Shown here piece by piece: positions 1-63,029 of a stretch of DNA of 63,029 bases. The notes beneath the pieces are model-generated. The model saw nothing but the letters and a program-made list of their open reading frames with translations, made no database searches and was not told where the DNA came from. The translations under genes and the position numbers were made by a program. The stretch is from Patescibacteria group bacterium. Its GTDB lineage: Bacteria; Patescibacteriota; Patescibacteriia; 2-12-FULL-60-25. How positions within the stretch are numbered: position 1 is the stretch's first letter; each line of letters opens with the position of its first letter. The DNA is taken from positions 89,791 through 152,819 of the forward strand of contig JAQTXZ010000002.1 in the NCBI GenBank assembly GCA_028688515.1. The letters are read 5' to 3'.

Positions 1-1
1 G

Positions 2-286
2 CTCTTCGGCGCAATAAGTGCCGCATGGGGCCAGCTTTACGGTTGGCAATTTGTGACTTTGCCCGCGCTCGGAGTCGCGAAGCTGATATTTTGGTCGGCT
101 CATCTATCAGATTATGTGCCGTGGCTTTTGATGGAAATACAGCGGATGAATTTTGTACTGCTTGTCGCAACTTACTTTTTGCTCACCTGGATTTGGTTTA
201 AGTTGCGCGCAAAAAAGTCCTTTTCCACAACACAGGCCTGTGAATTGTCAAAGATGAGTAACATTTTTGACAATAATAACAAATAA
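2..286 (+). CDS. C-terminal fragment of a polytopic membrane protein, possibly ComEC
   Basis: The reading frame is open from the first bases of the window to a TAA at 284-286, so only the last ~94 residues are visible. The segment is hydrophobic (VTLPALGVAKLIFW, then MNFVLLVATYFLLTWIWF) and ends in a short basic, polar tail. The layout of hydrophobic helix, amphipathic loop containing PW, and final helix resembles the end of the competence domain of ComEC/Rec2, the DNA-uptake channel. ComEC is common in Patescibacteria. The fragment has no diagnostic motif, so the ComEC assignment is a guess. That it is a membrane protein C-terminus is fairly secure. The internal ATG at 53 is unlikely to be the start because the frame continues upstream. 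Confidence 0.45.
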   Translation, partial: LFGAISAAWGQLYGWQFVTLPALGVAKLIFWSAHLSDYVPWLLMEIQRMNFVLLVATYFLLTWIWFKLRAKKSFSTTQACELSKMSNIFDNNNK

Positions 287-1007
287 CCAATATTCAATAA
301 CTAAGGGATTGCATTGTTTTTTGGTCATTGGTTATTGCCGGCGTCTGTTTCATTAAATGTCAGAACGTTTTTGGCCGATGCAAAATTTATGTCAAACAAA
401 ACATTTTTCGGCTGGCTAACTTCGGTTGACAGTTTGGTAATTGGCGCTTGGTCGTTGATACTTTTCGGTTTGGTTATTGTTTTTTGGTTATTGGTGATTG
501 TGCGACATCGCAGGTTTTGTCAGAACTCGTGCGAATTGACCTTGTTTCAAAAACGCCGCACGCTGTTAATGAGGCTTCCAAAGCTTCGCACCCTAAAAAA
601 GTTAACGGTTCGGAACGCGATACGGTCATACTTTCAATGCGTGTTTTGCAAAACATGCGTTAGCGCAAAGTCCCGGCAATACCAACGAACATTACGGGCG
701 TTGGACATTGCCACCGAAAGGTCAGGCAACTCTTCGGAAGACGGCGCAGACAATCTTTTATAAAGATGGCAAGTAATCAAGACCGCGTTCGTTGTTTGAA
801 AATCAAGGCCGCAATCATTACGGCAGCGCAGTTCTACAGGCGTTTGCTCGGCAAGCCCCAGCCTTAATGGCGACAGGAACTTACCAAGATGATTGCAACT
901 TTGGGACAGGACTTGGCCGAAAGTCCGGAGCAGCGTTCCGAACCGTAACTTGAAGACCGCCTCGGTCTCCTCTACGACGCGTATTGGAGGAAACCGGAGG
1001 TGATCTC
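287..1007. other. 720 bp without a confident gene; repeats and degraded-looking reading frames
   Basis: No good gene is visible. The left part has short-unit repeats in both orientations: aaataaccaatattcaataac near 279-299 against ttggttattgttttttgg near 470-487. Coding-like stretches occur but are interrupted. One frame from ATG 766 runs 33 codons to TAA 865-867 and then continues open to TAA 946-948. Another frame is open from 663 to 953 except for TAA at 774-776. This may be a decayed gene, or simply the leader of the lipoprotein gene that starts at 1008. A weak -10-like TATAAA lies at 759-764 without a convincing -35. Confidence 0.4.
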
Positions 1008-3509
1008 ATGTTGACGAAGAACGGTACATTGAAAGTCTGTCTGGCTGTTGCTTCCATCCTTTCGTGGTTCACGCTTGGATGCGGCAACATCAACACGCCG
1101 GAGCTTAAGGGAGAGGAGGGTAAAGCTCCTGTCTCGCAAAGCTCTAAGACTGCAGTAGGCAGTACGAGCAGCTCGCAGAGTTGCGTCATCGACGACATCC
1201 GCTATCCCACCAATGAGGAGGATTTCGAAAAGATGCTTTACGGTGATCGCGGATTCCTGGCGGAGTATAACGGCGTAAAACATCTCGGTTACGACGTGGA
1301 CTATGCGGAAGGTACGGCTATCCACGCCATGACTTGCGGCAAGATCGTTTTCTACGGTCCGGCCAATGGTTACGGAACACTTGTCGTCGTGATTGAGGTC
1401 AAGCTTCCGTACCCGATGACTTTCGAGAATGGTGATGGCGATCTCGTCACGACCGATACGGTGCTCTGTATCTACGGCCACTTGCGTACTATGGAGTATT
1501 TGAACGGCGGTGAAAAGTTGACTTGGAAGGTCGGCGACATGGTGCAGATGGGCGACGTCATTGGTTTTGTTCAGAACGAGAACTTCAACGGTGACGGCAC
1601 AGGACATCTGCATGACGGCAACAGGGTTCAGTCGGCGGCAGAAGCAAAAGCAACGGATCCGCAATATTGGTTCCGCGGCAACGACACGCCTGGCGAGGGT
1701 CTGTTCAAGAAGTATTACACCGACCCCAAGCAGTTCATCCGGACTATTCAGGAACAACTGCATGGCAGCGGCAGCAGCGCCAAGTCGACGGCAACGAGTT
1801 TGCCTTTGGGCACGCTCATCAAGACGGATGCCGGCAGGTACGAGTTGGTTTCGGATGATGGGTTGTTTGATGTGAGCAACGTCAAGCATCTGCCATTCGA
1901 GTGCGCGGTGAACGTCACGCAGGATCTGCTGTCGTGCTACACGCAGATGCCGACAGACACGATCTCGCTCACGCTCGATGCGCAGGTCGTAAAGTTCGAC
2001 GGCGAGCCGCAGGTTTATATGCTCTACCCGTCGCACAACCCCACGCTCATCGGCTTTCACACGTTCCTCTCGTACGAGTCGTTTCTCTCGTGGGGCTATC
2101 AGCCGGCGGACATCGTTAGCTATCCGCTCGCGCAAAAGCCTGCAATCATCGGCAGCCTGCTCAACCTGGGAGATCTCGGCTTGCGGCCGGGGACGCTCGT
2201 CAAAGGCATTGGCGAGAGCGAAGTGTCAGTCGCACATCAAGGCGGAATGCGACGTCCGATCTTTAACTGGGACGTGTTCAATGCCATCGGCCACAAATCG
2301 TCCTGCATCTACGAGATCGACTCATCGACGCTCGATGCCGTGGCGGGCAAACGCTCGGATCAGGTCATCGGCATCGGAGATATCGAACAGTGTAATGCGC
2401 CGCAACCAATCTCATGCGCGCCGGGCAGCTGGACAAGCTGTGTTTGCGGCAGCGGAGTCACAGGATCCAAAACCTGCAACGGCGACGGAGCTTCGTACGG
2501 AGAGTGCGAGTGTCAGACTGCCGGCAACGGCGGCGGACTCGGAGGCGACGAAGATGCAGGCGTTGACGCCAGCTCTTCTGCGGGCGGAGCGTCGGGCAGC
2601 GGCGGTCAGTCGGGCAGCGGCGGAAGCGACGGCAGCGGCGGAACAATGTCGGTCGGCGGCAGCGGCGGAGCGCCGGCGATGAATTGCACGCCGGGACAGC
2701 AAATCGGATGCGGATGTCTCGGCGGCCAGCAAGGCTATCAAGTTTGCCTAAGCGACGGTCTCGCGTTTGGCGCATGCAATTGCCCGAACGTCGGAACTGG
2801 AGGCGCGGGAGGAGCTGGCGGGTCGACATCAACCGGAGGAATGGGAGGATCGACCTCAGCCGGAGGAACGTCCGGCAGCGGCGGATCGGGAGTAGACGCC
2901 GGACAGGTGAGCTACTGCCTCGACCCTTACTCGCGAGCTTGCACGACCAACGAAACTCGCCTCATCAACTGCCTTAGCGGTACGACAATTGTGCAGACCT
3001 GCCTCGCCGACTGCAGCGGTTGGACCAACGAGGTTTGTCCTCCTGCCAACACCGGCGGTTCCGGTGGATCAGGAGTCGATGCCGGCAATAACTCAATCAT
3101 CTGCCAAGCGCACGGAGTGCCAGGCAAGGTCGTCTTCTACGCCAACGCACCGGTCGGCCCTAACAAGAATATGGTCATCCCCGGTTGGGGGGACTATCCC
3201 AGTTGGTGTGGAGTGCCGGACGAGTCCTGGGGCAACTGGGCTTGGGGAGCGGTCGGTGTCGGCGAGCTCGTGTTTCAAAAAGGGGATGTCTATCAAGGCG
3301 CCAAATACATCTTCGCGCCGGGCGTCTCCTCGGGATATGGCAATTCACCCGATGCCTGGTACTGCGATCAAACAGGCTGCTCCATTGGAACCTTCGTTGT
3401 CTGCAACGGCCTGCAAGAAGCATGTCGCGTGCAGAACGGAGTCCTCTCCGGCGGCGCATCCTACACGCCCAACTCAGCCAACTGGCAGAATATACTGTGT
3501 ATCTTGTAG
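1008..3509 (+). CDS. Cys/Gly-rich secreted lipoprotein with M23 peptidase-like domain
   Basis: 833 aa from ATG 1008, chosen because GGAGGTGAT lies directly upstream; the frame could also open at TTG 984. The first 25 residues are a lipoprotein signal with lipobox TLGC, Cys25 being the predicted lipidated residue. Residues ~85-205 resemble a LytM/M23 endopeptidase: HLGYD gives H92 and D96, YGHL follows, and GHLH gives H202, the expected zinc ligands. Later come two short Cys-rich modules (about 2413-2515 and 2680-2790, pattern C-PG-x-C-x-C-x-G-x-C-x-C) separated by Gly/Ser linkers, and a C-terminal domain with paired Cys and Trp that I do not recognise. The linker and Cys module style recalls myxobacterial surface proteins. 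A role in peptidoglycan or host-surface cleavage is inference. The strong Shine-Dalgarno site and GC-rich codons differ from the neighbouring recA, suggesting transfer. Confidence 0.7.
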   Translation: MLTKNGTLKVCLAVASILSWFTLGCGNINTPELKGEEGKAPVSQSSKTAVGSTSSSQSCVIDDIRYPTNEEDFEKMLYGDRGFLAEYNGVKHLGYDVDYAEGTAIHAMTCGKIVFYGPANGYGTLVVVIEVKLPYPMTFENGDGDLVTTDTVLCIYGHLRTMEYLNGGEKLTWKVGDMVQMGDVIGFVQNENFNGDGTGHLHDGNRVQSAAEAKATDPQYWFRGNDTPGEGLFKKYYTDPKQFIRTIQEQLHGSGSSAKSTATSLPLGTLIKTDAGRYELVSDDGLFDVSNVKHLPFECAVNVTQDLLSCYTQMPTDTISLTLDAQVVKFDGEPQVYMLYPSHNPTLIGFHTFLSYESFLSWGYQPADIVSYPLAQKPAIIGSLLNLGDLGLRPGTLVKGIGESEVSVAHQGGMRRPIFNWDVFNAIGHKSSCIYEIDSSTLDAVAGKRSDQVIGIGDIEQCNAPQPISCAPGSWTSCVCGSGVTGSKTCNGDGASYGECECQTAGNGGGLGGDEDAGVDASSSAGGASGSGGQSGSGGSDGSGGTMSVGGSGGAPAMNCTPGQQIGCGCLGGQQGYQVCLSDGLAFGACNCPNVGTGGAGGAGGSTSTGGMGGSTSAGGTSGSGGSGVDAGQVSYCLDPYSRACTTNETRLINCLSGTTIVQTCLADCSGWTNEVCPPANTGGSGGSGVDAGNNSIICQAHGVPGKVVFYANAPVGPNKNMVIPGWGDYPSWCGVPDESWGNWAWGAVGVGELVFQKGDVYQGAKYIFAPGVSSGYGNSPDAWYCDQTGCSIGTFVVCNGLQEACRVQNGVLSGGASYTPNSANWQNILCIL

Positions 3510-3562
3510 CTTACTCACTCGCCCTGCTTAACTGTGGGGCTATTTTTTCCAAGCGGATTTCT

Positions 3563-3981
3563 GGCGGACCAGGCGGACCAGGCGGACTATAATGAAGAAA
3601 CAACGATATGCATATTTCAAGATTTGAGGACATGATTGCATGGCAACGCTCACGAGAATTTGTTAAAAAAACATATATCTCATTACATAGTTGTTGTGAT
3701 TATGGTTATAAGGATCAGATTCAACGTGCAGCCATATCCATCATGAATAACATAGCCGGAGGCTATGATCGGAAAGATAAAAAAGAGTATCTATATTTTC
3801 TCAAAGTTGCTAAAGCTTCGTGTTCAGAATGCCGATCAATGTTGTACGTAGCGGAAGATATTGGATATTTATCTGAACTAACATTTAAAATTAATTCAAT
3901 CAATAAAAGATAATTACAAATGATGATATTAAGTTTTCTACTGCAAAAAGTCCGCTTTGGTCCGCTTTGTCCGCCTGGTCC
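3563..3981. repeat. Inverted-repeat pair flanking a four-helix-bundle gene (9-nt unit)
   Basis: The left arm (3563-3587) is three copies of a ggcggacca-like unit. The right arm (3950-3981) contains gtccgcctggtcc and degenerate copies, the reverse complement of the left arm. Between them lies only the small gene at 3608-3913. The left arm ends directly against a TATAAT box (3588-3593) that probably drives the gene. The arrangement matches the cassettes at 7525-7924 and 47841-48309 although the arm sequences are unrelated. Confidence 0.75.
3608..3913 (+). CDS. Four-helix-bundle protein (S23 / 23S rRNA intervening-sequence family)
   Basis: 101 aa. The sequence has the family hallmarks: an N-terminal FEDMIAWQRSREF helix, then DQIQRAAISIMNNIAGGYDR, then KEYLYFLKVAKASCSECRS. 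Family members form small four-helix bundles; they are encoded in 23S rRNA intervening sequences of some bacteria, and relatives (Avd) assist diversity-generating retroelements. No reverse transcriptase is present here. The C-terminus (LTFKINSINKR) is shorter than usual, so the copy may be truncated. A TATAAT at 3588-3593 lies 14 nt before the ATG and no Shine-Dalgarno is seen. The gene sits alone between inverted-repeat arms, which suggests it travels as a unit. Its molecular function is unknown. Confidence 0.85.
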   Translation: MHISRFEDMIAWQRSREFVKKTYISLHSCCDYGYKDQIQRAAISIMNNIAGGYDRKDKKEYLYFLKVAKASCSECRSMLYVAEDIGYLSELTFKINSINKR

Positions 3982-4055
3982 CTCGTTGACTTATCCCCAA
4001 GACGACTTCTTGCGGCTTTGCTAATATTGCCGAGTAGAACAAGAATAGAACACAT

Positions 4056-4084
4056 TTCAAGTAATAATTAATAATGAATACTTA
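4056..4084 (+). promoter_or_regulatory. Candidate recA promoter, near-leaderless
   Basis: TTCAAG, 17 bp, TACTTA, ending 13 nt before the recA ATG. There is no Shine-Dalgarno sequence. The boxes are weak, so the call rests on similarity of spacing to the stronger promoters elsewhere in the window. No palindromic LexA box was recognised. Confidence 0.4.
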
Positions 4085-4097
4085 ACAAATCTGTTGT

Positions 4098-5180
4098 ATG
4101 GCAAAAAAAACAGACGAGCGCGATGCTCGCAAATTGGCCGCGCAAGAGGCGATTGATCAAATTCGAGAACGTTTCGGCGAAGGGTCCATTATGAGACTCG
4201 GAGAAGCTAAGAAGATGCTGGTAGAGACGGTGCCTACCGGGTGCTTGTCGCTCGATTTGGCGCTTGGCGTGATGGGCGTGCCGCGCGGTCGAGTTATCGA
4301 AGTTTACGGTCCGGAGGCTTCAGGTAAAACAACGCTGGCGCAACATATTATTGCAGAAGTGCAAAAGATGGGCGGTTTGGCCGCGTTCGTTGATGCGGAA
4401 CATGCGCTTGATCCTGATTATGCCCGCAAAATCGGCGTTAACATCAATGACATGTTGATTTCGCAGCCTGACACGGGTGAACAGGCGCTGGATATCGTAG
4501 AGACACTTGTACGTTCTAACGCAGTCGACGTCGTCGTCGTGGACTCTGTTGCGGCGTTGACTCCAAAAGCGGAAATTGAGGGAGAGATGGGAGATAGTCA
4601 TATGGGTTTGCAGGCTCGTTTGATGAGCCAAGCTTTGCGTAAGCTGACATCTGTCATTTCGCGCACCAAAACATGCGTGATCTTCATCAACCAAATCCGT
4701 CAAAAGATCGGCGTGATGTTTGGCAACCCAGAGACTACAACCGGCGGAATGGCGCTTAAATTTTATTCTTCGGTACGCATCGAGGTCCGCCGCAGTGCAC
4801 AAATCAAAATGGGGGATAGAATAATCGGCAATCGCGTTAAAGCTAAAATCGTCAAAAACAAGATGGCTGCACCTTTCCGTAATTGCGAGTTCGACATCAT
4901 GTATAACGAAGGCATCTCCATCGCCGGAGATTTGCTTGATCTCGGCGTTGAATGGTTGGTCATAAAAAAATCCGGCAACAGCTATGCCTTTGGCGAAGAA
5001 AAATTGGGAGTCGGCCGTGAAACAGCCAAGCAATCATTGCGCGACAGGCCTGATCTAATGTCTAAAATTCGTGAACAAATCATTGTAGCTTGGCGCGCTA
5101 AAGAGGAAGAAGGCAATATTACGCCTCCAAATCCAGCCGGCGATGAAAAGGATGAAGACGCGCCTGCAGAGGCGGAATAA
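4098..5180 (+). CDS. recA: Recombinase RecA
   Basis: 360 aa, normal full length. RecA forms ATP-dependent filaments on single-stranded DNA, pairs homologous strands and triggers SOS autocleavage. Visible signatures: Walker [10 protein letters not shown] near residues 70-78, Walker [11 protein letters not shown], loop L1/L2 regions including [13 protein letters not shown], and the family motif [14 protein letters not shown]. The C-terminus is acidic ([10 protein letters not shown]), as usual. It follows the four-helix cassette with no intein or interruption. The start ATG 4098 gives [12 protein letters not shown] and lacks a ribosome-binding site. ftsK follows after 55 bp with its own promoter. 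Confidence 0.98.
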
Positions 5181-5197
5181 GGCTCAACCCAGCCAAA

Positions 5198-5226
5198 GTG
5201 ACAAGAGGCCAAAAAAATGCTAAAAT
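5198..5226 (+). promoter_or_regulatory. ftsK promoter, leaderless start
   Basis: GTGACA, 17 bp spacer, TAAAAT. The -10 box ends 9 nt before the ftsK ATG at 5236, so transcription should begin at or within a few bases of the start codon. It overlaps the end of the recA-ftsK gap, and no Shine-Dalgarno is present. Confidence 0.7.
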
Positions 5227-5235
5227 ACTAGATGC

Positions 5236-7485
5236 ATGAGCCCGCGTAGAAAGAGAAAATCGTCGTTCCATTTTCAATTGGACGCTCAAACGCAAAAAGG
5301 CATAGCGACCGTCTTTTGTTTTGCCTTAGCCATATTCATCCTCTTGTCACTTTTTGATCTGGCCGGATCCGTCGGGGTCGGGCTTGATCAGGCCATGTCT
5401 CACGTCTTTGGCTGGGACAAAATTGTAACGCCTTTTTTCATTTTGGCGGCGGCTATATTCTTGATGTCTCCGGAACGTATACCTTTAAAGATCTCAAACG
5501 CAATCGGTTTTATTTTGTTCTTTGTCGGATTAAATCCTTTGGTACATTTGCTGACATTTGGAGAAACTGTTGCCATCGAATCCGCCTTGGATGCTGCGGC
5601 GGGCAAACTTGGCATGATGCTGTCAGAGCCGTTCATCCCGATTTTTGGTATGGCGGGAGCGATCATATTTTTTATGGCGCTTTTTGCTGTCTCATTGGTT
5701 TTGATTTTTAACACCTCGTTAAATTCAATCGTAGAATGGGTAATGACTTTATTGGGTTGGCTCAAAACGGCACTGATAATGTGCGGCAAGCCTTTTGTTT
5801 GGTTTGTTGGAAGTTTAAGAGAGATGAGCGCAAGAAAACAGATCTTGGCTGCGCAAACCGTAACAACAAATGTACCGTTAGCAGAGGCTGATGATGAGGA
5901 TGAAGAAGATGATGATGAGGATCATGCTGAAGTTGCTGTCAGCCGAGCTTCTCGTGCGCCTGCCGCAGGACAAGAACCTGTGCCGGCAAAGCCAAAACGC
6001 AAACATCCGAAAATCGAAATACCTTTGGAGTTGTTAAATCGACACGATCAAAAACCAACGTCGGGCGACATCGGTGCGCGTCAGGCTGTTATTCAGCGTA
6101 CTCTCGAAACGTTTGGTATTCCTGTCGAAATGGGCGAGGTTTCCGTCGGTCCAACTGTAACTCAGTTCACATTTAAACCGGCAGACGGAATTAAGCTCAA
6201 CAAGATAACCGCGCTGCATAATGATTTGGCGCTTGCGCTTGCCGCGCATCCGATTCGCATTGAGGCTCCGATACCGGGTAAGTCGTTGGTTGGTATCGAA
6301 GTCCCGAATCAAAGCGTTGCGATAGTCGGCTTGCGTGAGTTGTTTGAAACGCGCGATTGGCGCGATCGCAAAACGCCGATCACGTTTTCTCTCGGCCGCG
6401 ATGTTAGCGGTAAACCATGGATGGCCGATATAACAAGAATGCCTCACTTGCTCGTTGCGGGCGCGACAGGTTCCGGTAAGTCGGTCTGCTTGAACACGAT
6501 TATCATGTCGCTTTTGTATTCCAATAGCCCGGATGACCTTAAAATTATTTTGGTGGATCCTAAGCGCGTGGAGTTTCCGGTTTACAACGGCGTGCCGCAT
6601 TTGATTACGCCGGTGATTACCGATGTTGATAAAACCATCAACGCCATGAAATGGACTGTGCGCGAGATGAATAAGCGTTTTGATCTCATGTCCAGAGTCC
6701 AGGCAAGAGATATTGTTACATATAACAGCAGAGTTCAGGATAAACTTCCGTACATCGTCATGATTGTCGATGAGCTGGCTGATTTGATGGTTAGCAACAA
6801 ACAGGAAGTGGAAGCGCAAATCGTGCGTTTGGCGCAGATGTCCCGCGCGGTCGGCATTCATCTTGTGCTTGCCACGCAGCGTCCGTCCGTCGATGTTATT
6901 ACAGGTTTGATTAAAGCCAACATTCCGGCGCGTATCGCATTTTCAGTTGCTTCTCAAATGGATTCGCGTACAATTCTTGATCAATCGGGCGCTGAAAAAT
7001 TAATCGGGCGCGGCGACATGTTGTACTCAACCGCGGAGCTGGCTTCGCCTCGGCGTATCCAAGGCGTGTTTGTTTCGGATGACGAAATCAATCGCGTAGT
7101 TGAATATCTTAAATCAAAATACGATCCTGCGGATTATGATGTTTCAGTGGTCGAAAAGAACGGCACGCCGACGGCTTTTGTAGAAAATGGAATTGCGGAC
7201 GAAGATGCGGACGAGTTGATCCCTGCGGCAAAAGAAGAAATAATTCGTGCCGGCAAAGGCAGTGCTTCGCTTTTGCAACGCAGGCTGAAAGTCGGTTATG
7301 CCCGCGCTGCGCGTCTTTTGGATTTGTTGGAAGCGGAGGGTTTTATCGGTCCGTCGGACGGCGCTAAACCGCGCGAAATTTTAAAAGTTGAATTTACCAA
7401 AGGCATGGACAGCATCCCGTCGCCTTCGGCACAGCAAATACTCGAACAAGTCGACAGAGAGATCCCGGAACTTGAGGAGGAATAG
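5236..7485 (+). CDS. ftsK: DNA translocase FtsK/SpoIIIE
   Basis: 749 aa. FtsK is a septal membrane-anchored hexameric ATPase that pumps chromosome ends into daughter cells. The N-terminus has about four hydrophobic segments (residues ~20-180), followed by a short acidic linker (DDEDEEDDDED, ~residue 218). The motor has Walker A AGATGSGKSVCLN, Walker B VMIVDELADLM and the LATQRPSVDVITGLIKANIPAR motif. The C-terminal gamma winged helix (SLLQRRLKVGYARAARLLD) recognises KOPS-type sequences in relatives. The linker is short compared with E. coli FtsK, typical of SpoIIIE-sized proteins. It is probably monocistronic, with its own leaderless promoter. Confidence 0.96.
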   Translation: MSPRRKRKSSFHFQLDAQTQKGIATVFCFALAIFILLSLFDLAGSVGVGLDQAMSHVFGWDKIVTPFFILAAAIFLMSPERIPLKISNAIGFILFFVGLNPLVHLLTFGETVAIESALDAAAGKLGMMLSEPFIPIFGMAGAIIFFMALFAVSLVLIFNTSLNSIVEWVMTLLGWLKTALIMCGKPFVWFVGSLREMSARKQILAAQTVTTNVPLAEADDEDEEDDDEDHAEVAVSRASRAPAAGQEPVPAKPKRKHPKIEIPLELLNRHDQKPTSGDIGARQAVIQRTLETFGIPVEMGEVSVGPTVTQFTFKPADGIKLNKITALHNDLALALAAHPIRIEAPIPGKSLVGIEVPNQSVAIVGLRELFETRDWRDRKTPITFSLGRDVSGKPWMADITRMPHLLVAGATGSGKSVCLNTIIMSLLYSNSPDDLKIILVDPKRVEFPVYNGVPHLITPVITDVDKTINAMKWTVREMNKRFDLMSRVQARDIVTYNSRVQDKLPYIVMIVDELADLMVSNKQEVEAQIVRLAQMSRAVGIHLVLATQRPSVDVITGLIKANIPARIAFSVASQMDSRTILDQSGAEKLIGRGDMLYSTAELASPRRIQGVFVSDDEINRVVEYLKSKYDPADYDVSVVEKNGTPTAFVENGIADEDADELIPAAKEEIIRAGKGSASLLQRRLKVGYARAARLLDLLEAEGFIGPSDGAKPREILKVEFTKGMDSIPSPSAQQILEQVDREIPELEEE

Positions 7486-7524
7486 TTCTCCTTGTCATCT
7501 CGGCAGCAGTGTCTCACTCCACCC

Positions 7525-7924
7525 TGTCATCCCGACCGGAGCGATAGCGGAGTGGAGGGATCCCTTACAAAACAAAATCGCCGTACTATGCTTCCCAAGT
7601 GTTATTTTGTCTATATAATGGCTAGTGAAACCGGCACGCTTTACACTGGAGTGTCTGGAGCATTGGAAGGACGAGTCTGGAAGCATAAGAACGGATTTTT
7701 TGAAAACAGTTTTACCAAAAAATACAAATGCGACAAGTTGGTTTATTACGAAGAAACGACGGATGTACATGTCGCTCTGGAAAGAGAAAAACAAATTAAG
7801 AGGTGGTCGAGACACAAGAAAGAGTTCTTGATTAAAACTATAAACCCGCAATGGAAAGATCTATCGGTGGATTGGTATAAATGAGGGATTTCTCCACTCC
7901 GCTATCGCTCCGGTCGAAATGACA
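7525..7924. repeat. Loaded inverted-repeat element carrying the GIY-YIG gene
   Basis: The left arm 7525-7566 and right arm 7883-7924 are reverse complements over ~42 nt, with a perfect 24-nt core (ccggagcgatagcggagtgg on the left). The GIY-YIG stop codon TGA (7882-7884) touches the right arm. The outer ends (tgtcatcccga and tcgaaatgacaagagg) and the inner agggatcc / ggatttctc motifs are shared with a gene-free copy at 51355-51485. A further partial arm (cttcggtcgaaacgacagag) follows at about 7939-7958. Confidence 0.85.
7588..7884 (+). CDS. Small GIY-YIG nuclease family protein
   Basis: 98 aa from ATG 7588 (MLPKCYFVYIMASETG). The start was chosen because the family begins with a YFVYIM strand; the frame extends upstream into the repeat arm but that part is not protein-like. 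The core shows VYIM and LYTGV (GIY and YIG equivalents), an arginine/lysine helix (GRVWKHKNG) and the glutamate-containing ALEREKQIKRW, as in UvrC-type and YhbQ-like single-domain nucleases. Such stand-alone proteins are common in Patescibacteria and Bacteroidetes, and their substrates are unknown. The gene lies alone inside an inverted-repeat element, so it could be the nuclease that mobilises it or merely cargo. Confidence 0.85.
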   Translation: MLPKCYFVYIMASETGTLYTGVSGALEGRVWKHKNGFFENSFTKKYKCDKLVYYEETTDVHVALEREKQIKRWSRHKKEFLIKTINPQWKDLSVDWYK

Positions 7925-8023
7925 AGAGGAGGGTATGCTTCGGTCGAAACGACAGAGAGGAGGAACACTGCAGTTTTTTAGTTTTGAGTTGTCAGTCATT
8001 AGTTTTTAGTTTAATCTGGTTTC

Positions 8024-8770
8024 ATGGCATTCATCCGCAAGCAAATAGATGCAGACCGCGGTTTTGGCGATGATTTAAAAGAGTTGCGCGAGCTTAGGGG
8101 TTGGTCGCTGGAGATTCTCGCAAAAGCCACGGGCATTTCGGCATCAACCATCAAATTTTTGGAAGATGAAGATTTCGGATCGTTTCGCGATCCGGTTTAT
8201 GCAGAAAGGCACGTAAGGGTAATCGTTAAAACCTTGGAGGGAAGGGTCGGATTTTTTGTGCACAAATTCCACGCGTCTTTGGAGCAAAAAGGTTTTTCCG
8301 TTGAGCGCAAACCGTTGTCTTTTTTTGAACGCGTAAAACATTCCGCTTTGTTTGTTCCATCAAAATATTTTCTTTTATTGTTGCCTTTGCCTTTTGTGAT
8401 TTTATTGGGCTGGTACGTTTGGCGCCAGGCGGCTTATCTTTCCACGCCGCCTATTTTGCAAGTCACTTCGCCGACCGATCACATGGAAATAAGCGAGCCG
8501 ACGGTTTTGGTCAGCGGCATAACGGATCCTACGGCCAGCGTTACGGTAAACGGGCAGGCTGCGGTGGTAGAATCAAGCGGCGTGTTTGATGTGACTTTGA
8601 GCGTCCCGCGCGGCATGTCAAAATTGGATATTGTGGCAGAACGCCGTTATGGAAAAAATGCTCAAGCGACAAGATATATAACTTACGCGCCGTCATTTGG
8701 CCCCGGTGTTTTGGACGCGAGTCAAATAGAAGCGGCCGCAACTTCGACGGCAACAAGCACTGCGCTGTGA
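8024..8770 (+). CDS. RodZ-like HTH membrane protein with Ig-like C-terminal domain
   Basis: 248 aa. Residues ~10-80 are a RodZ-type helix-turn-helix (LKELRELRGWSLEILAKATG, then STIKFLEDEDF). Residues ~115-135 form one membrane helix (FLLLLPLPFVILLGWYVW). The extracellular part has a glucodextranase-B-like beta-sandwich (PTDHMEISEPTVLVSGIT, VTVNGQAAVVESSGVFDVTL). In rod-shaped bacteria RodZ links MreB to the cell-wall elongation machinery; here a cell-shape or envelope role is inference. Short tagttttt repeats precede the ATG and there is no Shine-Dalgarno sequence. A hairpin terminator follows at 8791-8812. Confidence 0.8.
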   Translation: MAFIRKQIDADRGFGDDLKELRELRGWSLEILAKATGISASTIKFLEDEDFGSFRDPVYAERHVRVIVKTLEGRVGFFVHKFHASLEQKGFSVERKPLSFFERVKHSALFVPSKYFLLLLPLPFVILLGWYVWRQAAYLSTPPILQVTSPTDHMEISEPTVLVSGITDPTASVTVNGQAAVVESSGVFDVTLSVPRGMSKLDIVAERRYGKNAQATRYITYAPSFGPGVLDASQIEAAATSTATSTAL

Positions 8771-8790
8771 TATAAATCCAGTTATTAAAA

Positions 8791-8812
8791 ATCCCGCCTT
8801 GCGCGGGTTTAT
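8791..8812 (+). terminator. Rho-independent terminator after the RodZ-like gene
   Basis: The stem cccgc/gcggg (8793-8797 with 8803-8807) is followed by ttta-ttt. It lies 20 nt after the stop codon. Confidence 0.7.
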
Positions 8813-9042
8813 TTCTGCTCCGTAAGCTGCAAAGGGAGGCCACAAATGAGTAGGTGACGAACTGCATGTGAGGAGAGAAGAACTCGGATTTTGCAATCGC
8901 GAGTAAACATGAATTTCTTCACCAAAGGTTGTGCCTCGCTTCGCAGTTTACGAGGCGGAAACTCTCTTGATGTTAGGCTGGGGTATAATAAATGTCAATA
9001 TTCCTGCATTCGTAATTCGTAATTTCTAATTCGTAATTAAAC
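8813..9042. other. Non-coding stretch with hairpins, a shared 18-nt motif and a repeat arm
   Basis: The stretch has a hairpin gcctcg/cgaggc (about 8931-8964) and a longer pairing gtaagctgc (8822-8830) with gcagtttac (8950-8958). It also has an 18-nt motif gaggagagaagaactcgg (8870-8887) that recurs inverted at 12206-12223, a TATAAT box near 8984, and one arm of the cgtaatt-unit repeat (about 9004-9039) whose complement lies at 12251-12270. No gene is seen. Confidence 0.5.
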
Positions 9043-9095
9043 AAAAAGTGCCTCCAAACCGCTAAGCGTGAGTTCGCTTGGTGAGTTAGAGGCAC
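9043..9095 (-). terminator. Terminator of the 617-aa gene
   Basis: Read on the minus strand: stem gtgcctc/gaggcac (9089-9095 with 9048-9054) enclosing a second stem, followed by TTTTTGTTT. It is 60 nt past the stop codon of the minus-strand gene. Confidence 0.8.
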
Positions 9096-9155
9096 TGCAC
9101 GACGTAATCGAGGAATTTGATTCACGTCGTGCAAGAAGTGGTGCCGGAAAGGTCG

Positions 9156-11009
9156 TCAGGAAGCGGGGGACGCTTCGTCTGACGTCGGCGAAGCGGGCGC
9201 TTCGCCGTTGTTGCCGTTGGCAGGCGCAACGGAGATCGGCTCTTGGCCCTTGGCCTTGAGCGCGTCTCCGAGGGTTGCCTTCGGCGCATCGCTGACGATC
9301 TGGTCGACCTCGGCCTGGTCGTCTGGCTTGAACTGCGCGCGGCAACTTGCCCTGTTGGCAGCAGCAAGTCGAGCGTTGCGCTTTGCGCGTCGCGCATCCC
9401 GAATGCTCTTGGCGCTCGGTGCGCTATCGTCTGTTGCCGCTTGCCCGACTTCGACGATTGCCATCGGAACGATGGAGTCGCGTCGCCCCTCGGACTCTTC
9501 CGCTGCCGCAGGCGGCACACTATCTACGAGTTCCGACTCGTCGACCTGCGTGACATCGTCGGGTTGATCTTGCCAGCGCGGGTCGCACTCTTCGTCGTCG
9601 TCATCATTCTGCTCTTCCGAGTCAGGTTCGGCGTTGTCGACAAGGTGAAGGTTGGCAGAATCGGAGCCGTCTCCCTGCGGAATCTCGTCCGGACCATTAT
9701 CTTCCAAGTCAGACTCGAGGGTTTGGACGGGGAAGTCGCTGTCCGCCGCTGCGCCGTTCTGCTCTTGCGAGTCAGATCCGGCCTTGGCCTCTTCGTCAGC
9801 AGTGGCTCCGGGCAGTGGAGGAGGGATGGTAGCCGCGACGCCGATGCCGCGCATCGTGTCAGGTCCCTTTTCTGCGGCAGCCGGCACAGGTGATGGTGCA
9901 GGTGCTTCGGCTGCAGCTTCAACTTCAGCCAGAGCCTCATCCTCTTCCTCATCCTCTTCCTTGGGTACTGCTATCTCAACCTTTTGGATGACGCCGGCCA
10001 TGGCTTTCAGGGGGAGGATTTGTTCTGGGATCAGCTCCGGGGGCAACAGAATCGTGCCTCGAATGAGATCCGCGAACATCGTGCTGTAGCGCCAAGCGAG
10101 GAAACTGCAGCACAGCCGCAGCGCGACGATGTAGGGGAGATGAATCATCGCGACTTCGCCGTGCGGATAACGGACGAGGATGGTGATGCTATCCAACTTC
10201 ACAAAATCCGAGGCGACTTCGTAATGGCCGTCGTCCTTCAAACGTCGGACAGATCCTCTTTGCCCCGTTATGACGTAGGCTAAGATAGGTCCATCTTCTC
10301 CCCATTCCTGCCGGCTAATGCCCGTGTCGTTCAAGGTTCGCGGCGCGAGTGTTGCTTGAAGCAGCATCTCCGCCGGAATCCGAACGGCGGCATCCCAGCC
10401 GCGGACCCCGACTCGGGGGCGCGGGTCTGCAAAGGCCGGCGCTTTAAGCGGGATGGAGTAGAGCGACTTTTTGGGATTGAGGATCAGGTCGCGCAGCTGC
10501 TCTGACAAGCCACGTGCATACTTATCCACGATTTGGCGCTGTCGCAGCTCGGGCGGCATGCAGTTCTCTTCACCCAAGTAGATGACGAACTCAGCATCTG
10601 TTGGCATGAAACGCGGGCTCGGATCGACGAGTCCGTCGACTCTTGCCAAGCCCGGCACGTTGCTCATGTGCCCGTCGAGCACCTTGCTCATACTCGGGTC
10701 GATCATGGCGATCCGAGGGTCGCCATTCTCAAGTGAGTTGTACTCGAAATGCACGCCGTTGCCCATCTCGATGCCGACGCACGGCAGCGGGCCGAGCATC
10801 TCTCCATCAAACATCGTGTGTATGTTGAAAGAGAAGACGCTCCTATTGACACCGCCCCAGCGTCCCAGCTGGTTTCGCTGGAGATCGCGCGCAAGGCTTG
10901 CATATTCGTCGCGGACTTCTGCTACCGCCATGCAATACGCAGCCTCGACCTCGTTGACGCCAAGCGCTGCTGCTTCTACCTGCATATAAACGCTGTACGG
11001 TTTTCCCAT
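9156..11009 (-). CDS. Unknown 617-aa protein with acidic disordered tail
   Basis: I do not recognise this protein. Residues 1-370 look folded (mixed hydrophobic pattern, many Pro/Leu and motifs such as LGEENCMPPELRQRQIV and AVRIPAEMLLQATLAPR). Residues ~370-617 are low-complexity, acidic and Ala/Pro-rich (KEEDEEEDEALAEVEAAAEA), probably disordered. There is no signal peptide and no clear membrane helix. The start ATG 11009 has GGGAGAAAG 9 nt upstream on the minus strand. Codons are GC-rich and unlike recA or ftsK. The gene stands alone on this strand with its own terminator, beside an RNA-rich non-coding region. The overall look recalls phage or plasmid structural proteins, but no motif supports that. 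Acquisition by transfer is the most economical reading. Confidence 0.75.
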   Translation of the reverse strand: MGKPYSVYMQVEAAALGVNEVEAAYCMAVAEVRDEYASLARDLQRNQLGRWGGVNRSVFSFNIHTMFDGEMLGPLPCVGIEMGNGVHFEYNSLENGDPRIAMIDPSMSKVLDGHMSNVPGLARVDGLVDPSPRFMPTDAEFVIYLGEENCMPPELRQRQIVDKYARGLSEQLRDLILNPKKSLYSIPLKAPAFADPRPRVGVRGWDAAVRIPAEMLLQATLAPRTLNDTGISRQEWGEDGPILAYVITGQRGSVRRLKDDGHYEVASDFVKLDSITILVRYPHGEVAMIHLPYIVALRLCCSFLAWRYSTMFADLIRGTILLPPELIPEQILPLKAMAGVIQKVEIAVPKEEDEEEDEALAEVEAAAEAPAPSPVPAAAEKGPDTMRGIGVAATIPPPLPGATADEEAKAGSDSQEQNGAAADSDFPVQTLESDLEDNGPDEIPQGDGSDSANLHLVDNAEPDSEEQNDDDDEECDPRWQDQPDDVTQVDESELVDSVPPAAAEESEGRRDSIVPMAIVEVGQAATDDSAPSAKSIRDARRAKRNARLAAANRASCRAQFKPDDQAEVDQIVSDAPKATLGDALKAKGQEPISVAPANGNNGEAPASPTSDEASPAS

Positions 11010-11155
11010 GTGACTTTCTCCCTGGGATCCATCGGCTTCGTCGAAGCCGTTTAGTTGCTTTAGCTATCGCCGTGCCCGCCTGCATACAAAGTTTGCGGCG
11101 GGTCTATCGTCTATTTTCTTTTTCCTTTCCGGTTTTATGTTGTCGAGGTCCATCT

Positions 11156-11830
11156 CGGACCGTCATACTTAGTAACTTACGACGTGGTACGTGATGTACG
11201 TCATGTACGCTATGTACGTTAGCAAGTATGACCGTCCGAGTTTTGTTTACGCAGTTTATTAAGAAGGTTCAAGTGGAAAAGGGTTTCCCGGCCCGTCCCC
11301 CGTAGCCCTGAGTTTATCGAAGGGCGAAGGGGGGATATTTTAGACTTGGGTTAAGCGCCTTTATTTCTTCTTAAAAGTTGCAACGGACTCCCGTTGTGAT
11401 TGGACCATGCGTATGATCCAATCGCTACGAGTTTGCTAGATAGGACTTTCGTGTTTGGATGCAGACCGAGGAAGAAGCGAGGCTTTTTGTGAGGCGTACA
11501 TTGGGTACGGTGAGCAAAAAACGTAGCTTCTGACGAAGGGATGCGCCAAAGACGGAAGTCCGAACAGCAAAATGGAGGCGAGGCTCACGGTGTAGGCATT
11601 TGCCTTCCGCGAACATGAAGTGTGTGGTTCGACAACTTTGAGTCCAGCCTAAGCCGAAGTCGTTTTTTGTCTTCACACCCTCGATTTTAGTCGAGGTTTC
11701 CCCTCCATTTTGCTACCTCCAACAAAAGTTAGGGTTATAAAAGAACCATCTAACTTAGCAGTTTTTGGGGATTTTGTCAAGGCCGGCTAGGCGTACATAA
11801 CGTACATTGCGTACATAACGTACATAACGT
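11156..11830. repeat. Inverted-repeat pair (gtacgtnat unit) enclosing a structured RNA candidate
   Basis: The left part (11176-11222) is tandem gtacgtgat/gtacgtcat/gtacgctat units. It is itself enclosed in a 15-bp hairpin with one mismatch (11156-11170 with 11224-11238). The right arm (about 11790-11830) is the complement: cgtacataacgtacattgcg and on. Between them there is no gene, only the structured element at 11566-11714 and other hairpins. The layout is that of the protein-bearing cassettes, but the cargo is non-coding. Confidence 0.65.
11566..11714. ncRNA. Candidate structured RNA A (13-bp closing stem)
   Basis: The arms agcaaaatggagg (11566-11578) and cctccattttgct (11702-11714) pair perfectly over 13 bp and enclose 123 nt. 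Inside are hairpins aggca/tgcct, tgaag/cttca with cgac/gtcg nested, and cctcga/tcgagg. No known RNA signature was recognised: no RNase P core, tmRNA tag or SRP loop. The strand cannot be decided. An overlapping minus-strand frame of 83 codons exists but lacks a ribosome-binding site or protein-like character. Confidence 0.45.
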
Positions 11831-11858
11831 CAAAATTAGAAAAAATGGCTAAATTTAA

Positions 11859-12005
11859 CTAAAAAAGCTCGGCTTTTTGTTTGGGGTGCTTGGTCTTGCG
11901 GCTGTAAGCCTTCTTGTTTTTATGTAAACGCGAAGCTGGCGCACTTGTTTTGCGTATCTTTTTATCAATTTCCCTTTGATTGATTGTTAAAATCGTTTTT
12001 TGCAT
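11859..12005 (-). CDS. Small basic protein, 48 aa, unknown
   Basis: The minus-strand frame runs from ATG 12005 to TAG 11859. It begins MQKTILTINQREIDKKIRK, continues with SAPASRLHKNKKAYSRKTKH, and ends PKQKAELF. It is strongly basic (over a third Lys/Arg/His), with a KNKKAYSRKTKH block. This loosely resembles the KNKKGKGSYMRKGKH tail of the ribosome-rescue factor ArfA, which binds ribosomes stalled on truncated mRNA; the resemblance is short and may be only basic-residue bias. No Shine-Dalgarno is seen. A perfect 22-bp inverted repeat begins 1 nt upstream of the start codon. An aaaaagctcggcttttt hairpin overlaps the end of the gene. Nucleic acid or ribosome binding is the likely role. Confidence 0.5.
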   Translation of the reverse strand: MQKTILTINQREIDKKIRKTSAPASRLHKNKKAYSRKTKHPKQKAELF

Positions 12006-12006
12006 A

Positions 12007-12060
12007 CCTTAGAAATAGGTCAAATTGGACCAATATGGCCAATTTGACCTATTTCTAAGG
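12007..12060. promoter_or_regulatory. Perfect 22-bp inverted repeat beside the 48-aa gene
   Basis: The arms 12007-12028 (starting ccttagaaataggtcaaatt) and 12039-12060 are exact reverse complements with a 10-nt loop. The element abuts the start codon of the minus-strand gene at 12005. It could be an operator or, in RNA, a very stable hairpin blocking translation initiation. Confidence 0.6.
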
Positions 12061-12067
12061 ATACTAA

Positions 12068-12240
12068 AATCCCCCAACAAAGTGAAGGGGGACTGTCCTT
12101 TGGGAGTTAACCCGGGACGGTCCAGTGCGCTTGGGGCAGGGTTGCCCAGTGTGAACCAGGCTATCTGACTTACGCGCAACCCGATATGTGCCCGTAAGGG
12201 CCATACCGAGTTCTTCTCTCCTCCACTTTGTTGGGGGATT
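12068..12240. ncRNA. Candidate structured RNA C (17-bp closing stem, multibranch)
   Basis: The arms 12068-12084 (aatcccccaacaaagtg) and 12224-12240 pair perfectly over 17 bp. Inside (plus sense): ggactgtcc with ggacggtcc around a gggagttaaccc hairpin; gggc/gccc; tgcgc/gcgca; and gccc-gtaa-gggc. This is a compact multibranched fold of ~170 nt. The 18-nt motif near its 3' side (12206-12223) recurs inverted at 8870-8887. I recognise no known class and the strand is undecided. Confidence 0.5.
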
Positions 12241-12245
12241 CTGCT

Positions 12246-12314
12246 TAATTACAAATTACGAATTACGAATGCCAAATCCGTATTTGGCATTTGGCATTCG
12301 TAATTTGGCATTGA
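12246..12314. repeat. Short-unit inverted repeat (cgtaatt / tttggcatt units)
   Basis: The left half is aattacaaattacgaattac; the right half is tttggcatttggcattcg then taatttggcattg. The halves pair with each other, and aaattacgaattacgaatgc is also the exact complement of the arm at 9004-9039. No cargo is present. Confidence 0.6.
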
Positions 12315-12378
12315 ATAAAGATGGTCCTCCGGCCATTTTTTGTTATTTAGTTTTGAAATTTAGTTTGATGGATCCACG

Positions 12379-12566
12379 ATCTTTCGATCACGAAGCCATT
12401 AGACTGGCCGATTGACACTGTGGTACTTGTGTCTTTCGGCCGAGACGAGGGAGCGTCCTCGGAGCTGTTGGCTGACTCACGGTACAATCGCACCTCCGTG
12501 AGCTTCGCCTCGGACAAGGTACTAATCGTGGCTACTACCTAAGTTGGCGCTGGCCACGATTTTTGG
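12379..12566 (+). ncRNA. Candidate small RNA D with terminator-like 3' hairpin
   Basis: A row of hairpins reads as one plus-strand transcript: gatc/gatc (12379-12391), ggccga/tcggcc with gacac/gtgtc inside (12406-12441), cgagg/cctcg, ctcacgg/ccgtgag (12476-12502), and aatcgtggc/gccacgatt (12524-12561) ending in TTTT. No open frame fits and no known RNA family was recognised. The upstream promoter is unclear. Confidence 0.4.
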
Positions 12567-13548
12567 GCACTGACCTGGGCGAAGGTTAGTCCCGGTTCGA
12601 TCCAATGCTGCTAATCGCTCTGCAACACTGAATTTATCGATCCGATGCCGCAAATTGCCCTGCAAACATCGGCTTGGCACGACTTGCGTGGGATCTTCAC
12701 GCCGTCGTCCTGACTGACGAATCGTACAGTTGGTAGGGTACTGGCCTTTTGCGATTGATCCTTTTTTCGCATTTGGTCCAGTCCCTTGCGCCCTGTCGGC
12801 GCTTCATCGGGGAATTTAACCCCTCAGATGATTTGGCCGGATAACCCGCAGGTAGGGGGTCCGGCCGGCTTGGGATGGGGAGGTCTTCTCCCCACGGGCG
12901 CGGACCGCGCCCTTCTGACTTTTCGCCGGTTGCCCTCTGGTAGGGGTCCGGCTTCAGAAAAATGGACGTTTGGGGAGTAAAGTCACGACACGCGGTGCAC
13001 AACGAATAGCTATTATGGCTATTCGCGGGCATGTCGCGAACCGCATCTGGGTGCTATTCCTCTCCGTGGGAGAAGTCAACCCATTACAGCCGGCTGTTTC
13101 CGGCATACCCCTCACGTCCCCGTCCGTTGTCCCTTGGCGGGGTTCGATTCCCCTAATGGGGCACTTCCCGCTGCTTGGACGTCGTCCGGACGGTTATAGA
13201 GGTTATCAAGCAAGCTTGATAGCGGTTCCCGAAAGCCGAAGCTTTGGTAACCATGGGGTTGTTGCTGGCATCGCATTCCAGTCGAAACCGGATTGAGATG
13301 TCCTCCTTCCCCGTCTGCAGCATTGCCCGTGTTTGGGGTGCCGCAAGATTTCCTCCTCTATAACTGTCCAGACGACTGCCTTCTCAGCTTTTTAATGAAC
13401 AAATAACTATACCACAAATCGATGATTTTGTCAAGGGTATAGAGGCAGTTTTTAAGGCTAAGATTAGCCAAAAAATATTTAGCTTAATATAGCCAAAAAA
13501 CATAATGAATACGCATTTTTTGGCTAATATCTATCAACAGTTAAACTC
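12567..13548. other. Long GC-rich, hairpin-dense non-coding stretch
   Basis: About 1 kb without a believable gene; both strands have short frames, but none with protein-like sequence or a start signal. It is dense in hairpins: gggcgcgg/ccgcgccc near 12896-12913, cgaatagc/gctattcg near 13004-13026, gccgg/ccggc near 13089-13104 and atcaag/cttgat near 13205-13222. A tRNA T-arm look-alike lies at 13136-13163. AT-rich DNA then follows with a 14-bp inverted repeat attagccaaaaaat (13463-13476 with 13515-13528). It could hold one large structured RNA. I looked for RNase P, tmRNA and SRP signatures and did not find convincing ones. Confidence 0.4.
13136..13163 (+). other. tRNA 3'-end-like fragment
   Basis: ggttcgattccc with flanking gggg/cccc is a typical T-arm (7-nt loop ttcgatt), followed by taatggggca, as in an acceptor 3' strand. 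No matching 5' acceptor strand (gccccat), D-arm or anticodon arm is found nearby. It may be a tRNA remnant or an attachment-site footprint rather than a gene. Confidence 0.35.
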
Positions 13549-13577
13549 TTGACTCATTATTGACCGCGTGGCACAAT
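13549..13577 (+). promoter_or_regulatory. rpoB promoter
   Basis: TTGACT, 17 bp, CACAAT. It lies about 320 bp before the rpoB start, which implies a long leader (about 13584-13896). The leader contains a cctcc/ggggg hairpin followed by TTTTT (13731-13758), a possible attenuator. Confidence 0.6.
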
Positions 13578-13896
13578 GCGCCAGCGAACGCAAATTTGAC
13601 AGATCGGGGATGGGCTGTTCTCACTCCCTAATCTCAATAATCCTGTCATTTCAAGAACAGAGAATTGCCGGGATTTACGCTATTTACTTTTTTGGCGTGA
13701 TGAATATATTGTCTTAAAAAAGATTTGAAGTCCTCCATAAACAACATTTGGGGGATTTTTGCGTCTTGCAGCGTTCGCGTCACAATTTGAATAATTGCCA
13801 AGGCTCGCCGCTTTCTGGCCAACGCCCAGCTACCCGCCTGTACGGTCTCGTGCACAGGGTCTGGCCGGTGGAGGCAGAGCTGTAATCATCCTCTCC

Positions 13897-16800
13897 ATGC
13901 CCACGCAGGTTTTTCGACGCCAGCCTCTTAAAGAGACGGAGCGTCGCTTCTTCACGGCTTCCCGTGACGCAATGGCACTGCCGGATCTCATCGAGGTCCA
14001 AAAGTACAGTTACAGGTGGTTTTTAGAAAACGGTCTTAAAGAACTGTTTTCAGAAATTTCGCCGATTCGCGATTTTATCGGCCGCGACCTGGAGCTTTGG
14101 TTCACGGATTATTTTATTGATGAACCTAAGTTTGACGAAAAAACGTCAAAATTAAAAAGCATCACGTTCGAAGCGCCGTTGCGCGTTAAAACAAAACTCA
14201 TCAACAAGCGCACGCAGGAAACAAAGGAGCAAGAGATCTATCTCGGCGATTTGCCGGTAATGACCGATCGCGGAACTTTTGTCATTAATGGAATCGAGCG
14301 TGTTATCGTTTCGCAGCTTGTGCGTTCCGCCGGTGCGTTTTTTACGGCAGAACTCGGACGCGGCCGCCGTTATTATGGGGCAAAAGTTATTCCCAATCGC
14401 GGAGCTTGGTTGGAGTTTGAGACTGACGGCAACTGCGTGGTTTGGGTCAAGATCGATCGCAAGCGCAAAGTGGCGGCAACATCGCTTTTGCGAGCTTTTG
14501 GCATGAGCAGCGACGAAGAAATTTTGGAGACTTTTAAAGATGCCGACATTCATCCTCTTAACAAATATATAGAGTCGACTTTGGCAAAGGATTTGGCCAA
14601 GAACGAAGACGAGGGACATATCGAGGTTTACAAACGCATCCGTCCGGGTGATTTGGCGACTGCGGATAACGCCAAGTCTTTGATCCAGTCCATGTTCTTT
14701 AAGTTTGAGCGTTATGATTTGGGTCCGGTCGGCCGTTATAAATTCAACCAGCGTTTTGGCATGGCTTGGGATGATCAAATGGTCATCAAAGAAGAGAACA
14801 GAATCTTGTCCAAAGAAGATTTGGTCTTGATTCTCAAAGAAATCATCAGATTGAACAATACGCAGGAAGATGCGGACGACGTGGATCACTTGGGAAACCG
14901 CCGCGTGCGTGCCATTGGCGAACTTTTGCAAAGCAGATTCCGCATCGGTTTGGCGCGCATGGAGCGCATCGTTAAAGACCGCATGTCAACGCAAGAGGTA
15001 ACCACGATTTCTCCGGGTAGATTGGTGAATGCGCGTCCGGTTATCGGCGCGGTGCGCGAATTCTTTATGTCTTCGCAGCTTTCGCAGTTCATGGATCAAA
15101 CCAATCCGCTTTCCGAGCTCGAACATAAACGACGTTTGTCGGCCACCGGCCCCGGCGGTCTTTCGCGTGAACGCGCCGGCTTTGAAGTTCGCGACGTGCA
15201 TCGAACTCACTACGGCCGTATCTGTCCGATCCAATCTCCGGAAGGTCCGAACATTGGTTTGGTGGGCCACATGTCTAGCTACGCGCGCATCAATGAGTAT
15301 GGATTTATCGAAACGCCGTATCGCAAGGTAAAAAATTGGGCGGAAAATAACGGCGAGGATCTCGTTGGTTTGACTCTGCGCGTGGATGTCCGCGACGGCG
15401 AAGGCAAGATTGTAGCCGAAGCCGGTAAAGAAGTTACAAAAGACATGGCCAAAAAGTTGGCCAAGGTATCGATTACCAAAATTCCGGTTACGCCAAAAGT
15501 AACGAGTGAAATCGTTTATCTGAACGCTTTCACGGAAGAGCGCGGTACGACCGCTCCCGCAACGACTCCGATTGACCGCGAAGGAAGGTTTTTGGTAGAG
15601 CGCACGCCGGCCAGAAAAAACGGCGAGCCAACCATCGTTGACGTGCACGAAATTGATTACGTGGATGTTTCTTCAAAACAAATTCTTTCCATTTCAACTT
15701 CGCTCATTCCGTTTGTCGAGCATGATGACGGTCAACGTGCGCTCATGGGATCCAACATGCAACGCCAGGCTGTGCCTTGCATTAAGCCGGAGTCGCCGAT
15801 TGTGGGCACCGGCGTAGAGCGGCGCGCTGCGGTTGATTCTGGCCACGCATTGCTTGCGCCGGATGACGGCACGATTACTGAATTGTCGGGAAATCACATC
15901 GAACTTCAAACTCAAGATGGACAAATCAGACGCTACGACTTGGTTAAATTTCAACGTTCCAACCATTCAACTTGTTTGAACCAGCGCGTGCGCGTCAACA
16001 AGGGTCAAAAAGTTTATGCGGGCGAAGTGCTGCTCGACGGAACATCGTGCCAAAACGGCGAGATGGCGCTTGGACAAAACCTGTTGTGCGCTTATCTTAT
16101 CTGGGATGGTTACAACTACGAAGATGCCATCATCCTTTCGGAGCGCTTGGTTCACCAGGATCGCTTTACTTCCATTCACATCGAGCACTACAACATGGAT
16201 GTGCGCGACACCAAGCTTGGAGCCGAAGTCGTGACCAACGACATCCCGAACGTATCAGAAGAAAAATTGAAGAACTTGGATGAGAACGGCGTTATTCGTA
16301 TCGGCGCAGAAGTAAAATCCGGCGATATTTTGGTGGGCAAGATCACGCCTAAAGGTGAAACCGATTTGTCTGCGGAAGAAAAATTATTGCGTGCCATCTT
16401 TGGCGAAAAAGCCCGCGATGTTCGCGATACGTCGTTGTATTTGCAGCATGGTGCCCGCGGAAAAGTCGTCGGCATCACCACGTTTACGCGTGAAAACGGA
16501 GACAAACTCCAGCCGGGTGTCCTCAAACGTATCGTCGTGGCCGTCGCTGATCTGCGCAAAATTCAAGTCGGCGATAAGTTGGCCGGACGTCACGGTAACA
16601 AGGGTGTTATTTCGCGCATTGTGCCTTTGGCCGACATGCCGTTTTTGGAAGATGGAACTCCGCTGGATGTTATTCTTTCTCCGCTTGGCGTTGTCTCCCG
16701 TATGAACCTGGGACAAACGCTCGAGACGCACATGGGTTTGGCGGCAAACGCTTTGGGTTACAAAGTCGCTACTCCGGTGTTTGACGGAATTCCCGAAGAA

Positions 16801-17358
16801 ATAGTTCGCTCTGAATTGGTGCGTGCCGGTTTTCCGGATGACGGAAAAATCAAACTCTTCGACGGACGCACCGGCGTACCTTACGAATACAGTCCGACCG
16901 TCGGTTACAACTACATGCTTAAGTTGAACCACATGGTAGAAGATAAGATTCATCAGCGTTCCATTGGTCCGTACTCGCTCATTACGCAACAGCCATTGGG
17001 AGGCAAGGCTCAATCCGGAGGACAGCGTTTTGGAGAAATGGAAGTTTGGTCGCTCGAGGCATATGGCGCGGCGCACACGCTGCAAGAAGTCTTGACCATC
17101 AAATCAGATGACGTCACCGGACGTTCGAAAGCTTACGAAGCTATTATCAAAGGCGAAACTATCTCAAAGGTGAACGTGCCGGAATCGTTCAATGTTTTGA
17201 TGCGCGAGCTGAAAGGCTTGTGTCTCGACGTTGAATTGCTTAAGGACGGATCGCGTATAGAAGAAAGCAAGCCTGAACATGTTGCTAAACCGGCAGCAGC
17301 GGCACCCACCGAAGAGATGACTTGGGACGCGCCGGCCGAAGAGTTTAACGTCTCATAA
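13897..17358 (+). CDS. rpoB: RNA polymerase beta subunit
   Basis: About 1153 aa. It forms the RNA polymerase active-site cleft with RpoC. The start ATG 13897 (MPTQVFRRQPLKETERRFF) is chosen because upstream codons (from 13795) are not conserved-looking. Visible signatures: the rifampicin region SSQLSQFMDQTNPLSELEHK, RRLSATGPGGLSRERAG, the RDVHRTHYGRICPIQSPEGP block, KLAGRHGNKGVIS and the C-terminal GGQRFGEMEVWSLEAYGAAH. It is shorter than E. coli RpoB (1342 aa), lacking lineage insertions. It is followed after 14 bp by rpoC in the usual operon; the ribosomal protein genes that normally precede rpoB are absent here. Confidence 0.97.
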   Translation: MPTQVFRRQPLKETERRFFTASRDAMALPDLIEVQKYSYRWFLENGLKELFSEISPIRDFIGRDLELWFTDYFIDEPKFDEKTSKLKSITFEAPLRVKTKLINKRTQETKEQEIYLGDLPVMTDRGTFVINGIERVIVSQLVRSAGAFFTAELGRGRRYYGAKVIPNRGAWLEFETDGNCVVWVKIDRKRKVAATSLLRAFGMSSDEEILETFKDADIHPLNKYIESTLAKDLAKNEDEGHIEVYKRIRPGDLATADNAKSLIQSMFFKFERYDLGPVGRYKFNQRFGMAWDDQMVIKEENRILSKEDLVLILKEIIRLNNTQEDADDVDHLGNRRVRAIGELLQSRFRIGLARMERIVKDRMSTQEVTTISPGRLVNARPVIGAVREFFMSSQLSQFMDQTNPLSELEHKRRLSATGPGGLSRERAGFEVRDVHRTHYGRICPIQSPEGPNIGLVGHMSSYARINEYGFIETPYRKVKNWAENNGEDLVGLTLRVDVRDGEGKIVAEAGKEVTKDMAKKLAKVSITKIPVTPKVTSEIVYLNAFTEERGTTAPATTPIDREGRFLVERTPARKNGEPTIVDVHEIDYVDVSSKQILSISTSLIPFVEHDDGQRALMGSNMQRQAVPCIKPESPIVGTGVERRAAVDSGHALLAPDDGTITELSGNHIELQTQDGQIRRYDLVKFQRSNHSTCLNQRVRVNKGQKVYAGEVLLDGTSCQNGEMALGQNLLCAYLIWDGYNYEDAIILSERLVHQDRFTSIHIEHYNMDVRDTKLGAEVVTNDIPNVSEEKLKNLDENGVIRIGAEVKSGDILVGKITPKGETDLSAEEKLLRAIFGEKARDVRDTSLYLQHGARGKVVGITTFTRENGDKLQPGVLKRIVVAVADLRKIQVGDKLAGRHGNKGVISRIVPLADMPFLEDGTPLDVILSPLGVVSRMNLGQTLETHMGLAANALGYKVATPVFDGIPEEIVRSELVRAGFPDDGKIKLFDGRTGVPYEYSPTVGYNYMLKLNHMVEDKIHQRSIGPYSLITQQPLGGKAQSGGQRFGEMEVWSLEAYGAAHTLQEVLTIKSDDVTGRSKAYEAIIKGETISKVNVPESFNVLMRELKGLCLDVELLKDGSRIEESKPEHVAKPAAAAPTEEMTWDAPAEEFNVS

Positions 17359-17372
17359 TTTACGACCATCTT

Positions 17373-20300
17373 ATGTCTTTTTTTCAATCGGAAAACGTAA
17401 AGACCACGGATTTTAACGGCATGCGGCTTAAGCTTGCATCGCCCGAAGCAATCCGCGGCTGGTCGTACGGCGAGGTTACAAAGCCGGAGACTATCAATTA
17501 CCGCACTCAAAAACCCGAAAAGAGCGGTCTGTTTGCGGAAGAAATTTTCGGCCCGTCCAAGGACTGGGAGTGCTATTGCGGAAAATACAAAAAGATCCGC
17601 TACAAAGGCATTGTCTGCGACAAATGCGGAGTGGAAGTAACTCATTCGTTGGTTCGCCGCGAACGCATGGCGCATATCGAGCTTGCAACGCCCGTAACGC
17701 ACATTTGGTTTTTGCGCAGCGTGCCATCGCGTATCGGTACGATTTTGGACGTGTCTGTTGTGGCTCTTGAAAAAGTTGTTTATTTTGCCGCCTTCATCGT
17801 TACCAGCGTCAACGAAGAGTTGAAGCAGCAGGTTATCGATCAGCTGGCGACGGAATACAAAGGCAAGCGTAAACAAATCGAAATGGATTACGAGCGCGAG
17901 GTGACGCAGATCAACGAAAAAGCAAACAAAGAAGATACTGCCGCCGGGGCCGTTACCAAAGAACTCGATAAAGCCGTCGGCAATAAAGATCGCAAACTCA
18001 AAGAACTTGAAACTGATGTTTCCGAACTCGAAAAAGAGTTAAAGACTTTGCAGCCTTTAAAGATCATCTCGGAAAATGAATACCACGAGTACTCTTTAAA
18101 GTTTGGCCATATTTTTGAGGCCAAAATCGGCGCAGAAGCTTTGGACGAGTTGTTAAAGAAAATTGATGTCGAGGCCACCATGGCCATTTTGCGCGAAGAG
18201 TTGGCACATGCCTCGGGAGCAAAATACGAGCACATCATCCGTCGTCTCAAGCTCTTAAAGTCTTTCACTATGCACGGCATTGATCCACATTGGATGATTC
18301 TAAAAGTCGTGCCGGTTATCCCGCCGGATTTGCGCCCGATGGTCGCTTTGGACGGCGGACGTTTTGCAACTTCGGATCTTAACGATTTGTATCGCCGCGT
18401 CATCAACCGCAACAACCGTCTTAAGCGCTTGCTCGAATTGCATGCGCCGGAAGTTATCACGCGCAACGAAAAACGCATGTTACAGGAAGCTGTGGATGCC
18501 TTGATCGACAACAGCGCGCGTCATTCCAAAACGGTTATTGCCGCCACCGGAAAAAAACGCCAGCTCAAATCTTTGGCGGATATTCTTAAAGGCAAGCAAG
18601 GACGTTTCCGCCAAAACCTGCTCGGTAAACGCGTTGATTACTCCGGACGCTCGGTCATCGTCGTCGGTCCGAATCTTAAGATGCACCAATGCGGTCTGCC
18701 TAAGATTATGGCCTTGGAACTGTTCCGACCATTTATCATCGCGCAGCTCATCAAGCGTGAAATCGTACACAACATTCGTTCGGCCAACCGTTATATCGAA
18801 GGCGATAACGCGGAAGTGTGGGATATTTTGGAAAACATTGCCAATAACGCCGTAGTGCTTTTAAACCGCGCTCCGACTTTGCATAGACTCGGCATCCAAG
18901 GTTTTCAACCGGTGCTTATCGAAGGCAAAGCTATTCAAATTCATCCTTTGGTTTGTTCGGCTTTTAACGCTGACTTTGACGGAGACCAAATGGCCGTGCA
19001 CGTTCCGCTTACCGAAGAGGCGCAGTGGGAGGCGCGCGAAATCATGCTCTCCACCAAAAACATGCTTAAGCCTGCTACCGGTAATCCAGTTACTACGCCG
19101 GCTCAGGATATCGTTTGGGGCGTGTATTACATGACGACGATGCTGGAGACGGAAGCGGATACCAAGATAAAAACTTTCGGCACAACGGACGAAGCTATTT
19201 ACACCTATCAAGCCGGATACATTACGGCCAGAGACAAAATTAAAGTCCGTCTTGGTAAAGAGCAAGTTATTACGGAAACCACAGTCGGACGTATTTTGTT
19301 CTCGCGTCTTTTGCCGGAGGGCATGCCTTTCGTCAACGAACGTCTTGGCAAAAAACAGATCGGAGAGATCGCGCAGCGCTGCATTGATCAATATGGTTTT
19401 CAAGAAACTGCCATGCTGTTGGATCGCATGAAAGAATTCGGTTATCGTTACATCACGCTTTCCGGTTTCTCGTACGGCATCGGCGATTTGCCTCGTATCC
19501 CGGAAAAAGACGGGATCATGGAAGAGGCCAGCGGACGCGTTTTGACCATTGAAGATCAATACAAAGAGGGTTTGCTCACCAAGCGCGAACGTTACACGCA
19601 AATCATTAAGGTTTGGTCCGACATTCAAGACCGCATCAAAAATCTTTCCAAAATGGCTTTGGATCCCAAAGGTTCGCTTTCTGCCATGATCGAGTCCGGA
19701 GCCCGCGGTTCCGTTGTCCAGCTCATGCAAGTCGTTGGCATGAAGGGCTTGGTGACCAATCCGACCGGTGAGATTATCGAGCTTCCCATTAAATCATCTT
19801 TCCGCGAAGGTCTGGATGTGCTTGAGTACTTCATTTCGTCCCACGGTACGCGCAAAGGTTTGACTGATACTGCTTTGAAAACGGCCAACGCCGGTTATCT
19901 TACCCGCCGTTTGGTCGACGTCTCGCAAGACGTCATCATCACCAGCGAAGATTGCGGAGACCAAGACGGATTTTTGCTCACGCACGAAGAGTGCGAGGAC
20001 ATCGGTGAAAGCTTGCTTACTCGTATTGTCGGACGCGTATCTGCGGAGGATGTTACAATGCCGCGCGCCAAAAAGCCGCTCATTCAAAAGGGCGAGATGA
20101 TCATCGATGAACACATCATAAAATTAAAGACACTGGAAAAGCCGTTGCCGCAAATTCGCGTGCGTTCCGTCATGACCTGTAAAAATACGCGCGGCTTGTG
20201 TCAAAAATGTTACGGTTTTGATCTGGCTTATAATAAAGAAGCTAAATTGGGAGCCGCTGTTGGAGTCGTAGCCGCGCAATCGGTCGGCGAGCCTGGAACG

Positions 20301-21386
20301 CAGCTTACAATGCGTACCTTCCACACCGGAGGCGTCGCATCGGGTCAAGATATCACTCAAGGTTTGCCGCGCGTTGAAGAATTGTTCGAAGCGCGCAATC
20401 CAAAACACGCCGCTTTGATGGCCACTGTTTCGGGCAAAATTTCTATCGTGGAACCGGAAGCGAAAGAAATCAAAACCACGACCGGACAGCATTTGGTGGA
20501 TACTGCCCGCACCGGCAAAATCATCCGTATCATGTCCAATCAAATCAGCGAAGATGTGATGGTGGTGACCAGCAAAGACAGCGTCAAGGTTAAAGACGGC
20601 GATAAAGTGGAAGAAGGCGAGATCTTGATTGTACGCCACGACGGCACGGAAATAGTTGCGCAACACGATGGCACGATCAAACATGTCAAAAATCGTTTGA
20701 CTGTTATTTGGGAAGGTTTGGCCGCTACGGATTTTCCGTCGCCATTGGGCTTTAGAATCTTGGTCAAAGACGGAGACGAGGCCGCAGCCGGAGATCAGTT
20801 AACCGAAGGCCACCTTGATCTGCAACTGCTCTTTAGAACAAAAGGACACAAAGCCGTGATGCAATATCTTCTCAAAGAAGTGTTGTCCATCTACGCCACG
20901 CAAGGTCAAAAGATCAACTCTAAACACATCGAGCTTTTGATCCGCCAGATGTTCTCGCGTTCATACGTTAAAGATGCCGGAGACACGGAATTGCTGCCGG
21001 GTGAAATCGTCGAGCGCAGTCGCGCGCAGGAAGAGAATGATCGCGTCGCTGCAAACGGCGGCAAGGTCGCGGAGCTGGACAGTCTGTTCATGGGCATTAC
21101 CAAAGTCGCATTGACCACGGAATCCTTCCTCTCATCCGCCTCCTTTCAAGAGACCGCTCGCGTGTTGATTCACGCCGCTATCACCGGCAAAGTTGATCAT
21201 CTCGAAGGCTTAAAAGAAAACGTCATCATCGGCCGCTTGATCCCTGCCGGCACCGGATTCGGCTACCACCATCCGGAGCTGAACCTCGTTGGAATCCCCA
21301 AAGAGGAACTGGCTTCGTACCGCCCGGAACCGGAATTGCCGCCGGAGGAGTTGACGGAAGTGCAGCCGACGGAGAATAATGAATAA
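17373..21386 (+). CDS. rpoC: RNA polymerase beta' subunit
   Basis: 1337 aa. Carries the catalytic metal motif [12 protein letters not shown], the N-terminal zinc ribbon ([20 protein letters not shown]), the second Cys cluster ([20 protein letters not shown]) and the trigger-loop region [17 protein letters not shown] coiled insertion with many Lys/Glu (residues ~170-235, [20 protein letters not shown]) separates the first zinc ribbon from the rest, as in several bacterial lineages. The gene ends in a short acidic tail (PTENNE). Its stop is directly followed by acatgtaacacgtaac-type repeats and a terminator at 21447-21476. Confidence 0.97.
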
Positions 21387-21446
21387 CATGTAACACGTAA
21401 CACATAAAACATGTAACGTGTAACGCGAAACGCCGGACAGAAAAGC

Positions 21447-21476
21447 AAAAACGCCCGTGGAGGGCGTTTTTGCATT
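21447..21476 (+). terminator. Rho-independent terminator of rpoBC
   Basis: The stem aaaacgccc/gggcgtttt with loop gtgga is followed by a T-rich run (tttttgcattattt). It sits 60 nt after rpoC. Confidence 0.85.
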
Positions 21477-21524
21477 ATTTAAGATCTCGACAAACGTGAT
21501 TTTGAAAGGTAACATCATGACACT

Positions 21525-22244
21525 ATGTCCGGTCACTCTAAATGGAGCAAGGTCAAACAATTCAAAGGTGCGATTGATGCCAAGCGTTCGGCTAACTTTA
21601 CAAAGTTGGCGCGCGAGATTGAGATCGTCGTCAAAGAAAAGGGTGCTGATCCGGGCATGAACTTTATGCTTCGCATGGCGATCGACAGAGCGCGAGCGGG
21701 CAATATGCCGAAAGACAGTATTGAACGCGCAATCGCAAGAGGTTCCGGAGCCGGCGATGCGGTGCAGGTCGAATCTTTGCGCTACGAGGCGTACGCACCG
21801 GGCGGCGCGGCGCTGATAATCGAGTGTCTCACGGACAGTCATAATCGTACGGCAAATGACGTCAAACATATTTTATCAAAAAACGGCGGTACATTGGCTG
21901 CGCCCGGTTCGGTCGCTTTTCAATTTGATCACAAAGGCGTGGTCAGGGTTTCGCTGATCCAGTCTGACAAGCGTGACGAAGTGGAACTTGAGTTGATCGA
22001 CGCAGGTGCGGATGATATTCGCGACGAAGAGGAGGGGACTGTAATCATTTGTCCGCCGAACACTTTGGCTAAAGTCAGCGAGGCTGCCAACAAAATCGGT
22101 TTGACGGTAACATCCGCAGAATTCGAGTGGCTGCCAAAAACAACCGTCGCCCTCGACGAAGCGAACGGCGAGGCAATTTCCAAGTTGATTGAATTCCTCG
22201 AAGAGAATGATGATGTCGCGTCAGTGTTTACGAACGCGGCATAG
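21525..22244 (+). CDS. yebC: YebC/PmpR family protein (TACO1-like)
   Basis: 239 aa, normal length. It starts with the family signature MSGHSKWSKVKQFKGAIDAK and contains GADPGMNFMLRMAIDRARA, NMPKDSIERAI, RYEAYAPGGAALIIECLTD and HNRTANDVKHILSKNGG. YebC proteins bind ribosomes or DNA; recent work on the family points to helping translation of proline stretches, and older work to transcriptional regulation. ruvC starts 6 bp downstream, a common pairing of recombination genes with yebC, so the two are probably co-transcribed. Confidence 0.95.
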   Translation: MSGHSKWSKVKQFKGAIDAKRSANFTKLAREIEIVVKEKGADPGMNFMLRMAIDRARAGNMPKDSIERAIARGSGAGDAVQVESLRYEAYAPGGAALIIECLTDSHNRTANDVKHILSKNGGTLAAPGSVAFQFDHKGVVRVSLIQSDKRDEVELELIDAGADDIRDEEEGTVIICPPNTLAKVSEAANKIGLTVTSAEFEWLPKTTVALDEANGEAISKLIEFLEENDDVASVFTNAA

Positions 22245-22250
22245 CCGTTT

Positions 22251-22748
22251 ATGCGAATAATTGGCGTTGATCCAGGATTTGGCAGAACCGGAATCGGAGT
22301 CGTCGACATTGTCGGCGGCAAGGCTAGTCATGTTTGGTATAGTTGTATCGAGACGCCGGCGACTGATGATTTTTCTTTGCGTTTGCAGGTTTTGCGCGAT
22401 GGACTTGCTGAGGCTATTGCGGAATACAAACCGCAGGCCGCATCGGTCGAAAAATTATTTTTTCAATCTAATGTCAAAACTGCTATCAACGTCGGTATGG
22501 CACGCGGAGTGATAATGCTGGTTTTGGCGGATGCCGGTTTGCCGGCGGTGGAGATGACGCCAAACGAGATCAAGCAGGCGATTGCAGGATACGGCAGCGC
22601 TGACAAAAAACAGATGCAGCAAATGGTCATGCGTCTCTTAAGTTTAAAAGAAATTCCAAAACCGGATGATGCTGCAGACGCCCTGGCTATTGCCATGGCC
22701 GGCGGCTTTGTCTATTTGACTAGGCAAAGGACTTTACGGACTTTATAG
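22251..22748 (+). CDS. ruvC: Holliday junction resolvase RuvC
   Basis: 165 aa. RuvC cuts Holliday junctions symmetrically as a dimer with RuvAB. It starts MRIIGVDPGFGRTGIGVVD with the catalytic Asp7, then SVEKLFFQSNVKTAINVGMARG with the catalytic Glu. ANEIKQ-like TPNEIKQAIAGYGSADKKQ and the C-terminal DDAADALAIAMA supply the remaining acidic residues. The last codons and the stop (TAG 22746-22748) fall inside a repeat arm of ggactttan units, so the C-terminal RTLRTL is repeat-encoded. Confidence 0.95.
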   Translation: MRIIGVDPGFGRTGIGVVDIVGGKASHVWYSCIETPATDDFSLRLQVLRDGLAEAIAEYKPQAASVEKLFFQSNVKTAINVGMARGVIMLVLADAGLPAVEMTPNEIKQAIAGYGSADKKQMQQMVMRLLSLKEIPKPDDAADALAIAMAGGFVYLTRQRTLRTL

Positions 22749-22818
22749 ACTTTAAGGACTCTTTTGAGGGGGTGGATAGAGGGTGTTCGGCAGTACTTGA
22801 CAAGCAGCTATTTTCACC

Positions 22819-22847
22819 TTGTCTGACGGGTTATTTTATGCTATTAT
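22819..22847 (+). promoter_or_regulatory. Promoter of the MBL-fold gene
   Basis: TTGTCT, 17 bp, TATTAT. It lies about 67 nt before the ATG at 22915. A second -35-like TTGACA lies at about 22797-22802. Confidence 0.5.
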
Positions 22848-22914
22848 TTCAGCGTAAAAAACACTCAAATTATGCTCTTCTATCAAAACAGGGCAGGATG
22901 AGCAACATCGAATT

Positions 22915-23559
22915 ATGCAAATATTCTGGCACGGTTATTCAACAATTCGCATCGAGTCTAAGAATGGAGATCTGTCATCCGTTATTATGACGGATCCGTT
23001 CGAAAACGAGGCGGCCATTCGTTTTCCGCGCGCCACGGAACCGGATATTCTTTTGCTTTCAAATCAAAATCGCAAGAATTTTAACATCGAAGGCGTGGCC
23101 GGCAGTCCGTTTTTGATTTCTGATCCGGGAGAGTATGAAGTTAAGGGAGCTTTTGTAAACGGCATTCAAGATCCAAAAGCAGACGAAGGAGACAAAAGAC
23201 CGTTGATGTACAGAATAGACGTAGAGGGCATGTCCATCGCCTTTTTGGGGCAAGCGAAGCGCAAACCTACTGACATGGAATTGGAAGAACTTGGCAATAT
23301 CGATATCTTGATTTTACCTGTTGGTGGAGGAGACGTTATGGATGCCAAGACAGCCGCTTCTGTCATTAATATGGTTGAGCCTCGCATTGTAATTCCGATT
23401 CACTATTACATCGACGGCATAAAGACAGAGCTCGGAAAAGTGAAAAGTTTTTGCGATGCGGTCGGCGGCAGCAAGCAGCAGGAGATGAATAAACTTAAAA
23501 TCACCAAAAAGGAATTGCCTGCGGATGATGTGGCTATTATGGTAATTGAACGTACCTAA
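22915..23559 (+). CDS. Metallo-beta-lactamase-fold protein with degenerate metal site
   Basis: 214 aa. The fold is UlaG-like: MQIFWHGYSTIRIESKNG, MTDPF, SDPGEYEVKGAFVNGI and IVIPIHYYIDGIKTELGK. In active UlaG-like hydrolases the strand after the DPF region carries HxHxDH; here the matching stretch reads LLLSNQNRKNF, so the first metal-binding motif is missing. One late His (IPIHYY) remains. The protein may bind a ligand or act structurally rather than hydrolyse. This variant occurs in Patescibacteria next to ruvC or gyrA, though I cite that only as general memory. The gene is flanked by repeat arms and has its own promoter. Confidence 0.75.
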   Translation: MQIFWHGYSTIRIESKNGDLSSVIMTDPFENEAAIRFPRATEPDILLLSNQNRKNFNIEGVAGSPFLISDPGEYEVKGAFVNGIQDPKADEGDKRPLMYRIDVEGMSIAFLGQAKRKPTDMELEELGNIDILILPVGGGDVMDAKTAASVINMVEPRIVIPIHYYIDGIKTELGKVKSFCDAVGGSKQQEMNKLKITKKELPADDVAIMVIERT

Positions 23560-23626
23560 CGAACGAGTCCATAAAGTTTATAAAGTCCTTAAAGTCTGTA
23601 AAGTCTCGAATAGCCCTTTAAGAAAT

Positions 23627-24187
23627 ATGGAGAACGATGAAGTGAAATCGGTGACGTCGAAAAGCAAAAGTCGCAAGAACGATCAGACTTCTGTATTGGC
23701 ACGGCCAAAGTTGATAAGCGATAGGGAGAAACAATCATTGATAATGGAGCACGCTAAAAGCCGTCAGCCGGTTGATGGCGTGCAGAGATTTTCTTTGGTA
23801 GTTGGCGTGGCGGTTTGCGCTGTCGCCATCGGAGCGGGTTGGCTTTACAGTATGCGGCAGGGTTTGGCGGAAATTTTTCCGGCAGCACAAACGCAGGAGT
23901 CGGTCGGCGATGCGCAAGGCAAAGCGGCATGGGAAAAGTATCAATACGCGCAGCAGATTCATGAGGGTGCTTCCGGGATGATTGATCAGGTTCAAAAAGT
24001 GGAAGACGCTCAAATCGTGGGTTTGAATCCGATTCTCGTTCAAGGGTTGATGATGGCGAGCGCAACTGATGCCTTGGTCGCTTCAACAACAGAAAATATT
24101 CGGGCGAACTTTTTTACGCCGCCGCCGGCAATCGATCAGGCTTCGGATAAAACCAATCTGCCGACAGGTTTAACTCAAGATAAATAA
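23627..24187 (+). CDS. Single-pass membrane protein of unknown function
   Basis: 186 aa from ATG 23627 ([17 protein letters not shown]); earlier codons fall in a repeat arm and overlap the previous gene. A basic, Ser/Lys-rich cytoplasmic N-terminus (~65 residues) precedes one membrane helix ([20 protein letters not shown]). The outer part is Ala/Gln-rich with helix-forming sequence ([20 protein letters not shown]) and ends in a Pro/Ser/Thr-rich tail. No family recognised. It ends 2 bp before gyrA, so the two are probably co-transcribed. Confidence 0.7.
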
Positions 24188-24189
24188 CT

Positions 24190-26691
24190 ATGTCAGAATC
24201 AGAAAAAGAATTAGTACCGGCCGCAGATAATCTCGGAACAATAGTAAACCAATCGCTCTCCGAAGAAATGAAGAGCTGTTATTTGGATTATGCCATGTCG
24301 GTTATCGTACAGCGCGCGCTGCCCGATGTCCGCGACGGCATGAAGCCGGTGCATCGCCGCATTTTGTATTCCATGTGGCAAAGCGGATTAAGGTCGAACG
24401 CCAAGTTTAAAAAGTGCGCCACCGTAGTCGGAGACGTGCTCGGTAAATATCATCCGCACGGCGACGTAGCGGTTTATGATTCTTTGGTGCGCATGGCGCA
24501 GGATTTTTCCATGCGTTATCCGCTGGTGCGCGGCCAGGGCAACTTTGGTTCCATCGATGGCGACGGTCCTGCCGCTTATCGTTACACCGAGTCTAAAATG
24601 GAAAGCATCGCGGATGAACTTTTGTTTGATATTGAAAAAGACACGGTTGATTTTCGTCCCAACTTTGACGGATCGATCAAAGAGCCTTCGGTTTTGCCGG
24701 CAAAATTGCCGAACCTGCTTTTAAACGGAACGCTCGGCATTGCAGTCGGCATGGCGACCAACATTCCGCCGCATAATTTGAACGAGCTGTGCGATGCGAC
24801 CGTTGCATTGATAGACAACCCTGAGACCGATATCGACGAGTTGGTGGAAATCGTTAAAGGCCCGGATTTTCCGACCGGCGGAGTCATCTACGACAAGAAT
24901 GCCATTAAACAAGCTTATGCCACCGGCAAAGGCGGAATCGTGATGCGCGCCAAAACGGAAATAGTGGAAGAAAAGGCGGGCTCGTTCAGAATCTTGGTTA
25001 CGGAAATTCCTTACGGCATCAACAAGTCGACGCTGCTCGAAAAGATCGCGTCTTTGGTTCAAGAAAAAAAGATCGAGGGCATCCGCGACTTGCGCGATGA
25101 ATCCAACAAAGAGGGTATTCGCATAGTCGTTGAACTTAAAAAAGACGCTTATCCAAAAAAAGTTTTAAATCAACTTTTTAAGATGACCCAGCTGCAGGAA
25201 ACGTTTCACGTAAACGCTTTGGCGTTGGTGGATGGCGGCATGCAGCCGCGCGTTCTTACGCTCAAAGATCTTTTGAGCGAGTACATCAAGCATCGCCAGG
25301 TAGTTATTCGCCGCAGAACGGAACATGATTTGGCAAAAGCAAAGGATCGCGCGCATATTTTGGAAGGTTTGCGTATCGCGCTTTTAAAAATCAACGAAGT
25401 AATCGAGACCATCAAAAAATCCAAAGACAAGGATGAGGCTAAGCTTAACCTCATGAAAAAGTTTAAGCTCTCCGAGGCGCAAACCATGGCTATTTTGGAG
25501 ATGCGCTTGCAGCAGTTGGCAAACTTGGAACGCTTAAGAGTCGAACAGGAATATAATGAAAAGATGGAGCTGATCAAAGAATTGGAAGCGATTCTAAAAT
25601 CCGTCACAAAGATGTTAGAAATCATCAGAAAAGAAACCTTGGAACTTAAAGACAAATTCGGCGACGACAGACGCACTGTGGTTATACCGCATCCGGTGGG
25701 GGAATTTTCCATGACTGATTTGGTTCCGGATGAATCGACCATTGTCATGATTACAAAAGATGGTTACATCAAGCGTTTGCCGCCGGATACTTTCCGCACG
25801 CAAGGGCGCGGAGGCAAAGGCGTGGCTGGTTTGTCGACCAAAGAAGAAGACGAAGTTGAGCAGCTGTTTTCCACCAACACGCACGCGGACATTTTGTTCT
25901 TTACCAGCCGCGGACGCGTGTTTCAGCTTAAGGCTTACGAAATTCCGCAAGGCAGCCGCACTTCCAAAGGCCAGGCGATCGTTAACTTTTTGCAGCTTGC
26001 GCCGGGCGAAAGAGCGACCGTTTCGTTGTCGCTTTCCGATATCAAGGGCAGTAAGTTTCTTTCCATGGTCACAAGCAGGGGCACGGTTAAAAAGACGGCT
26101 ATCGAAGATTTTGCCCACGTGCGCCGCAGCGGTTTGATCGCAATAACATTGCATGACGGCGACGATTTGCTGTGGGTTAAACCGACAAATGGAACCGATG
26201 ACATGTCGCTTGTGACAAAGAACGGCCAGTCAATACGCTTCAGCGAAAAAGATGTGCGTGCCATGGGCAGATCAGCATCCGGCGTGCGCGGCATTAAACT
26301 AAAGGGCAGCGACGAGGTTGTTGGCATGGATATCGTTGATCCGAAGCTGGCGGCCAAAGGCATGTTTACTCTGTTTACGATCGCAGAAAACGGCATGGGT
26401 AAACAAACTGAATTAACCGAATATAAAACACAGGGCCGCGGAGGATCCGGCATTCGTACCATGAAGGTCACGACCAAGACAGGTCCTGTCATCGGCGCGT
26501 TCGTCGCCAGCAAAGATGATGATCGCGATTTGATGTTGATTAGCAAAAAAGGCGTGGTAATTCGCGTAGCCTACAAGGGCGTGCCAAATCTTGGACGCGA
26601 TACGCAAGGCGTTCGCATTATGCGCTTTAAAGAAGAAGGAGACATGCTTTCAAGTGCCGCGCTGGTGGATACGGAAGGGGAAGAGAAATAA
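24190..26691 (+). CDS. gyrA: DNA gyrase subunit A
   Basis: 833 aa. GyrA cuts and rejoins DNA to introduce negative supercoils with GyrB. The active-site region reads [15 protein letters not shown], with the catalytic Tyr in AYRYTE. The quinolone region before it ([20 protein letters not shown]) has Asp at the Ser83 position region rather than an obvious Ser. The C-terminal beta-pinwheel repeats are visible, and the GyrA box is represented by [10 protein letters not shown], which separates gyrase from topoisomerase IV ParC. No intein. The stop is followed by a strong bidirectional terminator shared with clpP. Confidence 0.95.
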
Positions 26692-26700
26692 AATCCGAAT

Positions 26701-26741
26701 AAAAACATAGAGACGCCCTCAGCGGGCGTCTCTATGTTTTT
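26701..26741. terminator. Bidirectional terminator between gyrA and clpP
   Basis: Perfect 18-bp arms (aaaaacatagagacgccc and its complement) around tcagc. The outer A/T runs give a U-tract in both directions, serving the convergent genes gyrA and clpP. Confidence 0.9.
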
Positions 26742-26751
26742 ATACGTTGCA

Positions 26752-27363
26752 TTATTCCAGTACCTTGTCTATCAAGCCGTAGACCTTGGCGGTTTTGGGA
26801 TCCATGAAATTATCGCGCTCCGTATCCGCTTCGATTTGCCTAACCGGTTTACCGGTGTGCTTTGCCAAAATTTTGTTCAACTGATCTTTTATTTTTAGCA
26901 AGCGCTCGGCGCGTATTTTTATGTCGGTTGCCTGACCTTCCACGCCTCCCAAAAGTTGATGGATCATTATCTCAGAATTGGGTAAGGCGAAGCGTTTGCC
27001 TTCTGCGCCGCCGGCAAGCAGTACTGCACCCATTGATGCGGCAAGTCCGATGCAGATCGTAGATACGTCGCAGGCGATGTGCTGCATTGTGTCGTAAATC
27101 GCCAGGCCGGAGCTTACCGAACCGCCCGGGGAATTGATGAACAACTTGATATCTTTGGTTTTGTCCTGGCTTTCCAAAAATAAAAGCTGCGCGACAACGA
27201 TATTTGCAATATCATCATCGATCTGCGAGCCAAGCATGATGATGCGATCTTTTAAAAGACGCGAATAAATATCATAAGCCCGTTCTCCGCCTTGAGTTTT
27301 TTCAATGACGGTGGGAATCAGATAATTGTTTTGCATTTGCGAGTTGATGGTATATTTATGCAT
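26752..27363 (-). CDS. clpP: ATP-dependent Clp protease proteolytic subunit
   Basis: 203 aa. ClpP forms the tetradecameric serine-protease chamber used with ClpX or ClpC. The catalytic Ser lies in [11 protein letters not shown], the His in [10 protein letters not shown] and the Asp in the following ADTERDNFM region. The typical [20 protein letters not shown] and [16 protein letters not shown] motifs are present. The N-terminus [20 protein letters not shown] is short, as for a processed propeptide. The start has a leaderless promoter 8 nt upstream and no Shine-Dalgarno. The terminator is shared with gyrA. Confidence 0.97.
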
Positions 27364-27371
27364 ACAAAGGA

Positions 27372-27400
27372 ATGTTACGCGATTTTGATTTAGCAGTCAA
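27372..27400 (-). promoter_or_regulatory. clpP promoter, leaderless
   Basis: On the minus strand: TTGACT, 17 bp, TAACAT, then 8 nt to the ATG. No heat-shock operator (CIRCE or CtsR-like) was noticed. Confidence 0.75.
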
Positions 27401-27455
27401 ATAGTGAGAGTGCTAATCCTCACCCCAACCCTCTCCCATCGAATGGGCGAGGGAG

Positions 27456-28418
27456 TCAAACCACTCTTACTCCCTTTTCCGTTTCAACTATTTTTCCTTG
27501 GATTGTAAAACCCGGGGCATTTTTATGTCCGCCGCCGCCAAGCGCTTTGGCGATTTTTGAAACGTCTGTCTTGATTGAACGGAAAGAGCCCTTGATGGTG
27601 TTATCATCTTTCTGCGTCAGAAGCATGATGATTTCCGCATCGCCGCAAACGCCGTTTAAAAAGTTTATCATTCCTTCTGTTGCGTTTTGTCCGGCTTCGG
27701 CCAAGACAAAGTCTTCTTGTTTGATATAAGTGAAAGCCAGGTCGTATTTTGAATTGTATTTTAAGCGCGACAGAGCGATGCCCCAAAGTTTTAATTTTCC
27801 GGCCTCTTTATTTTTCAGTAATACTTGTGCAATGTCTGATGTGCGTGCTCCTGCGGCAAGCAGATCGCCGACCACGGAAAAACTTTGGCCTTGCGTTGCC
27901 GCATTGGAAAAATATGACGTGTCAAACATGATACCCGTCATGAGCGAAGTCGCTATTGCGGAGTCGACGGGTTGACTGTTAGTCTTCAAAAACATTGCGA
28001 CCATTTCCGAAGTCGAGCTGGCCGTTGCGTCGACAAGCTGCAGATCTCCAAAACCGTCGTTTGTTTTGTGGTGATCAAAGTTTATGACTTTGCAGCCAGG
28101 AGAAAGTCTGCCGACAGATTGATCAATGCCGCAGTAATTCAATGTGCCGGAGTCGAGGACGATCAAGACGTCGTATTTTTCGTCGAATACTTTAGGGTCG
28201 TCGGTAAAATCCAAATAATGATTTAAGTAAGAATAACTTTTTGCGGGTTTGTCTTTGCAGAAAAATGTTACGTTTTTGCCCTGTGCGAGCAGCCAGTGTC
28301 CAAGTGCCGTAGAAGAACCCAAGGCATCGCCATCCGGTTTTTGATGGGCAGCCAAAAGCAAGCTGTTGCAGTCTTTTAAGAGTTCGAAAAGTTGAACGTA
28401 TTTTTCGGACAAATTCAT
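27456..28418 (-). CDS. DHH-family phosphoesterase (NrnA-like)
   Basis: 320 aa. NrnA-type enzymes degrade 2-5-nt RNAs and can dephosphorylate pAp. The DHH domain shows AAHQKPDGDALGSSTALGHW and INFDHHKTNDGFGD with the metal-binding Asp/His set. The C-terminal DHHA1 domain ends in GGGHKNAPGF, the substrate-binding glycine motif. Length matches NrnA (~320). The next gene on this strand is rbfA, and the rbfA-nrnA pairing is common. This gene nevertheless has its own promoter (28431-28459). Near the stop is a ccctctccc/gggcgaggg repeat. The exact substrate is not proven by sequence. Confidence 0.9.
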   Translation of the reverse strand: MNLSEKYVQLFELLKDCNSLLLAAHQKPDGDALGSSTALGHWLLAQGKNVTFFCKDKPAKSYSYLNHYLDFTDDPKVFDEKYDVLIVLDSGTLNYCGIDQSVGRLSPGCKVINFDHHKTNDGFGDLQLVDATASSTSEMVAMFLKTNSQPVDSAIATSLMTGIMFDTSYFSNAATQGQSFSVVGDLLAAGARTSDIAQVLLKNKEAGKLKLWGIALSRLKYNSKYDLAFTYIKQEDFVLAEAGQNATEGMINFLNGVCGDAEIIMLLTQKDDNTIKGSFRSIKTDVSKIAKALGGGGHKNAPGFTIQGKIVETEKGVRVV

Positions 28419-28430
28419 AAAGAATCGAAC

Positions 28431-28459
28431 AGCTTAGATGTAATCGACTTTTATGTCAA
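28431..28459 (-). promoter_or_regulatory. Promoter of the DHH gene
   Basis: On the minus strand: TTGACA, 17 bp, TAAGCT, then 12 nt to the ATG. No Shine-Dalgarno sequence. Confidence 0.7.
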
Positions 28460-28472
28460 TGGATAGAGAGGG

Positions 28473-28817
28473 CTATATTTCTCCCTTTTCTTTGAGATCT
28501 TCTATCAGACCTTCTATTTCCCAGATTTTTTCGTTGCTTTCATCAAAGGCCCAATACAGGCGCGGCAGTTTGCGCAGGCGCATGCTTTTGGCCATGGCGT
28601 CCAATATCTCGTGTTTGTTGTCAGACAGTACCTGCAAGGCGGTTTCTTTGGCTGTAATCGGCATTAGGCTCAGCACGATCTTGGCATTGGCTTGATCGTC
28701 CGTTATGCGCGCATCAACAACCGTGACAAATATGTTGCGCGGAAAATCTACAATTCTGGCCAAAATTTCGGCCATAGCCTCTTTAAAGTGTTCGTGCCTT
28801 TGTACTGGTTTGGTCAT
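28473..28817 (-). CDS. rbfA: Ribosome-binding factor A
   Basis: 114 aa, usual size. RbfA is a KH-like protein needed for maturation of the 30S subunit. Visible pattern: KEAMAEILARIVDFPRN at the N-terminus, then VTVVDARITDDQANAKIVLS and the C-terminal LRKLPRLYWAFDESNEK, as in the family (where the last reads RLxPxLxFxxDxS). The ATG is 6 nt from a -10 box, so the mRNA is probably leaderless. It lies upstream of the DHH phosphoesterase gene on the same strand. Confidence 0.88.
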   Translation of the reverse strand: MTKPVQRHEHFKEAMAEILARIVDFPRNIFVTVVDARITDDQANAKIVLSLMPITAKETALQVLSDNKHEILDAMAKSMRLRKLPRLYWAFDESNEKIWEIEGLIEDLKEKGEI

Positions 28818-28823
28818 AGCGAT

Positions 28824-28852
28824 AACTTACACGACTTGATTAATGCTGACAA
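28824..28852 (-). promoter_or_regulatory. rbfA promoter, leaderless
   Basis: On the minus strand: TTGTCA, 17 bp, TAAGTT, then 6 nt to the ATG. Confidence 0.7.
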
Positions 28853-28874
28853 TCTTTTCCCCTTGTCCGATGCG

Positions 28875-28980
28875 CTATGAACACGTAACATGTAGCACGT
28901 AACATGTAACACATAGCACATAACATGTAGCACTTAGCACTCGATGCTTCATACTCCATGTTATATGTTCCATGTCTCCT
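28875..28980. repeat. Tandem acatgta / acacgta units before smc
   Basis: About 65 nt of 7-8-nt near-repeats (acacgtaacatgtagcacgt and on), then complementary ccatgttatatgttccatg close to the smc start. The same unit type follows rpoC at 21387-21425. It lies between the divergent rbfA and smc genes, so it may contain the smc promoter. Confidence 0.6.
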
Positions 28981-31197
28981 ATGTATCTAAAACGTCTTGA
29001 ATTGCAGGGCTTTAAAACTTTTGCCCAAAAAACAGTCTTGGTTTTTGAACCGGATGTCGGCAACCGTAGAGGTTTGACCGCAGTTGTCGGTCCGAATGGC
29101 TCCGGCAAATCCAATATTGCAGATGCACTGCGCTGGGTGATGGGCGAGCAGAGCCTTAAATTGTTGCGTGCCAAAAAATCTGAAGATGTTGTTTTTTCCG
29201 GTTCGGAAAAAAAGTCGCGTGCAGGTTTTGCCGAGGTAAGCATGACGCTCGTAAATGACGATAAGCAAGAGTTGGATTTTTCTGAGATTCTCATTACTCG
29301 CCGTTTGTATCGCGATGGACAGTCAGAGTACGAGATCAATCAACAATCCGTACGTTTAACGGACGTAATTATGCTGCTTGCGCAATGCGGCATTGGCCAG
29401 CGCACATACAGCGTCATAGGCCAGGGTATGGTGGATGAGGTGCTTTCGTCTTCGCCGGCAGAGCGTAAAGATTTTTTTGACGAAGCCGCGGGCCTGCGTC
29501 CTTTTCAACTCAAACGTCAATCCAGTATGAATAAATTGGATGCGGCGCGTGAGAATCTTAAACAATCAGAAACTTTACTGCGCGAGATTGCGCCGCGCCT
29601 GACGTCGCTCGATCGCCAAGTTAAGCGTTTGGAGCAGCGTGAGGGTTTGGAGGCGGAGCTTAAAGGCCTGGAACTTCAATATCACGGAGGCATGTGGCGG
29701 CAATTGCGTTCCGCGCTGCAAATCTCAAAAGTATCACACGAAAAGTCTGCGGAAAAAGCCACTCAAGCCAGTGCGGAGGCGGATAAGTTGGAAGAGGAAT
29801 TGCATGCCATGGAAAAGGCAATACCTCCATCCGAGGGTTTTCGCGAACTGCGCTCAACTTTAGATAAGCTGTCGGAAGAAAGAGTCGGACTGCGCGAGCG
29901 CCAGTTAAAATTGGAGTCCACGCGCGAGATTGCTATGGCGCGTGCCGAAAAACCTTGGTCGCCGTTGCCGCTTTCAAAAATCATCGGAGAGATAGAAGAT
30001 TTGCATAAACGTCAGTTGGAGCTTTTGGAGATGTTGGAAAATCCAAAATCAGACCAGCAAAAAATTAAAAATTTGGCTGGTGATATCCATGCTAAAGTCG
30101 CGGATTTGCTGAATAAATTGCAGCGCCCCGCGCCGGAGCCGGAGAAGGTACAGGCTGAAGATCCAAAAGTCACAGCCGAGGTCAAAGAAATATTGCAGGC
30201 GATGTCTGATGTGGAAAAGCGCATGCAGGCAACTCAAATCGAGCTTGAGCAATGGAACAAGCGCGAAGATCAAAAACGTTCGCATGTTTTTGAAGTGCAG
30301 CGCGAGCTTTCGCGCCGCAGGCAAGAGGCGCAGTCGGCGGAGCGCCGCATGAGCGAAGCGGCCGTGGAACTGGCGCGCGTTGAGACGCGGCGCGATGCAT
30401 TTTTGCAGGAATTGCGTACGCACCGTCCGGAGCAAGAAACCGATCTGGACAAGCTGGCGGATGAGGTCAAAACAAATGAATCGCCAGAAGCACTTTTACC
30501 TAAGCTGACCAAGCTGCGCGCGCAGCTGGAATGGATTGGCGGAATAGATCCGGAGATTCTCAAAGAATATAAAGAGACAAAGGCCCGTTATGAGGATCTT
30601 TCTGTGCAGACTAATGATTTGTTGCAGGCGATTGTCTCGCTCGAAACGATCGTAAAAGAGTTGGATCAAACAATTGCGGAACGCAGTGCGGTCTCTTTTA
30701 GGGGATTGAACACGCAATTTGAGCTTTATTTCAAACGTTTGTTTGGAGGAGGCGAGGCGAGTTTGGTGGAGGTTTTTCCGGAACCTGAATATAACGAACA
30801 GGGCGAGATGATTAAGGAAGCGGACGGAGAAGCGGCTCGAGTGGGCATAGAGATTGTGGCAACGCCGCCCGGAAAGCGGTTAAAGGCAATTGCTTTGCTT
30901 TCTGGCGGAGAGCGCGCGCTGGTGTCGATTGCTCTTATTTGTGCGATTATGGCCACCAATCCTTCGCCGTTTGTTGTCTTAGACGAGGTTGATGCAGCGT
31001 TGGATGAGTCTAATTCCAGCAAGTTTGCGGAAATTGTCAGCACTTTGGCCGATAGAACCCAATTTGTAATAGTGACCCATAATCGAGCTACCATGTCTCA
31101 TGCTCACATACTCTATGGGGTAACTATGGGTGCAGACGGCGTATCACAATTGCTATCAGTTAAGCTTCAAGATGTGCTTACAAGAATTAACAATTAA
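28981..31197 (+). CDS. smc: Short SMC-family ATPase, apparently lacking a hinge
   Basis: 738 aa from ATG 28981 (MYLKRLELQGFKTFAQK, typical SMC start); an in-frame ATG at 28972 is also possible. SMC ATPases organise chromosomes. Walker A is GPNGSGKS (residues 37-44). The Q-loop/D region is GQGMVDEVLSSSPAERKDFFDEAAG. The signature LLSGGERALVSIAL is near residue 639 and Walker B PFVVLDEVDAALDE near 664. Standard bacterial SMC is ~1150-1200 aa. Here the two coiled-coil arms are short and the middle (~residues 380-410) is a Pro/Glu/Lys linker (RPAPEPEKVQAEDPK) with no recognisable hinge. The frame is intact, so this looks like a real variant rather than a frameshift. The stop lies in aacaatt-type repeats. 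Confidence 0.85.
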   Translation: MYLKRLELQGFKTFAQKTVLVFEPDVGNRRGLTAVVGPNGSGKSNIADALRWVMGEQSLKLLRAKKSEDVVFSGSEKKSRAGFAEVSMTLVNDDKQELDFSEILITRRLYRDGQSEYEINQQSVRLTDVIMLLAQCGIGQRTYSVIGQGMVDEVLSSSPAERKDFFDEAAGLRPFQLKRQSSMNKLDAARENLKQSETLLREIAPRLTSLDRQVKRLEQREGLEAELKGLELQYHGGMWRQLRSALQISKVSHEKSAEKATQASAEADKLEEELHAMEKAIPPSEGFRELRSTLDKLSEERVGLRERQLKLESTREIAMARAEKPWSPLPLSKIIGEIEDLHKRQLELLEMLENPKSDQQKIKNLAGDIHAKVADLLNKLQRPAPEPEKVQAEDPKVTAEVKEILQAMSDVEKRMQATQIELEQWNKREDQKRSHVFEVQRELSRRRQEAQSAERRMSEAAVELARVETRRDAFLQELRTHRPEQETDLDKLADEVKTNESPEALLPKLTKLRAQLEWIGGIDPEILKEYKETKARYEDLSVQTNDLLQAIVSLETIVKELDQTIAERSAVSFRGLNTQFELYFKRLFGGGEASLVEVFPEPEYNEQGEMIKEADGEAARVGIEIVATPPGKRLKAIALLSGGERALVSIALICAIMATNPSPFVVLDEVDAALDESNSSKFAEIVSTLADRTQFVIVTHNRATMSHAHILYGVTMGADGVSQLLSVKLQDVLTRINN

Positions 31198-31344
31198 CAA
31201 ATAATAATGAACAATTAATAGTCTAATAATTCGGCTTAAACTAGCGGATTATTAGGTCTTGACGCACAGTAAGCCGCATGCAATAATCAAAGTAGTTCCT
31301 TACGCGCCAAGTTTAGCTTGGCGTAATTTGTCATCTTATGACCC

Positions 31345-31373
31345 TTGACAGAACCGGCTGGGCGTGTTATAAA
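31345..31373 (+). promoter_or_regulatory. Consensus promoter of a candidate small RNA
   Basis: TTGACA, 17 bp, TATAAA: a near-perfect sigma70-type promoter with no convincing gene behind it, followed ~200 nt later by a terminator. Confidence 0.8.
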
Positions 31374-31379
31374 GCTTAA

Positions 31380-31579
31380 TCCTAAACGTTGGATAAGGAG
31401 CAGGTTAGACATAAAAAGAGCAGAGGCTTCCAGCAATCTGCATCCACGACAAGCATGGAATCTTTTCATAGGATTCAGCTGGTCTTCGGACTCGCTACTT
31501 CCTACAAAAAGGTTTCTTGGGTGCGGATTGCTAGAGGTCTTTGACAGATCCTCGTCCAATGGGCGAGGATTTTAGTTTA
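31380..31579 (+). ncRNA. Candidate ~190-nt small RNA (6S-like architecture)
   Basis: The RNA is bounded by the promoter at 31345-31373 and a terminator hairpin atcctcg/cgaggat (31548-31554 with 31564-31570) followed by tttagttt. A 13-bp helix (two G-U pairs) joins 31433-31445 and 31519-31531. Inside are gaatc/gattc and a gtc-ttcg-gac tetraloop hairpin. Long rod-like pairing, length and isolation recall 6S RNA, which sequesters RNA polymerase. I cannot show the 6S central bubble, and no conserved 4.5S, RNase P or tmRNA motif is present. Short overlapping frames on both strands look spurious. Confidence 0.6.
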
Positions 31580-31621
31580 CACGATTAGTTTTTACTTATA
31601 TCATGTGATCTATAATGTGAT

Positions 31622-31831
31622 ATGCTTAAGGCCAATGTTACTACAATTCAAGATGCAAAGGTTAAATTAACTCTGCCCGATGGACAGATTTTTGTTGCTC
31701 CCTTGTCTTCTTTTGAAGGAACTCCAAAGGAGGGCATGTCAGTCGCGTTAATACTGGCCGTTCCGGGAGCGGATGACTCGGCCAGGCAGCAGCTTTCGAA
31801 GGATTTATTGAATGAATTGATGACTGAATGA
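31622..31831 (+). CDS. Small beta-rich protein of unknown function
   Basis: 69 aa: MLKANVTTIQDAKVKLTLPD, then a glycine/proline turn, then a helical tail ending QLSKDLLNELMTE. The first ~45 residues look like a small beta-barrel. TATAAT (31611-31616) ends only 5 nt before the ATG, giving a leaderless mRNA. The stop codon overlaps the VanW-like start (ATGA at 31828-31831), so the two are translationally coupled and probably functionally linked. Confidence 0.7.
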   Translation: MLKANVTTIQDAKVKLTLPDGQIFVAPLSSFEGTPKEGMSVALILAVPGADDSARQQLSKDLLNELMTE

Positions 31832-33666
31832 ATATGTCTTCTGAAACTAAAAAGTCCAAAAAGTTTATGGTCAAACCGACTTTGATTTGGGTTGGTGCAA
31901 CGGTCGGCGTTCTGGTCGTACTCGGCTCTCTGATTGCCGGCGGAGTATTTGCTTACACTCGAACGTATGCTGATAAAATCTACCCCGGCGTGCGGGTGTT
32001 GGGAGTCAGGCTGGATGGATTGACCAAAGAAGAAGCCAAAAAACAGTTGGACAAAACGGTTGATGATGCTTTGGGCAAAGGCTTGACTTTTGTCTTGGAT
32101 GGTAAACAGATAAACGTCCAGGTTTCCTCCGACAGTGATTTACCAGATTTGATTCGTTTTGATTTGGGCAGTGCGATAGATCAGGCGTATAACGTCGGCA
32201 GAGAAAACTCGATTCTGCAAATCGTTTCAGAGGTTTTGGCTGCGCGCATATATCCTAAAAGCGTAGATGTCAAAATTGATATTGATGAAAATCGCGTGCA
32301 GAATGCATTAAAATTGCAGTATGCTGATAAACTCCCAGATCCAGTTGATGCGTCTTTTTCAATCGAAGTTAAGGATGGCCAATCTCCGGTCGTGCGTGTG
32401 TTACCGGAAAAAGACGGCGCAACATTAGATATGGACGGCGTGGTCGAAAAAATAAAACAGCAGGCAAAAGTTTTATCTTTTCAACCCATAACTTTGCATG
32501 CTAAAAAAATCAACGTGCAAAAACGCGCCGCTGATTTAAGTCCGCTCGTTGATAAAGCGCTCGAAATTCTCAATCGTCCGCAATTGGTTTTTACGTATCA
32601 AGACAAGAAATATAAAATTTCAACAGCCACGTTGGCTGAATGGATTGCGCCGGATAAAGCCGACAATACGTTGACGATCGATAGTTTGGTTTTTGCTTCC
32701 AGTATCCGCATGTTGGCCGAAGGCGTCGAAGCGGAAAGTAAAAACGGCAATTTGTCTGTCGCGGATGGAAAGATTGTTTCTTTTTCGGCATCAACAGTCG
32801 GCCGCACGATAAATATTGAAAAGACTTTAGAGCCGGTTTTGACTTCGTGGCCTCCGACATCTACGTTCCCATTAGTGGTAGACGAGACGAAGGGGGAGAT
32901 TACGGGAAATGATTTGGAGCAGTATGGAATTAAAGAACTGATCGGCACAGGCATCTCTGATTATGGCAATTCTCCGCCAAACCGCATAAAAAATATTAAG
33001 AAGGCTGTAGATGAAAGAGTGAATGGAACGCTCATTGCGCCAGGCAAAGAATTTTCGATGTTAAAAACTTTAGGTCCCGTTGACGGGGAGCATGGTTGGT
33101 ATCCGGAACTTGTTATCAAGGGCGATAAGACAACGCCGGAATTTGGCGGAGGCCTGTGTCAGATCGGCACGACTATGTTCAGAGCCGCTCTGGCTACGGG
33201 TTTGCCTGTAACGGAAAGACGAAATCATTCTTATCGAGTCAGCTATTATGAGCCGGCCGGTACGGATGCGACCATCTATGAACCGGCACCTGATTTTAAA
33301 TTCATAAATGACACCGGAAAGTACGTTTTGGTGAATGCGTACATAAAGGGTACGAAAGTCTATTTTGAGATGTGGGGCACGGGTGATGGCCGAAAAGTCG
33401 CACAAACAAAACCGAGAATATATAACATTGTGCCGGCACCGCCGACAAAGTTGACCGAGACGGAAGAGTTGGCGCCGGGTCAGAAAAAATGCACAGAATC
33501 AGCTCATGCCGGAGCGGATGCGGAATTTTCAACGACAGTCGAATATGCCGACGGGCATAAGCGCGAAGAAACTTTCTCCAGCCACTACAGGCCTTGGCAA
33601 GCGGTTTGTCTTATCGGCGTTGAGAAAGGCACGCTTACCGCGACAAGCACCGCGGTCACCAATTAA
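31828..33666 (+). CDS. VanW-like membrane-anchored peptidoglycan-binding protein
   Basis: 612 aa. One N-terminal membrane helix (PTLIWVGATVGVLVVLGSLI) anchors a large outer region. Two PG_binding_4-type repeats follow (GVRLDGLTKEEAKKQLDKTV begins the first). The VanW domain near residues 390-500 has NRIKNIKKAVDERVNGTLIA, GKEFSMLKTLGP, GGGLCQIGTTMFRAALATGL and RRNHSYRVSYYEP. VanW proteins accompany some vancomycin-resistance clusters, but the domain is widespread in cell-wall proteins and its activity is unknown. The C-terminus has a disulfide-type Cys pair. Its stop TAA lies inside an aattaagaatt repeat arm. Confidence 0.9.
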   Translation: MNMSSETKKSKKFMVKPTLIWVGATVGVLVVLGSLIAGGVFAYTRTYADKIYPGVRVLGVRLDGLTKEEAKKQLDKTVDDALGKGLTFVLDGKQINVQVSSDSDLPDLIRFDLGSAIDQAYNVGRENSILQIVSEVLAARIYPKSVDVKIDIDENRVQNALKLQYADKLPDPVDASFSIEVKDGQSPVVRVLPEKDGATLDMDGVVEKIKQQAKVLSFQPITLHAKKINVQKRAADLSPLVDKALEILNRPQLVFTYQDKKYKISTATLAEWIAPDKADNTLTIDSLVFASSIRMLAEGVEAESKNGNLSVADGKIVSFSASTVGRTINIEKTLEPVLTSWPPTSTFPLVVDETKGEITGNDLEQYGIKELIGTGISDYGNSPPNRIKNIKKAVDERVNGTLIAPGKEFSMLKTLGPVDGEHGWYPELVIKGDKTTPEFGGGLCQIGTTMFRAALATGLPVTERRNHSYRVSYYEPAGTDATIYEPAPDFKFINDTGKYVLVNAYIKGTKVYFEMWGTGDGRKVAQTKPRIYNIVPAPPTKLTETEELAPGQKKCTESAHAGADAEFSTTVEYADGHKREETFSSHYRPWQAVCLIGVEKGTLTATSTAVTN

Positions 33667-33737
33667 GAATTAAGAATGAATGAAGATGTAGTGTATTTAT
33701 TCCAAAATTCATAATTCATAATTCTTAATTCATAATT
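33661..33737. repeat. Family-1 inverted repeat (aattaag unit) between VanW-like and hsp20
   Basis: The left arm aattaagaattaagaatg contains the VanW-like stop codon TAA (33664-33666). A ~30-nt loop follows, then the right arm 33706-33737 (aattcataattcataattc and on). The arm ends 4 nt before the hsp20 -10 box. Confidence 0.85.
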
Positions 33738-33741
33738 ATGA

Positions 33742-33747
33742 TATAAT
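33742..33747 (+). promoter_or_regulatory. hsp20 -10 box, leaderless
   Basis: TATAAT ends 8 nt before the ATG at 33756. The region where a -35 would lie is within the repeat arm and has no consensus; the arm may have placed or replaced promoter parts. Confidence 0.55.
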
Positions 33748-33755
33748 GTTCTCGT

Positions 33756-34121
33756 ATGTATCAAGATTTGCAAACAGAGTGGATGACAGCGGCCGAAGAG
33801 GGGCAGCTTTCGGTGGATATTTATCGCGAGGGAGATATGCTGGTTATTCGTTCGTTGGTTGCGGGCGTTGCGCCGGACGATCTTGATGTTTCGATAAGCA
33901 GCGATTTGTTGACGATTCGAGGCAAAAGAGAGCAATGCGACAAAAACAGCGATAGCGATGTTTATTATCAAGAGTGTTATTGGGGATCTTTTAGTCGTTC
34001 AATCGTCCTGCCGTGCCACGTTGCCGCAGATTCGGCAGAAGCTCAACTTAAAAACGGTTTATTGGAAGTCAGAATCCCCATCCAGGCGGAGGGAAAACAG
34101 GTAAAGGTTAAGTGGGGATAG
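33756..34121 (+). CDS. Small heat-shock protein, Hsp20 / alpha-crystallin family
   Basis: 121 aa. A holdase chaperone that binds unfolding proteins without ATP. The alpha-crystallin domain shows LSVDIYREGDMLVIRSLVAG, VSISSDLLTIRGKRE, YYQECYWGSFSRSIVLP and the C-terminal strand AQLKNGLLEVRIPIQ. It lacks the extended N-terminus and the C-terminal IxI tail is weak. A terminator follows at 34145-34170. No CIRCE operator is seen, unlike groES. Confidence 0.93.
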   Translation: MYQDLQTEWMTAAEEGQLSVDIYREGDMLVIRSLVAGVAPDDLDVSISSDLLTIRGKREQCDKNSDSDVYYQECYWGSFSRSIVLPCHVAADSAEAQLKNGLLEVRIPIQAEGKQVKVKWG

Positions 34122-34144
34122 AGGGGCTGAATTTGTCCCCAGTT

Positions 34145-34170
34145 ACCGAGTTTTGCTCGGTTCTTTTTTA
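34145..34170 (+). terminator. Terminator after hsp20
   Basis: accgag-ttttg-ctcggt followed by tcttttttt. Confidence 0.85.
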
Positions 34171-34200
34171 TGTACTGGCGTGATATTATATTTGGGCCAT

Positions 34201-34950
34201 ATGAAGGAGGAATCCAATGGTTTGGGGTTGGCGGTAAAAGCTCACTGGAAGCAATTGAAATCAAAGCAAAAAGCTTTTTTTGCCGTATTTATTTTTTGTG
34301 CCACTGTTGCGTTGGCATTTTCGTATTATAGCGTCCGTCAGGGGGTTACTGCACCTTGGCAAGTTTCCATTGCAGATATTCAAAAGCAAAAAGATCTGCT
34401 CAAAGATCCGGCGCAAGTACAAGAAGAGACCGCAAAAAGAATCGACACGGATGGCGACGGCCTTTCTGATTACGACGAGGAGAATGTTTATCACACCTCC
34501 CCGTATCTTTGGAGCACTGCGGGCGACAATGTGCCGGATAATGTAAAAATTGCATTGGGAGAAAATCCTTTATGCAAACATGGCGAGGAGTGCGACGCGG
34601 CTGCTGCCATGAAATTTGATTTGCCGACAACAACCTATCCGGGCGCGGATTTATTAACCAATAATGTGCAGAACGATCTGGGAAATATCATAATGGGCGA
34701 TAGCCAAGTTGGCCAAAACATTCGTCAAACAGCCAGTGATGCGGGCATAGATATGAGTTTAGCCAGTGTAATACCGCGCGATCCCGCAATGTTGCGCACG
34801 GCTTTGTTGCAGACCGGCCAAGTAACGCAAGCTGATTTAGATGCAATCTCGGATGCGCAGCTGCTCCAATATTTTGATGACGCTCAGGCGGAATTGATAA
34901 AACAGAATCCAAATTTAGCCGCCACCTCAACCGGTGCGGCACAAAAATAA
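34201..34950 (+). CDS. Membrane protein with a thrombospondin-type-3 calcium repeat
   Basis: 249 aa from ATG 34201 (MKEESNGLGLAVKAHWKQLK). TATTAT (34184-34189) lies 11 nt upstream, and an upstream in-frame ATG at 34153 would fall in the terminator. One membrane helix (AFFAVFIFCATVALAFSYY) is followed by an outer part. This carries a single TSP3/EF-hand-like calcium loop, DTDGDGLSDYDEENVYHTSP, and an Ala/Gln-rich helical end. The gene ends 3 bp before the giant secreted protein, implying co-transcription. It may anchor or assist export of that protein; this is inferred from position only. Confidence 0.8.
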   Translation: MKEESNGLGLAVKAHWKQLKSKQKAFFAVFIFCATVALAFSYYSVRQGVTAPWQVSIADIQKQKDLLKDPAQVQEETAKRIDTDGDGLSDYDEENVYHTSPYLWSTAGDNVPDNVKIALGENPLCKHGEECDAAAAMKFDLPTTTYPGADLLTNNVQNDLGNIIMGDSQVGQNIRQTASDAGIDMSLASVIPRDPAMLRTALLQTGQVTQADLDAISDAQLLQYFDDAQAELIKQNPNLAATSTGAAQK

Positions 34951-34953
34951 AGT

Positions 34954-37900
34954 ATGCAGTTTAAAGGAAACAAGTTGGTTAAAAAAATATTGGTTGGACT
35001 GACCTTTCTTTCCTTAATCGGATTGTCTTTGGTTCCCGCGGGTGCGACCTTTGCTCAGACTGTAATGATCCAAGATCCGGGAGCGACGCCGCCGTTTGAT
35101 GCGAATGTTCAGTCTTGCGCTTTGATTTTAAATCAAGCGGCCATAGTGGGTACCTTGGTACCAAACATGCCTCAGAAAACTTATCAAGAGATTTATTATG
35201 AATACGAAGAATGCATGGCAACCAAGGGCCAGAAGCAAGCGGATTGGTTTTATCGTCGCGCACAATATTTGAACAATCAGTGGAGCATGCGCATCATGAC
35301 CTCTCTTTACGGAGGTTTGATAGATTCGATGAGCATGATCTCGCAGCGCATTGCTTACGAAGCTGCCAGTGATTTATTGACCGGCAATCCGGGTAATGAG
35401 CCTCGTTTTTGGAACAGTGATTTCGGTACCTGGCTAGATAACGCGGGGAACGATGCAAGCAGCAAATTCATCGATCGTCTTGATGTTGTTGTCGGTGATT
35501 GGACGGAAAGTACAACGGCTACCGTTGATCCGAAAACCGGTCAGATTATCCCTGGCGTAAGGTTTAGTTTTTGTTCTCCTCCGGATCCTTACACATTAAA
35601 AATGTCTTTAGGCATAGGTGAAGTGGCGCGAATCGGACCGGGAGCTTGTAATCTTAAAAAAGTGGCGGATAATTTTAAAGCAATTGGAGAGTTGCTTTCT
35701 TCGGGGGAGGCGCTGCAGGTGCATAGACCGAGCGTTACTTACGGAGCAAGCGATCTTTCGGTGGGCGTAGAAACAAACTCGGCTTATTTTAATTACATGC
35801 TCAACGAGCGTGCGGGTTTGGCTTTGAATCGACAAGAGGATCAGGGGCTGAGGCCGGTAATGGATGTTGTCAGTGGGAAAATCAAGATACCGACTATATT
35901 GGCCGCAAACAGCTATCAGCAGTTGGATCCTGTTCGCATGGGTTTGGCCTCTGAGCAGGAACAACGCAGCGCTATCTTGAGTGCCTACTGGACTGCCGGT
36001 TTGGAAAACATTCCGATTTTGGCACTCACGACTTTTTCCAATACTTTGATTGTTGGCCTTTTGCATAAATGGCTGGATCCTAACAACTCCTTGTCTGCGG
36101 ACGGGTTGGCTACTCCGGATCAAATCAATATAACTTTTCAAGCGTTGCAGAATGCGGATGCGACAGGCGATGCGCAGGATCTGTATGAAAGAAAGTCATT
36201 TGCGAAAGCTTTGGGAGATTTTTTGGTTCCGAATTTTTCCACCAACGAAGATCAGGACATCGTTTTAGAATTGACAACTTGCAATACTCCGCGCGGAAGA
36301 TTTAGCTGCGCCATGGATCAGGCTTTGGGAGTAGCGATCAGCGTGGGAACCAATGAAGGCGCTTTAACCGTTGGCCGCGCAGCTGGTGTTGGTGCCGAGG
36401 GCGCAACTTATAGCGTTGCTTCGCGCGCGTTGCATTCGGATTGGGAATTGATTCCGGAGAGTGATATTAAGAACAATACGGATCCGACTTGCGCGCAGCG
36501 AGCGTATTGCGCGGGTAATCTTAAAAAGATGCGTCTGGCGCGCATTATCCCAATCGGTTGGGAGATGGCGGCAAATTCGCCTTATAACATCAAGCATGGC
36601 GGCAAGTATATTACGCTTGGAGAGGTTATCCGCGGTTTTTACGATTGCAATGACCAAGGCCAGATCGATAATGATCATCCTTGGTGCCACTTGGTAGATC
36701 CGGATTGGATTTTGACTGCGCCTAGTTACCAGTGCCGCGCCAAAGGTTATGGTGATGCCGTGTTGCCCGAGGTTGGCACGCGTCTTCAGGAGTGCGGGGA
36801 TATGGTTAGTTGTTTAAAAACCGATCAAAACGGCCAATGCACCGGCGGCTATGGTTATTGTTTGGCTGAACGTCCGGTTTGGAAGTTTGATGCGCAGGAA
36901 TGTAAGGAGCAATTCGTCAGTTGTAGAACTTACAATTATTCCGGCGGACAAATTTCGTTGCTGCGCAATACGGAGGATAAGGGAAAATGCTCCGAAGAAA
37001 ATATTGGCTGCACATGGTACTCAACTTTAAGATATCCATTTCCTGCAACGGCGGATAAGTCTTTGGTAGACGGCTTGTGGGTCGGTACCGTAACTTCGGG
37101 TCCGCGCGTTTACATGGATGCTGGAGTTCAACCTTGTTCGTCCGAGGGTTGTACCAAAATGCTTAAAGTCGAACCTGGTTCGAGTGCTTTGAATTTGATA
37201 CAAAATGGATCTTTTGAAAATCTTTTGCAGCGAGACGATGGAAGCGTGTATGGCGTAACGGGTTGGACGGCCGGAGTTTTAGCAAATCCTCAAGGTAGTG
37301 ATATTGATAGCCAGTACATCAGTCAGGAAGCAAACAGCGGTTCCAACGCGTACAGTTTTGATGAGCAGGGAGATTCCGCATCAATCGGCCAGCGCGTAAA
37401 GGCTGAAAGCGGACGAAACTATGTTTTGAGTTATGACTTTAAACAACAAGGCTCCGGCAGTGATTCTTATTTGCAGGTTGGATTCTACGATTCAAAAAAT
37501 CAAAAAATAAATGATTTGGTAACTTCCTACGGCGACTGTCAGTACTCCAATACTAACGCCGGTTTTAGTCTGATGGCAGGGGATCACGCCGAATCTTTAT
37601 CGTGGGTAAGAAGAACTTGCCAATTTGTAACGCCATTGGGTACTGAATCAATAAGTTTGATTTTTAAGAATTACGCTGCTCAGCTTTTGTTGGACGCTGT
37701 ACAGTTGGAGGAGGGTGAGACTGTTACGCCATTTATCGACGGCATTGCCAGCGGTCTTAAAGAAAGCTATCTCAAGATCGCGCCAGACGAATATAAATGC
37801 ACCGGTGACGATTCGGTTGATCACCCGGGCTGTCAGCGGTTTGCCCGTGTTTGCCGTCAGATAGATGTCGGCTGCCAAGGGTACCAGGATTTACAGGATT

Positions 37901-40900
37901 TTTCCGCACCGGAAGTTCCGGCCATATTGTCGTCAAAAGATTTATGCCCTGCAATCTGCGCGGGCTATGGCGAGTATCGCAAGTTGGCTTCGGCTTTTGA
38001 CTTGGTTAAAGATCCGGCACAACCGGAGTTTGACGATCCGCAAGACGAAACAACGGCGTATTTTATTCCGAATTTGGCGGACAAATGTTCGTTTGAGAAT
38101 GTCGGCTGCGATCCGTTCACCAGTATGGAATCGTCAACGAGTACCGGCGAAAGCGTGTCATATTATAAAGATGTCCGTTTGTGTCAAAAGCCGAACGAAA
38201 AATCCGCCACATACTATACTTGGGAAGGATCAGAAGTATCCGGTTATCAACTTAGAACCTGGTCGCTTGTTGCCGATACGGATGATTTCACCAAGGTTGC
38301 ATCAAGCGCGCCAAAACTTGTTTTGCGCGGAGGCACTCTCGGCTACATAAAAGATCCAGCGACTTGCAGTGACGTGAGCTGGAAGTTTGGAAACGATCCG
38401 GACTGCCGCCAATTTTTTGACGTTCAGGGTAATGTTTACTATCGTTTTTATTCACAAACCATCTCGTCCGATGCGGCTTGTACTACGTATCGCAAAGATG
38501 AGGTGACGCAGGACGACTGTACAAAGACCGGAGGCGATGAGTTTGTGGCTGCGAGCAACAGTTGTATTTATCATGCTTTGCCTTCCGAGAGTCTGATATG
38601 CTCGGCAGATGCAAGCGGCTGCCGTGCTTACATGGGTCCGACAGGACGCAATTCCGTTAACATGTTCCGCGACAATTTTGCCACAGGCACGCAGGTTATT
38701 TTTGACACGCAGCAGGGCGGTAACGTTACTTTGCAGTATTCCAACGAATCCGTTTTGGTCGGCGATAAATCGCTTAAGATGCAGGCACCGGCTGGTTCGC
38801 AAATCAAAGCGACTCTAAAATTGGCATTGCCAAATACGAATTCGTTGATGCGTGTATCGTTCTGGGCAAAAGCCAACGTGCCCAAGTCGTCATCCGACAG
38901 TCCGTCGCAGATTTTGGTTGACGGCGTGGAAGTCGGTACTTTCTACCCGGATGTAAACTGGGGACGCTTCGAAGTCGGTCCGTTTAACGTCAAAGACAAT
39001 CCGACTTTGATAGATATTGTTGTGCCGAGTAAAGTCGGTAATCCTTCCGACAATATCGTTTATCTCGATACATTCAGCGTTGATCAACTAAATGACGTGC
39101 AATTTGTGCGTAAAAATCGCTGGTCCATTCCTTTGGCCTGCGATTCAACTCCGGAGGGCGCACCGGAGCCGCGTTATATGGTTGGCTGCCGAGAGTATAA
39201 AGATAGGAATGATAATCAAGTTTTCGCCAGCAATTTCAGCAGGCTTTGCCGCGACACGGCTATCGGTTGCAGCGCATTCATCGATACCAACGACAAGCCG
39301 ACTCCATATTCCGAGACCAAGACTATAAAAGGCACATCCTTCCCGCAAGACTTTAGTTCCCCGTCTTATCCAAAACACGGCGACGCTAAATCATACGAGG
39401 AACAGTTTTTGGGCGATTGGTCAGTAACCAGCCAAGCTTACAGATACTATTACGCCATAGACGATGCCCGCGGGCGTTGCGATTCTTCCGAAGCTTCATG
39501 TCGCGCGTACGGCAAACCTATTTTTGAGCAAAATCGCGTGCAACTGACGTCCACGGATTTCACAGTTGATCCGAAAGACGACAGTATCTATCAAAATCAA
39601 CAAAAGATTTACGGCTTTACGACAGTCCTCTTAAAAGATGGCTGGGACAATCTCTTGGATGACAATAAAGAGCCTGTCTTGGCTTGCCGCAAAGACGAGT
39701 TGTTCTGCGATAAGTTTACAAGCGGCAATGTTACGGAATATTTCCGCAATCCGGGAAACCAGACCTGCGTTTGGGTGCAAGCAAAACATCTTTCCAAGAA
39801 TTTGGATGCAAATATTCCGGCTGACGGCGATTATTCCGGATGGTTCCGCGAAGGTACGGATGTTCCTTGCTATCCGCCATATCTATCGTCCGGCAGTACT
39901 TATCTTGTCCAATATACCGGTGAGAATGATTATTCTGGTTGGAACGCAAAATGTCCGGTAGACCAAAGTGAGTGTACGGAATTGGTCGATCATAACGATA
40001 CATCGGACACTAGCCATCCGAGCGGTAAACCGTATTATGTAATTAACGGACCAAAACTCGACAAATCATCTTGCGGCGGAACGGCGGATCCTATGGGTGG
40101 GTGCGTACTTTTTCAGGACAAAGGCGTCGGCACACTGGAGGCGAACGCAGCGGCAACTTACGCCAAAGTAACCGCGGAGCGCGGCGCAGCTCAAAGTCCG
40201 ATAGATTGTGCGGGCGATCCGACGAATGAATATTGCGTTCAGACGAAGGCCGGTACATGTCAATCTTTGGATAAGAATTTTGACAGTGGATCATGCAATG
40301 ATGATAGTGAGTGCGGAGTGTCGGGGATCTGCCAAAAGAATGACTCCAATATTGTTTTGAGAGTCAAGATGGACAGGGAGTGTGCCAGGTGGATCGGTTG
40401 CCGCAGCGGAGAGACTGTTTATGATCCGGTACAGCAAAAGTTTGTAACGCAGTGTTCACAAACGGATTTGTGCCAGAAAAATGAAAACGGCGTACAAGAT
40501 TCTTACTGCTCTCAGTTTGTTGACAGGTCTAAGGAGGATTATTTGCAGGTTGGAGAATTCATCGATGCACTGTCTTACAGCGCAAGGCAGACTGGTTTTG
40601 GAAGAATGGATTATTCCGGCTATGCGATTCCAAATGACTACTTGCCGCTGGATATAGTTACTCGTCCTGTCGGGTATGATCTGCTTGGCAACACCGGCGA
40701 GGGATTGAGTTATAAAAACGACTATCGTTTAGTGGCCGGTTTACCGATCGACGGTACGAATGTTGTTAAAGCCACGGATCCGTCATTTAATTTGTTGCAA
40801 CTTTGCAAAGACAACAGAACCGGGCGGTATGGTTATGTATATGGATCCGATCAGAAGTGTTATTTGCCGATTGGCATGCCAACCGCACTGCAAATAGTTT

Positions 40901-43900
40901 CCGGACAGCAGGCGAATGATACGACTCAAGATATTCAACGTTTGTATTATGAATTTGTAAACACGAATACAAAGATTAACAATGCCTCGGTTCAGAGCGC
41001 AATGCCTCAGCCGGAGTGCAGAATTTATCCGGAGGAGACATCGCCGCTTCCAAACTCCTATGTTTCAGAGTGGAATACGTCCGTAGATCCTCCATCGCCG
41101 ACAAAAATGGCTGACGGCTATCAATTTGCAAAAACGTGCGTGTACGGCGAAGATTGTTCTTGTTCTTATCGTAAGGTCAGGTATACGGGCGCGGAAAAAT
41201 ATTATTCGTTGGACGGCGCGCCACCGGCCGTCGGCGTTTGTATTGGGGGCGAGCGCGACGGACAATCGTGTGTTCCGGATGGATATGTCGCGGTAAATAA
41301 TCAAAATCAGATTTTGGTGAATCCTAGTTCACAGAATCCGTCGTTTCAAAATACTTGCACCGGAGGAGCGTGCCAGGCAATTCAAGACGTCGTGTATGTC
41401 AACGGAAAATATGGATACTGTCTTGAATGGGATAAGACGCGCATTAACGATTCAATACAGTCGACCGCTCCGTGCCTTACTTGGGATCCAAAGTTGGTGA
41501 TTGGCGGGATTAGAGATGCTACTCACTATTCTCCGACGGCGGGCTATTTGCCTCCGCAGGGTTCCGGAAAATACTACTGCGTATCCGGTGCCGGACAACA
41601 GCAGATCATTACCCCGTCGGTTAAAAAAGCGGGTTCGGTGAATGGCGGATCCGCTTCAAAAGATTTCTTGATGCCGGGGCTGTTGACGGAGATGTCTTTT
41701 TCACGATCTGATGTTTGGTGGCCTGGAAATGACGACGATTATTCCAACCTGTCAATTGACGGCAAGAGCAACCGAATATACGGATACAGCAAAGAAGAGC
41801 TTGATCATCTAAAAGGCAGTGAGGAAACCGTGCTTACCGGCACCGACATGCGCAACATGCCATTCGCCTGCCGACGCACGAGTTTGTGCGAAGGTTTTAG
41901 TATGGTTGACGGTTCAGACCGCGCTCAAGGTGAGCTGGACGCAAATGATACCGAGGGCAGATGGATTATGACCGGCGACGGTATTGCAAGTTCGTATATG
42001 GAATATTTCATTCCGGTTAAAAATTCCAATACATTGAATTACGATCAATTTGATTATCGTTATGGTTTGTTTAAGTTTGGTTTACAGCCATATTCTGCGG
42101 GCGCCGCTTGTAAATGGAATCCGCGTTGGGCGGGTTTGGATTATCCCAAGGTAGAGGCTAAAAGCGATACTAATTTTTCCTGTCAAAGTTATTTGCAGGA
42201 CGTTGGTTCGACATCTAAACAAGTGTATGACACCTTAAAAAATGGCTTTAACGGTATATTGGATCGCAGTAACGAGCATTTGCTTTCCGACGAAAAAGGC
42301 GATCCGTTCAAAATAAAATGCATGGTTTCGGCCGGAGATCATTGTTATTTCAAATATTGGGAAACCGGTTATCAGAATAATGGACAGGATGAGTTCTCTT
42401 GGATACAGAACGACAAGGCCGCAGCAGGAGATTTTGACTTTAACTTGCGTTATCATAGTTACTACGCAAAAGAGTGCCGCGCCGGACAGCCGTTCTTCGG
42501 TATACGAGCCATGTTCCAAGATGTAAATCCAATGGAGAATGAACTGTCCTCAGAACAAGCGCGCTCTGCAAAATTGGCGGGACCTTGGCAGTTTGTGGGG
42601 TTCTGGTTCACGACCTGTTTGCCAACGCAAACGACTAATGATCCGGGTTGGATGTATCTTAGATTGGACACGGTGAAGGTGGATGTCTGCAGAGAGGTTG
42701 GGCAAGTAGTGTCCTCTCAAACACGAGAGAATGCAGTCTTTGCGGATCGCGTCTGGAACTCAGGGGTATTCGTACTGCCTTCTTTGGGCCTGCGCTATTC
42801 CTCCCGTAATTCGCCGTTCGGTTCTTCGATTGCAACGCGCGAGATCGGACATGATCCGATGATCGTAGGCGCATCTGTACCTGGTGCTTCTGATGCGAAT
42901 TTCAGTCCAACCTTCGTTGATTCCGGGCTGACCGTTTCTCCGTCTTTCTCGCGACAGAATGCCTGGGTGCCTTTGACCAATTTGTTCGCACGCGTTTACA
43001 AGGTGTGGCGCTGGGAGGAAACGGCAGTTATGTCGTGGGATAAGATGTGTGTTAATGGTTCAAAACAGGGCAAGGTTTGCTATGCGGATAATAAATACGA
43101 TGCCATGGTTGCTTGCTCGGATTATGCGACATGCGATACAGAGATTGATGCCGAGATATTGAATCAAAATTGGCGCTGCAACTCGCTTTCGGGCGTTAAC
43201 AGGGGTTTGCATTGCGGAGACAAAGAATATCCATCACGTAATCAAGATTCGATTTGTCACAATGCGCCGATGGCTTATGAGTTTGATGGCAGCTCCCAAC
43301 AAGCTGTTCTCACCCCTCTGTACGGCAGTTGTATAGAGAGTAACACGGCCACGTTGGAGGTTCCCATCTCGATGTTTGGCACATGCTACTATGGCAGCAA
43401 TGATTTTTATTGCGATGTTCCTTCAGTGAGTGTGGAGACTTCGCCGGAAAAAGAAGGCGATCTATCCGCGATAGAAGGCGGCGACAAGATCAAGTTTCAA
43501 GTTAAGAAGTGTACTGCAGGCAGTCATCAAGGTGAGTATTATCTGTCTCCATCCGGTTATCCTTCGTTTGCAAATCAAATAAAAAAAACTGTTTTGACAA
43601 ATTTTCAGATTTCAATTACCCGTGTTCCCCTGTGGGTTATTGCTGTTAGGGCGATGAAAGATATCGAGAGTAAGAATGTTAAAATAAGCGGTAACAATAT
43701 TGATTGCAGCGGAGGCACTTGGACTCAGGATATCCAATCAATTTTGACGGATCCAACTTTGTTGAAAAAGTATGCCCCCGAAGCAACTGATTGGCCGACC
43801 GATAATAACTGGATTAGTTCGGGCTATGGGATAAACACCATTCAGGCCATGGGGCAGTCGGACAATCAGGGTCATGGTTTGGCTAATTTGTATCAAAATG

Positions 43901-46900
43901 ATTTCGTGTATAAGAGTTTTGAGTTGGGTTATTGGGACAAAGACCGCATGAATTTGATTCGTGCTAACTTTTGCGGTTATGGTACGGTAAATCGAGACGA
44001 GCGTTGCGGCGAGGCGAAAGATCTTTCCGAGGAGTGTCCTTTGCGTATAGATTTACCGACATCGCAGTGGTATAAGGACAACAACAACGGTTGGCAGACT
44101 TATGCTTCGTCTGATATGCCGGGTCTATCCGATGGGTGGTGGGAGCGGTTTGATCAAAGCAAACACGTCCTACCGTATGCTCAGTGCATAATCGGCGATC
44201 AGAATGATCAATATAAGGATCTTTATCCCAATACAGGGTACTGCAAAGGTTTCAATCCATTGTCGCGTTGTAAATTGGCAGGAGATTGTTCGTTTGACCA
44301 GTTCGAGTTTTGGGGTGCTTATGACGACGGAACGGGAAAGGGTAAGAACTATCAAGATGCAATTACTCCGATTATCAGAACCGCGGGTCAGGAACGAGGG
44401 GGATTGGGTTTCTCTCCACAAGTCGGTGAACCGATTCAGTTGCCAATGCCCTACACGGGAAACATGAATGTCACGAAAAGACACGAGCTGTCAGGTTTGG
44501 ATAGCTCTCTGAACTTGTCTCAGCCGGCTTCGTTGGTTAGTTTTTCATCAAGCTATTTAGGGGACTATGACCGGGACTTGGAGATTACTCAGGCTTGGCC
44601 AATGAATTATTGTCTTGATTCGCACTTAGAGCTTGAGGCCATTCAGAATGGATACTTTGGCGCCAATATGAGACGGACTTGTTATGACCACATTGATACG
44701 AAATTGCCTGCGAATAATACTGTGGCAAGAGCTTGTCCTATCGCTACTTGGGAAGCGGTGTGTTCCGGAATTTCCGATGCTTTTCCGGGGTTGATGTCCT
44801 CATTCCGTTTGTGGGTCGCGTGCGAGGCGCAGTGCAGGGCTGCTGCAGTACAGCGTCCGAGCGGCTATGCGCAGAACTTGAATAAAGTTGTCGATAAAAC
44901 GTATAACGGAAGATATCGCATGGCGGCTGTGGCTCCATTTGCAATAAATCCGTTGAATAGGTTTGTAAATTCAATCGCAGTTGCATCTAAATTTGTAAGC
45001 GGTGTGATAGACCCTGTTGGTGCTCTAAAACAGTGGAGATGGGATGGCTGGGTTATGGGGAAGCTCTATACCTACAGCTTGTATGATTTTACTGACTTGG
45101 CAATACATGAACCGAGCCCTATCAGTACAGTAATCAATCAGTTCATAACAATAAACAGCGATCGTAACAACGCGCCGGACGCTTATCAGGTCAATTATCT
45201 GCCTTTGTTTTCCGGGGGTAAAGGCTTAAAGACATGGTTGGATAGTAAATTGGGATTTGGGTTAAACGAGATAAACAGTACGTTACCGTGGGATCCGCAA
45301 AGATTGTATTTTACGAATGTGTTTCCTTTGGTTAAGACTGATTATGGCGCGCCGGAAATGTTGCAAAACTTTAAGATGGGTCCGGATGTCGGACCGGCTG
45401 GATGGAATTTGGCCGATTGGACTCAGAGGGGAAAGATTTGGTCCGGTTTTGGCATGTCTCAAAAATTGATTCGGGCATTAGACGAGTACATCGGCTTTAA
45501 GAACAGCATGAAAGATGGTAACGGCAATCCCGGTTTTCCTGCGTGGGGCAATGCAGCCGCACAATCGGCTTATATCAAATTCTGGCATCAGTTCGAAGTT
45601 GATATGCATGATGAGTTTGTTAATAAAACAGGTTGGGGGTCGTTCATGACGCCATCCGCAGGTTTATTGCAGTTATATCCTGGAGCGATACCGGCGGCAG
45701 TGCCTCGAGAAGATGCAGATCAAGGCCCGATTACCGACAGGTATAATGTATTTATTCCAGGTCACTGCGAGCCTCCAACAGGTGGCACTGATGTTGATAC
45801 TGTTGTCGGTAAACCGGCGAATGTTATCTTGACGGAAGATTACGGTTCAAATATGACGTGGAACGATGAATGGGCTTATTATTTTACAAATCCGTGGGAG
45901 TCATGGAAGGAGACTTATGATAATGGCAAGCCGATTTGGCGCGATATAAATAAGGATGGTTACCCTGATGTGGACAGTGATGGCAAATATATTGACGGTT
46001 CAGATAAATATCCTGAGGCGTTTGTCATGAGCAATAATCATCTCCAGTGGACGAGTACTGAAAAGAGTCGGCATGAATTTATCGGCGGGAATGTAATCCC
46101 CGAAGCAGGAGTCGATTCCCGAAGCATTTCGATAGAGGGTCCGGTTGGCAATGCAAATTCATTAAGGACCGCGTGCCGCTGTATTGGAGGGTCTTTAAAC
46201 GGCACTGTTCAAGAAAGTCAGGATGAATGCAACTTGGGCTTGCCTGATGACCAAAATCCGGACAAGCTGCCCGATGATCAGCGCAATTTGTCGGGTGATG
46301 ACTGGTGTCGCAAAGTCGCTGATTATGTTTCCGGAGCATGGGTGCCAACCGCTGAATGTCAATCCGACAAGGGCTCGCGCGATGCGGCCAACCCGGACCA
46401 GGATGATAACAAGTGTACTCACAATCCTGGTTATGTTCCGCGCGGAGACGTTTGTCGGGATGGAAGAGAGCAATGCTTGGTTACGTATAAATTAAATGAT
46501 CCGATTTCTACGGATGACATTCATGTCACGGATAAGACGGCGGCGCCGTCGGCAACTGATGTGACGGCAGGCTTAGACACTTTGTATTACATCTCTCAAG
46601 GAAGAACGGAGCGTGATGCTAAACAGTATGTGTCTTGGTATCAGCCCGGGCCGCCTCGCGTTGCGATTCCTGATTTATCGAAAACAAATCAATCAGCAGG
46701 AACTCAAGCGGCGGCTAACATTGATGAATTTAGCGTAGACGGTCGTGCCGCGGGATTGGTGTATTACAGCGGCGGTCAAGGCAGGGCGACTGTTCGATTC
46801 TATGCTTGGGCGGAGCATAATCAGGGCCCGATAAAGAATGTGGTGATAGATTGGGGAGATGGCACGATTCAGAGCATTGACGATGTGCAGCTGAAGAACC

Positions 46901-47709
46901 AAAAACCATTGTGTAATACAACGCGTGAATGCGAGTTTATCCCCGGTTTGGCTTGTAATGGCGATGGCGATTGTCCGCCCGGTAGCGGAGCCTGCCGTGA
47001 ACGTGGCACATGCGTACAACAGGCGTATAAAGATTGTTTCACTGATGCAGACTGTGGAGGTGGCGATACTTGTGCTCCGAGAGTGATGTTCGGAAATAGT
47101 ATGGAGGCGTGCAGACAGGGTTATCTTGAATTCAGTCATGTGTATAAATGCGATGAGAATGCGTCGCCGTCTATCAAGTGCGGCGGGACGGGTGCGCCTG
47201 CATCAAGTTGTGAAAATGAACCCGGCTTGGCATGTGGAAATTGCAAAACCGGAGAGGCGTGCGCCGATAATTTAGCTCCTCGCAACGGATGTTACAACGT
47301 TGATCTAAACCGGTGCCGCTATACGCCGCGCGTTATGGTCAAAGACAACTGGGGTTGGTGTACGGGGGATTGCTCTCAGCCCGACGAGGAGAAACCGGGG
47401 CAGACGAACTATACATATCCTATCAGGCATCCAAATGGTGGTTGTTATGACGGTGTAAATACTAAGTTCAACGTTGATGTATTAAATAACCCCAATACAG
47501 CACAATCCTTACCCAATGAGTGCGCGATTGAGGGAGTGAATACGCTTTATCGTCCGTGGATTATTTATCGCGGTGCAGTCGAGATAGCCCCGCAAGCCGG
47601 CAGCGTTTATAATCCGACAACCGGTAAAGTGCAATTTCAAGCATCTGCCAGCGGACCAGGCTCATCATTCGTTAATTTGTCTAAAACCAGCGGAATAATC
47701 GTTCAATAG
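34954..47709 (+). CDS. Giant secreted Cys-rich surface protein (4251 aa)
   Basis: 4251 aa, occupying a fifth of the window. The N-terminal signal peptide ends ...PAGATFAQ (~residue 35). Early residues (~50-500) are helical with a few hydrophobic segments. From ~residue 620 on there are recurrent Cys pairs in a loose repeat: ENIGCTWY (~682), RVCRQIDVGCQGY (~962), ENVGCDPF (~1048), ASGCRAYMG (~1218), LCRDTAIGCSAF (~1430). Jelly-roll-type modules begin LIQNGSFENL (~750) and near 38660-39080. A calcium loop DINKDGYPDVDSDGKYIDG is near 3670. Near the C-terminus are C-x-DxDC modules (CFTDADCGGGDTC) and a PKD-like strand VVIDWGDGTI (~3970). There is no LPXTG and no C-terminal membrane helix. It is probably a surface adhesin or sheath of an episymbiont; that role is inference. 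Confidence 0.9.
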   Translation: MQFKGNKLVKKILVGLTFLSLIGLSLVPAGATFAQTVMIQDPGATPPFDANVQSCALILNQAAIVGTLVPNMPQKTYQEIYYEYEECMATKGQKQADWFYRRAQYLNNQWSMRIMTSLYGGLIDSMSMISQRIAYEAASDLLTGNPGNEPRFWNSDFGTWLDNAGNDASSKFIDRLDVVVGDWTESTTATVDPKTGQIIPGVRFSFCSPPDPYTLKMSLGIGEVARIGPGACNLKKVADNFKAIGELLSSGEALQVHRPSVTYGASDLSVGVETNSAYFNYMLNERAGLALNRQEDQGLRPVMDVVSGKIKIPTILAANSYQQLDPVRMGLASEQEQRSAILSAYWTAGLENIPILALTTFSNTLIVGLLHKWLDPNNSLSADGLATPDQINITFQALQNADATGDAQDLYERKSFAKALGDFLVPNFSTNEDQDIVLELTTCNTPRGRFSCAMDQALGVAISVGTNEGALTVGRAAGVGAEGATYSVASRALHSDWELIPESDIKNNTDPTCAQRAYCAGNLKKMRLARIIPIGWEMAANSPYNIKHGGKYITLGEVIRGFYDCNDQGQIDNDHPWCHLVDPDWILTAPSYQCRAKGYGDAVLPEVGTRLQECGDMVSCLKTDQNGQCTGGYGYCLAERPVWKFDAQECKEQFVSCRTYNYSGGQISLLRNTEDKGKCSEENIGCTWYSTLRYPFPATADKSLVDGLWVGTVTSGPRVYMDAGVQPCSSEGCTKMLKVEPGSSALNLIQNGSFENLLQRDDGSVYGVTGWTAGVLANPQGSDIDSQYISQEANSGSNAYSFDEQGDSASIGQRVKAESGRNYVLSYDFKQQGSGSDSYLQVGFYDSKNQKINDLVTSYGDCQYSNTNAGFSLMAGDHAESLSWVRRTCQFVTPLGTESISLIFKNYAAQLLLDAVQLEEGETVTPFIDGIASGLKESYLKIAPDEYKCTGDDSVDHPGCQRFARVCRQIDVGCQGYQDLQDFSAPEVPAILSSKDLCPAICAGYGEYRKLASAFDLVKDPAQPEFDDPQDETTAYFIPNLADKCSFENVGCDPFTSMESSTSTGESVSYYKDVRLCQKPNEKSATYYTWEGSEVSGYQLRTWSLVADTDDFTKVASSAPKLVLRGGTLGYIKDPATCSDVSWKFGNDPDCRQFFDVQGNVYYRFYSQTISSDAACTTYRKDEVTQDDCTKTGGDEFVAASNSCIYHALPSESLICSADASGCRAYMGPTGRNSVNMFRDNFATGTQVIFDTQQGGNVTLQYSNESVLVGDKSLKMQAPAGSQIKATLKLALPNTNSLMRVSFWAKANVPKSSSDSPSQILVDGVEVGTFYPDVNWGRFEVGPFNVKDNPTLIDIVVPSKVGNPSDNIVYLDTFSVDQLNDVQFVRKNRWSIPLACDSTPEGAPEPRYMVGCREYKDRNDNQVFASNFSRLCRDTAIGCSAFIDTNDKPTPYSETKTIKGTSFPQDFSSPSYPKHGDAKSYEEQFLGDWSVTSQAYRYYYAIDDARGRCDSSEASCRAYGKPIFEQNRVQLTSTDFTVDPKDDSIYQNQQKIYGFTTVLLKDGWDNLLDDNKEPVLACRKDELFCDKFTSGNVTEYFRNPGNQTCVWVQAKHLSKNLDANIPADGDYSGWFREGTDVPCYPPYLSSGSTYLVQYTGENDYSGWNAKCPVDQSECTELVDHNDTSDTSHPSGKPYYVINGPKLDKSSCGGTADPMGGCVLFQDKGVGTLEANAAATYAKVTAERGAAQSPIDCAGDPTNEYCVQTKAGTCQSLDKNFDSGSCNDDSECGVSGICQKNDSNIVLRVKMDRECARWIGCRSGETVYDPVQQKFVTQCSQTDLCQKNENGVQDSYCSQFVDRSKEDYLQVGEFIDALSYSARQTGFGRMDYSGYAIPNDYLPLDIVTRPVGYDLLGNTGEGLSYKNDYRLVAGLPIDGTNVVKATDPSFNLLQLCKDNRTGRYGYVYGSDQKCYLPIGMPTALQIVSGQQANDTTQDIQRLYYEFVNTNTKINNASVQSAMPQPECRIYPEETSPLPNSYVSEWNTSVDPPSPTKMADGYQFAKTCVYGEDCSCSYRKVRYTGAEKYYSLDGAPPAVGVCIGGERDGQSCVPDGYVAVNNQNQILVNPSSQNPSFQNTCTGGACQAIQDVVYVNGKYGYCLEWDKTRINDSIQSTAPCLTWDPKLVIGGIRDATHYSPTAGYLPPQGSGKYYCVSGAGQQQIITPSVKKAGSVNGGSASKDFLMPGLLTEMSFSRSDVWWPGNDDDYSNLSIDGKSNRIYGYSKEELDHLKGSEETVLTGTDMRNMPFACRRTSLCEGFSMVDGSDRAQGELDANDTEGRWIMTGDGIASSYMEYFIPVKNSNTLNYDQFDYRYGLFKFGLQPYSAGAACKWNPRWAGLDYPKVEAKSDTNFSCQSYLQDVGSTSKQVYDTLKNGFNGILDRSNEHLLSDEKGDPFKIKCMVSAGDHCYFKYWETGYQNNGQDEFSWIQNDKAAAGDFDFNLRYHSYYAKECRAGQPFFGIRAMFQDVNPMENELSSEQARSAKLAGPWQFVGFWFTTCLPTQTTNDPGWMYLRLDTVKVDVCREVGQVVSSQTRENAVFADRVWNSGVFVLPSLGLRYSSRNSPFGSSIATREIGHDPMIVGASVPGASDANFSPTFVDSGLTVSPSFSRQNAWVPLTNLFARVYKVWRWEETAVMSWDKMCVNGSKQGKVCYADNKYDAMVACSDYATCDTEIDAEILNQNWRCNSLSGVNRGLHCGDKEYPSRNQDSICHNAPMAYEFDGSSQQAVLTPLYGSCIESNTATLEVPISMFGTCYYGSNDFYCDVPSVSVETSPEKEGDLSAIEGGDKIKFQVKKCTAGSHQGEYYLSPSGYPSFANQIKKTVLTNFQISITRVPLWVIAVRAMKDIESKNVKISGNNIDCSGGTWTQDIQSILTDPTLLKKYAPEATDWPTDNNWISSGYGINTIQAMGQSDNQGHGLANLYQNDFVYKSFELGYWDKDRMNLIRANFCGYGTVNRDERCGEAKDLSEECPLRIDLPTSQWYKDNNNGWQTYASSDMPGLSDGWWERFDQSKHVLPYAQCIIGDQNDQYKDLYPNTGYCKGFNPLSRCKLAGDCSFDQFEFWGAYDDGTGKGKNYQDAITPIIRTAGQERGGLGFSPQVGEPIQLPMPYTGNMNVTKRHELSGLDSSLNLSQPASLVSFSSSYLGDYDRDLEITQAWPMNYCLDSHLELEAIQNGYFGANMRRTCYDHIDTKLPANNTVARACPIATWEAVCSGISDAFPGLMSSFRLWVACEAQCRAAAVQRPSGYAQNLNKVVDKTYNGRYRMAAVAPFAINPLNRFVNSIAVASKFVSGVIDPVGALKQWRWDGWVMGKLYTYSLYDFTDLAIHEPSPISTVINQFITINSDRNNAPDAYQVNYLPLFSGGKGLKTWLDSKLGFGLNEINSTLPWDPQRLYFTNVFPLVKTDYGAPEMLQNFKMGPDVGPAGWNLADWTQRGKIWSGFGMSQKLIRALDEYIGFKNSMKDGNGNPGFPAWGNAAAQSAYIKFWHQFEVDMHDEFVNKTGWGSFMTPSAGLLQLYPGAIPAAVPREDADQGPITDRYNVFIPGHCEPPTGGTDVDTVVGKPANVILTEDYGSNMTWNDEWAYYFTNPWESWKETYDNGKPIWRDINKDGYPDVDSDGKYIDGSDKYPEAFVMSNNHLQWTSTEKSRHEFIGGNVIPEAGVDSRSISIEGPVGNANSLRTACRCIGGSLNGTVQESQDECNLGLPDDQNPDKLPDDQRNLSGDDWCRKVADYVSGAWVPTAECQSDKGSRDAANPDQDDNKCTHNPGYVPRGDVCRDGREQCLVTYKLNDPISTDDIHVTDKTAAPSATDVTAGLDTLYYISQGRTERDAKQYVSWYQPGPPRVAIPDLSKTNQSAGTQAAANIDEFSVDGRAAGLVYYSGGQGRATVRFYAWAEHNQGPIKNVVIDWGDGTIQSIDDVQLKNQKPLCNTTRECEFIPGLACNGDGDCPPGSGACRERGTCVQQAYKDCFTDADCGGGDTCAPRVMFGNSMEACRQGYLEFSHVYKCDENASPSIKCGGTGAPASSCENEPGLACGNCKTGEACADNLAPRNGCYNVDLNRCRYTPRVMVKDNWGWCTGDCSQPDEEKPGQTNYTYPIRHPNGGCYDGVNTKFNVDVLNNPNTAQSLPNECAIEGVNTLYRPWIIYRGAVEIAPQAGSVYNPTTGKVQFQASASGPGSSFVNLSKTSGIIVQ

Positions 47710-47840
47710 TTTGGCGTCGGTTCCTGTGAGACTCAAGTTTTTTGGTCACTTAAGTTTTCTTGACGCATAGCTGGTTTTAGAGTATATTGTCTGCGGTTGA
47801 CTCGTTCTGGATGAACGAGTCAATTTAATACAAGGAAACC

Positions 47841-48309
47841 AATTACGAATTAAGAATTACGAATTACGATTAAGAATTGATAATTTATGAAGGATAATGT
47901 GCTTAGAGAAAAGAGTTTTGCTTTTGCACTGACCATTATTCAAACTTTCCGTTCAGGCAGAATCGAGCCAAATGATTATATCTTGGTTAAGCAATTAATT
48001 AGATCCGGAACGTCAATAGGCGCGAACATTGAGGAGGCGATTGGCGCCTGTTCAGAAAAGGAATTTTTAATGAAATTGACGATTGCTTACAAAGAGGCAA
48101 GAGAGTCGTTGTTTTGGTTGAGGTTGATGAAAGAGTCAACGATTCTTGGTGGAGAAAGATCATCAGAACTCATTGAGAGGTGTGAGGAACTCTGCAGGAT
48201 AATGTCGGCTATACAACGAACAATGAAGCAGAAACACGCAAAAAAATTATAGAAGATAAATAATCAAATACAATTATTCGTAATTAGTAATTCGTAATTC
48301 GTAATTATT
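47841..48309. repeat. Inverted-repeat pair (cgtaatt unit) flanking a four-helix-bundle gene
   Basis: The left arm 47841-47880 (aattacgaattaagaattac and on) and right arm 48273-48309 (cgtaattagtaattcgtaat and on) are complementary. They enclose only the gene at 47887-48252. GATAAT (47879-47884), just inside the left arm, could be the -10 box, 2 nt before the ATG. Confidence 0.8.
47887..48252 (+). CDS. Four-helix-bundle protein (S23 family), second copy
   Basis: 121 aa, full family length. The pattern NVLREKSFAFALTIIQTFRS, DYILVKQLIRSGTSIGANIE and EKEFLMKLTIAYKEARESLF with terminal helix ELCRIMSAIQRTMKQ is characteristic of the 23S rRNA intervening-sequence / four-helix-bundle family. It differs clearly from the copy at 3608-3913, so they are not recent duplicates. 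Like that copy it is enclosed by inverted repeat arms and interrupts an otherwise plain gap between two core genes. Its function is unknown. No 23S rRNA and no retroelement is nearby. Confidence 0.88.
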   Translation: MKDNVLREKSFAFALTIIQTFRSGRIEPNDYILVKQLIRSGTSIGANIEEAIGACSEKEFLMKLTIAYKEARESLFWLRLMKESTILGGERSSELIERCEELCRIMSAIQRTMKQKHAKKL

Positions 48310-48316
48310 CTAACCT

Positions 48317-49603
48317 ATGGCAAGTCAGATATCACAGGCTATCAAGGCGATCTGCGACGAAAAGTTGCTTAGCGAAGAGGCAGTTTTGGAAGCTGTCGCG
48401 GCATCGCTTGCGGCTGCTTACCGCAAAGATTTCGGTAATCGAAATCAAAATATAAAATGCGAGTTTGATCCCGAGCTTTACGACGGAAGCACGGCCGGCA
48501 TTCGTATTTTCGATGCCAAAGAAGTTGTCGCCGACATGGAGTTGCCGGATGACTACTTTGAAAAGTTTGAAGCGGCTCATGGCGGTAAAAAAGATAAGGA
48601 ACGCCAGCCTTTTGCGGCTGATACAAGATCGGATGCATCTTTTGATAAGAACAAAGAAGGCGGCGATGCGGAGGTCGACGATGAGTTTGTTTTTAATCCG
48701 AAAACCATGATCATGCTTTCGGATGCGCGAGATATCAAACCGGATGCGCAGATAAGCGAAGAGATCCGCGTAGAGTTGGCGATTCCTACGGCGTTTGGCC
48801 GCATGGCTGCGCAAACCGCAAAACAAGTTATCATGCAAAAGCTGCGCGAAGCGGAACGCGGTGTTATTTATCAAGACTTTAAAGAACGCGAAGGCGAGTT
48901 GATGAATGTAACTGTGCAGCGCCGCGAAGGCCGCGTCGTTTTGATCGATCTTGGCCGCGCAACCGGCGTGATCTTGCCGGAAGATCAAATCGAGACAGAG
49001 CGCTATTTTCCGGGAACGCGCATTAAGGCTATTTTGCGCGAAGTTTCACTGACCAACAAAGGACCGGAGATTCGTCTTTCACGCTCAAGCCCGGGTTTGG
49101 TCGCGTCGTTGTTTGCACAAGAGATTCCGGAAGTCGCCAACGGAGTTGTTGAGATAAAAGATATCGCACGCGAGGCCGGCAGCCGCACCAAAGTTGCGGT
49201 CACCACAAACGATGACATGATCGATCCGATCGGCTCATGCATCGGCCAGCGCGGTACGCGCATCCAGACCATTATCCGCGAGCTGGGAGGAGAAAAAGTT
49301 GACGTTGTCATGTGGAGCGATAATGAGGGCGAATACATTGCCGCATCTTTAAGCCCGGCAAAAATTCTGACCGTTGATTTGAATCAAGAAGAGCATTTGG
49401 CAACGGTGCATGTTGCGCCGGATCAGCTCTCTCTGGCTATCGGCAAAGGCGGACAAAATGTGCGCCTTGCAGCCAAGCTTACCAGCTGGAAGATCACGGT
49501 TGTTAACACAGAGCTCGGCAAAGTTGTAGCGGATTCTGAAGTCGGCGAACTTAAAACAGAAGAACCAACTCAAGAAGAATCAACTGAGGAAATTAAGAAT
49601 TAA
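48317..49603 (+). CDS. nusA: Transcription termination/antitermination factor NusA
   Basis: 428 aa. NusA binds RNA polymerase and RNA at pauses and terminators. The N-terminal domain (SQAIKAICDEKLLSEEAVLE) carries an insertion rich in Lys/Asp (~residues 90-120). The S1 domain follows (GELMNVTVQRREGRVVLIDLGRATGVI). KH1 and KH2 have DPIGSCIGQRGTRIQTIIREL and LAIGKGGQNVRLAAKLTSWK. The stop lies in a family-1 repeat arm. The start has no Shine-Dalgarno; TATTCT sits 5 nt upstream, just past the right arm of the preceding cassette. Confidence 0.95.
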   Translation: MASQISQAIKAICDEKLLSEEAVLEAVAASLAAAYRKDFGNRNQNIKCEFDPELYDGSTAGIRIFDAKEVVADMELPDDYFEKFEAAHGGKKDKERQPFAADTRSDASFDKNKEGGDAEVDDEFVFNPKTMIMLSDARDIKPDAQISEEIRVELAIPTAFGRMAAQTAKQVIMQKLREAERGVIYQDFKEREGELMNVTVQRREGRVVLIDLGRATGVILPEDQIETERYFPGTRIKAILREVSLTNKGPEIRLSRSSPGLVASLFAQEIPEVANGVVEIKDIAREAGSRTKVAVTTNDDMIDPIGSCIGQRGTRIQTIIRELGGEKVDVVMWSDNEGEYIAASLSPAKILTVDLNQEEHLATVHVAPDQLSLAIGKGGQNVRLAAKLTSWKITVVNTELGKVVADSEVGELKTEEPTQEESTEEIKN

Positions 49604-49678
49604 TAATTAAGAATGTTGGAATCGCTGCGTGAAATGTATTATATACGTACCGAAATTCATAATTCTTAATTCATAATT
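49591..49678. repeat. Family-1 inverted repeat between nusA and yidC
   Basis: The left arm aattaagaattaataattaa (49591-49614) includes the nusA stop TAA (49601-49603). The right arm is 49653-49678 (aaattcataattcttaattc and on). The loop of ~38 nt is unrelated to the other copies. Confidence 0.85.
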
Positions 49679-49686
49679 GAAAAGTT

Positions 49687-50448
49687 ATGTTGTGGCTCTA
49701 TAACGAAATTTTGTTCCGTCCCATTCTCAACTTGTTGATTTGGCTTTACGTCACAATTCCGGGCAGCGATTTGGGCATTGCGATTATTGTTTTGACTTTG
49801 ATCATTAAATTGATTCTTTATCCTTTTACGGTCGCGCAAATCAAACAACAAAAGGCGTTGCAAACAATGCAGCCTAAAATTGCGGAAATTCGCAAACGTT
49901 TAAAGGATGATAAAGAGGCTCAGTCCAAAGAGTTGATGGAACTGTACCGCAAGGATAAAGTAAATCCGGTATCGTCCTGTTTGCCTTTGGTGATTCAGCT
50001 ACCGGTATTCATCGCTTTATATCAAGCTTTGCGGGTTGGTCTGGAATCGCAATCACTTTCCATGTTGTATTCGTTCGTTCCTAATCCCGGAACGGTGCAT
50101 GCGGTTTTATTCGGCGTGATTGATTTGGTGAATCCGAATTATGTTTTAGCCGCATTGGCCGCCGGCGTGCAATTTTGGCAGACTTGGATGATGATGAAGC
50201 AGCCGGGTGCGATTAAGGCGTCGCCTTCGGAGGTTGCCGGTCAAAAAGAAGCCAAGGACGAAGATATGGCTGCAATGGTTAATAAGCAGATGATGTATGT
50301 GATGCCCATCATGACTTTGATTATCGGCATCAAGCTCCCGGGTGGTTTGGCTTTGTACTGGTTTGTGATGAGCTTGCTCACCGTTGCGCAACAATATTGG
50401 CTGACGCGAAAACCCGTTCCACCAACGGTGGAAGCACAGATGAATTAA
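49687..50448 (+). CDS. yidC: Membrane protein insertase YidC/Oxa1
   Basis: 253 aa, the short Gram-positive-like form without a large periplasmic domain. YidC inserts and folds membrane proteins with or without SecYEG. The membrane core reads GIAIIVLTLIIKLILYPFTV, then KQQKALQTMQPKIAEIRKRL, then NPVSSCLPLVIQLPVFIALY and the final helix GLALYWFVMSLLTVAQQYW. A charged cytoplasmic loop precedes the last two helices. Genes rnpA, rpmH and jag, often adjacent, are not here. The stop TAA (50446-50448) is inside the next repeat arm. Confidence 0.95.
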   Translation: MLWLYNEILFRPILNLLIWLYVTIPGSDLGIAIIVLTLIIKLILYPFTVAQIKQQKALQTMQPKIAEIRKRLKDDKEAQSKELMELYRKDKVNPVSSCLPLVIQLPVFIALYQALRVGLESQSLSMLYSFVPNPGTVHAVLFGVIDLVNPNYVLAALAAGVQFWQTWMMMKQPGAIKASPSEVAGQKEAKDEDMAAMVNKQMMYVMPIMTLIIGIKLPGGLALYWFVMSLLTVAQQYWLTRKPVPPTVEAQMN

Positions 50449-50537
50449 GAATTAATAATTAAGAATGCAGGTGTTTGAGAATATATTTTTTGAAAAGAAT
50501 TCCCAAATTTATAATTCATAATTCTTAATTCATAATT
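50443..50537. repeat. Family-1 inverted repeat after yidC
   Basis: The left arm 50443-50466 (aattaagaattaataattaa and on) contains the yidC stop. The right arm is 50505-50537. It ends 10 nt before the PRC-barrel gene. Confidence 0.85.
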
Positions 50538-50547
50538 GTGGTAGGGT

Positions 50548-50850
50548 ATGTTCAAATTCTCTCCCAAATCGCGTCTCACCGCGCGCACCAGATCCGGAGT
50601 GTTACTCGGAACGGTTGTTGCTGTCGAAATTGATGAGACAACCGGGAGAATCGTGCAATTTTTGGTGAGCGCCAATCGTGTCATTTCGGCAATAACGGAC
50701 AATGTTTTGGTTATTGCCTGGAGCCAGGTAATCGATTGGAAAGAAGATGAAATAATCGTGTCTGACGGCGCTGTTGCTCGGGAAACGGCAAAAGTCGCGT
50801 TGTCTCAAGCTGCCGGAACGCCCGCGCATTTCAGCGAAGAACATCCATGA
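50548..50850 (+). CDS. PRC-barrel domain protein
   Basis: 100 aa. The sequence GVLLGTVVAVEIDETTGRIV, followed by a second strand pair (VLVIAWSQVIDWKEDEIIVS), is the PRC-barrel pattern found in RimM and photosynthetic reaction-centre subunits. Stand-alone forms mediate protein or ligand binding and their roles are mostly unknown. The stop overlaps the start of the next gene (ATGA at 50847-50850), so the two are translationally coupled. There is no signal peptide. Confidence 0.75.
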   Translation: MFKFSPKSRLTARTRSGVLLGTVVAVEIDETTGRIVQFLVSANRVISAITDNVLVIAWSQVIDWKEDEIIVSDGAVARETAKVALSQAAGTPAHFSEEHP

Positions 50851-51959
50851 ATCGAATAAGCGCCGCCATTATTAGAACATTGGCTTTTCAGGCGGCCTGG
50901 GATTATGCGCCGACAGGAATAGAGTTGGCCATGTTGTTGGATGTCGGTCCAAACATCGCCGCCGATTCTGTAGAGACGCAAAATCTTGCGTCTAACTCAA
51001 AGCCCAACAGCCTTGCGGCTTCAGATATTTTTGACGAATTAAATCTTTTGATAAACACGGGAGAGTTAGTTGAGAATCAGGGACGCTTGTCGCTTTCCTC
51101 TCACATCGACCAGATCAATTGCGGCAGGGAAAACGAATTTTATTTTCCGCGCAAATTGCGTAACGCGCGTCGTGTCGCGAAGTACTTGAAGCGTTTGCCT
51201 TGGGTGCGGGCCGTTTGTCTTTGCAATACGACAGCTTTGGGACAGGCACGGGATGATAGCGATCTGGATTTTTTTGTTATCGTAAAATCCGGTTCCATTT
51301 GGCGAACGCGGTTTTTTGCCGCGCTGCCGTTTAAACTTTTAGGTGCTCGTCCATTGTCATCCCGAGCGGAATCACCTGCTTATAGTGATGTAGTCGAGGG
51401 ATCCCTTGTTGAACAGAGTCGCGAGTTAAGGGATTTCTCCACTGCGCTCCACATTCGTTCTGCTTCGGTCGAAATGACAAGAGGGAAAGATCCCGTCTGC
51501 CTTTCTTTCTTCGTCGCTGACAACTTCTTAGACTTGTCGACTCTGATGTTGCCCGATGACGACCCATATTTTCGTTATTGGTTTTTGTCCATGTTGCCTT
51601 TGTGTGATGATGGAGTTTTGCATGAACTGTGGGAAGCAAACTCAACGATTCGATCTCGGCATCCGTTGGCGAAGGAGTGGATAGCCTTGGGGGGACACGG
51701 GACGAAATTAAGAATTAAGAATTATGAATTAAGAACTAGGGATGAAGAACCAAGAATTAAAAAAGGGAAAAGCTTTTTGGAGAGTTTTTTTGAAAAAATA
51801 CAGCGTAAAAGTTTTCCGGAAAATATTAAAGCGATGGCGAATCGGGATTCGCGCGTGGTTGTCAGCGATAATGTTTTGAAGTTTCATGTGGATGACAAGC
51901 GTGAAAAGTATAGGCAAAGGTATTACGATATTTGCAAACAATATGAAATTGAGCCGTGA
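50847..51959 (+). CDS. Nucleotidyltransferase-fold protein carrying repeat-encoded inserts
   Basis: 370 aa. The N-terminus looks like a winged helix (ISAAIIRTLAFQAAWDYAPT...DELNLLINTGEL). The catalytic-type segment VCLCNTTALGQARDDSDLDF resembles the GS-x-DSDxD motif of small nucleotidyltransferases (Asp-Ser-Asp-Leu-Asp present, first Gly-Ser altered). Three parts of the protein are translated repeats: SVETQNLASN (50966-50996), SSRAESPAYSDVVEG...SVEMTRGK (51355-51485) and LRIKNYELRTR (51709-51760). All keep the frame, so the gene tolerates insertions in its loops. It overlaps the downstream ligase by 17 bp. Activity is uncertain; it may modify a polysaccharide or nucleotide substrate. Confidence 0.65.
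   Translation: MNRISAAIIRTLAFQAAWDYAPTGIELAMLLDVGPNIAADSVETQNLASNSKPNSLAASDIFDELNLLINTGELVENQGRLSLSSHIDQINCGRENEFYFPRKLRNARRVAKYLKRLPWVRAVCLCNTTALGQARDDSDLDFFVIVKSGSIWRTRFFAALPFKLLGARPLSSRAESPAYSDVVEGSLVEQSRELRDFSTALHIRSASVEMTRGKDPVCLSFFVADNFLDLSTLMLPDDDPYFRYWFLSMLPLCDDGVLHELWEANSTIRSRHPLAKEWIALGGHGTKLRIKNYELRTRDEEPRIKKGKSFLESFFEKIQRKSFPENIKAMANRDSRVVVSDNVLKFHVDDKREKYRQRYYDICKQYEIEP
50966..50996. repeat. 31-nt hairpin repeat, copy 1 (in frame inside a gene)
   Basis: Identical over 31 nt to 57788-57818. The core agacgcaaaatcttgcgtct forms an 8-bp hairpin. Related tagagacgcc hairpins serve as terminators at 26701 and 56246. Confidence 0.85.
51355..51485. repeat. Empty copy of the GIY-YIG-type inverted-repeat element, in frame
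   Basis: Outer ends tgtcatcccgagcgg and gcttcggtcgaaatgacaag and inner gagggatccctt / aagggatttctccactg match the element at 7525-7924. Only ~20 nt (gttgaacagagtcgcgagtt) lie between the arms here instead of a gene. The element is read through in the nucleotidyltransferase-like gene. Confidence 0.8.
51709..51762. repeat. Family-1 repeat arm translated in frame
   Basis: aattaagaattaagaattat followed by gaattaagaac, encoding LRIKNYELRTR within the nucleotidyltransferase-like protein. No complementary right arm is nearby. Confidence 0.75.
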
Positions 51960-53490
51960 AATCATTTTTGAATTTGCATGGCGTCTGTCGATTCTCGCCT
52001 TGCCGTGGCAAACGAGATTTTTTTTGGATGCGCAACTTGCCGGTTGGCCTTGGGAGCAGGGGAGGCTGTCTTTCTACGCTTCATGGATACCAATGCTGCT
52101 TGCGATTGTGGCCTTTGTCATCCTCGGGCAAGTCCGACGCGACCCGGGGATCCAGAAAGAAAGACAAAATCCTTTTGATTTGAGTCTTCGCCGTAACTTA
52201 TTTTGGCTCGTCGCCGCATTTGGGGCGTGTACTGTAATCGCTTCACCGACTCCAATTGGCGCCGCAGCGATGTGGTGGGTTCAAGTCACTTTACTTGCAG
52301 CGTTTTTTGTTATTTTGTTGCGTGCTGACGTGAATCGGCGCAAAGTCGCCTTTTGGTTTGTCGTTACGTTGATGCCTCACGCCTTGCTCGCGATCATGCA
52401 GTTCGCATCGCAGACAGTGATCGGAAGTTCGTTGCTTGGCATGGCATCTCAGAATCCGATCGACCTTGGAGTTTCCGTAGTGCAGACAAATGTCGGACGT
52501 TTTTTACGCGCATACGGCGGCTTCCCACATCCGAATATCCTCGGCGGTTGGATGGCTGTCGGGTTGCTGACGGCCCTCACCCTCAATCCCTCTCCCACAG
52601 GGGCAGGAGAGGGAAGCCAGATAAAATCCTTTCCCCTGCATCGTGGGGGAAAGGATCGGCCGCGAAGCGCAGCCGAGGATAGATGGCTTTGGTCGGTGGA
52701 AGCTGTATTTACTCTCGCCCTCTTCTACTCCTTCTCCCGCTCCGCCTGGCTCGCCGCAGCAGTTGGACTTGTGGTATTCACTTTTTTGTCATTGCGAGCG
52801 AAGTCGGAGCGACGAAGCAATCTACAGATGGGAACAGCTAGCGAGACGTTAGTCGAACAGGAGATTGCCGCGCTACGTAGGACTCCGCTCGCGATGACAG
52901 AAGGGGAAGGAGATTGCCACATCGCCTCGGAGGCTCCTCGCAATGACAGAAAGAGGTTGGTGTTGACGCTCGCAATTCCGATCATCCTCTTCGCTGCTTT
53001 AACTTTCATCCATCGCGATCTTGTTTTAACTCGTATCGACGTCGGAGCCTCGCGGCTTGAACAAAAATCCGTGACATCTCGCATGCAAAGTTTGAAGGAT
53101 GGAGTGGATGTCTTCAAGTCTAATTTGTTATTTGGAACCGGACCAAACTCGGAACTGCCGGCGCTTGCGAGTCTGAAAAATATCACAACATCACCTTCGC
53201 CACTCGAACCTCCGCATATGGTTTGGCTTTTAATACTCGTCAACTTTGGCATTGTCGGCACGCTCTTTATCGCAGGTTTTGGACTTTATCTGCTACGAAT
53301 CATTTTGAATAAGTGGAATGCCATCGATACTCAAAACAAAACGCTCATAATAACTCTTGTCACTTGTCAGTTGATACTTGTAACTTTCGATCATTACCCC
53401 TGGTCTCTCTGGTCCGGCCAGGTTTTGACTTTTGTTGTTCTATATTTTTGCATCGGCTCCGTCCCCCTTTTCGTAAAAGGGGACATTTGA
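51943..53490 (+). CDS. O-antigen-ligase / Wzy-like polytopic membrane protein
   Basis: 515 aa from ATG 51943 (MKLSREIIFEFAWRLS), overlapping the previous gene by 17 bp. About ten hydrophobic segments are visible. A long outer loop between the last ones includes RMQSLKDGVDVFKSNLLFGT and GPNSELPAL, then PPHMVWLLILVNFGIVGTLF, the Wzy_C pattern of O-antigen ligases and polymerases. Enzymes of this type join or polymerise lipid-linked glycans at the outer face of the membrane. Hydrophilic loops contain translated repeats: GQVRRDPGIQKE (52116-52154), NPSPTGAGEG (from about 52580) and SLRAKSERRSN...ASEAPRNDRK (52798-52949). The stop is followed by a hairpin tttgacgcaaagcgtcaaa. Confidence 0.8.
   Translation: MKLSREIIFEFAWRLSILALPWQTRFFLDAQLAGWPWEQGRLSFYASWIPMLLAIVAFVILGQVRRDPGIQKERQNPFDLSLRRNLFWLVAAFGACTVIASPTPIGAAAMWWVQVTLLAAFFVILLRADVNRRKVAFWFVVTLMPHALLAIMQFASQTVIGSSLLGMASQNPIDLGVSVVQTNVGRFLRAYGGFPHPNILGGWMAVGLLTALTLNPSPTGAGEGSQIKSFPLHRGGKDRPRSAAEDRWLWSVEAVFTLALFYSFSRSAWLAAAVGLVVFTFLSLRAKSERRSNLQMGTASETLVEQEIAALRRTPLAMTEGEGDCHIASEAPRNDRKRLVLTLAIPIILFAALTFIHRDLVLTRIDVGASRLEQKSVTSRMQSLKDGVDVFKSNLLFGTGPNSELPALASLKNITTSPSPLEPPHMVWLLILVNFGIVGTLFIAGFGLYLLRIILNKWNAIDTQNKTLIITLVTCQLILVTFDHYPWSLWSGQVLTFVVLYFCIGSVPLFVKGDI
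52116..52154. repeat. 39-nt dispersed repeat, copy 1 (in frame in the ligase gene)
   Basis: tgtcatcctcgggcaagtcc and on, 37 of 39 nt identical to 55689-55727. It contains an internal ctcggg/cccggg palindrome. Confidence 0.85.
52798..52949. repeat. Inverted repeat of the gtcattgcgagcg type inside the ligase gene
   Basis: The left end gtcattgcgagcgaagtcgg...gaagcaatct and right end gattgccacatcgcc...ctcctcgcaatgac are complementary, with a further ggagattgccgcgctac/gtaggac segment between. Repeats beginning gtcattgcgag are widespread in bacteria. The copy is translated in frame. Confidence 0.75.
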
Positions 53491-53521
53491 CGCAAAGCGT
53501 CAAATTGGGGAAATCAACCGC

Positions 53522-53551
53522 TTGACTGATAAGGCTTAAGTTGTCTATTAT
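53522..53551 (+). promoter_or_regulatory. groES-groEL promoter
   Basis: TTGACT, 18 bp, TATTAT, placing the transcript start near 53558, just upstream of the CIRCE-type operator. This is the usual arrangement for HrcA repression. Confidence 0.7.
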
Positions 53552-53564
53552 ACCTCTACCATGG

Positions 53565-53591
53565 TTAGCAGACGGATGAGGAGACTGCTAA
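53565..53591 (+). promoter_or_regulatory. CIRCE-type HrcA operator
   Basis: TTAGCAGAC, 9 bp, GACTGCTAA. The consensus is TTAGCACTC-N9-GAGTGCTAA; spacing is exact and the outer six bases of each half match. It lies 44 bp before groES. It implies an HrcA repressor elsewhere in the genome. Confidence 0.85.
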
Positions 53592-53634
53592 CCAAGCCCA
53601 TTAATTTTGCTTATAATTCGTATTTATTACACAT

Positions 53635-53931
53635 ATGAAGTTAAGACCTTTAAACGATCGTCTGATCGTCAAAGCGCTTCCCAAAGAGGAAGTTACAAAG
53701 TCAGGAATCATTTTGCCGGACACTGTTGACAAAGAACGTCCGGAACAAGGCGAGGTGATAGCCATCGGTCCCGGAAAATTATTGGAAGACGGCAAACGCT
53801 CCGCAATGGATGTAAAAGTCGGCGATAAAGTTATTTTTAAAAAGTACGCACCCGACGAAGTAAAAATCGAGAACGAAGAATACCTCGTCATCTCGGAATA
53901 CGATGTGCTCGCAGTGTTGGAAAATAATTAA
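53635..53931 (+). CDS. groES: Co-chaperonin GroES
   Basis: 98 aa, usual size. GroES caps the GroEL chamber. It starts MKLRPLNDRLIVKALPKEEV, has the mobile loop KSGIILPDTVDKERPEQG that contacts GroEL, then GEVIAIGPGKL and ends EYLVISEYDVLAVLEN. It is controlled by the CIRCE operator upstream. Its TAA stop (53929-53931) lies in a family-1 repeat arm that separates it from groEL by 87 bp. Confidence 0.97.
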   Translation: MKLRPLNDRLIVKALPKEEVTKSGIILPDTVDKERPEQGEVIAIGPGKLLEDGKRSAMDVKVGDKVIFKKYAPDEVKIENEEYLVISEYDVLAVLENN

Positions 53932-54007
53932 GAATTAAGAATTATAAATTAAGAATGAAGGTAATTTTATTCCAGAATTCATAATTCTTAATTCAAAATT
54001 CATAATT
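53926..54007. repeat. Family-1 inverted repeat between groES and groEL
   Basis: The left arm aattaagaattaagaattat (with the groES stop) and right arm 53976-54007 (gaattcataattcttaattc and on) are complementary. It could fold in the groESL mRNA and set the groES/groEL ratio. Confidence 0.85.
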
Positions 54008-54018
54008 GATATCGAACT

Positions 54019-55647
54019 ATGTCAAAACAATTGTTATACAGAGATGATGCTCGCCAAGCTTTAAAGCGCGGCGTTGATCAATTGGCTAATGCCGTTAAAG
54101 TGACTCTCGGTCCCCGCGGCCGCAATGTCGTGTTGGATAAAGGTTACGGCGCGCCAACGATGACCAAAGACGGCGTGACGGTTGCCAAAGAAATTGAGCT
54201 CGAAGATAAATTCGAGAACATCGGCGCCGAACTGGTCAAGGAGGCCGCATCAAGAACAAGCGATGTTGCCGGTGATGGAACGACGACTGCGACAGTGCTC
54301 GCGCAAGCGATGATTGCCGAAGGTATCAAGCATATAACGGCAGGCGCCAATCCATTGGCTGTTAAACGCGGAATGGACAAGGGAGTCGAAGCAATGGTTA
54401 AAGAAATTCGCGAAAAGATAGCTGCGCCGGTAAAAGAGCAAGAGATAGAAAATGTCGCTACAATTTCCGCCAACGATCCGGAAATCGGCAAGATCATTGC
54501 GGAAGTGATGCAGCAGATGGGCAAGGACGGCGTTATCACCGTCGAGGAATCGCAAACTTTCGGCATCGACAAAGAGGTTGTGCTCGGTATGCGCATCGAC
54601 AAGGGTTATGCCTCGCATTACATGGTCACCAACACTGATCGTATGATTGCCGAGTTTACCGATCCGTATGTTTTGATCACAGATAAAAAAATTAGCTCGA
54701 TTCACGATCTGCTTCCGATTTTGGAAAAGGTTGTGCAGTCAGGCAAAAAAGAAATCGTGATTGTCGCGGAAGATGTGGATGGCGAGGCGTTGACGACTTT
54801 GATTGTCAACAAGCTGCGAGGAACTTTTTCGGCACTGGCCGTTAAAGCTCCGGGCTACGGCGATCGCCGCAAAGAGATGCTGGCCGACCTCGCGGCTGTT
54901 ACCGGCGCAACAGTCATCACGGAGGACTTGGGACGCAAGCTCGATTCTGTTGAGATGGAAGATTTGGGCAGCGCACACAAAGTCATTTCTACAAAAGATT
55001 ATACGACTTTCGTCGAAGGCAAGGGCGACAAGGCGGGTGTTGATGCGCGTGTTGCGCAAATTCGACAGCAACTCGAAAACACCGATTCTGATTTTGACCG
55101 CGAAAAGTTGCAAGAGCGTTTGGCAAAACTCGCCGGTGGAGTTGGTGTCATCAAAGTCGGCGCTGCCACGGAAGTTGAAATGAAAGAAAAGAAAGATCGC
55201 ATCGACGATGCAGTCGCTGCTACTAAAGCCGCTGTCGAAGAGGGAATAGTCCCCGGCGGCGGAGTTGCCTTGATCCGTGCAATGAAAGCTTTGGATGCAT
55301 TGCAGTTTGAAGGTGATGAAAAAATCGGCATCTTGATTTTGAAGAAGGCTGTAGAAGCTCCCATCTTTGCGATCGCTGAAAATGCCGGACGCAAAGGCGA
55401 CGTAATCGTTGAGTCCGTAAAATCCAGCGATGGTCAAAAAGGTTATGATGCTGCCAAAGACGAAATCGATGTCGATGTTGTTGCGCGCGGCATAATCGAC
55501 CCGGCCAAAGTCACCCGTTCCGCTTTGCAGAACGCCGCTTCTGTCGCCGGTATGTTTTTGACCACCGAATGCGTCATCACCGATTTGCCAAAGAAAGAAT
55601 CATCCGCCACCCCTGACATGTCCGGCATGGGCGGGATGGGATACTAA
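54019..55647 (+). CDS. groEL: Chaperonin GroEL
   Basis: 542 aa. ATP-dependent folding chamber. Hallmarks: [56 protein letters not shown] with the catalytic Asp, and the family signature [18 protein letters not shown]. The C-terminus ends in the Gly-Met tail MSGMGGMGY. Full length, no interruption. The repeat gtcatcctcgggcg lies 41 nt after the stop, followed by an agagcgtcg/cggcgctcttttctttt terminator. Confidence 0.98.
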
Positions 55648-55688
55648 CCAACCCTTCTCTGCCATCCTTGGATGCAGTTCTCCCCCTC

Positions 55689-55727
55689 TGTCATCCTCGG
55701 GCGAGTCCGACGAGACCCGGGGATCCA
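55689..55727. repeat. 39-nt dispersed repeat, copy 2 (after groEL)
   Basis: 37 of 39 nt identical to 52116-52154. Here intergenic, between the groEL stop and its terminator hairpin (agagcgtcg...cggcgctctttt, about 55753-55783). Confidence 0.85.
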
Positions 55728-55874
55728 ATAAAATAAAATTAATACCAATAAAGAGCGTCGAAATCCGGCGCTCTTTTCTTTTATCCACAGAACTGCTAAT
55801 ATTTATGAGCTAAATATTCCACAGGGACTCCAACATCCATAATTCTTAATTCATAATTCTTAATTGAATAAGTT

Positions 55875-56222
55875 ATGTCAGAAACAAACACTTCCGAAAA
55901 AATGTCTTTTGATGCAAAAGATATTCAGGACAACAAAGTCATTGCGGCATTGGCTTACATTGTTTTCTTTCTCCCATTGATTGCGGCGAAGGATTCCAAG
56001 TTTGGAAAAGAACATGCAAAACAGGGTTTGGTTTTGCTGATCGCCTCCTTGATAATTTGGGTCGCGGGAATGGTTATTCCTGTCATTGGTTGGTTCATTA
56101 TCGGTCCGCTCGGTTCGATTTTGATTCTAGTGATCGCCATCATCGCCATCATCAAAACCTTGCAAGGCGAGTTTTGGGAAATCCCATACATCGGCAAATA
56201 TCGCCACAGTTTCAAGTTTTAA
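55875..56222 (+). CDS. DUF4870/Tic20-like small membrane protein
   Basis: 115 aa. Four hydrophobic helices, with the pattern NKVIAALAYIVFFLPLIAAK, GKEHAKQGLVLLIASLIIWV, GWFIIGPLGSILILVIAIIA and the C-terminal GEFWEIPYIGKYRHSFKF. This matches DUF4870-type proteins, common and uncharacterised. A single family-1 arm (55837-55866) lies just upstream, and a terminator follows at 56246-56276. Confidence 0.8.
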   Translation: MSETNTSEKMSFDAKDIQDNKVIAALAYIVFFLPLIAAKDSKFGKEHAKQGLVLLIASLIIWVAGMVIPVIGWFIIGPLGSILILVIAIIAIIKTLQGEFWEIPYIGKYRHSFKF

Positions 56223-56245
56223 ACAGAATCAACATCGTTTTGTAG

Positions 56246-56276
56246 AGACGCCCTTGTAGGGCGTCTTTGCTTTTAG
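56246..56276 (+). terminator. Terminator of the DUF4870-like gene
   Basis: agacgccc-ttgta-gggcgtct followed by ttgctttt. It shares the tagagacgc motif with other hairpins in the window. Confidence 0.8.
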
Positions 56277-56355
56277 AACCCTCTCTTGGGTAAGAGAGGG
56301 CAGGATGAGTTAGGCTGTACTCTGCTAAAATTAGCCTAATAATTGCATGAGGGGA

Positions 56356-56384
56356 TTGACAAAACTCCATTTTTATGCTATATT
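56356..56384 (+). promoter_or_regulatory. Consensus promoter of the secreted 381-aa protein
   Basis: TTGACA, 17 bp, TATATT. The transcript would have a ~155-nt leader, unlike the leaderless core genes. Confidence 0.8.
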
Positions 56385-56452
56385 CAGCCATTCGGTTGAA
56401 ATGGAAGATCGTGCTAAATTGTTATAAAGTTGGGTTATTGAACCTTACAAAT

Positions 56453-56509
56453 ACCCGAAAGTAACGATAGTTTGTCTTTGTTAAAGATGGCTTGTCGCCA
56501 CTTTCGGGT
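56453..56509 (+). promoter_or_regulatory. Leader hairpin upstream of the 381-aa gene
   Basis: acccgaaagt (56453-56462) pairs with actttcgggt (56500-56509), a perfect 10-bp stem. It ends 37 nt before the start codon, 25 nt before the AGGAGG site. It could be a thermosensor, protein site or stabiliser; no known riboswitch was recognised. Confidence 0.5.
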
Positions 56510-56545
56510 TATCTAGGGAAAAGCAACCAAGTCCAGGAGGATGTC

Positions 56546-57691
56546 ATGCGTCATTTCGTAAAGTTCATGTTCGCAGTGCTGGTCGCGGTCGGGTTTACGT
56601 CCAACGTCAAGGCGGATGTGCCCGGCCAGAAGTGGCACGTCGTGATGGGAGCTCGCGCCTTCGCTCCGCGTTGCGACGCAATTGGCGACATCGTCATCGG
56701 AGGCGAGGACGGCAAGACGCCGATTTACTCATGCCGCAACGGCGACGACTGGCAGGCGGTCAAGGGCAATCAGATGCTCACTCCGCACTGCACGCAGATG
56801 AAGTACATCTGGTGGTCGCCCGAGCAGCGCGCCGTCATGTACACCTGTACGGACGATGCGGTGATGATCGGCAACCAGCCGCAGCCGCAGGATGGACCGT
56901 GGGCGATCGAACAAGTCGATTACCTCGAACAAGTCAATTACCAAGCAAGGTTGTGTAGCGGCTATGACTCCGATTGTATGCGGCGCCTAGTGCATAAGGA
57001 GCACAAGAACTCCTACGGGTATGAGGACGTGAAGCCTCGTCGCTTTCCTGACGGAGTGCTCGAGATCACATTCGAGTGGTCTTCGCCCGTCCCGATCGCT
57101 CCTGCGCCGAGCGAGGCCTCGGATGTCGAAGTGGTCAACCGGCCTTACAACCCACCTCCTCCATGCATTGGGTGCTACGGGTCGTCGGCCGACGGTCCTT
57201 CTGCGCCGTACGGCATGCCGTCGGCAGATCCGACGCGGATTCCGTCCGGGAAACCGGCGGCGGTCTCTTGCGGCGATGAGGTAGTCACCTGGTATTTGGG
57301 TGATGCTGACAAGGCGGTGTGGATCAAGCGCGATGGTGACAAGCTCCGCGTTTGTGCCGGCAAGTCGCTGGGCAAGGCTTGGGACGATACTTGGGATGTG
57401 ACGAACTACGACGACGGCACTCCTTCGTATTTCGCCCGTGGCAACGACAACTGGCGCTTGGTCAGCGGCACGACTGAGGCGCCGGCCTACGAGTCGATTG
57501 CCTGGCACTCGTGGGTGAAGGTTAACGGACGTGACGCTCGCGCCTACATCGCGACCGGCAAGGTCGGAGAGTCGACTCCGGCAGTGTATGGCATGCTCGA
57601 CGGCCGGCAGGTCTCGAGCGCCTCGCATAGCGCCAAGTTCTGGCGCTTCATCCCGTCCGCAGGGACGTTTGTCTTTGCAACCCAGGGCTGA
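56546..57691 (+). CDS. Secreted protein of unknown function, 381 aa
   Basis: The start ATG 56546 is preceded by AGGAGG at 5-nt spacing. A signal peptide (MRHFVKFMFAVLVAVGFTSN, cleavage after VKA) directs export. The mature part has two Trp/Cys-containing beta-rich halves: GQKWHVVMGARAFAPRCDAI with TPIYSCRNGDDWQAVKGNQM, and later VTWYLGDADKAVWIKRDGDK with RLVSGTTEAPAYESIAWHSW. The similarity between halves suggests an internal duplication. A proline-rich linker (RPYNPPPPCIGCYGSSADGP) lies between. No family recognised. GC-rich codons, a canonical promoter and a strong Shine-Dalgarno suggest transfer. It has its own terminator. Confidence 0.75.
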   Translation: MRHFVKFMFAVLVAVGFTSNVKADVPGQKWHVVMGARAFAPRCDAIGDIVIGGEDGKTPIYSCRNGDDWQAVKGNQMLTPHCTQMKYIWWSPEQRAVMYTCTDDAVMIGNQPQPQDGPWAIEQVDYLEQVNYQARLCSGYDSDCMRRLVHKEHKNSYGYEDVKPRRFPDGVLEITFEWSSPVPIAPAPSEASDVEVVNRPYNPPPPCIGCYGSSADGPSAPYGMPSADPTRIPSGKPAAVSCGDEVVTWYLGDADKAVWIKRDGDKLRVCAGKSLGKAWDDTWDVTNYDDGTPSYFARGNDNWRLVSGTTEAPAYESIAWHSWVKVNGRDARAYIATGKVGESTPAVYGMLDGRQVSSASHSAKFWRFIPSAGTFVFATQG

Positions 57692-57718
57692 GCTCGTCTC
57701 CCGAGTTCGCTCATCTAC

Positions 57719-57772
57719 AGAACCGTTCGGAACCTTCAACTGAAGGATCTCCTCCGAGCGGTTCTTGTTTTT
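57719..57772 (+). terminator. Terminator of the 381-aa gene
   Basis: agaaccgttcgga pairs with tccgagcggttct (13 bp, one G-U), then tgtttttgtgttttt. Confidence 0.85.
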
Positions 57773-57775
57773 GTG

Positions 57776-58002
57776 TTTTTGTAATATTTCTGTAGAGACG
57801 CAAAATCTTGCGTCTAACCAATTAACCAATAACCGCCTTTCCCCCATTCGACGGGGGAAAGGCTCCCCCGCAATATAATCAAAATGAGGGGGTGGATAGA
57901 GGGGCTTCGCGTCCCCTTTTGCAAGGGGGACAGTCATGATGCAAGGCATCGTGACAGAGGGATCAACTCGACACTAACTCATAATCACGTTACCATGTCG
58001 CC
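57776..58002. repeat. Repeat-rich gap before prfB
   Basis: Contains the second copy of the 31-nt hairpin (57788-57818), then cctttcccccattcg/cgggggaaagg (about 57838-57864) and gtccccttttgcaagggggac (57912-57932). A gatgcaaggcatc hairpin follows. No gene is present. Confidence 0.7.
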
Positions 58003-59133
58003 ATGTTTGACGAGACGAAACAGCGGCTAACGGCATTGCGCGCAAAGCTTGAAGAAGCTTGGCAAGTTTTGGATTTGAGCACGCGCAAAGATGAGATCGG
58101 CGCGTTGGAGTACGAAGTCTCAAGTCCTGATTTTTGGAACAATCCCGACAAGGCAAAGACGGAAATGCAAAAGCTGTCTGATCTCAAAAAGGAATACGAA
58201 CAGTGGTCCGGTTTGCGTGTAGAACTGATGGACTTGGAAGAGCTGGTGGAAATGTCATCAAAAGATAAAGATGATTCATTCGAGGGCGAGGCAACGCAAA
58301 AAATCGATGAGCTTGAAAAGCGGTTCGCGGAAATGGAGTTTGGGTTGATGTTTTCCGGCGCTCACGACAACTCAAGCGCCGTCGTTTCGATACATGCCGG
58401 GGCCGGGGGAACGGATGCGCAGGATTGGGCCGAGATGCTGCAAAGAATGTATTTTCGTTATGCGGAAAAGAAGGGCTGGAAGGTCAAACTCGTTGATGAA
58501 AGCCGCGGCACGGAAGCCGGTATAAAGTCCGCAACGTTTTTCGTTGAGGGAAGACAAGCATACGGACATCTAAAAGGCGAAGCCGGCGTGCATCGTCTGG
58601 TTCGTCTTTCCCCGTTCAACGCAGATAGCCTGCGTCAGACGTCATTTGCGCTGGTGGAAGTTTTGCCGGAGTTTGATGAGACAGTGTCAATCGAAATCAA
58701 ACCCGACGATTTGCGTATCGATACTTTTATGAGCGGCGGCAAAGGCGGGCAGTCGGTCAATACAACTTATTCAGCGGTGCGCATCGTTCATCTTCCCACA
58801 AAAATAACCGTCAGCTGCCAAAACGAACGTTCGCAGATGCAGAACAGAGAGACGGCCATGAAGATTCTGAAGTCAAAACTTTTGCAACTTAAAGAGCAAG
58901 AAGTCTTAAAAGAAAGAAAAGAATTGCGCGGCGAGTTTCATAGCGCCGAATGGGGAAATCAAATCAGATCTTATGTTTTGCAGCCGTACAGGATGGTCAA
59001 GGATTTGCGCACCGGCCACGAGACGTCTGATACCGACGGCGTGCTGGACGGAGATTTAGATGCGTTTGTCGAAGCCGAGTTGCGTCAGGGCATAAAGCCC
59101 GGTGATGCGAGGGCTGATTTTAATGAAGAATAG
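58003..59133 (+). CDS. prfB: Peptide chain release factor 2
   Basis: 376 aa. RF2 releases peptides at UGA and UAA stops. The catalytic motif reads SGGKGGQSVNTTYSAVRIVH (GGQ) and the stop-codon tripeptide is SPF (RLSPFNADSLRQT). The N-terminal coiled domain FDETKQRLTALRAKLEEAWQ is complete in one frame, so the programmed +1 frameshift common in other bacteria is absent. Presence of RF2 fits UGA being a real stop here. The gene is full length; the next gene starts 67 bp downstream with a different style of start. Confidence 0.96.
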   Translation: MFDETKQRLTALRAKLEEAWQVLDLSTRKDEIGALEYEVSSPDFWNNPDKAKTEMQKLSDLKKEYEQWSGLRVELMDLEELVEMSSKDKDDSFEGEATQKIDELEKRFAEMEFGLMFSGAHDNSSAVVSIHAGAGGTDAQDWAEMLQRMYFRYAEKKGWKVKLVDESRGTEAGIKSATFFVEGRQAYGHLKGEAGVHRLVRLSPFNADSLRQTSFALVEVLPEFDETVSIEIKPDDLRIDTFMSGGKGGQSVNTTYSAVRIVHLPTKITVSCQNERSQMQNRETAMKILKSKLLQLKEQEVLKERKELRGEFHSAEWGNQIRSYVLQPYRMVKDLRTGHETSDTDGVLDGDLDAFVEAELRQGIKPGDARADFNEE

Positions 59134-59142
59134 GGACTACTC

Positions 59143-59171
59143 TTGCTAAAAAAGCGAAAATGTGCCAATTT
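59143..59171 (+). promoter_or_regulatory. Candidate promoter of the receiver gene
   Basis: TTGCTA, 17 bp, CAATTT. The AAGGAG ribosome-binding site follows. Confidence 0.4.
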
Positions 59172-59200
59172 AAGGTAGGTCGATTGAAAAGGAGTGTTGC

Positions 59201-59551
59201 ATGTCAAAAGTTCTCATTGTGGAAGACAATTCTTCTGTCAGCAGAGCCTATGTCCGGTGGCTGCAGAAGAAGGGTGCAATAGTGCTTCAAGCCGAGAATG
59301 TTGATGAAGCTCTCAGCTTGATATTGGTGCATTCGGATATCGACGCAGTTGTGCTTGACGGCGAGGTTCCCGGCTCGCAGACTACGACCAAGCTCGCCGC
59401 GACGATGAGGCGCAACTTTCCATCGTGTCGTTTGGTGGCGGCAGTGGGAGACTTGGAGAAGCATCCCGAGCTTGTCAGACTATGTGATGCAGCTTTCGAA
59501 AAGCCCAACTTCGATAGGCAGCAGTTCTTCACGGCTCTTGGCCTCCCATGA
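59201..59551 (+). CDS. Stand-alone response-regulator receiver protein
   Basis: 116 aa, CheY-like. The acidic pocket is VEDN, the phospho-acceptor Asp lies in AVVLDGEVPG, and the conserved Lys is in AFEKPN. No output domain follows, so it would act by protein contact. No histidine kinase is in the window. The start has AAGGAG 6-7 nt upstream, unlike neighbouring prfB and tsaC, and its codons are more GC-rich. The stop is followed by a weak hairpin with TTTTT. It may have been acquired; its partner kinase is unknown. Confidence 0.85.
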   Translation: MSKVLIVEDNSSVSRAYVRWLQKKGAIVLQAENVDEALSLILVHSDIDAVVLDGEVPGSQTTTKLAATMRRNFPSCRLVAAVGDLEKHPELVRLCDAAFEKPNFDRQQFFTALGLP

Positions 59552-59604
59552 TCTTTGGGGGTCTTTTTGTTTCTAGTTTTTTGATTACGGGTTATACTCA
59601 AATA

Positions 59605-60225
59605 ATGGAAATACTTAATTTGGAAAGAGAGCAAAAGAGCGTTCTTGAGAAGGCTTTGGTCATTTTGCGCCAAGGCGGCGTTGTTGCCTTTCCCACGGAA
59701 ACCTCGTATGGTCTGGGCTGCGATCCGCGCAACTTGGCGGCGCTCGGTAAAATCTATCGCATCAAAAGCCGCGCAACTTCAAAAGCATTGCCGCTCGTCG
59801 CTTGTTCGATGGAACAGATTGAATCTATTTTTGACATGCCCGCAAAAGTCCGCGAGTTAACCGATAAACATTGGCCCGGCCCGCTGACAGTTTTGCTTGA
59901 ACCAAAAGACATGAGACTGCGTCACGCCTTACCTGTATTTAAAGACGGCCTTGCCGCGGTGCGCATCTCCTCTTATTCTTTTGTGCAATCGCTCGTCTAC
60001 TCTTACGGTTTTCCGCTTACGGCTACATCTGCAAATATCAGCGATGAGAAACCGTGCTATTCCGTGCAAGAAATTTTGAAGGCTTTTGAATCCCAAGATG
60101 CTTCCAGGCAGCCGGATCTGATAATCGACGGGGGAGTGTTACCGGAGAGTGAGCCTTCGACGATAGTCAGAGTCAATGCTGATGGGAATGTTGAGATTGT
60201 TAGACAGGGAGCGATCCAATTATGA
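59605..60225 (+). CDS. tsaC: Threonylcarbamoyl-AMP synthase (Sua5/YrdC)
   Basis: 206 aa from ATG 59605 (MEILNLEREQKSVLEKALVI). It makes threonylcarbamoyl-AMP for the universal tRNA modification t6A37. Motifs: GGVVAFPTETSYGLGCDPRN, KSRATSKALPLVACSMEQI, HWPGPLTVLLEPK and PLTATSANISDEKPC. It lacks the extra Sua5 C-terminal domain, so it is the short TsaC form. TATACT lies 6 nt before the ATG, indicating a leaderless mRNA. Its stop overlaps the rsmA start (ATGA), coupling the two genes. Confidence 0.93.
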   Translation: MEILNLEREQKSVLEKALVILRQGGVVAFPTETSYGLGCDPRNLAALGKIYRIKSRATSKALPLVACSMEQIESIFDMPAKVRELTDKHWPGPLTVLLEPKDMRLRHALPVFKDGLAAVRISSYSFVQSLVYSYGFPLTATSANISDEKPCYSVQEILKAFESQDASRQPDLIIDGGVLPESEPSTIVRVNADGNVEIVRQGAIQL

Positions 60226-61106
60226 CCCCAACACAAATCAATGCCGCATTAGCGTCAATGGGAGGCAAAGCCAATAAACATCTTGGCCAGCATTTTTTGA
60301 TAGATCAATCCGCATTGGAGACAATCGTCGAGGCCGCTGAAATAAAAAAAGGCGATCGCGTGCTCGAGGTCGGCCCGGGTCTTGGTGTTTTAACGCGAGC
60401 TTTGATTGATGCGGGTGCCAATGTGACAGCCGTAGAAAAAGATCGTCGTTTTGCTGCTCATCTGTCTAATGAGTCTGATGATGTGCAATTGTTGATGGCT
60501 GATGCTGCTAAACTTAATTGGAACGAGCTTGTGGGCGATAGGCCTTGGAAATTTGTATCTAATTTGCCTTATGCCATCACTTCGCTGGCTTTGCGCAAAG
60601 CTCTGTACGAGGTAAATCCAAAGCCAAAAATGGTTGTTGTACTGGTACAGCGTGAAGTTGCTGAGAGGGTCGTCGCACTTCGCACGTCGCACGTCGCACG
60701 CCCGAAGACGTCATTGCTGTCGCTTATGGTCGGACTCGTTTCAGACGACGTCAGCATTGTCCGCCGTGTGCCGGCCGGTGCATTTTATCCGCCGCCGAAG
60801 GTCGAGTCCGCTATCCTTAAGATCGTCCCACGTCCCAATCGTCCTACGTCCTACGTACAAACCGGTGACTACGTGGGACGCGGGACGAGCGACGTGCGAC
60901 GATTGTTTGATCCGGAGGAAGTCATGAAAGTCGCCAAAAAGGGTTTTGCGCATCCGCGCAAGTTGGTGCAAAGAAACTTGCAAATAGAAAATAGCAAATG
61001 GCAAGAGTTGTCAGAGCAGATCGGATTTAACATTAAAGCACGTGCGGAAGATCTTTCGGTGCAGGAATGGACGGAACTCGCGAAACAAGTGACAACTGGA
61101 AACTAG
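60222..61106 (+). CDS. rsmA: 16S rRNA dimethyladenosine transferase RsmA/KsgA with repeat-encoded inserts
   Basis: 294 aa, slightly longer than usual (~270). It dimethylates two adjacent adenines near the 3' end of 16S rRNA. The SAM site is HLGQHFLIDQSALETIVEAA and LEVGPGLGVLTRAL; the catalytic motif is VSNLPYAITSLAL. The sequence RTSHVARPK interrupts the loop after EVAERVVA. NRPTSYVQTGDYVGRGTSDVR interrupts the region before FDPEEVMKVAKKGFAHPRKL. Both are translations of cgcacgt / gggacg-type repeats. The frame and catalytic motifs are intact, so the enzyme is probably active. The stop TAG lies in another repeat arm. Confidence 0.93.
   Translation: MTPTQINAALASMGGKANKHLGQHFLIDQSALETIVEAAEIKKGDRVLEVGPGLGVLTRALIDAGANVTAVEKDRRFAAHLSNESDDVQLLMADAAKLNWNELVGDRPWKFVSNLPYAITSLALRKALYEVNPKPKMVVVLVQREVAERVVALRTSHVARPKTSLLSLMVGLVSDDVSIVRRVPAGAFYPPPKVESAILKIVPRPNRPTSYVQTGDYVGRGTSDVRRLFDPEEVMKVAKKGFAHPRKLVQRNLQIENSKWQELSEQIGFNIKARAEDLSVQEWTELAKQVTTGN
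60671..60902. repeat. Repeat arms inside rsmA (cgcacgt unit)
   Basis: The left arm (60671-60703) is tandem cgcacgt units. The right part has cccacgtcccaatcgtccta (from about 60827) pairing with acgtgggacgcgggacgag, and then cgacgtgcgacg, which pairs with the left arm. All of it is translated in frame. Confidence 0.75.
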
Positions 61107-61180
61107 AAACTGGAAAGAGTAAGGGTAGTAACTAAGTAGCTCTTTCTAGTTTCCAGTTTTTAGTTTCTAGTTTTTGGTAA
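61095..61180. repeat. Inverted repeat (aaactgg unit) after rsmA
   Basis: The left arm aactggaaactagaaactgg holds the rsmA stop TAG (61104-61106). The right arm is ctagtttccagtttttagtt and on. The loop is ~22 nt and there is no cargo. Confidence 0.85.
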
Positions 61181-61252
61181 AAAAAGAGCCCGTCAACCTG
61201 TAGCGACACGGTAGGTAGGGACAAGTCGAGACTTGTCCTCGTGTTCAGGTTG
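61178..61252 (-). terminator. Terminator of the minus-strand pair
   Basis: Read on the minus strand: caacctg pairs with caggttg around a gacaagtctcgacttgtc hairpin, followed by acgggctcttttttt. Confidence 0.75.
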
Positions 61253-61282
61253 CGGGTGAGCCGCGGGTCGTTGCCGACGACG

Positions 61283-61696
61283 TCAGCGAGGGTTAAAGGT
61301 GAGGTCGACCTCGAAGGTGGGGAAATCGTCCTTGACCATGGTATAGAGTCCGAGGTCGTAGTCGAAATAGTAGTCGTCTACCAAGCGGCATCGCCACTCT
61401 GTCGCGCTCTCGGTACCATCGCGAAAGATGATCCGCAGAGCTATCTTCTTGACGTCTTCCAGGTGTGGAGACCTCGCGTATCTCGGATCATGTGGGAAAT
61501 AGAGACAATTCAGGCATGCGGTGGGTTCTGTCCCAATTCGATTCGCCAGCTTTTTCTCATACTTGGCGATGGGCTTGTAATTCGAACGGATCTCGAACGG
61601 CACAACATGACCGCGGTACGCCACGCCGTAGTGGAACGTGACTGTGATACTATTGCTCGCGGTTGCTTTTTCTATTTTCAGAAATTCAGCCCTCAT
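61283..61696 (-). CDS. Unknown 137-aa protein
   Basis: The start ATG 61696 has GGAGGA 4 nt upstream on the minus strand. The sequence is beta-rich with aromatic residues: ITVTFHYGVAYRGHVVPFEI, a Cys pair in TACLNCLYF, and RLVDDYYFDYDLGLYTMV. No signal peptide, membrane helix or known motif. The Cys-x-x-Cys could bind metal. It lies 10 nt downstream of the other minus-strand gene and shares its terminator, so they form a two-gene operon. Codon usage is GC-rich, unlike tsaC-rsmA. I cannot assign a function. Confidence 0.65.
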   Translation of the reverse strand: MRAEFLKIEKATASNSITVTFHYGVAYRGHVVPFEIRSNYKPIAKYEKKLANRIGTEPTACLNCLYFPHDPRYARSPHLEDVKKIALRIIFRDGTESATEWRCRLVDDYYFDYDLGLYTMVKDDFPTFEVDLTFNPR

Positions 61697-61706
61697 CTCA
61701 TCCTCC

Positions 61707-62057
61707 TCACGCCGCGCGGCGTGCTTGTTCTTTTGCGATGCTGTCGAGCTTGGACGCGAAGTTGCGCAGGCATGTTACAGCCAGCTGGGCACGCGTGCAA
61801 AATCGTGTCTGCTGGTGCCAGATGTCTTCTTCGGACCGGCTGGCTTCGGCCCAACCTTTGGCGTGCTTTCGCAACTCGTGTGCGACGATAGCACCGTGAC
61901 CTGGGTTGGAAACAGTGAGGTCGGACAGGAGGCGACGTTCTCGCATGGTGATCGAGCCCGTCTTACCGATGTCCTTGAGTGCCTGCCTTACGAGCTTGTC
62001 GAGAGACTCCAGGTCATCTCTGGCCTGGTGTACTTGGGCTTCCGAAATGTCGTTCAT
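61707..62057 (-). CDS. Unknown 116-aa helical protein
   Basis: The start ATG 62057 (MNDISEAQVHQARDDLESLD) is chosen for the GGAGGA site 5 nt upstream; a longer frame to 62351 crosses a repeat element and is unlikely. The protein is mostly helical: DKLVRQALKDIGKTGSITMR, then ERRLLSDLTVSNPGHGAIVA and a C-terminal helix ending KEQARRAA. No family recognised. It is the first gene of a two-gene minus-strand unit whose promoter would lie near 62100-62200, next to the repeat at 62210-62315. It is convergent with rsmA and divergent from the rRNA operon. Confidence 0.6.
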   Translation of the reverse strand: MNDISEAQVHQARDDLESLDKLVRQALKDIGKTGSITMRERRLLSDLTVSNPGHGAIVAHELRKHAKGWAEASRSEEDIWHQQTRFCTRAQLAVTCLRNFASKLDSIAKEQARRAA

Positions 62058-62209
62058 GGGCATCCTCCGAGTTGTGAACGCCTTGTTTTGAGGCTTTAAA
62101 GCCGGTAGACAGGGCGATTGGGTGCGATATCCATCTGCCTGCACAGGGCGTTTGGAATCAAAGAAATTAGCAGAGTTTGGCTTTTTTGTCAATACGAGCC
62201 ATGCCCTCC

Positions 62210-62315
62210 ACGTACCTCGTACCACGTACCACGTACCAATCATTAAAACAGTCCTAAATATGCTTTTTGGGGCATGGGACGTTGTACGTGGTACGTCGTA
62301 CGTTGTACGTTGGTT
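62210..62315. repeat. Inverted repeat (acgtacc unit) upstream of the rRNA promoter
   Basis: The left arm 62210-62240 (cgtacctcgtaccacgtacc and on), a ~38-nt loop, and the right arm 62279-62313 (acgttgtacgtggtacgtcg and on) are complementary. It ends just before the tandem -35 boxes of the rRNA promoter. Confidence 0.85.
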
Positions 62316-62344
62316 TGGGGCTTGACACACCCAACGAAACGTCC

Positions 62345-62373
62345 TTGACAAGCATCCCGCCTTCGGCTAAACT
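62345..62373 (+). promoter_or_regulatory. rRNA operon promoter
   Basis: TTGACA, 17 bp, TAAACT. A second TTGACA stands at 62322-62327. The transcript would start near 62380, giving a ~255-nt leader before 16S. A gaaatac / tttctgaaactt-rich region in it could hold antitermination signals, not identified with confidence. Confidence 0.75.
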
Positions 62374-62635
62374 TCTCGCACCTTACAAATCAACGTACAT
62401 CGAAGCCGGAAGCGTTTGACTGGAAGCTTGGTTTCAAATCGAGATTCGCCGTTCCGTGGTTTGTATGTTTTTTGGACAACAGAAGAGTGATCGTCTAAGG
62501 AAATACGTTCTTCTAGGTTTTCTGAAACTTATAGTTTGAGAAAGTCTATGTTTCCGGTCTAACGATCGGAAGCTAAAAAATGACCTTCACATCTCTACCA
62601 GGAGTGTGAAAGGTGTAATGGATCATTCGTGATCC
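62374..62635 (+). other. rRNA leader
   Basis: No gene. It is A/T-rich with a stable hairpin atggatca-ttcg-tgatccat (62618-62637) abutting the mature 16S 5' end, probably part of the precursor processing structure. Confidence 0.6.

Positions 62636-63029
<394 letters not shown>

Follow-up and report, generated by a model that had tools for sequence, protein, structure and literature searches.

The cassette upstream of nusA in our window, a 63,029-nucleotide stretch of the genome of a Patescibacteria group bacterium, is likely to be an intergenic IVS-like element, in which one S23p/IVP gene and two inverted heptamer arrays are inherited and inserted as one unit. Across the genomes compared here, arms and gene form one clade-matched unit that is inserted at gene junctions, in sense to the host genes. 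The unit is ~430 to 470 bp long and almost always runs in the direction of transcription of the upstream host gene. Since many bacteria have such units between their genes, it seems to be a mobile element that is widespread and has hardly been described. In the window, the cassette and its surroundings are composed as follows.

34954..47709, plus strand: 4251-aa ORF (from the ORF list), the upstream host gene, co-directional with the cassette gene
47799..47822, plus strand: nusA-leader hairpin GACTCGTTCTGGATGAACGAGTC, aligned 5′ of nusA in the majority of 30 family genomes
47841..47885, plus strand: 5′ arm, tandem AATTACG/AATTAAG heptamers (TRF period 7, 5.6 copies)
47887..48252, plus strand: IVP/S23p gene, 121 aa (PF05635 E 2.6e-21), of the subclade with the TSIGANxEEA motif
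48276..48306, minus strand: 3′ arm, CGTAATT heptamers, inverse of the 5′ arm (TRF period 7, ATTCGTA, 4.4 copies)
48317..49603, plus strand: nusA, the downstream host gene, with 67-86% identical matches in 38/41 family genomes

The original prediction had described a divergent paralogue between a giant-protein ORF and nusA, bounded by inverted short-unit arms at 47841-48309, and its coordinates proved right: the giant ORF ends at 47709, the PF05635 gene occupies 47887-48252, and nusA starts at 48317. The two arms (47841-47885 vs 48274-48306) pair in inverted orientation over 33 nt with 91% complementarity, 400 nt apart, and their inverted-arm score of 32.0 compares with 10.9 on average and 21.2 at most in flank shuffles (n = 2000). 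The hairpin that had been proposed is supported by the minimum-free-energy RNA fold of the cassette, which pairs the arms as one long stem (z = -3.8 vs shuffles). With 76.3 bits against a curated PF05635 cut-off of 33.8, the ORF between them belongs to the 23S_rRNA_IVP (S23p) family; its location is not a 23S rRNA helix, however, but the space between the 4251-aa ORF and nusA, where the cassette separates the leader hairpin (47799-47822) from the nusA start. A leader hairpin of the form GACTCGTTCTGGATGAACGGGTC is seen near the nusA start in most family genomes (L117-L145) as well as in the window, and this conserved structure is probably a regulatory RNA element. Further upstream, at 34153-34950, the ORF preceding the 4251-aa ORF matches a TSP3_bac-type repeat, with a score under the curated cut-off.

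The window contains another member of the family, which sits directly 5′ of recA.

3563..3587, plus strand: 5′ arm of the first cassette, built from 9-nt GGCGGACCA units
3608..3913, plus strand: the other IVP/S23p gene of the window, a divergent paralogue (PF05635 E 2.1e-26)
3950..3981, minus strand: 3′ arm of the first cassette, TGGTCCGCC/GTCCGCTTTG

The arms of the window's two copies are indeed unrelated, as the prediction had it: AATTACG heptamers in one and 9-nt GGCGGACCA units in the other. Throughout the window genome (1.29 Mb, 4 contigs), PF05635 is found at six places, one of them with an in-frame stop, and all six have inverted arms, each with its own unit.

Such arms turned out to be the rule for the family: family and arms co-occur strongly across genomes, also when size- and flank-matched controls are used, whereas a lack of co-occurrence would have refuted the original prediction. 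For the window lineage, we compared 105 distinct PF05635 genes and their flanks with 826 other genes from the same loci (mechanical gene calls), an inverted-arm score of ≥16 serving as the threshold. Arms were present at 85% of the PF05635 genes vs 6% of the controls, or at 89/105 vs 17/224 when the controls were matched in size and flanked by noncoding DNA (Fisher p = 1.4e-45). In direct orientation, a score of 16 was reached by only 17% of the same flanks. PF05635 gene flanks further show a sharp period-7 peak (7, 14, 21). An alignment of the TSIGANxEEA subclade, to which the window protein belongs, then served as the query against 84,980 species genomes. We kept the best 80 loci (83 genes), a set chosen by similarity in which one subclade is over-represented. 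It covers more than 10 phyla, with loci from Bacteroidota, Ignavibacteria/Chlorobiota, Chloroflexi, Cyanobacteria, Planctomycetota, Verrucomicrobiota/Lentisphaerae, Desulfobulbales, Nitrospirota, Gemmatimonadota, Omnitrophota, Elusimicrobia, Sumerlaeota, KSB1, and Patescibacteria. Here, inverted arms flank 90% of the 83 genes vs 14% of 609 controls, and 75/83 vs 21/110 in the matched comparison (Fisher p = 1e-24). Flank shuffles and matched controls rule out the arms as chance AT-rich repeats, and the control genes of both sets rule them out as an ordinary feature of any gene in these loci.

Arm sequence follows the protein at the level of the subclade. Left and right arms taken from different copies match in only 3.8% of pairings in the window lineage, so each copy there has a largely private unit. 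In the best-80-loci set, cross-paired arms from different copies match in 59%, because most copies use AATTACG or a close AATTNNN form; AATTACG in sense upstream together with CGTAATT downstream marks 48% of the genes and 0/609 controls. The AATTACG/AATTNNN heptamer extends within the window protein's subclade from Bacteroidota to Cyanobacteria and Chloroflexi, and since the proteins of this set are mostly only 40-60% identical, it has been kept over a long divergence. Among non-syntenic pairs of the window lineage, arms are similar in 4/5 at >70% protein identity, in 15% at 55-70%, and in ~0.5% at low identity, a rise that appears in the same orientation only and holds without common neighbors. 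Members of the same broad clade in this lineage have varied heptamers, so recognition of the arms, if any, would operate at the subclade level. The earlier claim that the common factor is the protein family rather than the arm sequence fails below the family level, where a heptamer remains with its protein subclade from phylum to phylum and moves along with it. Many heptamers across the loci consist of a 4-nt palindrome (AATT, CATG, GTAC, CCGG, or CTAG) plus three variable bases. There is also a second, heptamer-free IVP group (L067:15277, L098:6910, L078:6134, L004, L083, L086, and L091), whose members in different genomes end in the same conserved inverted repeat of ~20 nt, of the type GC..A...TCAAGCGCGCAA.

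A clean empty site that reveals the unit of insertion is found in Flavobacterium, where a cassette of 463-479 bp lies between the mraY stop and the murD start in F. hercynium and four congeners, while mraY and murD are contiguous in about 110 other genomes of the genus; gene and arms thus arrive together. Unlinked copies, too, are homologous from arm to arm and no further, both within one genome (L031/L100) and between genomes (L067/L092 and L007/L022). As the same-genome pair L031/L100 is only 72% identical, a very recent jump was not caught. No target-site duplication is visible at mraY-murD, although AT-rich arms could hide one of 1-3 nt.

One might suppose that the gene instead enters the loop of existing hairpins, be they heptamer or rRNA hairpins, such that the arms are the target and not part of the element. 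After all, rRNA IVSs take the place of hairpin tetraloops (PMC4990558), and the arms of copy L002 (AACTGAC/CAAGAG) are identical to many gene-less hairpins of the window genome. What makes this quite unlikely are the 29 empty mraY-murD junctions that we read among the contiguous ones, where a gap of 5-11 nt separates the genes and a hairpin is lacking, and several same-genus nusA leaders without a heptamer hairpin: G002, G003, G004, and G006 have a short spacer alone after the conserved leader hairpin. Moreover, arms track the subclade of the protein both from phylum to phylum and between sites that are not linked, and the IVP-free genomes sampled have no gene-less hairpins. We therefore disfavor insertion into existing hairpins as the main route on account of the hairpin-free empty mraY-murD and nusA sites. 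In G012, a different IVP cassette occupies the same position upstream of nusA.

Alternatively, the cassette could represent a non-mobile, operon-embedded accessory gene whose arms are regulatory or mRNA-stabilizing hairpins, its distribution being a matter of vertical inheritance and frequent loss. This would agree with orthologues at the same site within genera, with the ability of the arms to form a hairpin, with the sense orientation (69/73 cassettes in sense with the upstream gene vs 76% of controls; 77/89 vs 66% in the window lineage), and with purifying selection on the protein, which is strong between Flavobacterium orthologues (dN/dS 0.05-0.18) and argues that the IVP protein is in use. 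We nonetheless hold it to be unlikely, given unlinked same-genome copies with homology bounded by the arms, copy numbers of 12 in one Flavobacterium and 15 in G008, and the very patchy presence of cassettes among genomes. Arm covariation was dropped as evidence for an RNA fold: the Flavobacterium orthologues show no compensatory changes between the arms, the left arm drifting and the right arm staying constant.

Loss of inserted units can be followed at the trpD-trpC junction of Tenacibaculum, where full cassettes (L328 and L346) are found alongside an internally deleted one that kept both arms (L332), short remnants (L334, L331, and L335), and empty sites (L329, L330, and L333). Deletion of cassettes leaves gene-less or one-sided arrays. 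The window has gene-less hairpins of its own, and arms alone are therefore no marker of a cassette.

49591..49678, no strand assigned: gene-less AATTNNN hairpin, unit type as in the arms of the nusA cassette
50440..50537, no strand assigned: gene-less AATTNNN hairpin
53926..54011, no strand assigned: gene-less AATTNNN hairpin

Gene-less tandem-arm hairpins number 41 in 447 kb of the window genome; 200 kb from other IVP-rich genomes contained 17, and 200 kb from four relatives without a PF05635 match contained 0. In G008, 93% of their arms match IVP arms of the same genome, vs 38% for random sets of equal size. The corresponding values for the window genome are 64% vs 26%, with 11 hairpins matching the nusA cassette, a weaker test in that at least one of 40 random sets reached 69%; in G046, 0/4 gene-less hairpins match the IVP arms of that genome. 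The most fitting interpretation of the gene-less hairpins is that they are decay products or else non-autonomous relatives. Several hairpins of G000 (e.g., L055:528-588, L042:1454, L046:3336, and L038:1583) combine differing heptamer legs with a common apex, CAAGAG-(10-19 nt)-CTCTTG, and IVP copy L002 is located inside one such hairpin. Of a different kind are the clustered near-identical palindromes TGTTTCACGTGAAACA at L047:180-919 (G000:C3:120180-120919), which resemble ParB (parS) sites and likely indicate an origin region.

As for the protein, its AlphaFold2 model is a four-helix bundle (pLDDT 92.7). The closest solved folds are 2rld (BT_0352, S23 family), also matched by sequence (E 3.5e-20), and 2gsc (Xcc0516), a published homopentamer (PMC4990558). 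The Avd analogy that the prediction had drawn is supported at the fold level by a TM of 0.74 to Avd 4dwl; chains 8ub7/8ube of the DGR RNP match as well. Across 42 homologues, the invariant positions are mostly polar (K9, S10, Q36, T42, N47, E49, E50, K63, E70, R72, E73, and E101). The pentamer, which would be Avd-like, probably binds the hairpin formed by its own arms.

The common fold of S23p and Avd could also mean that S23p is an Avd-like accessory and that a DGR-type reverse transcriptase or a Y1 (REP-type) transposase moves the cassettes in trans. Y1 enzymes act on hairpins, and weak PF05635 hits adjoin reverse transcriptases in several relatives (G025:C66, G036:C9, G036:C5, G035:C74, G015:C37, G043:C17, and G049:C2), these being probably DGR Avd genes. 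Against this, PF00078 and PF01797 matches are absent from G008 (15 copies), G004 (7), G019, G020, and G032, some of which are drafts, and no Y1 transposase was found in these or in G005 and G014, which leaves the idea very unlikely. The window genome, whose nusA cassette is on contig C2, has a broken fragment on C4 as its sole RVT_1 match and one Y1 gene, on another contig than the cassette. Trans mobility by RVT_1 or Y1_Tnp was hence rejected for lack of a consistent presence in cassette-rich genomes, as was viral carriage, viral_contigs having given no confirmed relative.

Returning to the IVS-like unit, we envisage that the element would be read from host operons and that, in host mRNA, its arms would pair as a long stem with the gene in the loop, as in 23S rRNA IVSs; the fold might form in mRNA or as ssDNA. 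An S23p pentamer, possibly a ring like that of Avd, would bind the stem of its own clade, and the resulting ribonucleoprotein or ssDNA-protein complex would then be inserted or protected, while cutting and joining would fall to a host or trans-acting enzyme.

All parts of this unit have counterparts in the 23S rRNA IVSs with an S23p ORF known from Coxiella, Leptospira, Xanthomonas, and Brucella, which undergo RNase III cleavage in the stem (PMC4990558). In these, long terminal inverted repeats likewise enclose a sense PF05635 gene in their loop, at a similar size (428-444 nt). In Coxiella, a 28-bp terminal inverted repeat bounds the IVS and tandem GACAGAT heptamers precede its S23p ORF, just as the heptamers of the window cassette adjoin the ORF (PMC4990558). 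Window-type cassettes differ in that they lie between protein genes, in many copies per genome, with a heptamer type tied to the protein subclade and with gene-less relatives. Since the parts are the same, we regard intergenic cassettes and rRNA IVSs as one kind of element at different sites. A report that the Coxiella S23p is probably not expressed (PMC4990558) counts against our reading of the unit. As cited in PMC4990558, Ralph and McClelland suggested that the IVS is a mobile element whose ORF aids mobility, and this fits the present data.

Other systems share fewer features. With DGR Avd, the window protein has in common the four-helix bundle and a pentamer family, its own pentameric state being predicted from the family; in contrast to DGRs, no reverse transcriptase adjoins the window cassette. 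With REP/RAYT elements and MITEs, too, short hairpins between genes are related to the termini of an element that carries a gene, but the cassette arms are tandem heptamer arrays and the unit has no Y1 or other transposase. The TAACTGA repeats of Beggiatoaceae are intergenic tandem heptamers ahead of start codons, yet nearly all are direct, with no inverted pairing around a gene, and the text on them never mentions four-helix or S23 proteins (PMC4679880). Among open-licence papers, only those on rRNA IVSs and TAACTGA repeats were relevant as prior description; a study of rRNA inserts in CPR bacteria mentions neither S23p nor hairpins.

More tentatively, and with some doubt on our part, the cassettes may constitute a large unrecognized class of mobile elements, of which rRNA IVSs would be a special case that landed in rRNA. 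The sole protein of this class would be a non-enzymatic-looking pentameric four-helix bundle that recognizes subclade-specific tandem heptamers; the elements would need neither a transposase nor a reverse transcriptase linked to them in order to move, and would leave gene-less heptamer hairpins behind across genomes. We know of no function or mobility mechanism assigned to S23p/IVS elements in three decades, during which they have been studied as oddities of rRNA. In our data, they occupy ordinary intergenic regions of many phyla, are present in many copies, and have clade-matched heptamer arms, all of which makes cassettes a likely origin for many of the short heptamer hairpins in bacterial genomes.
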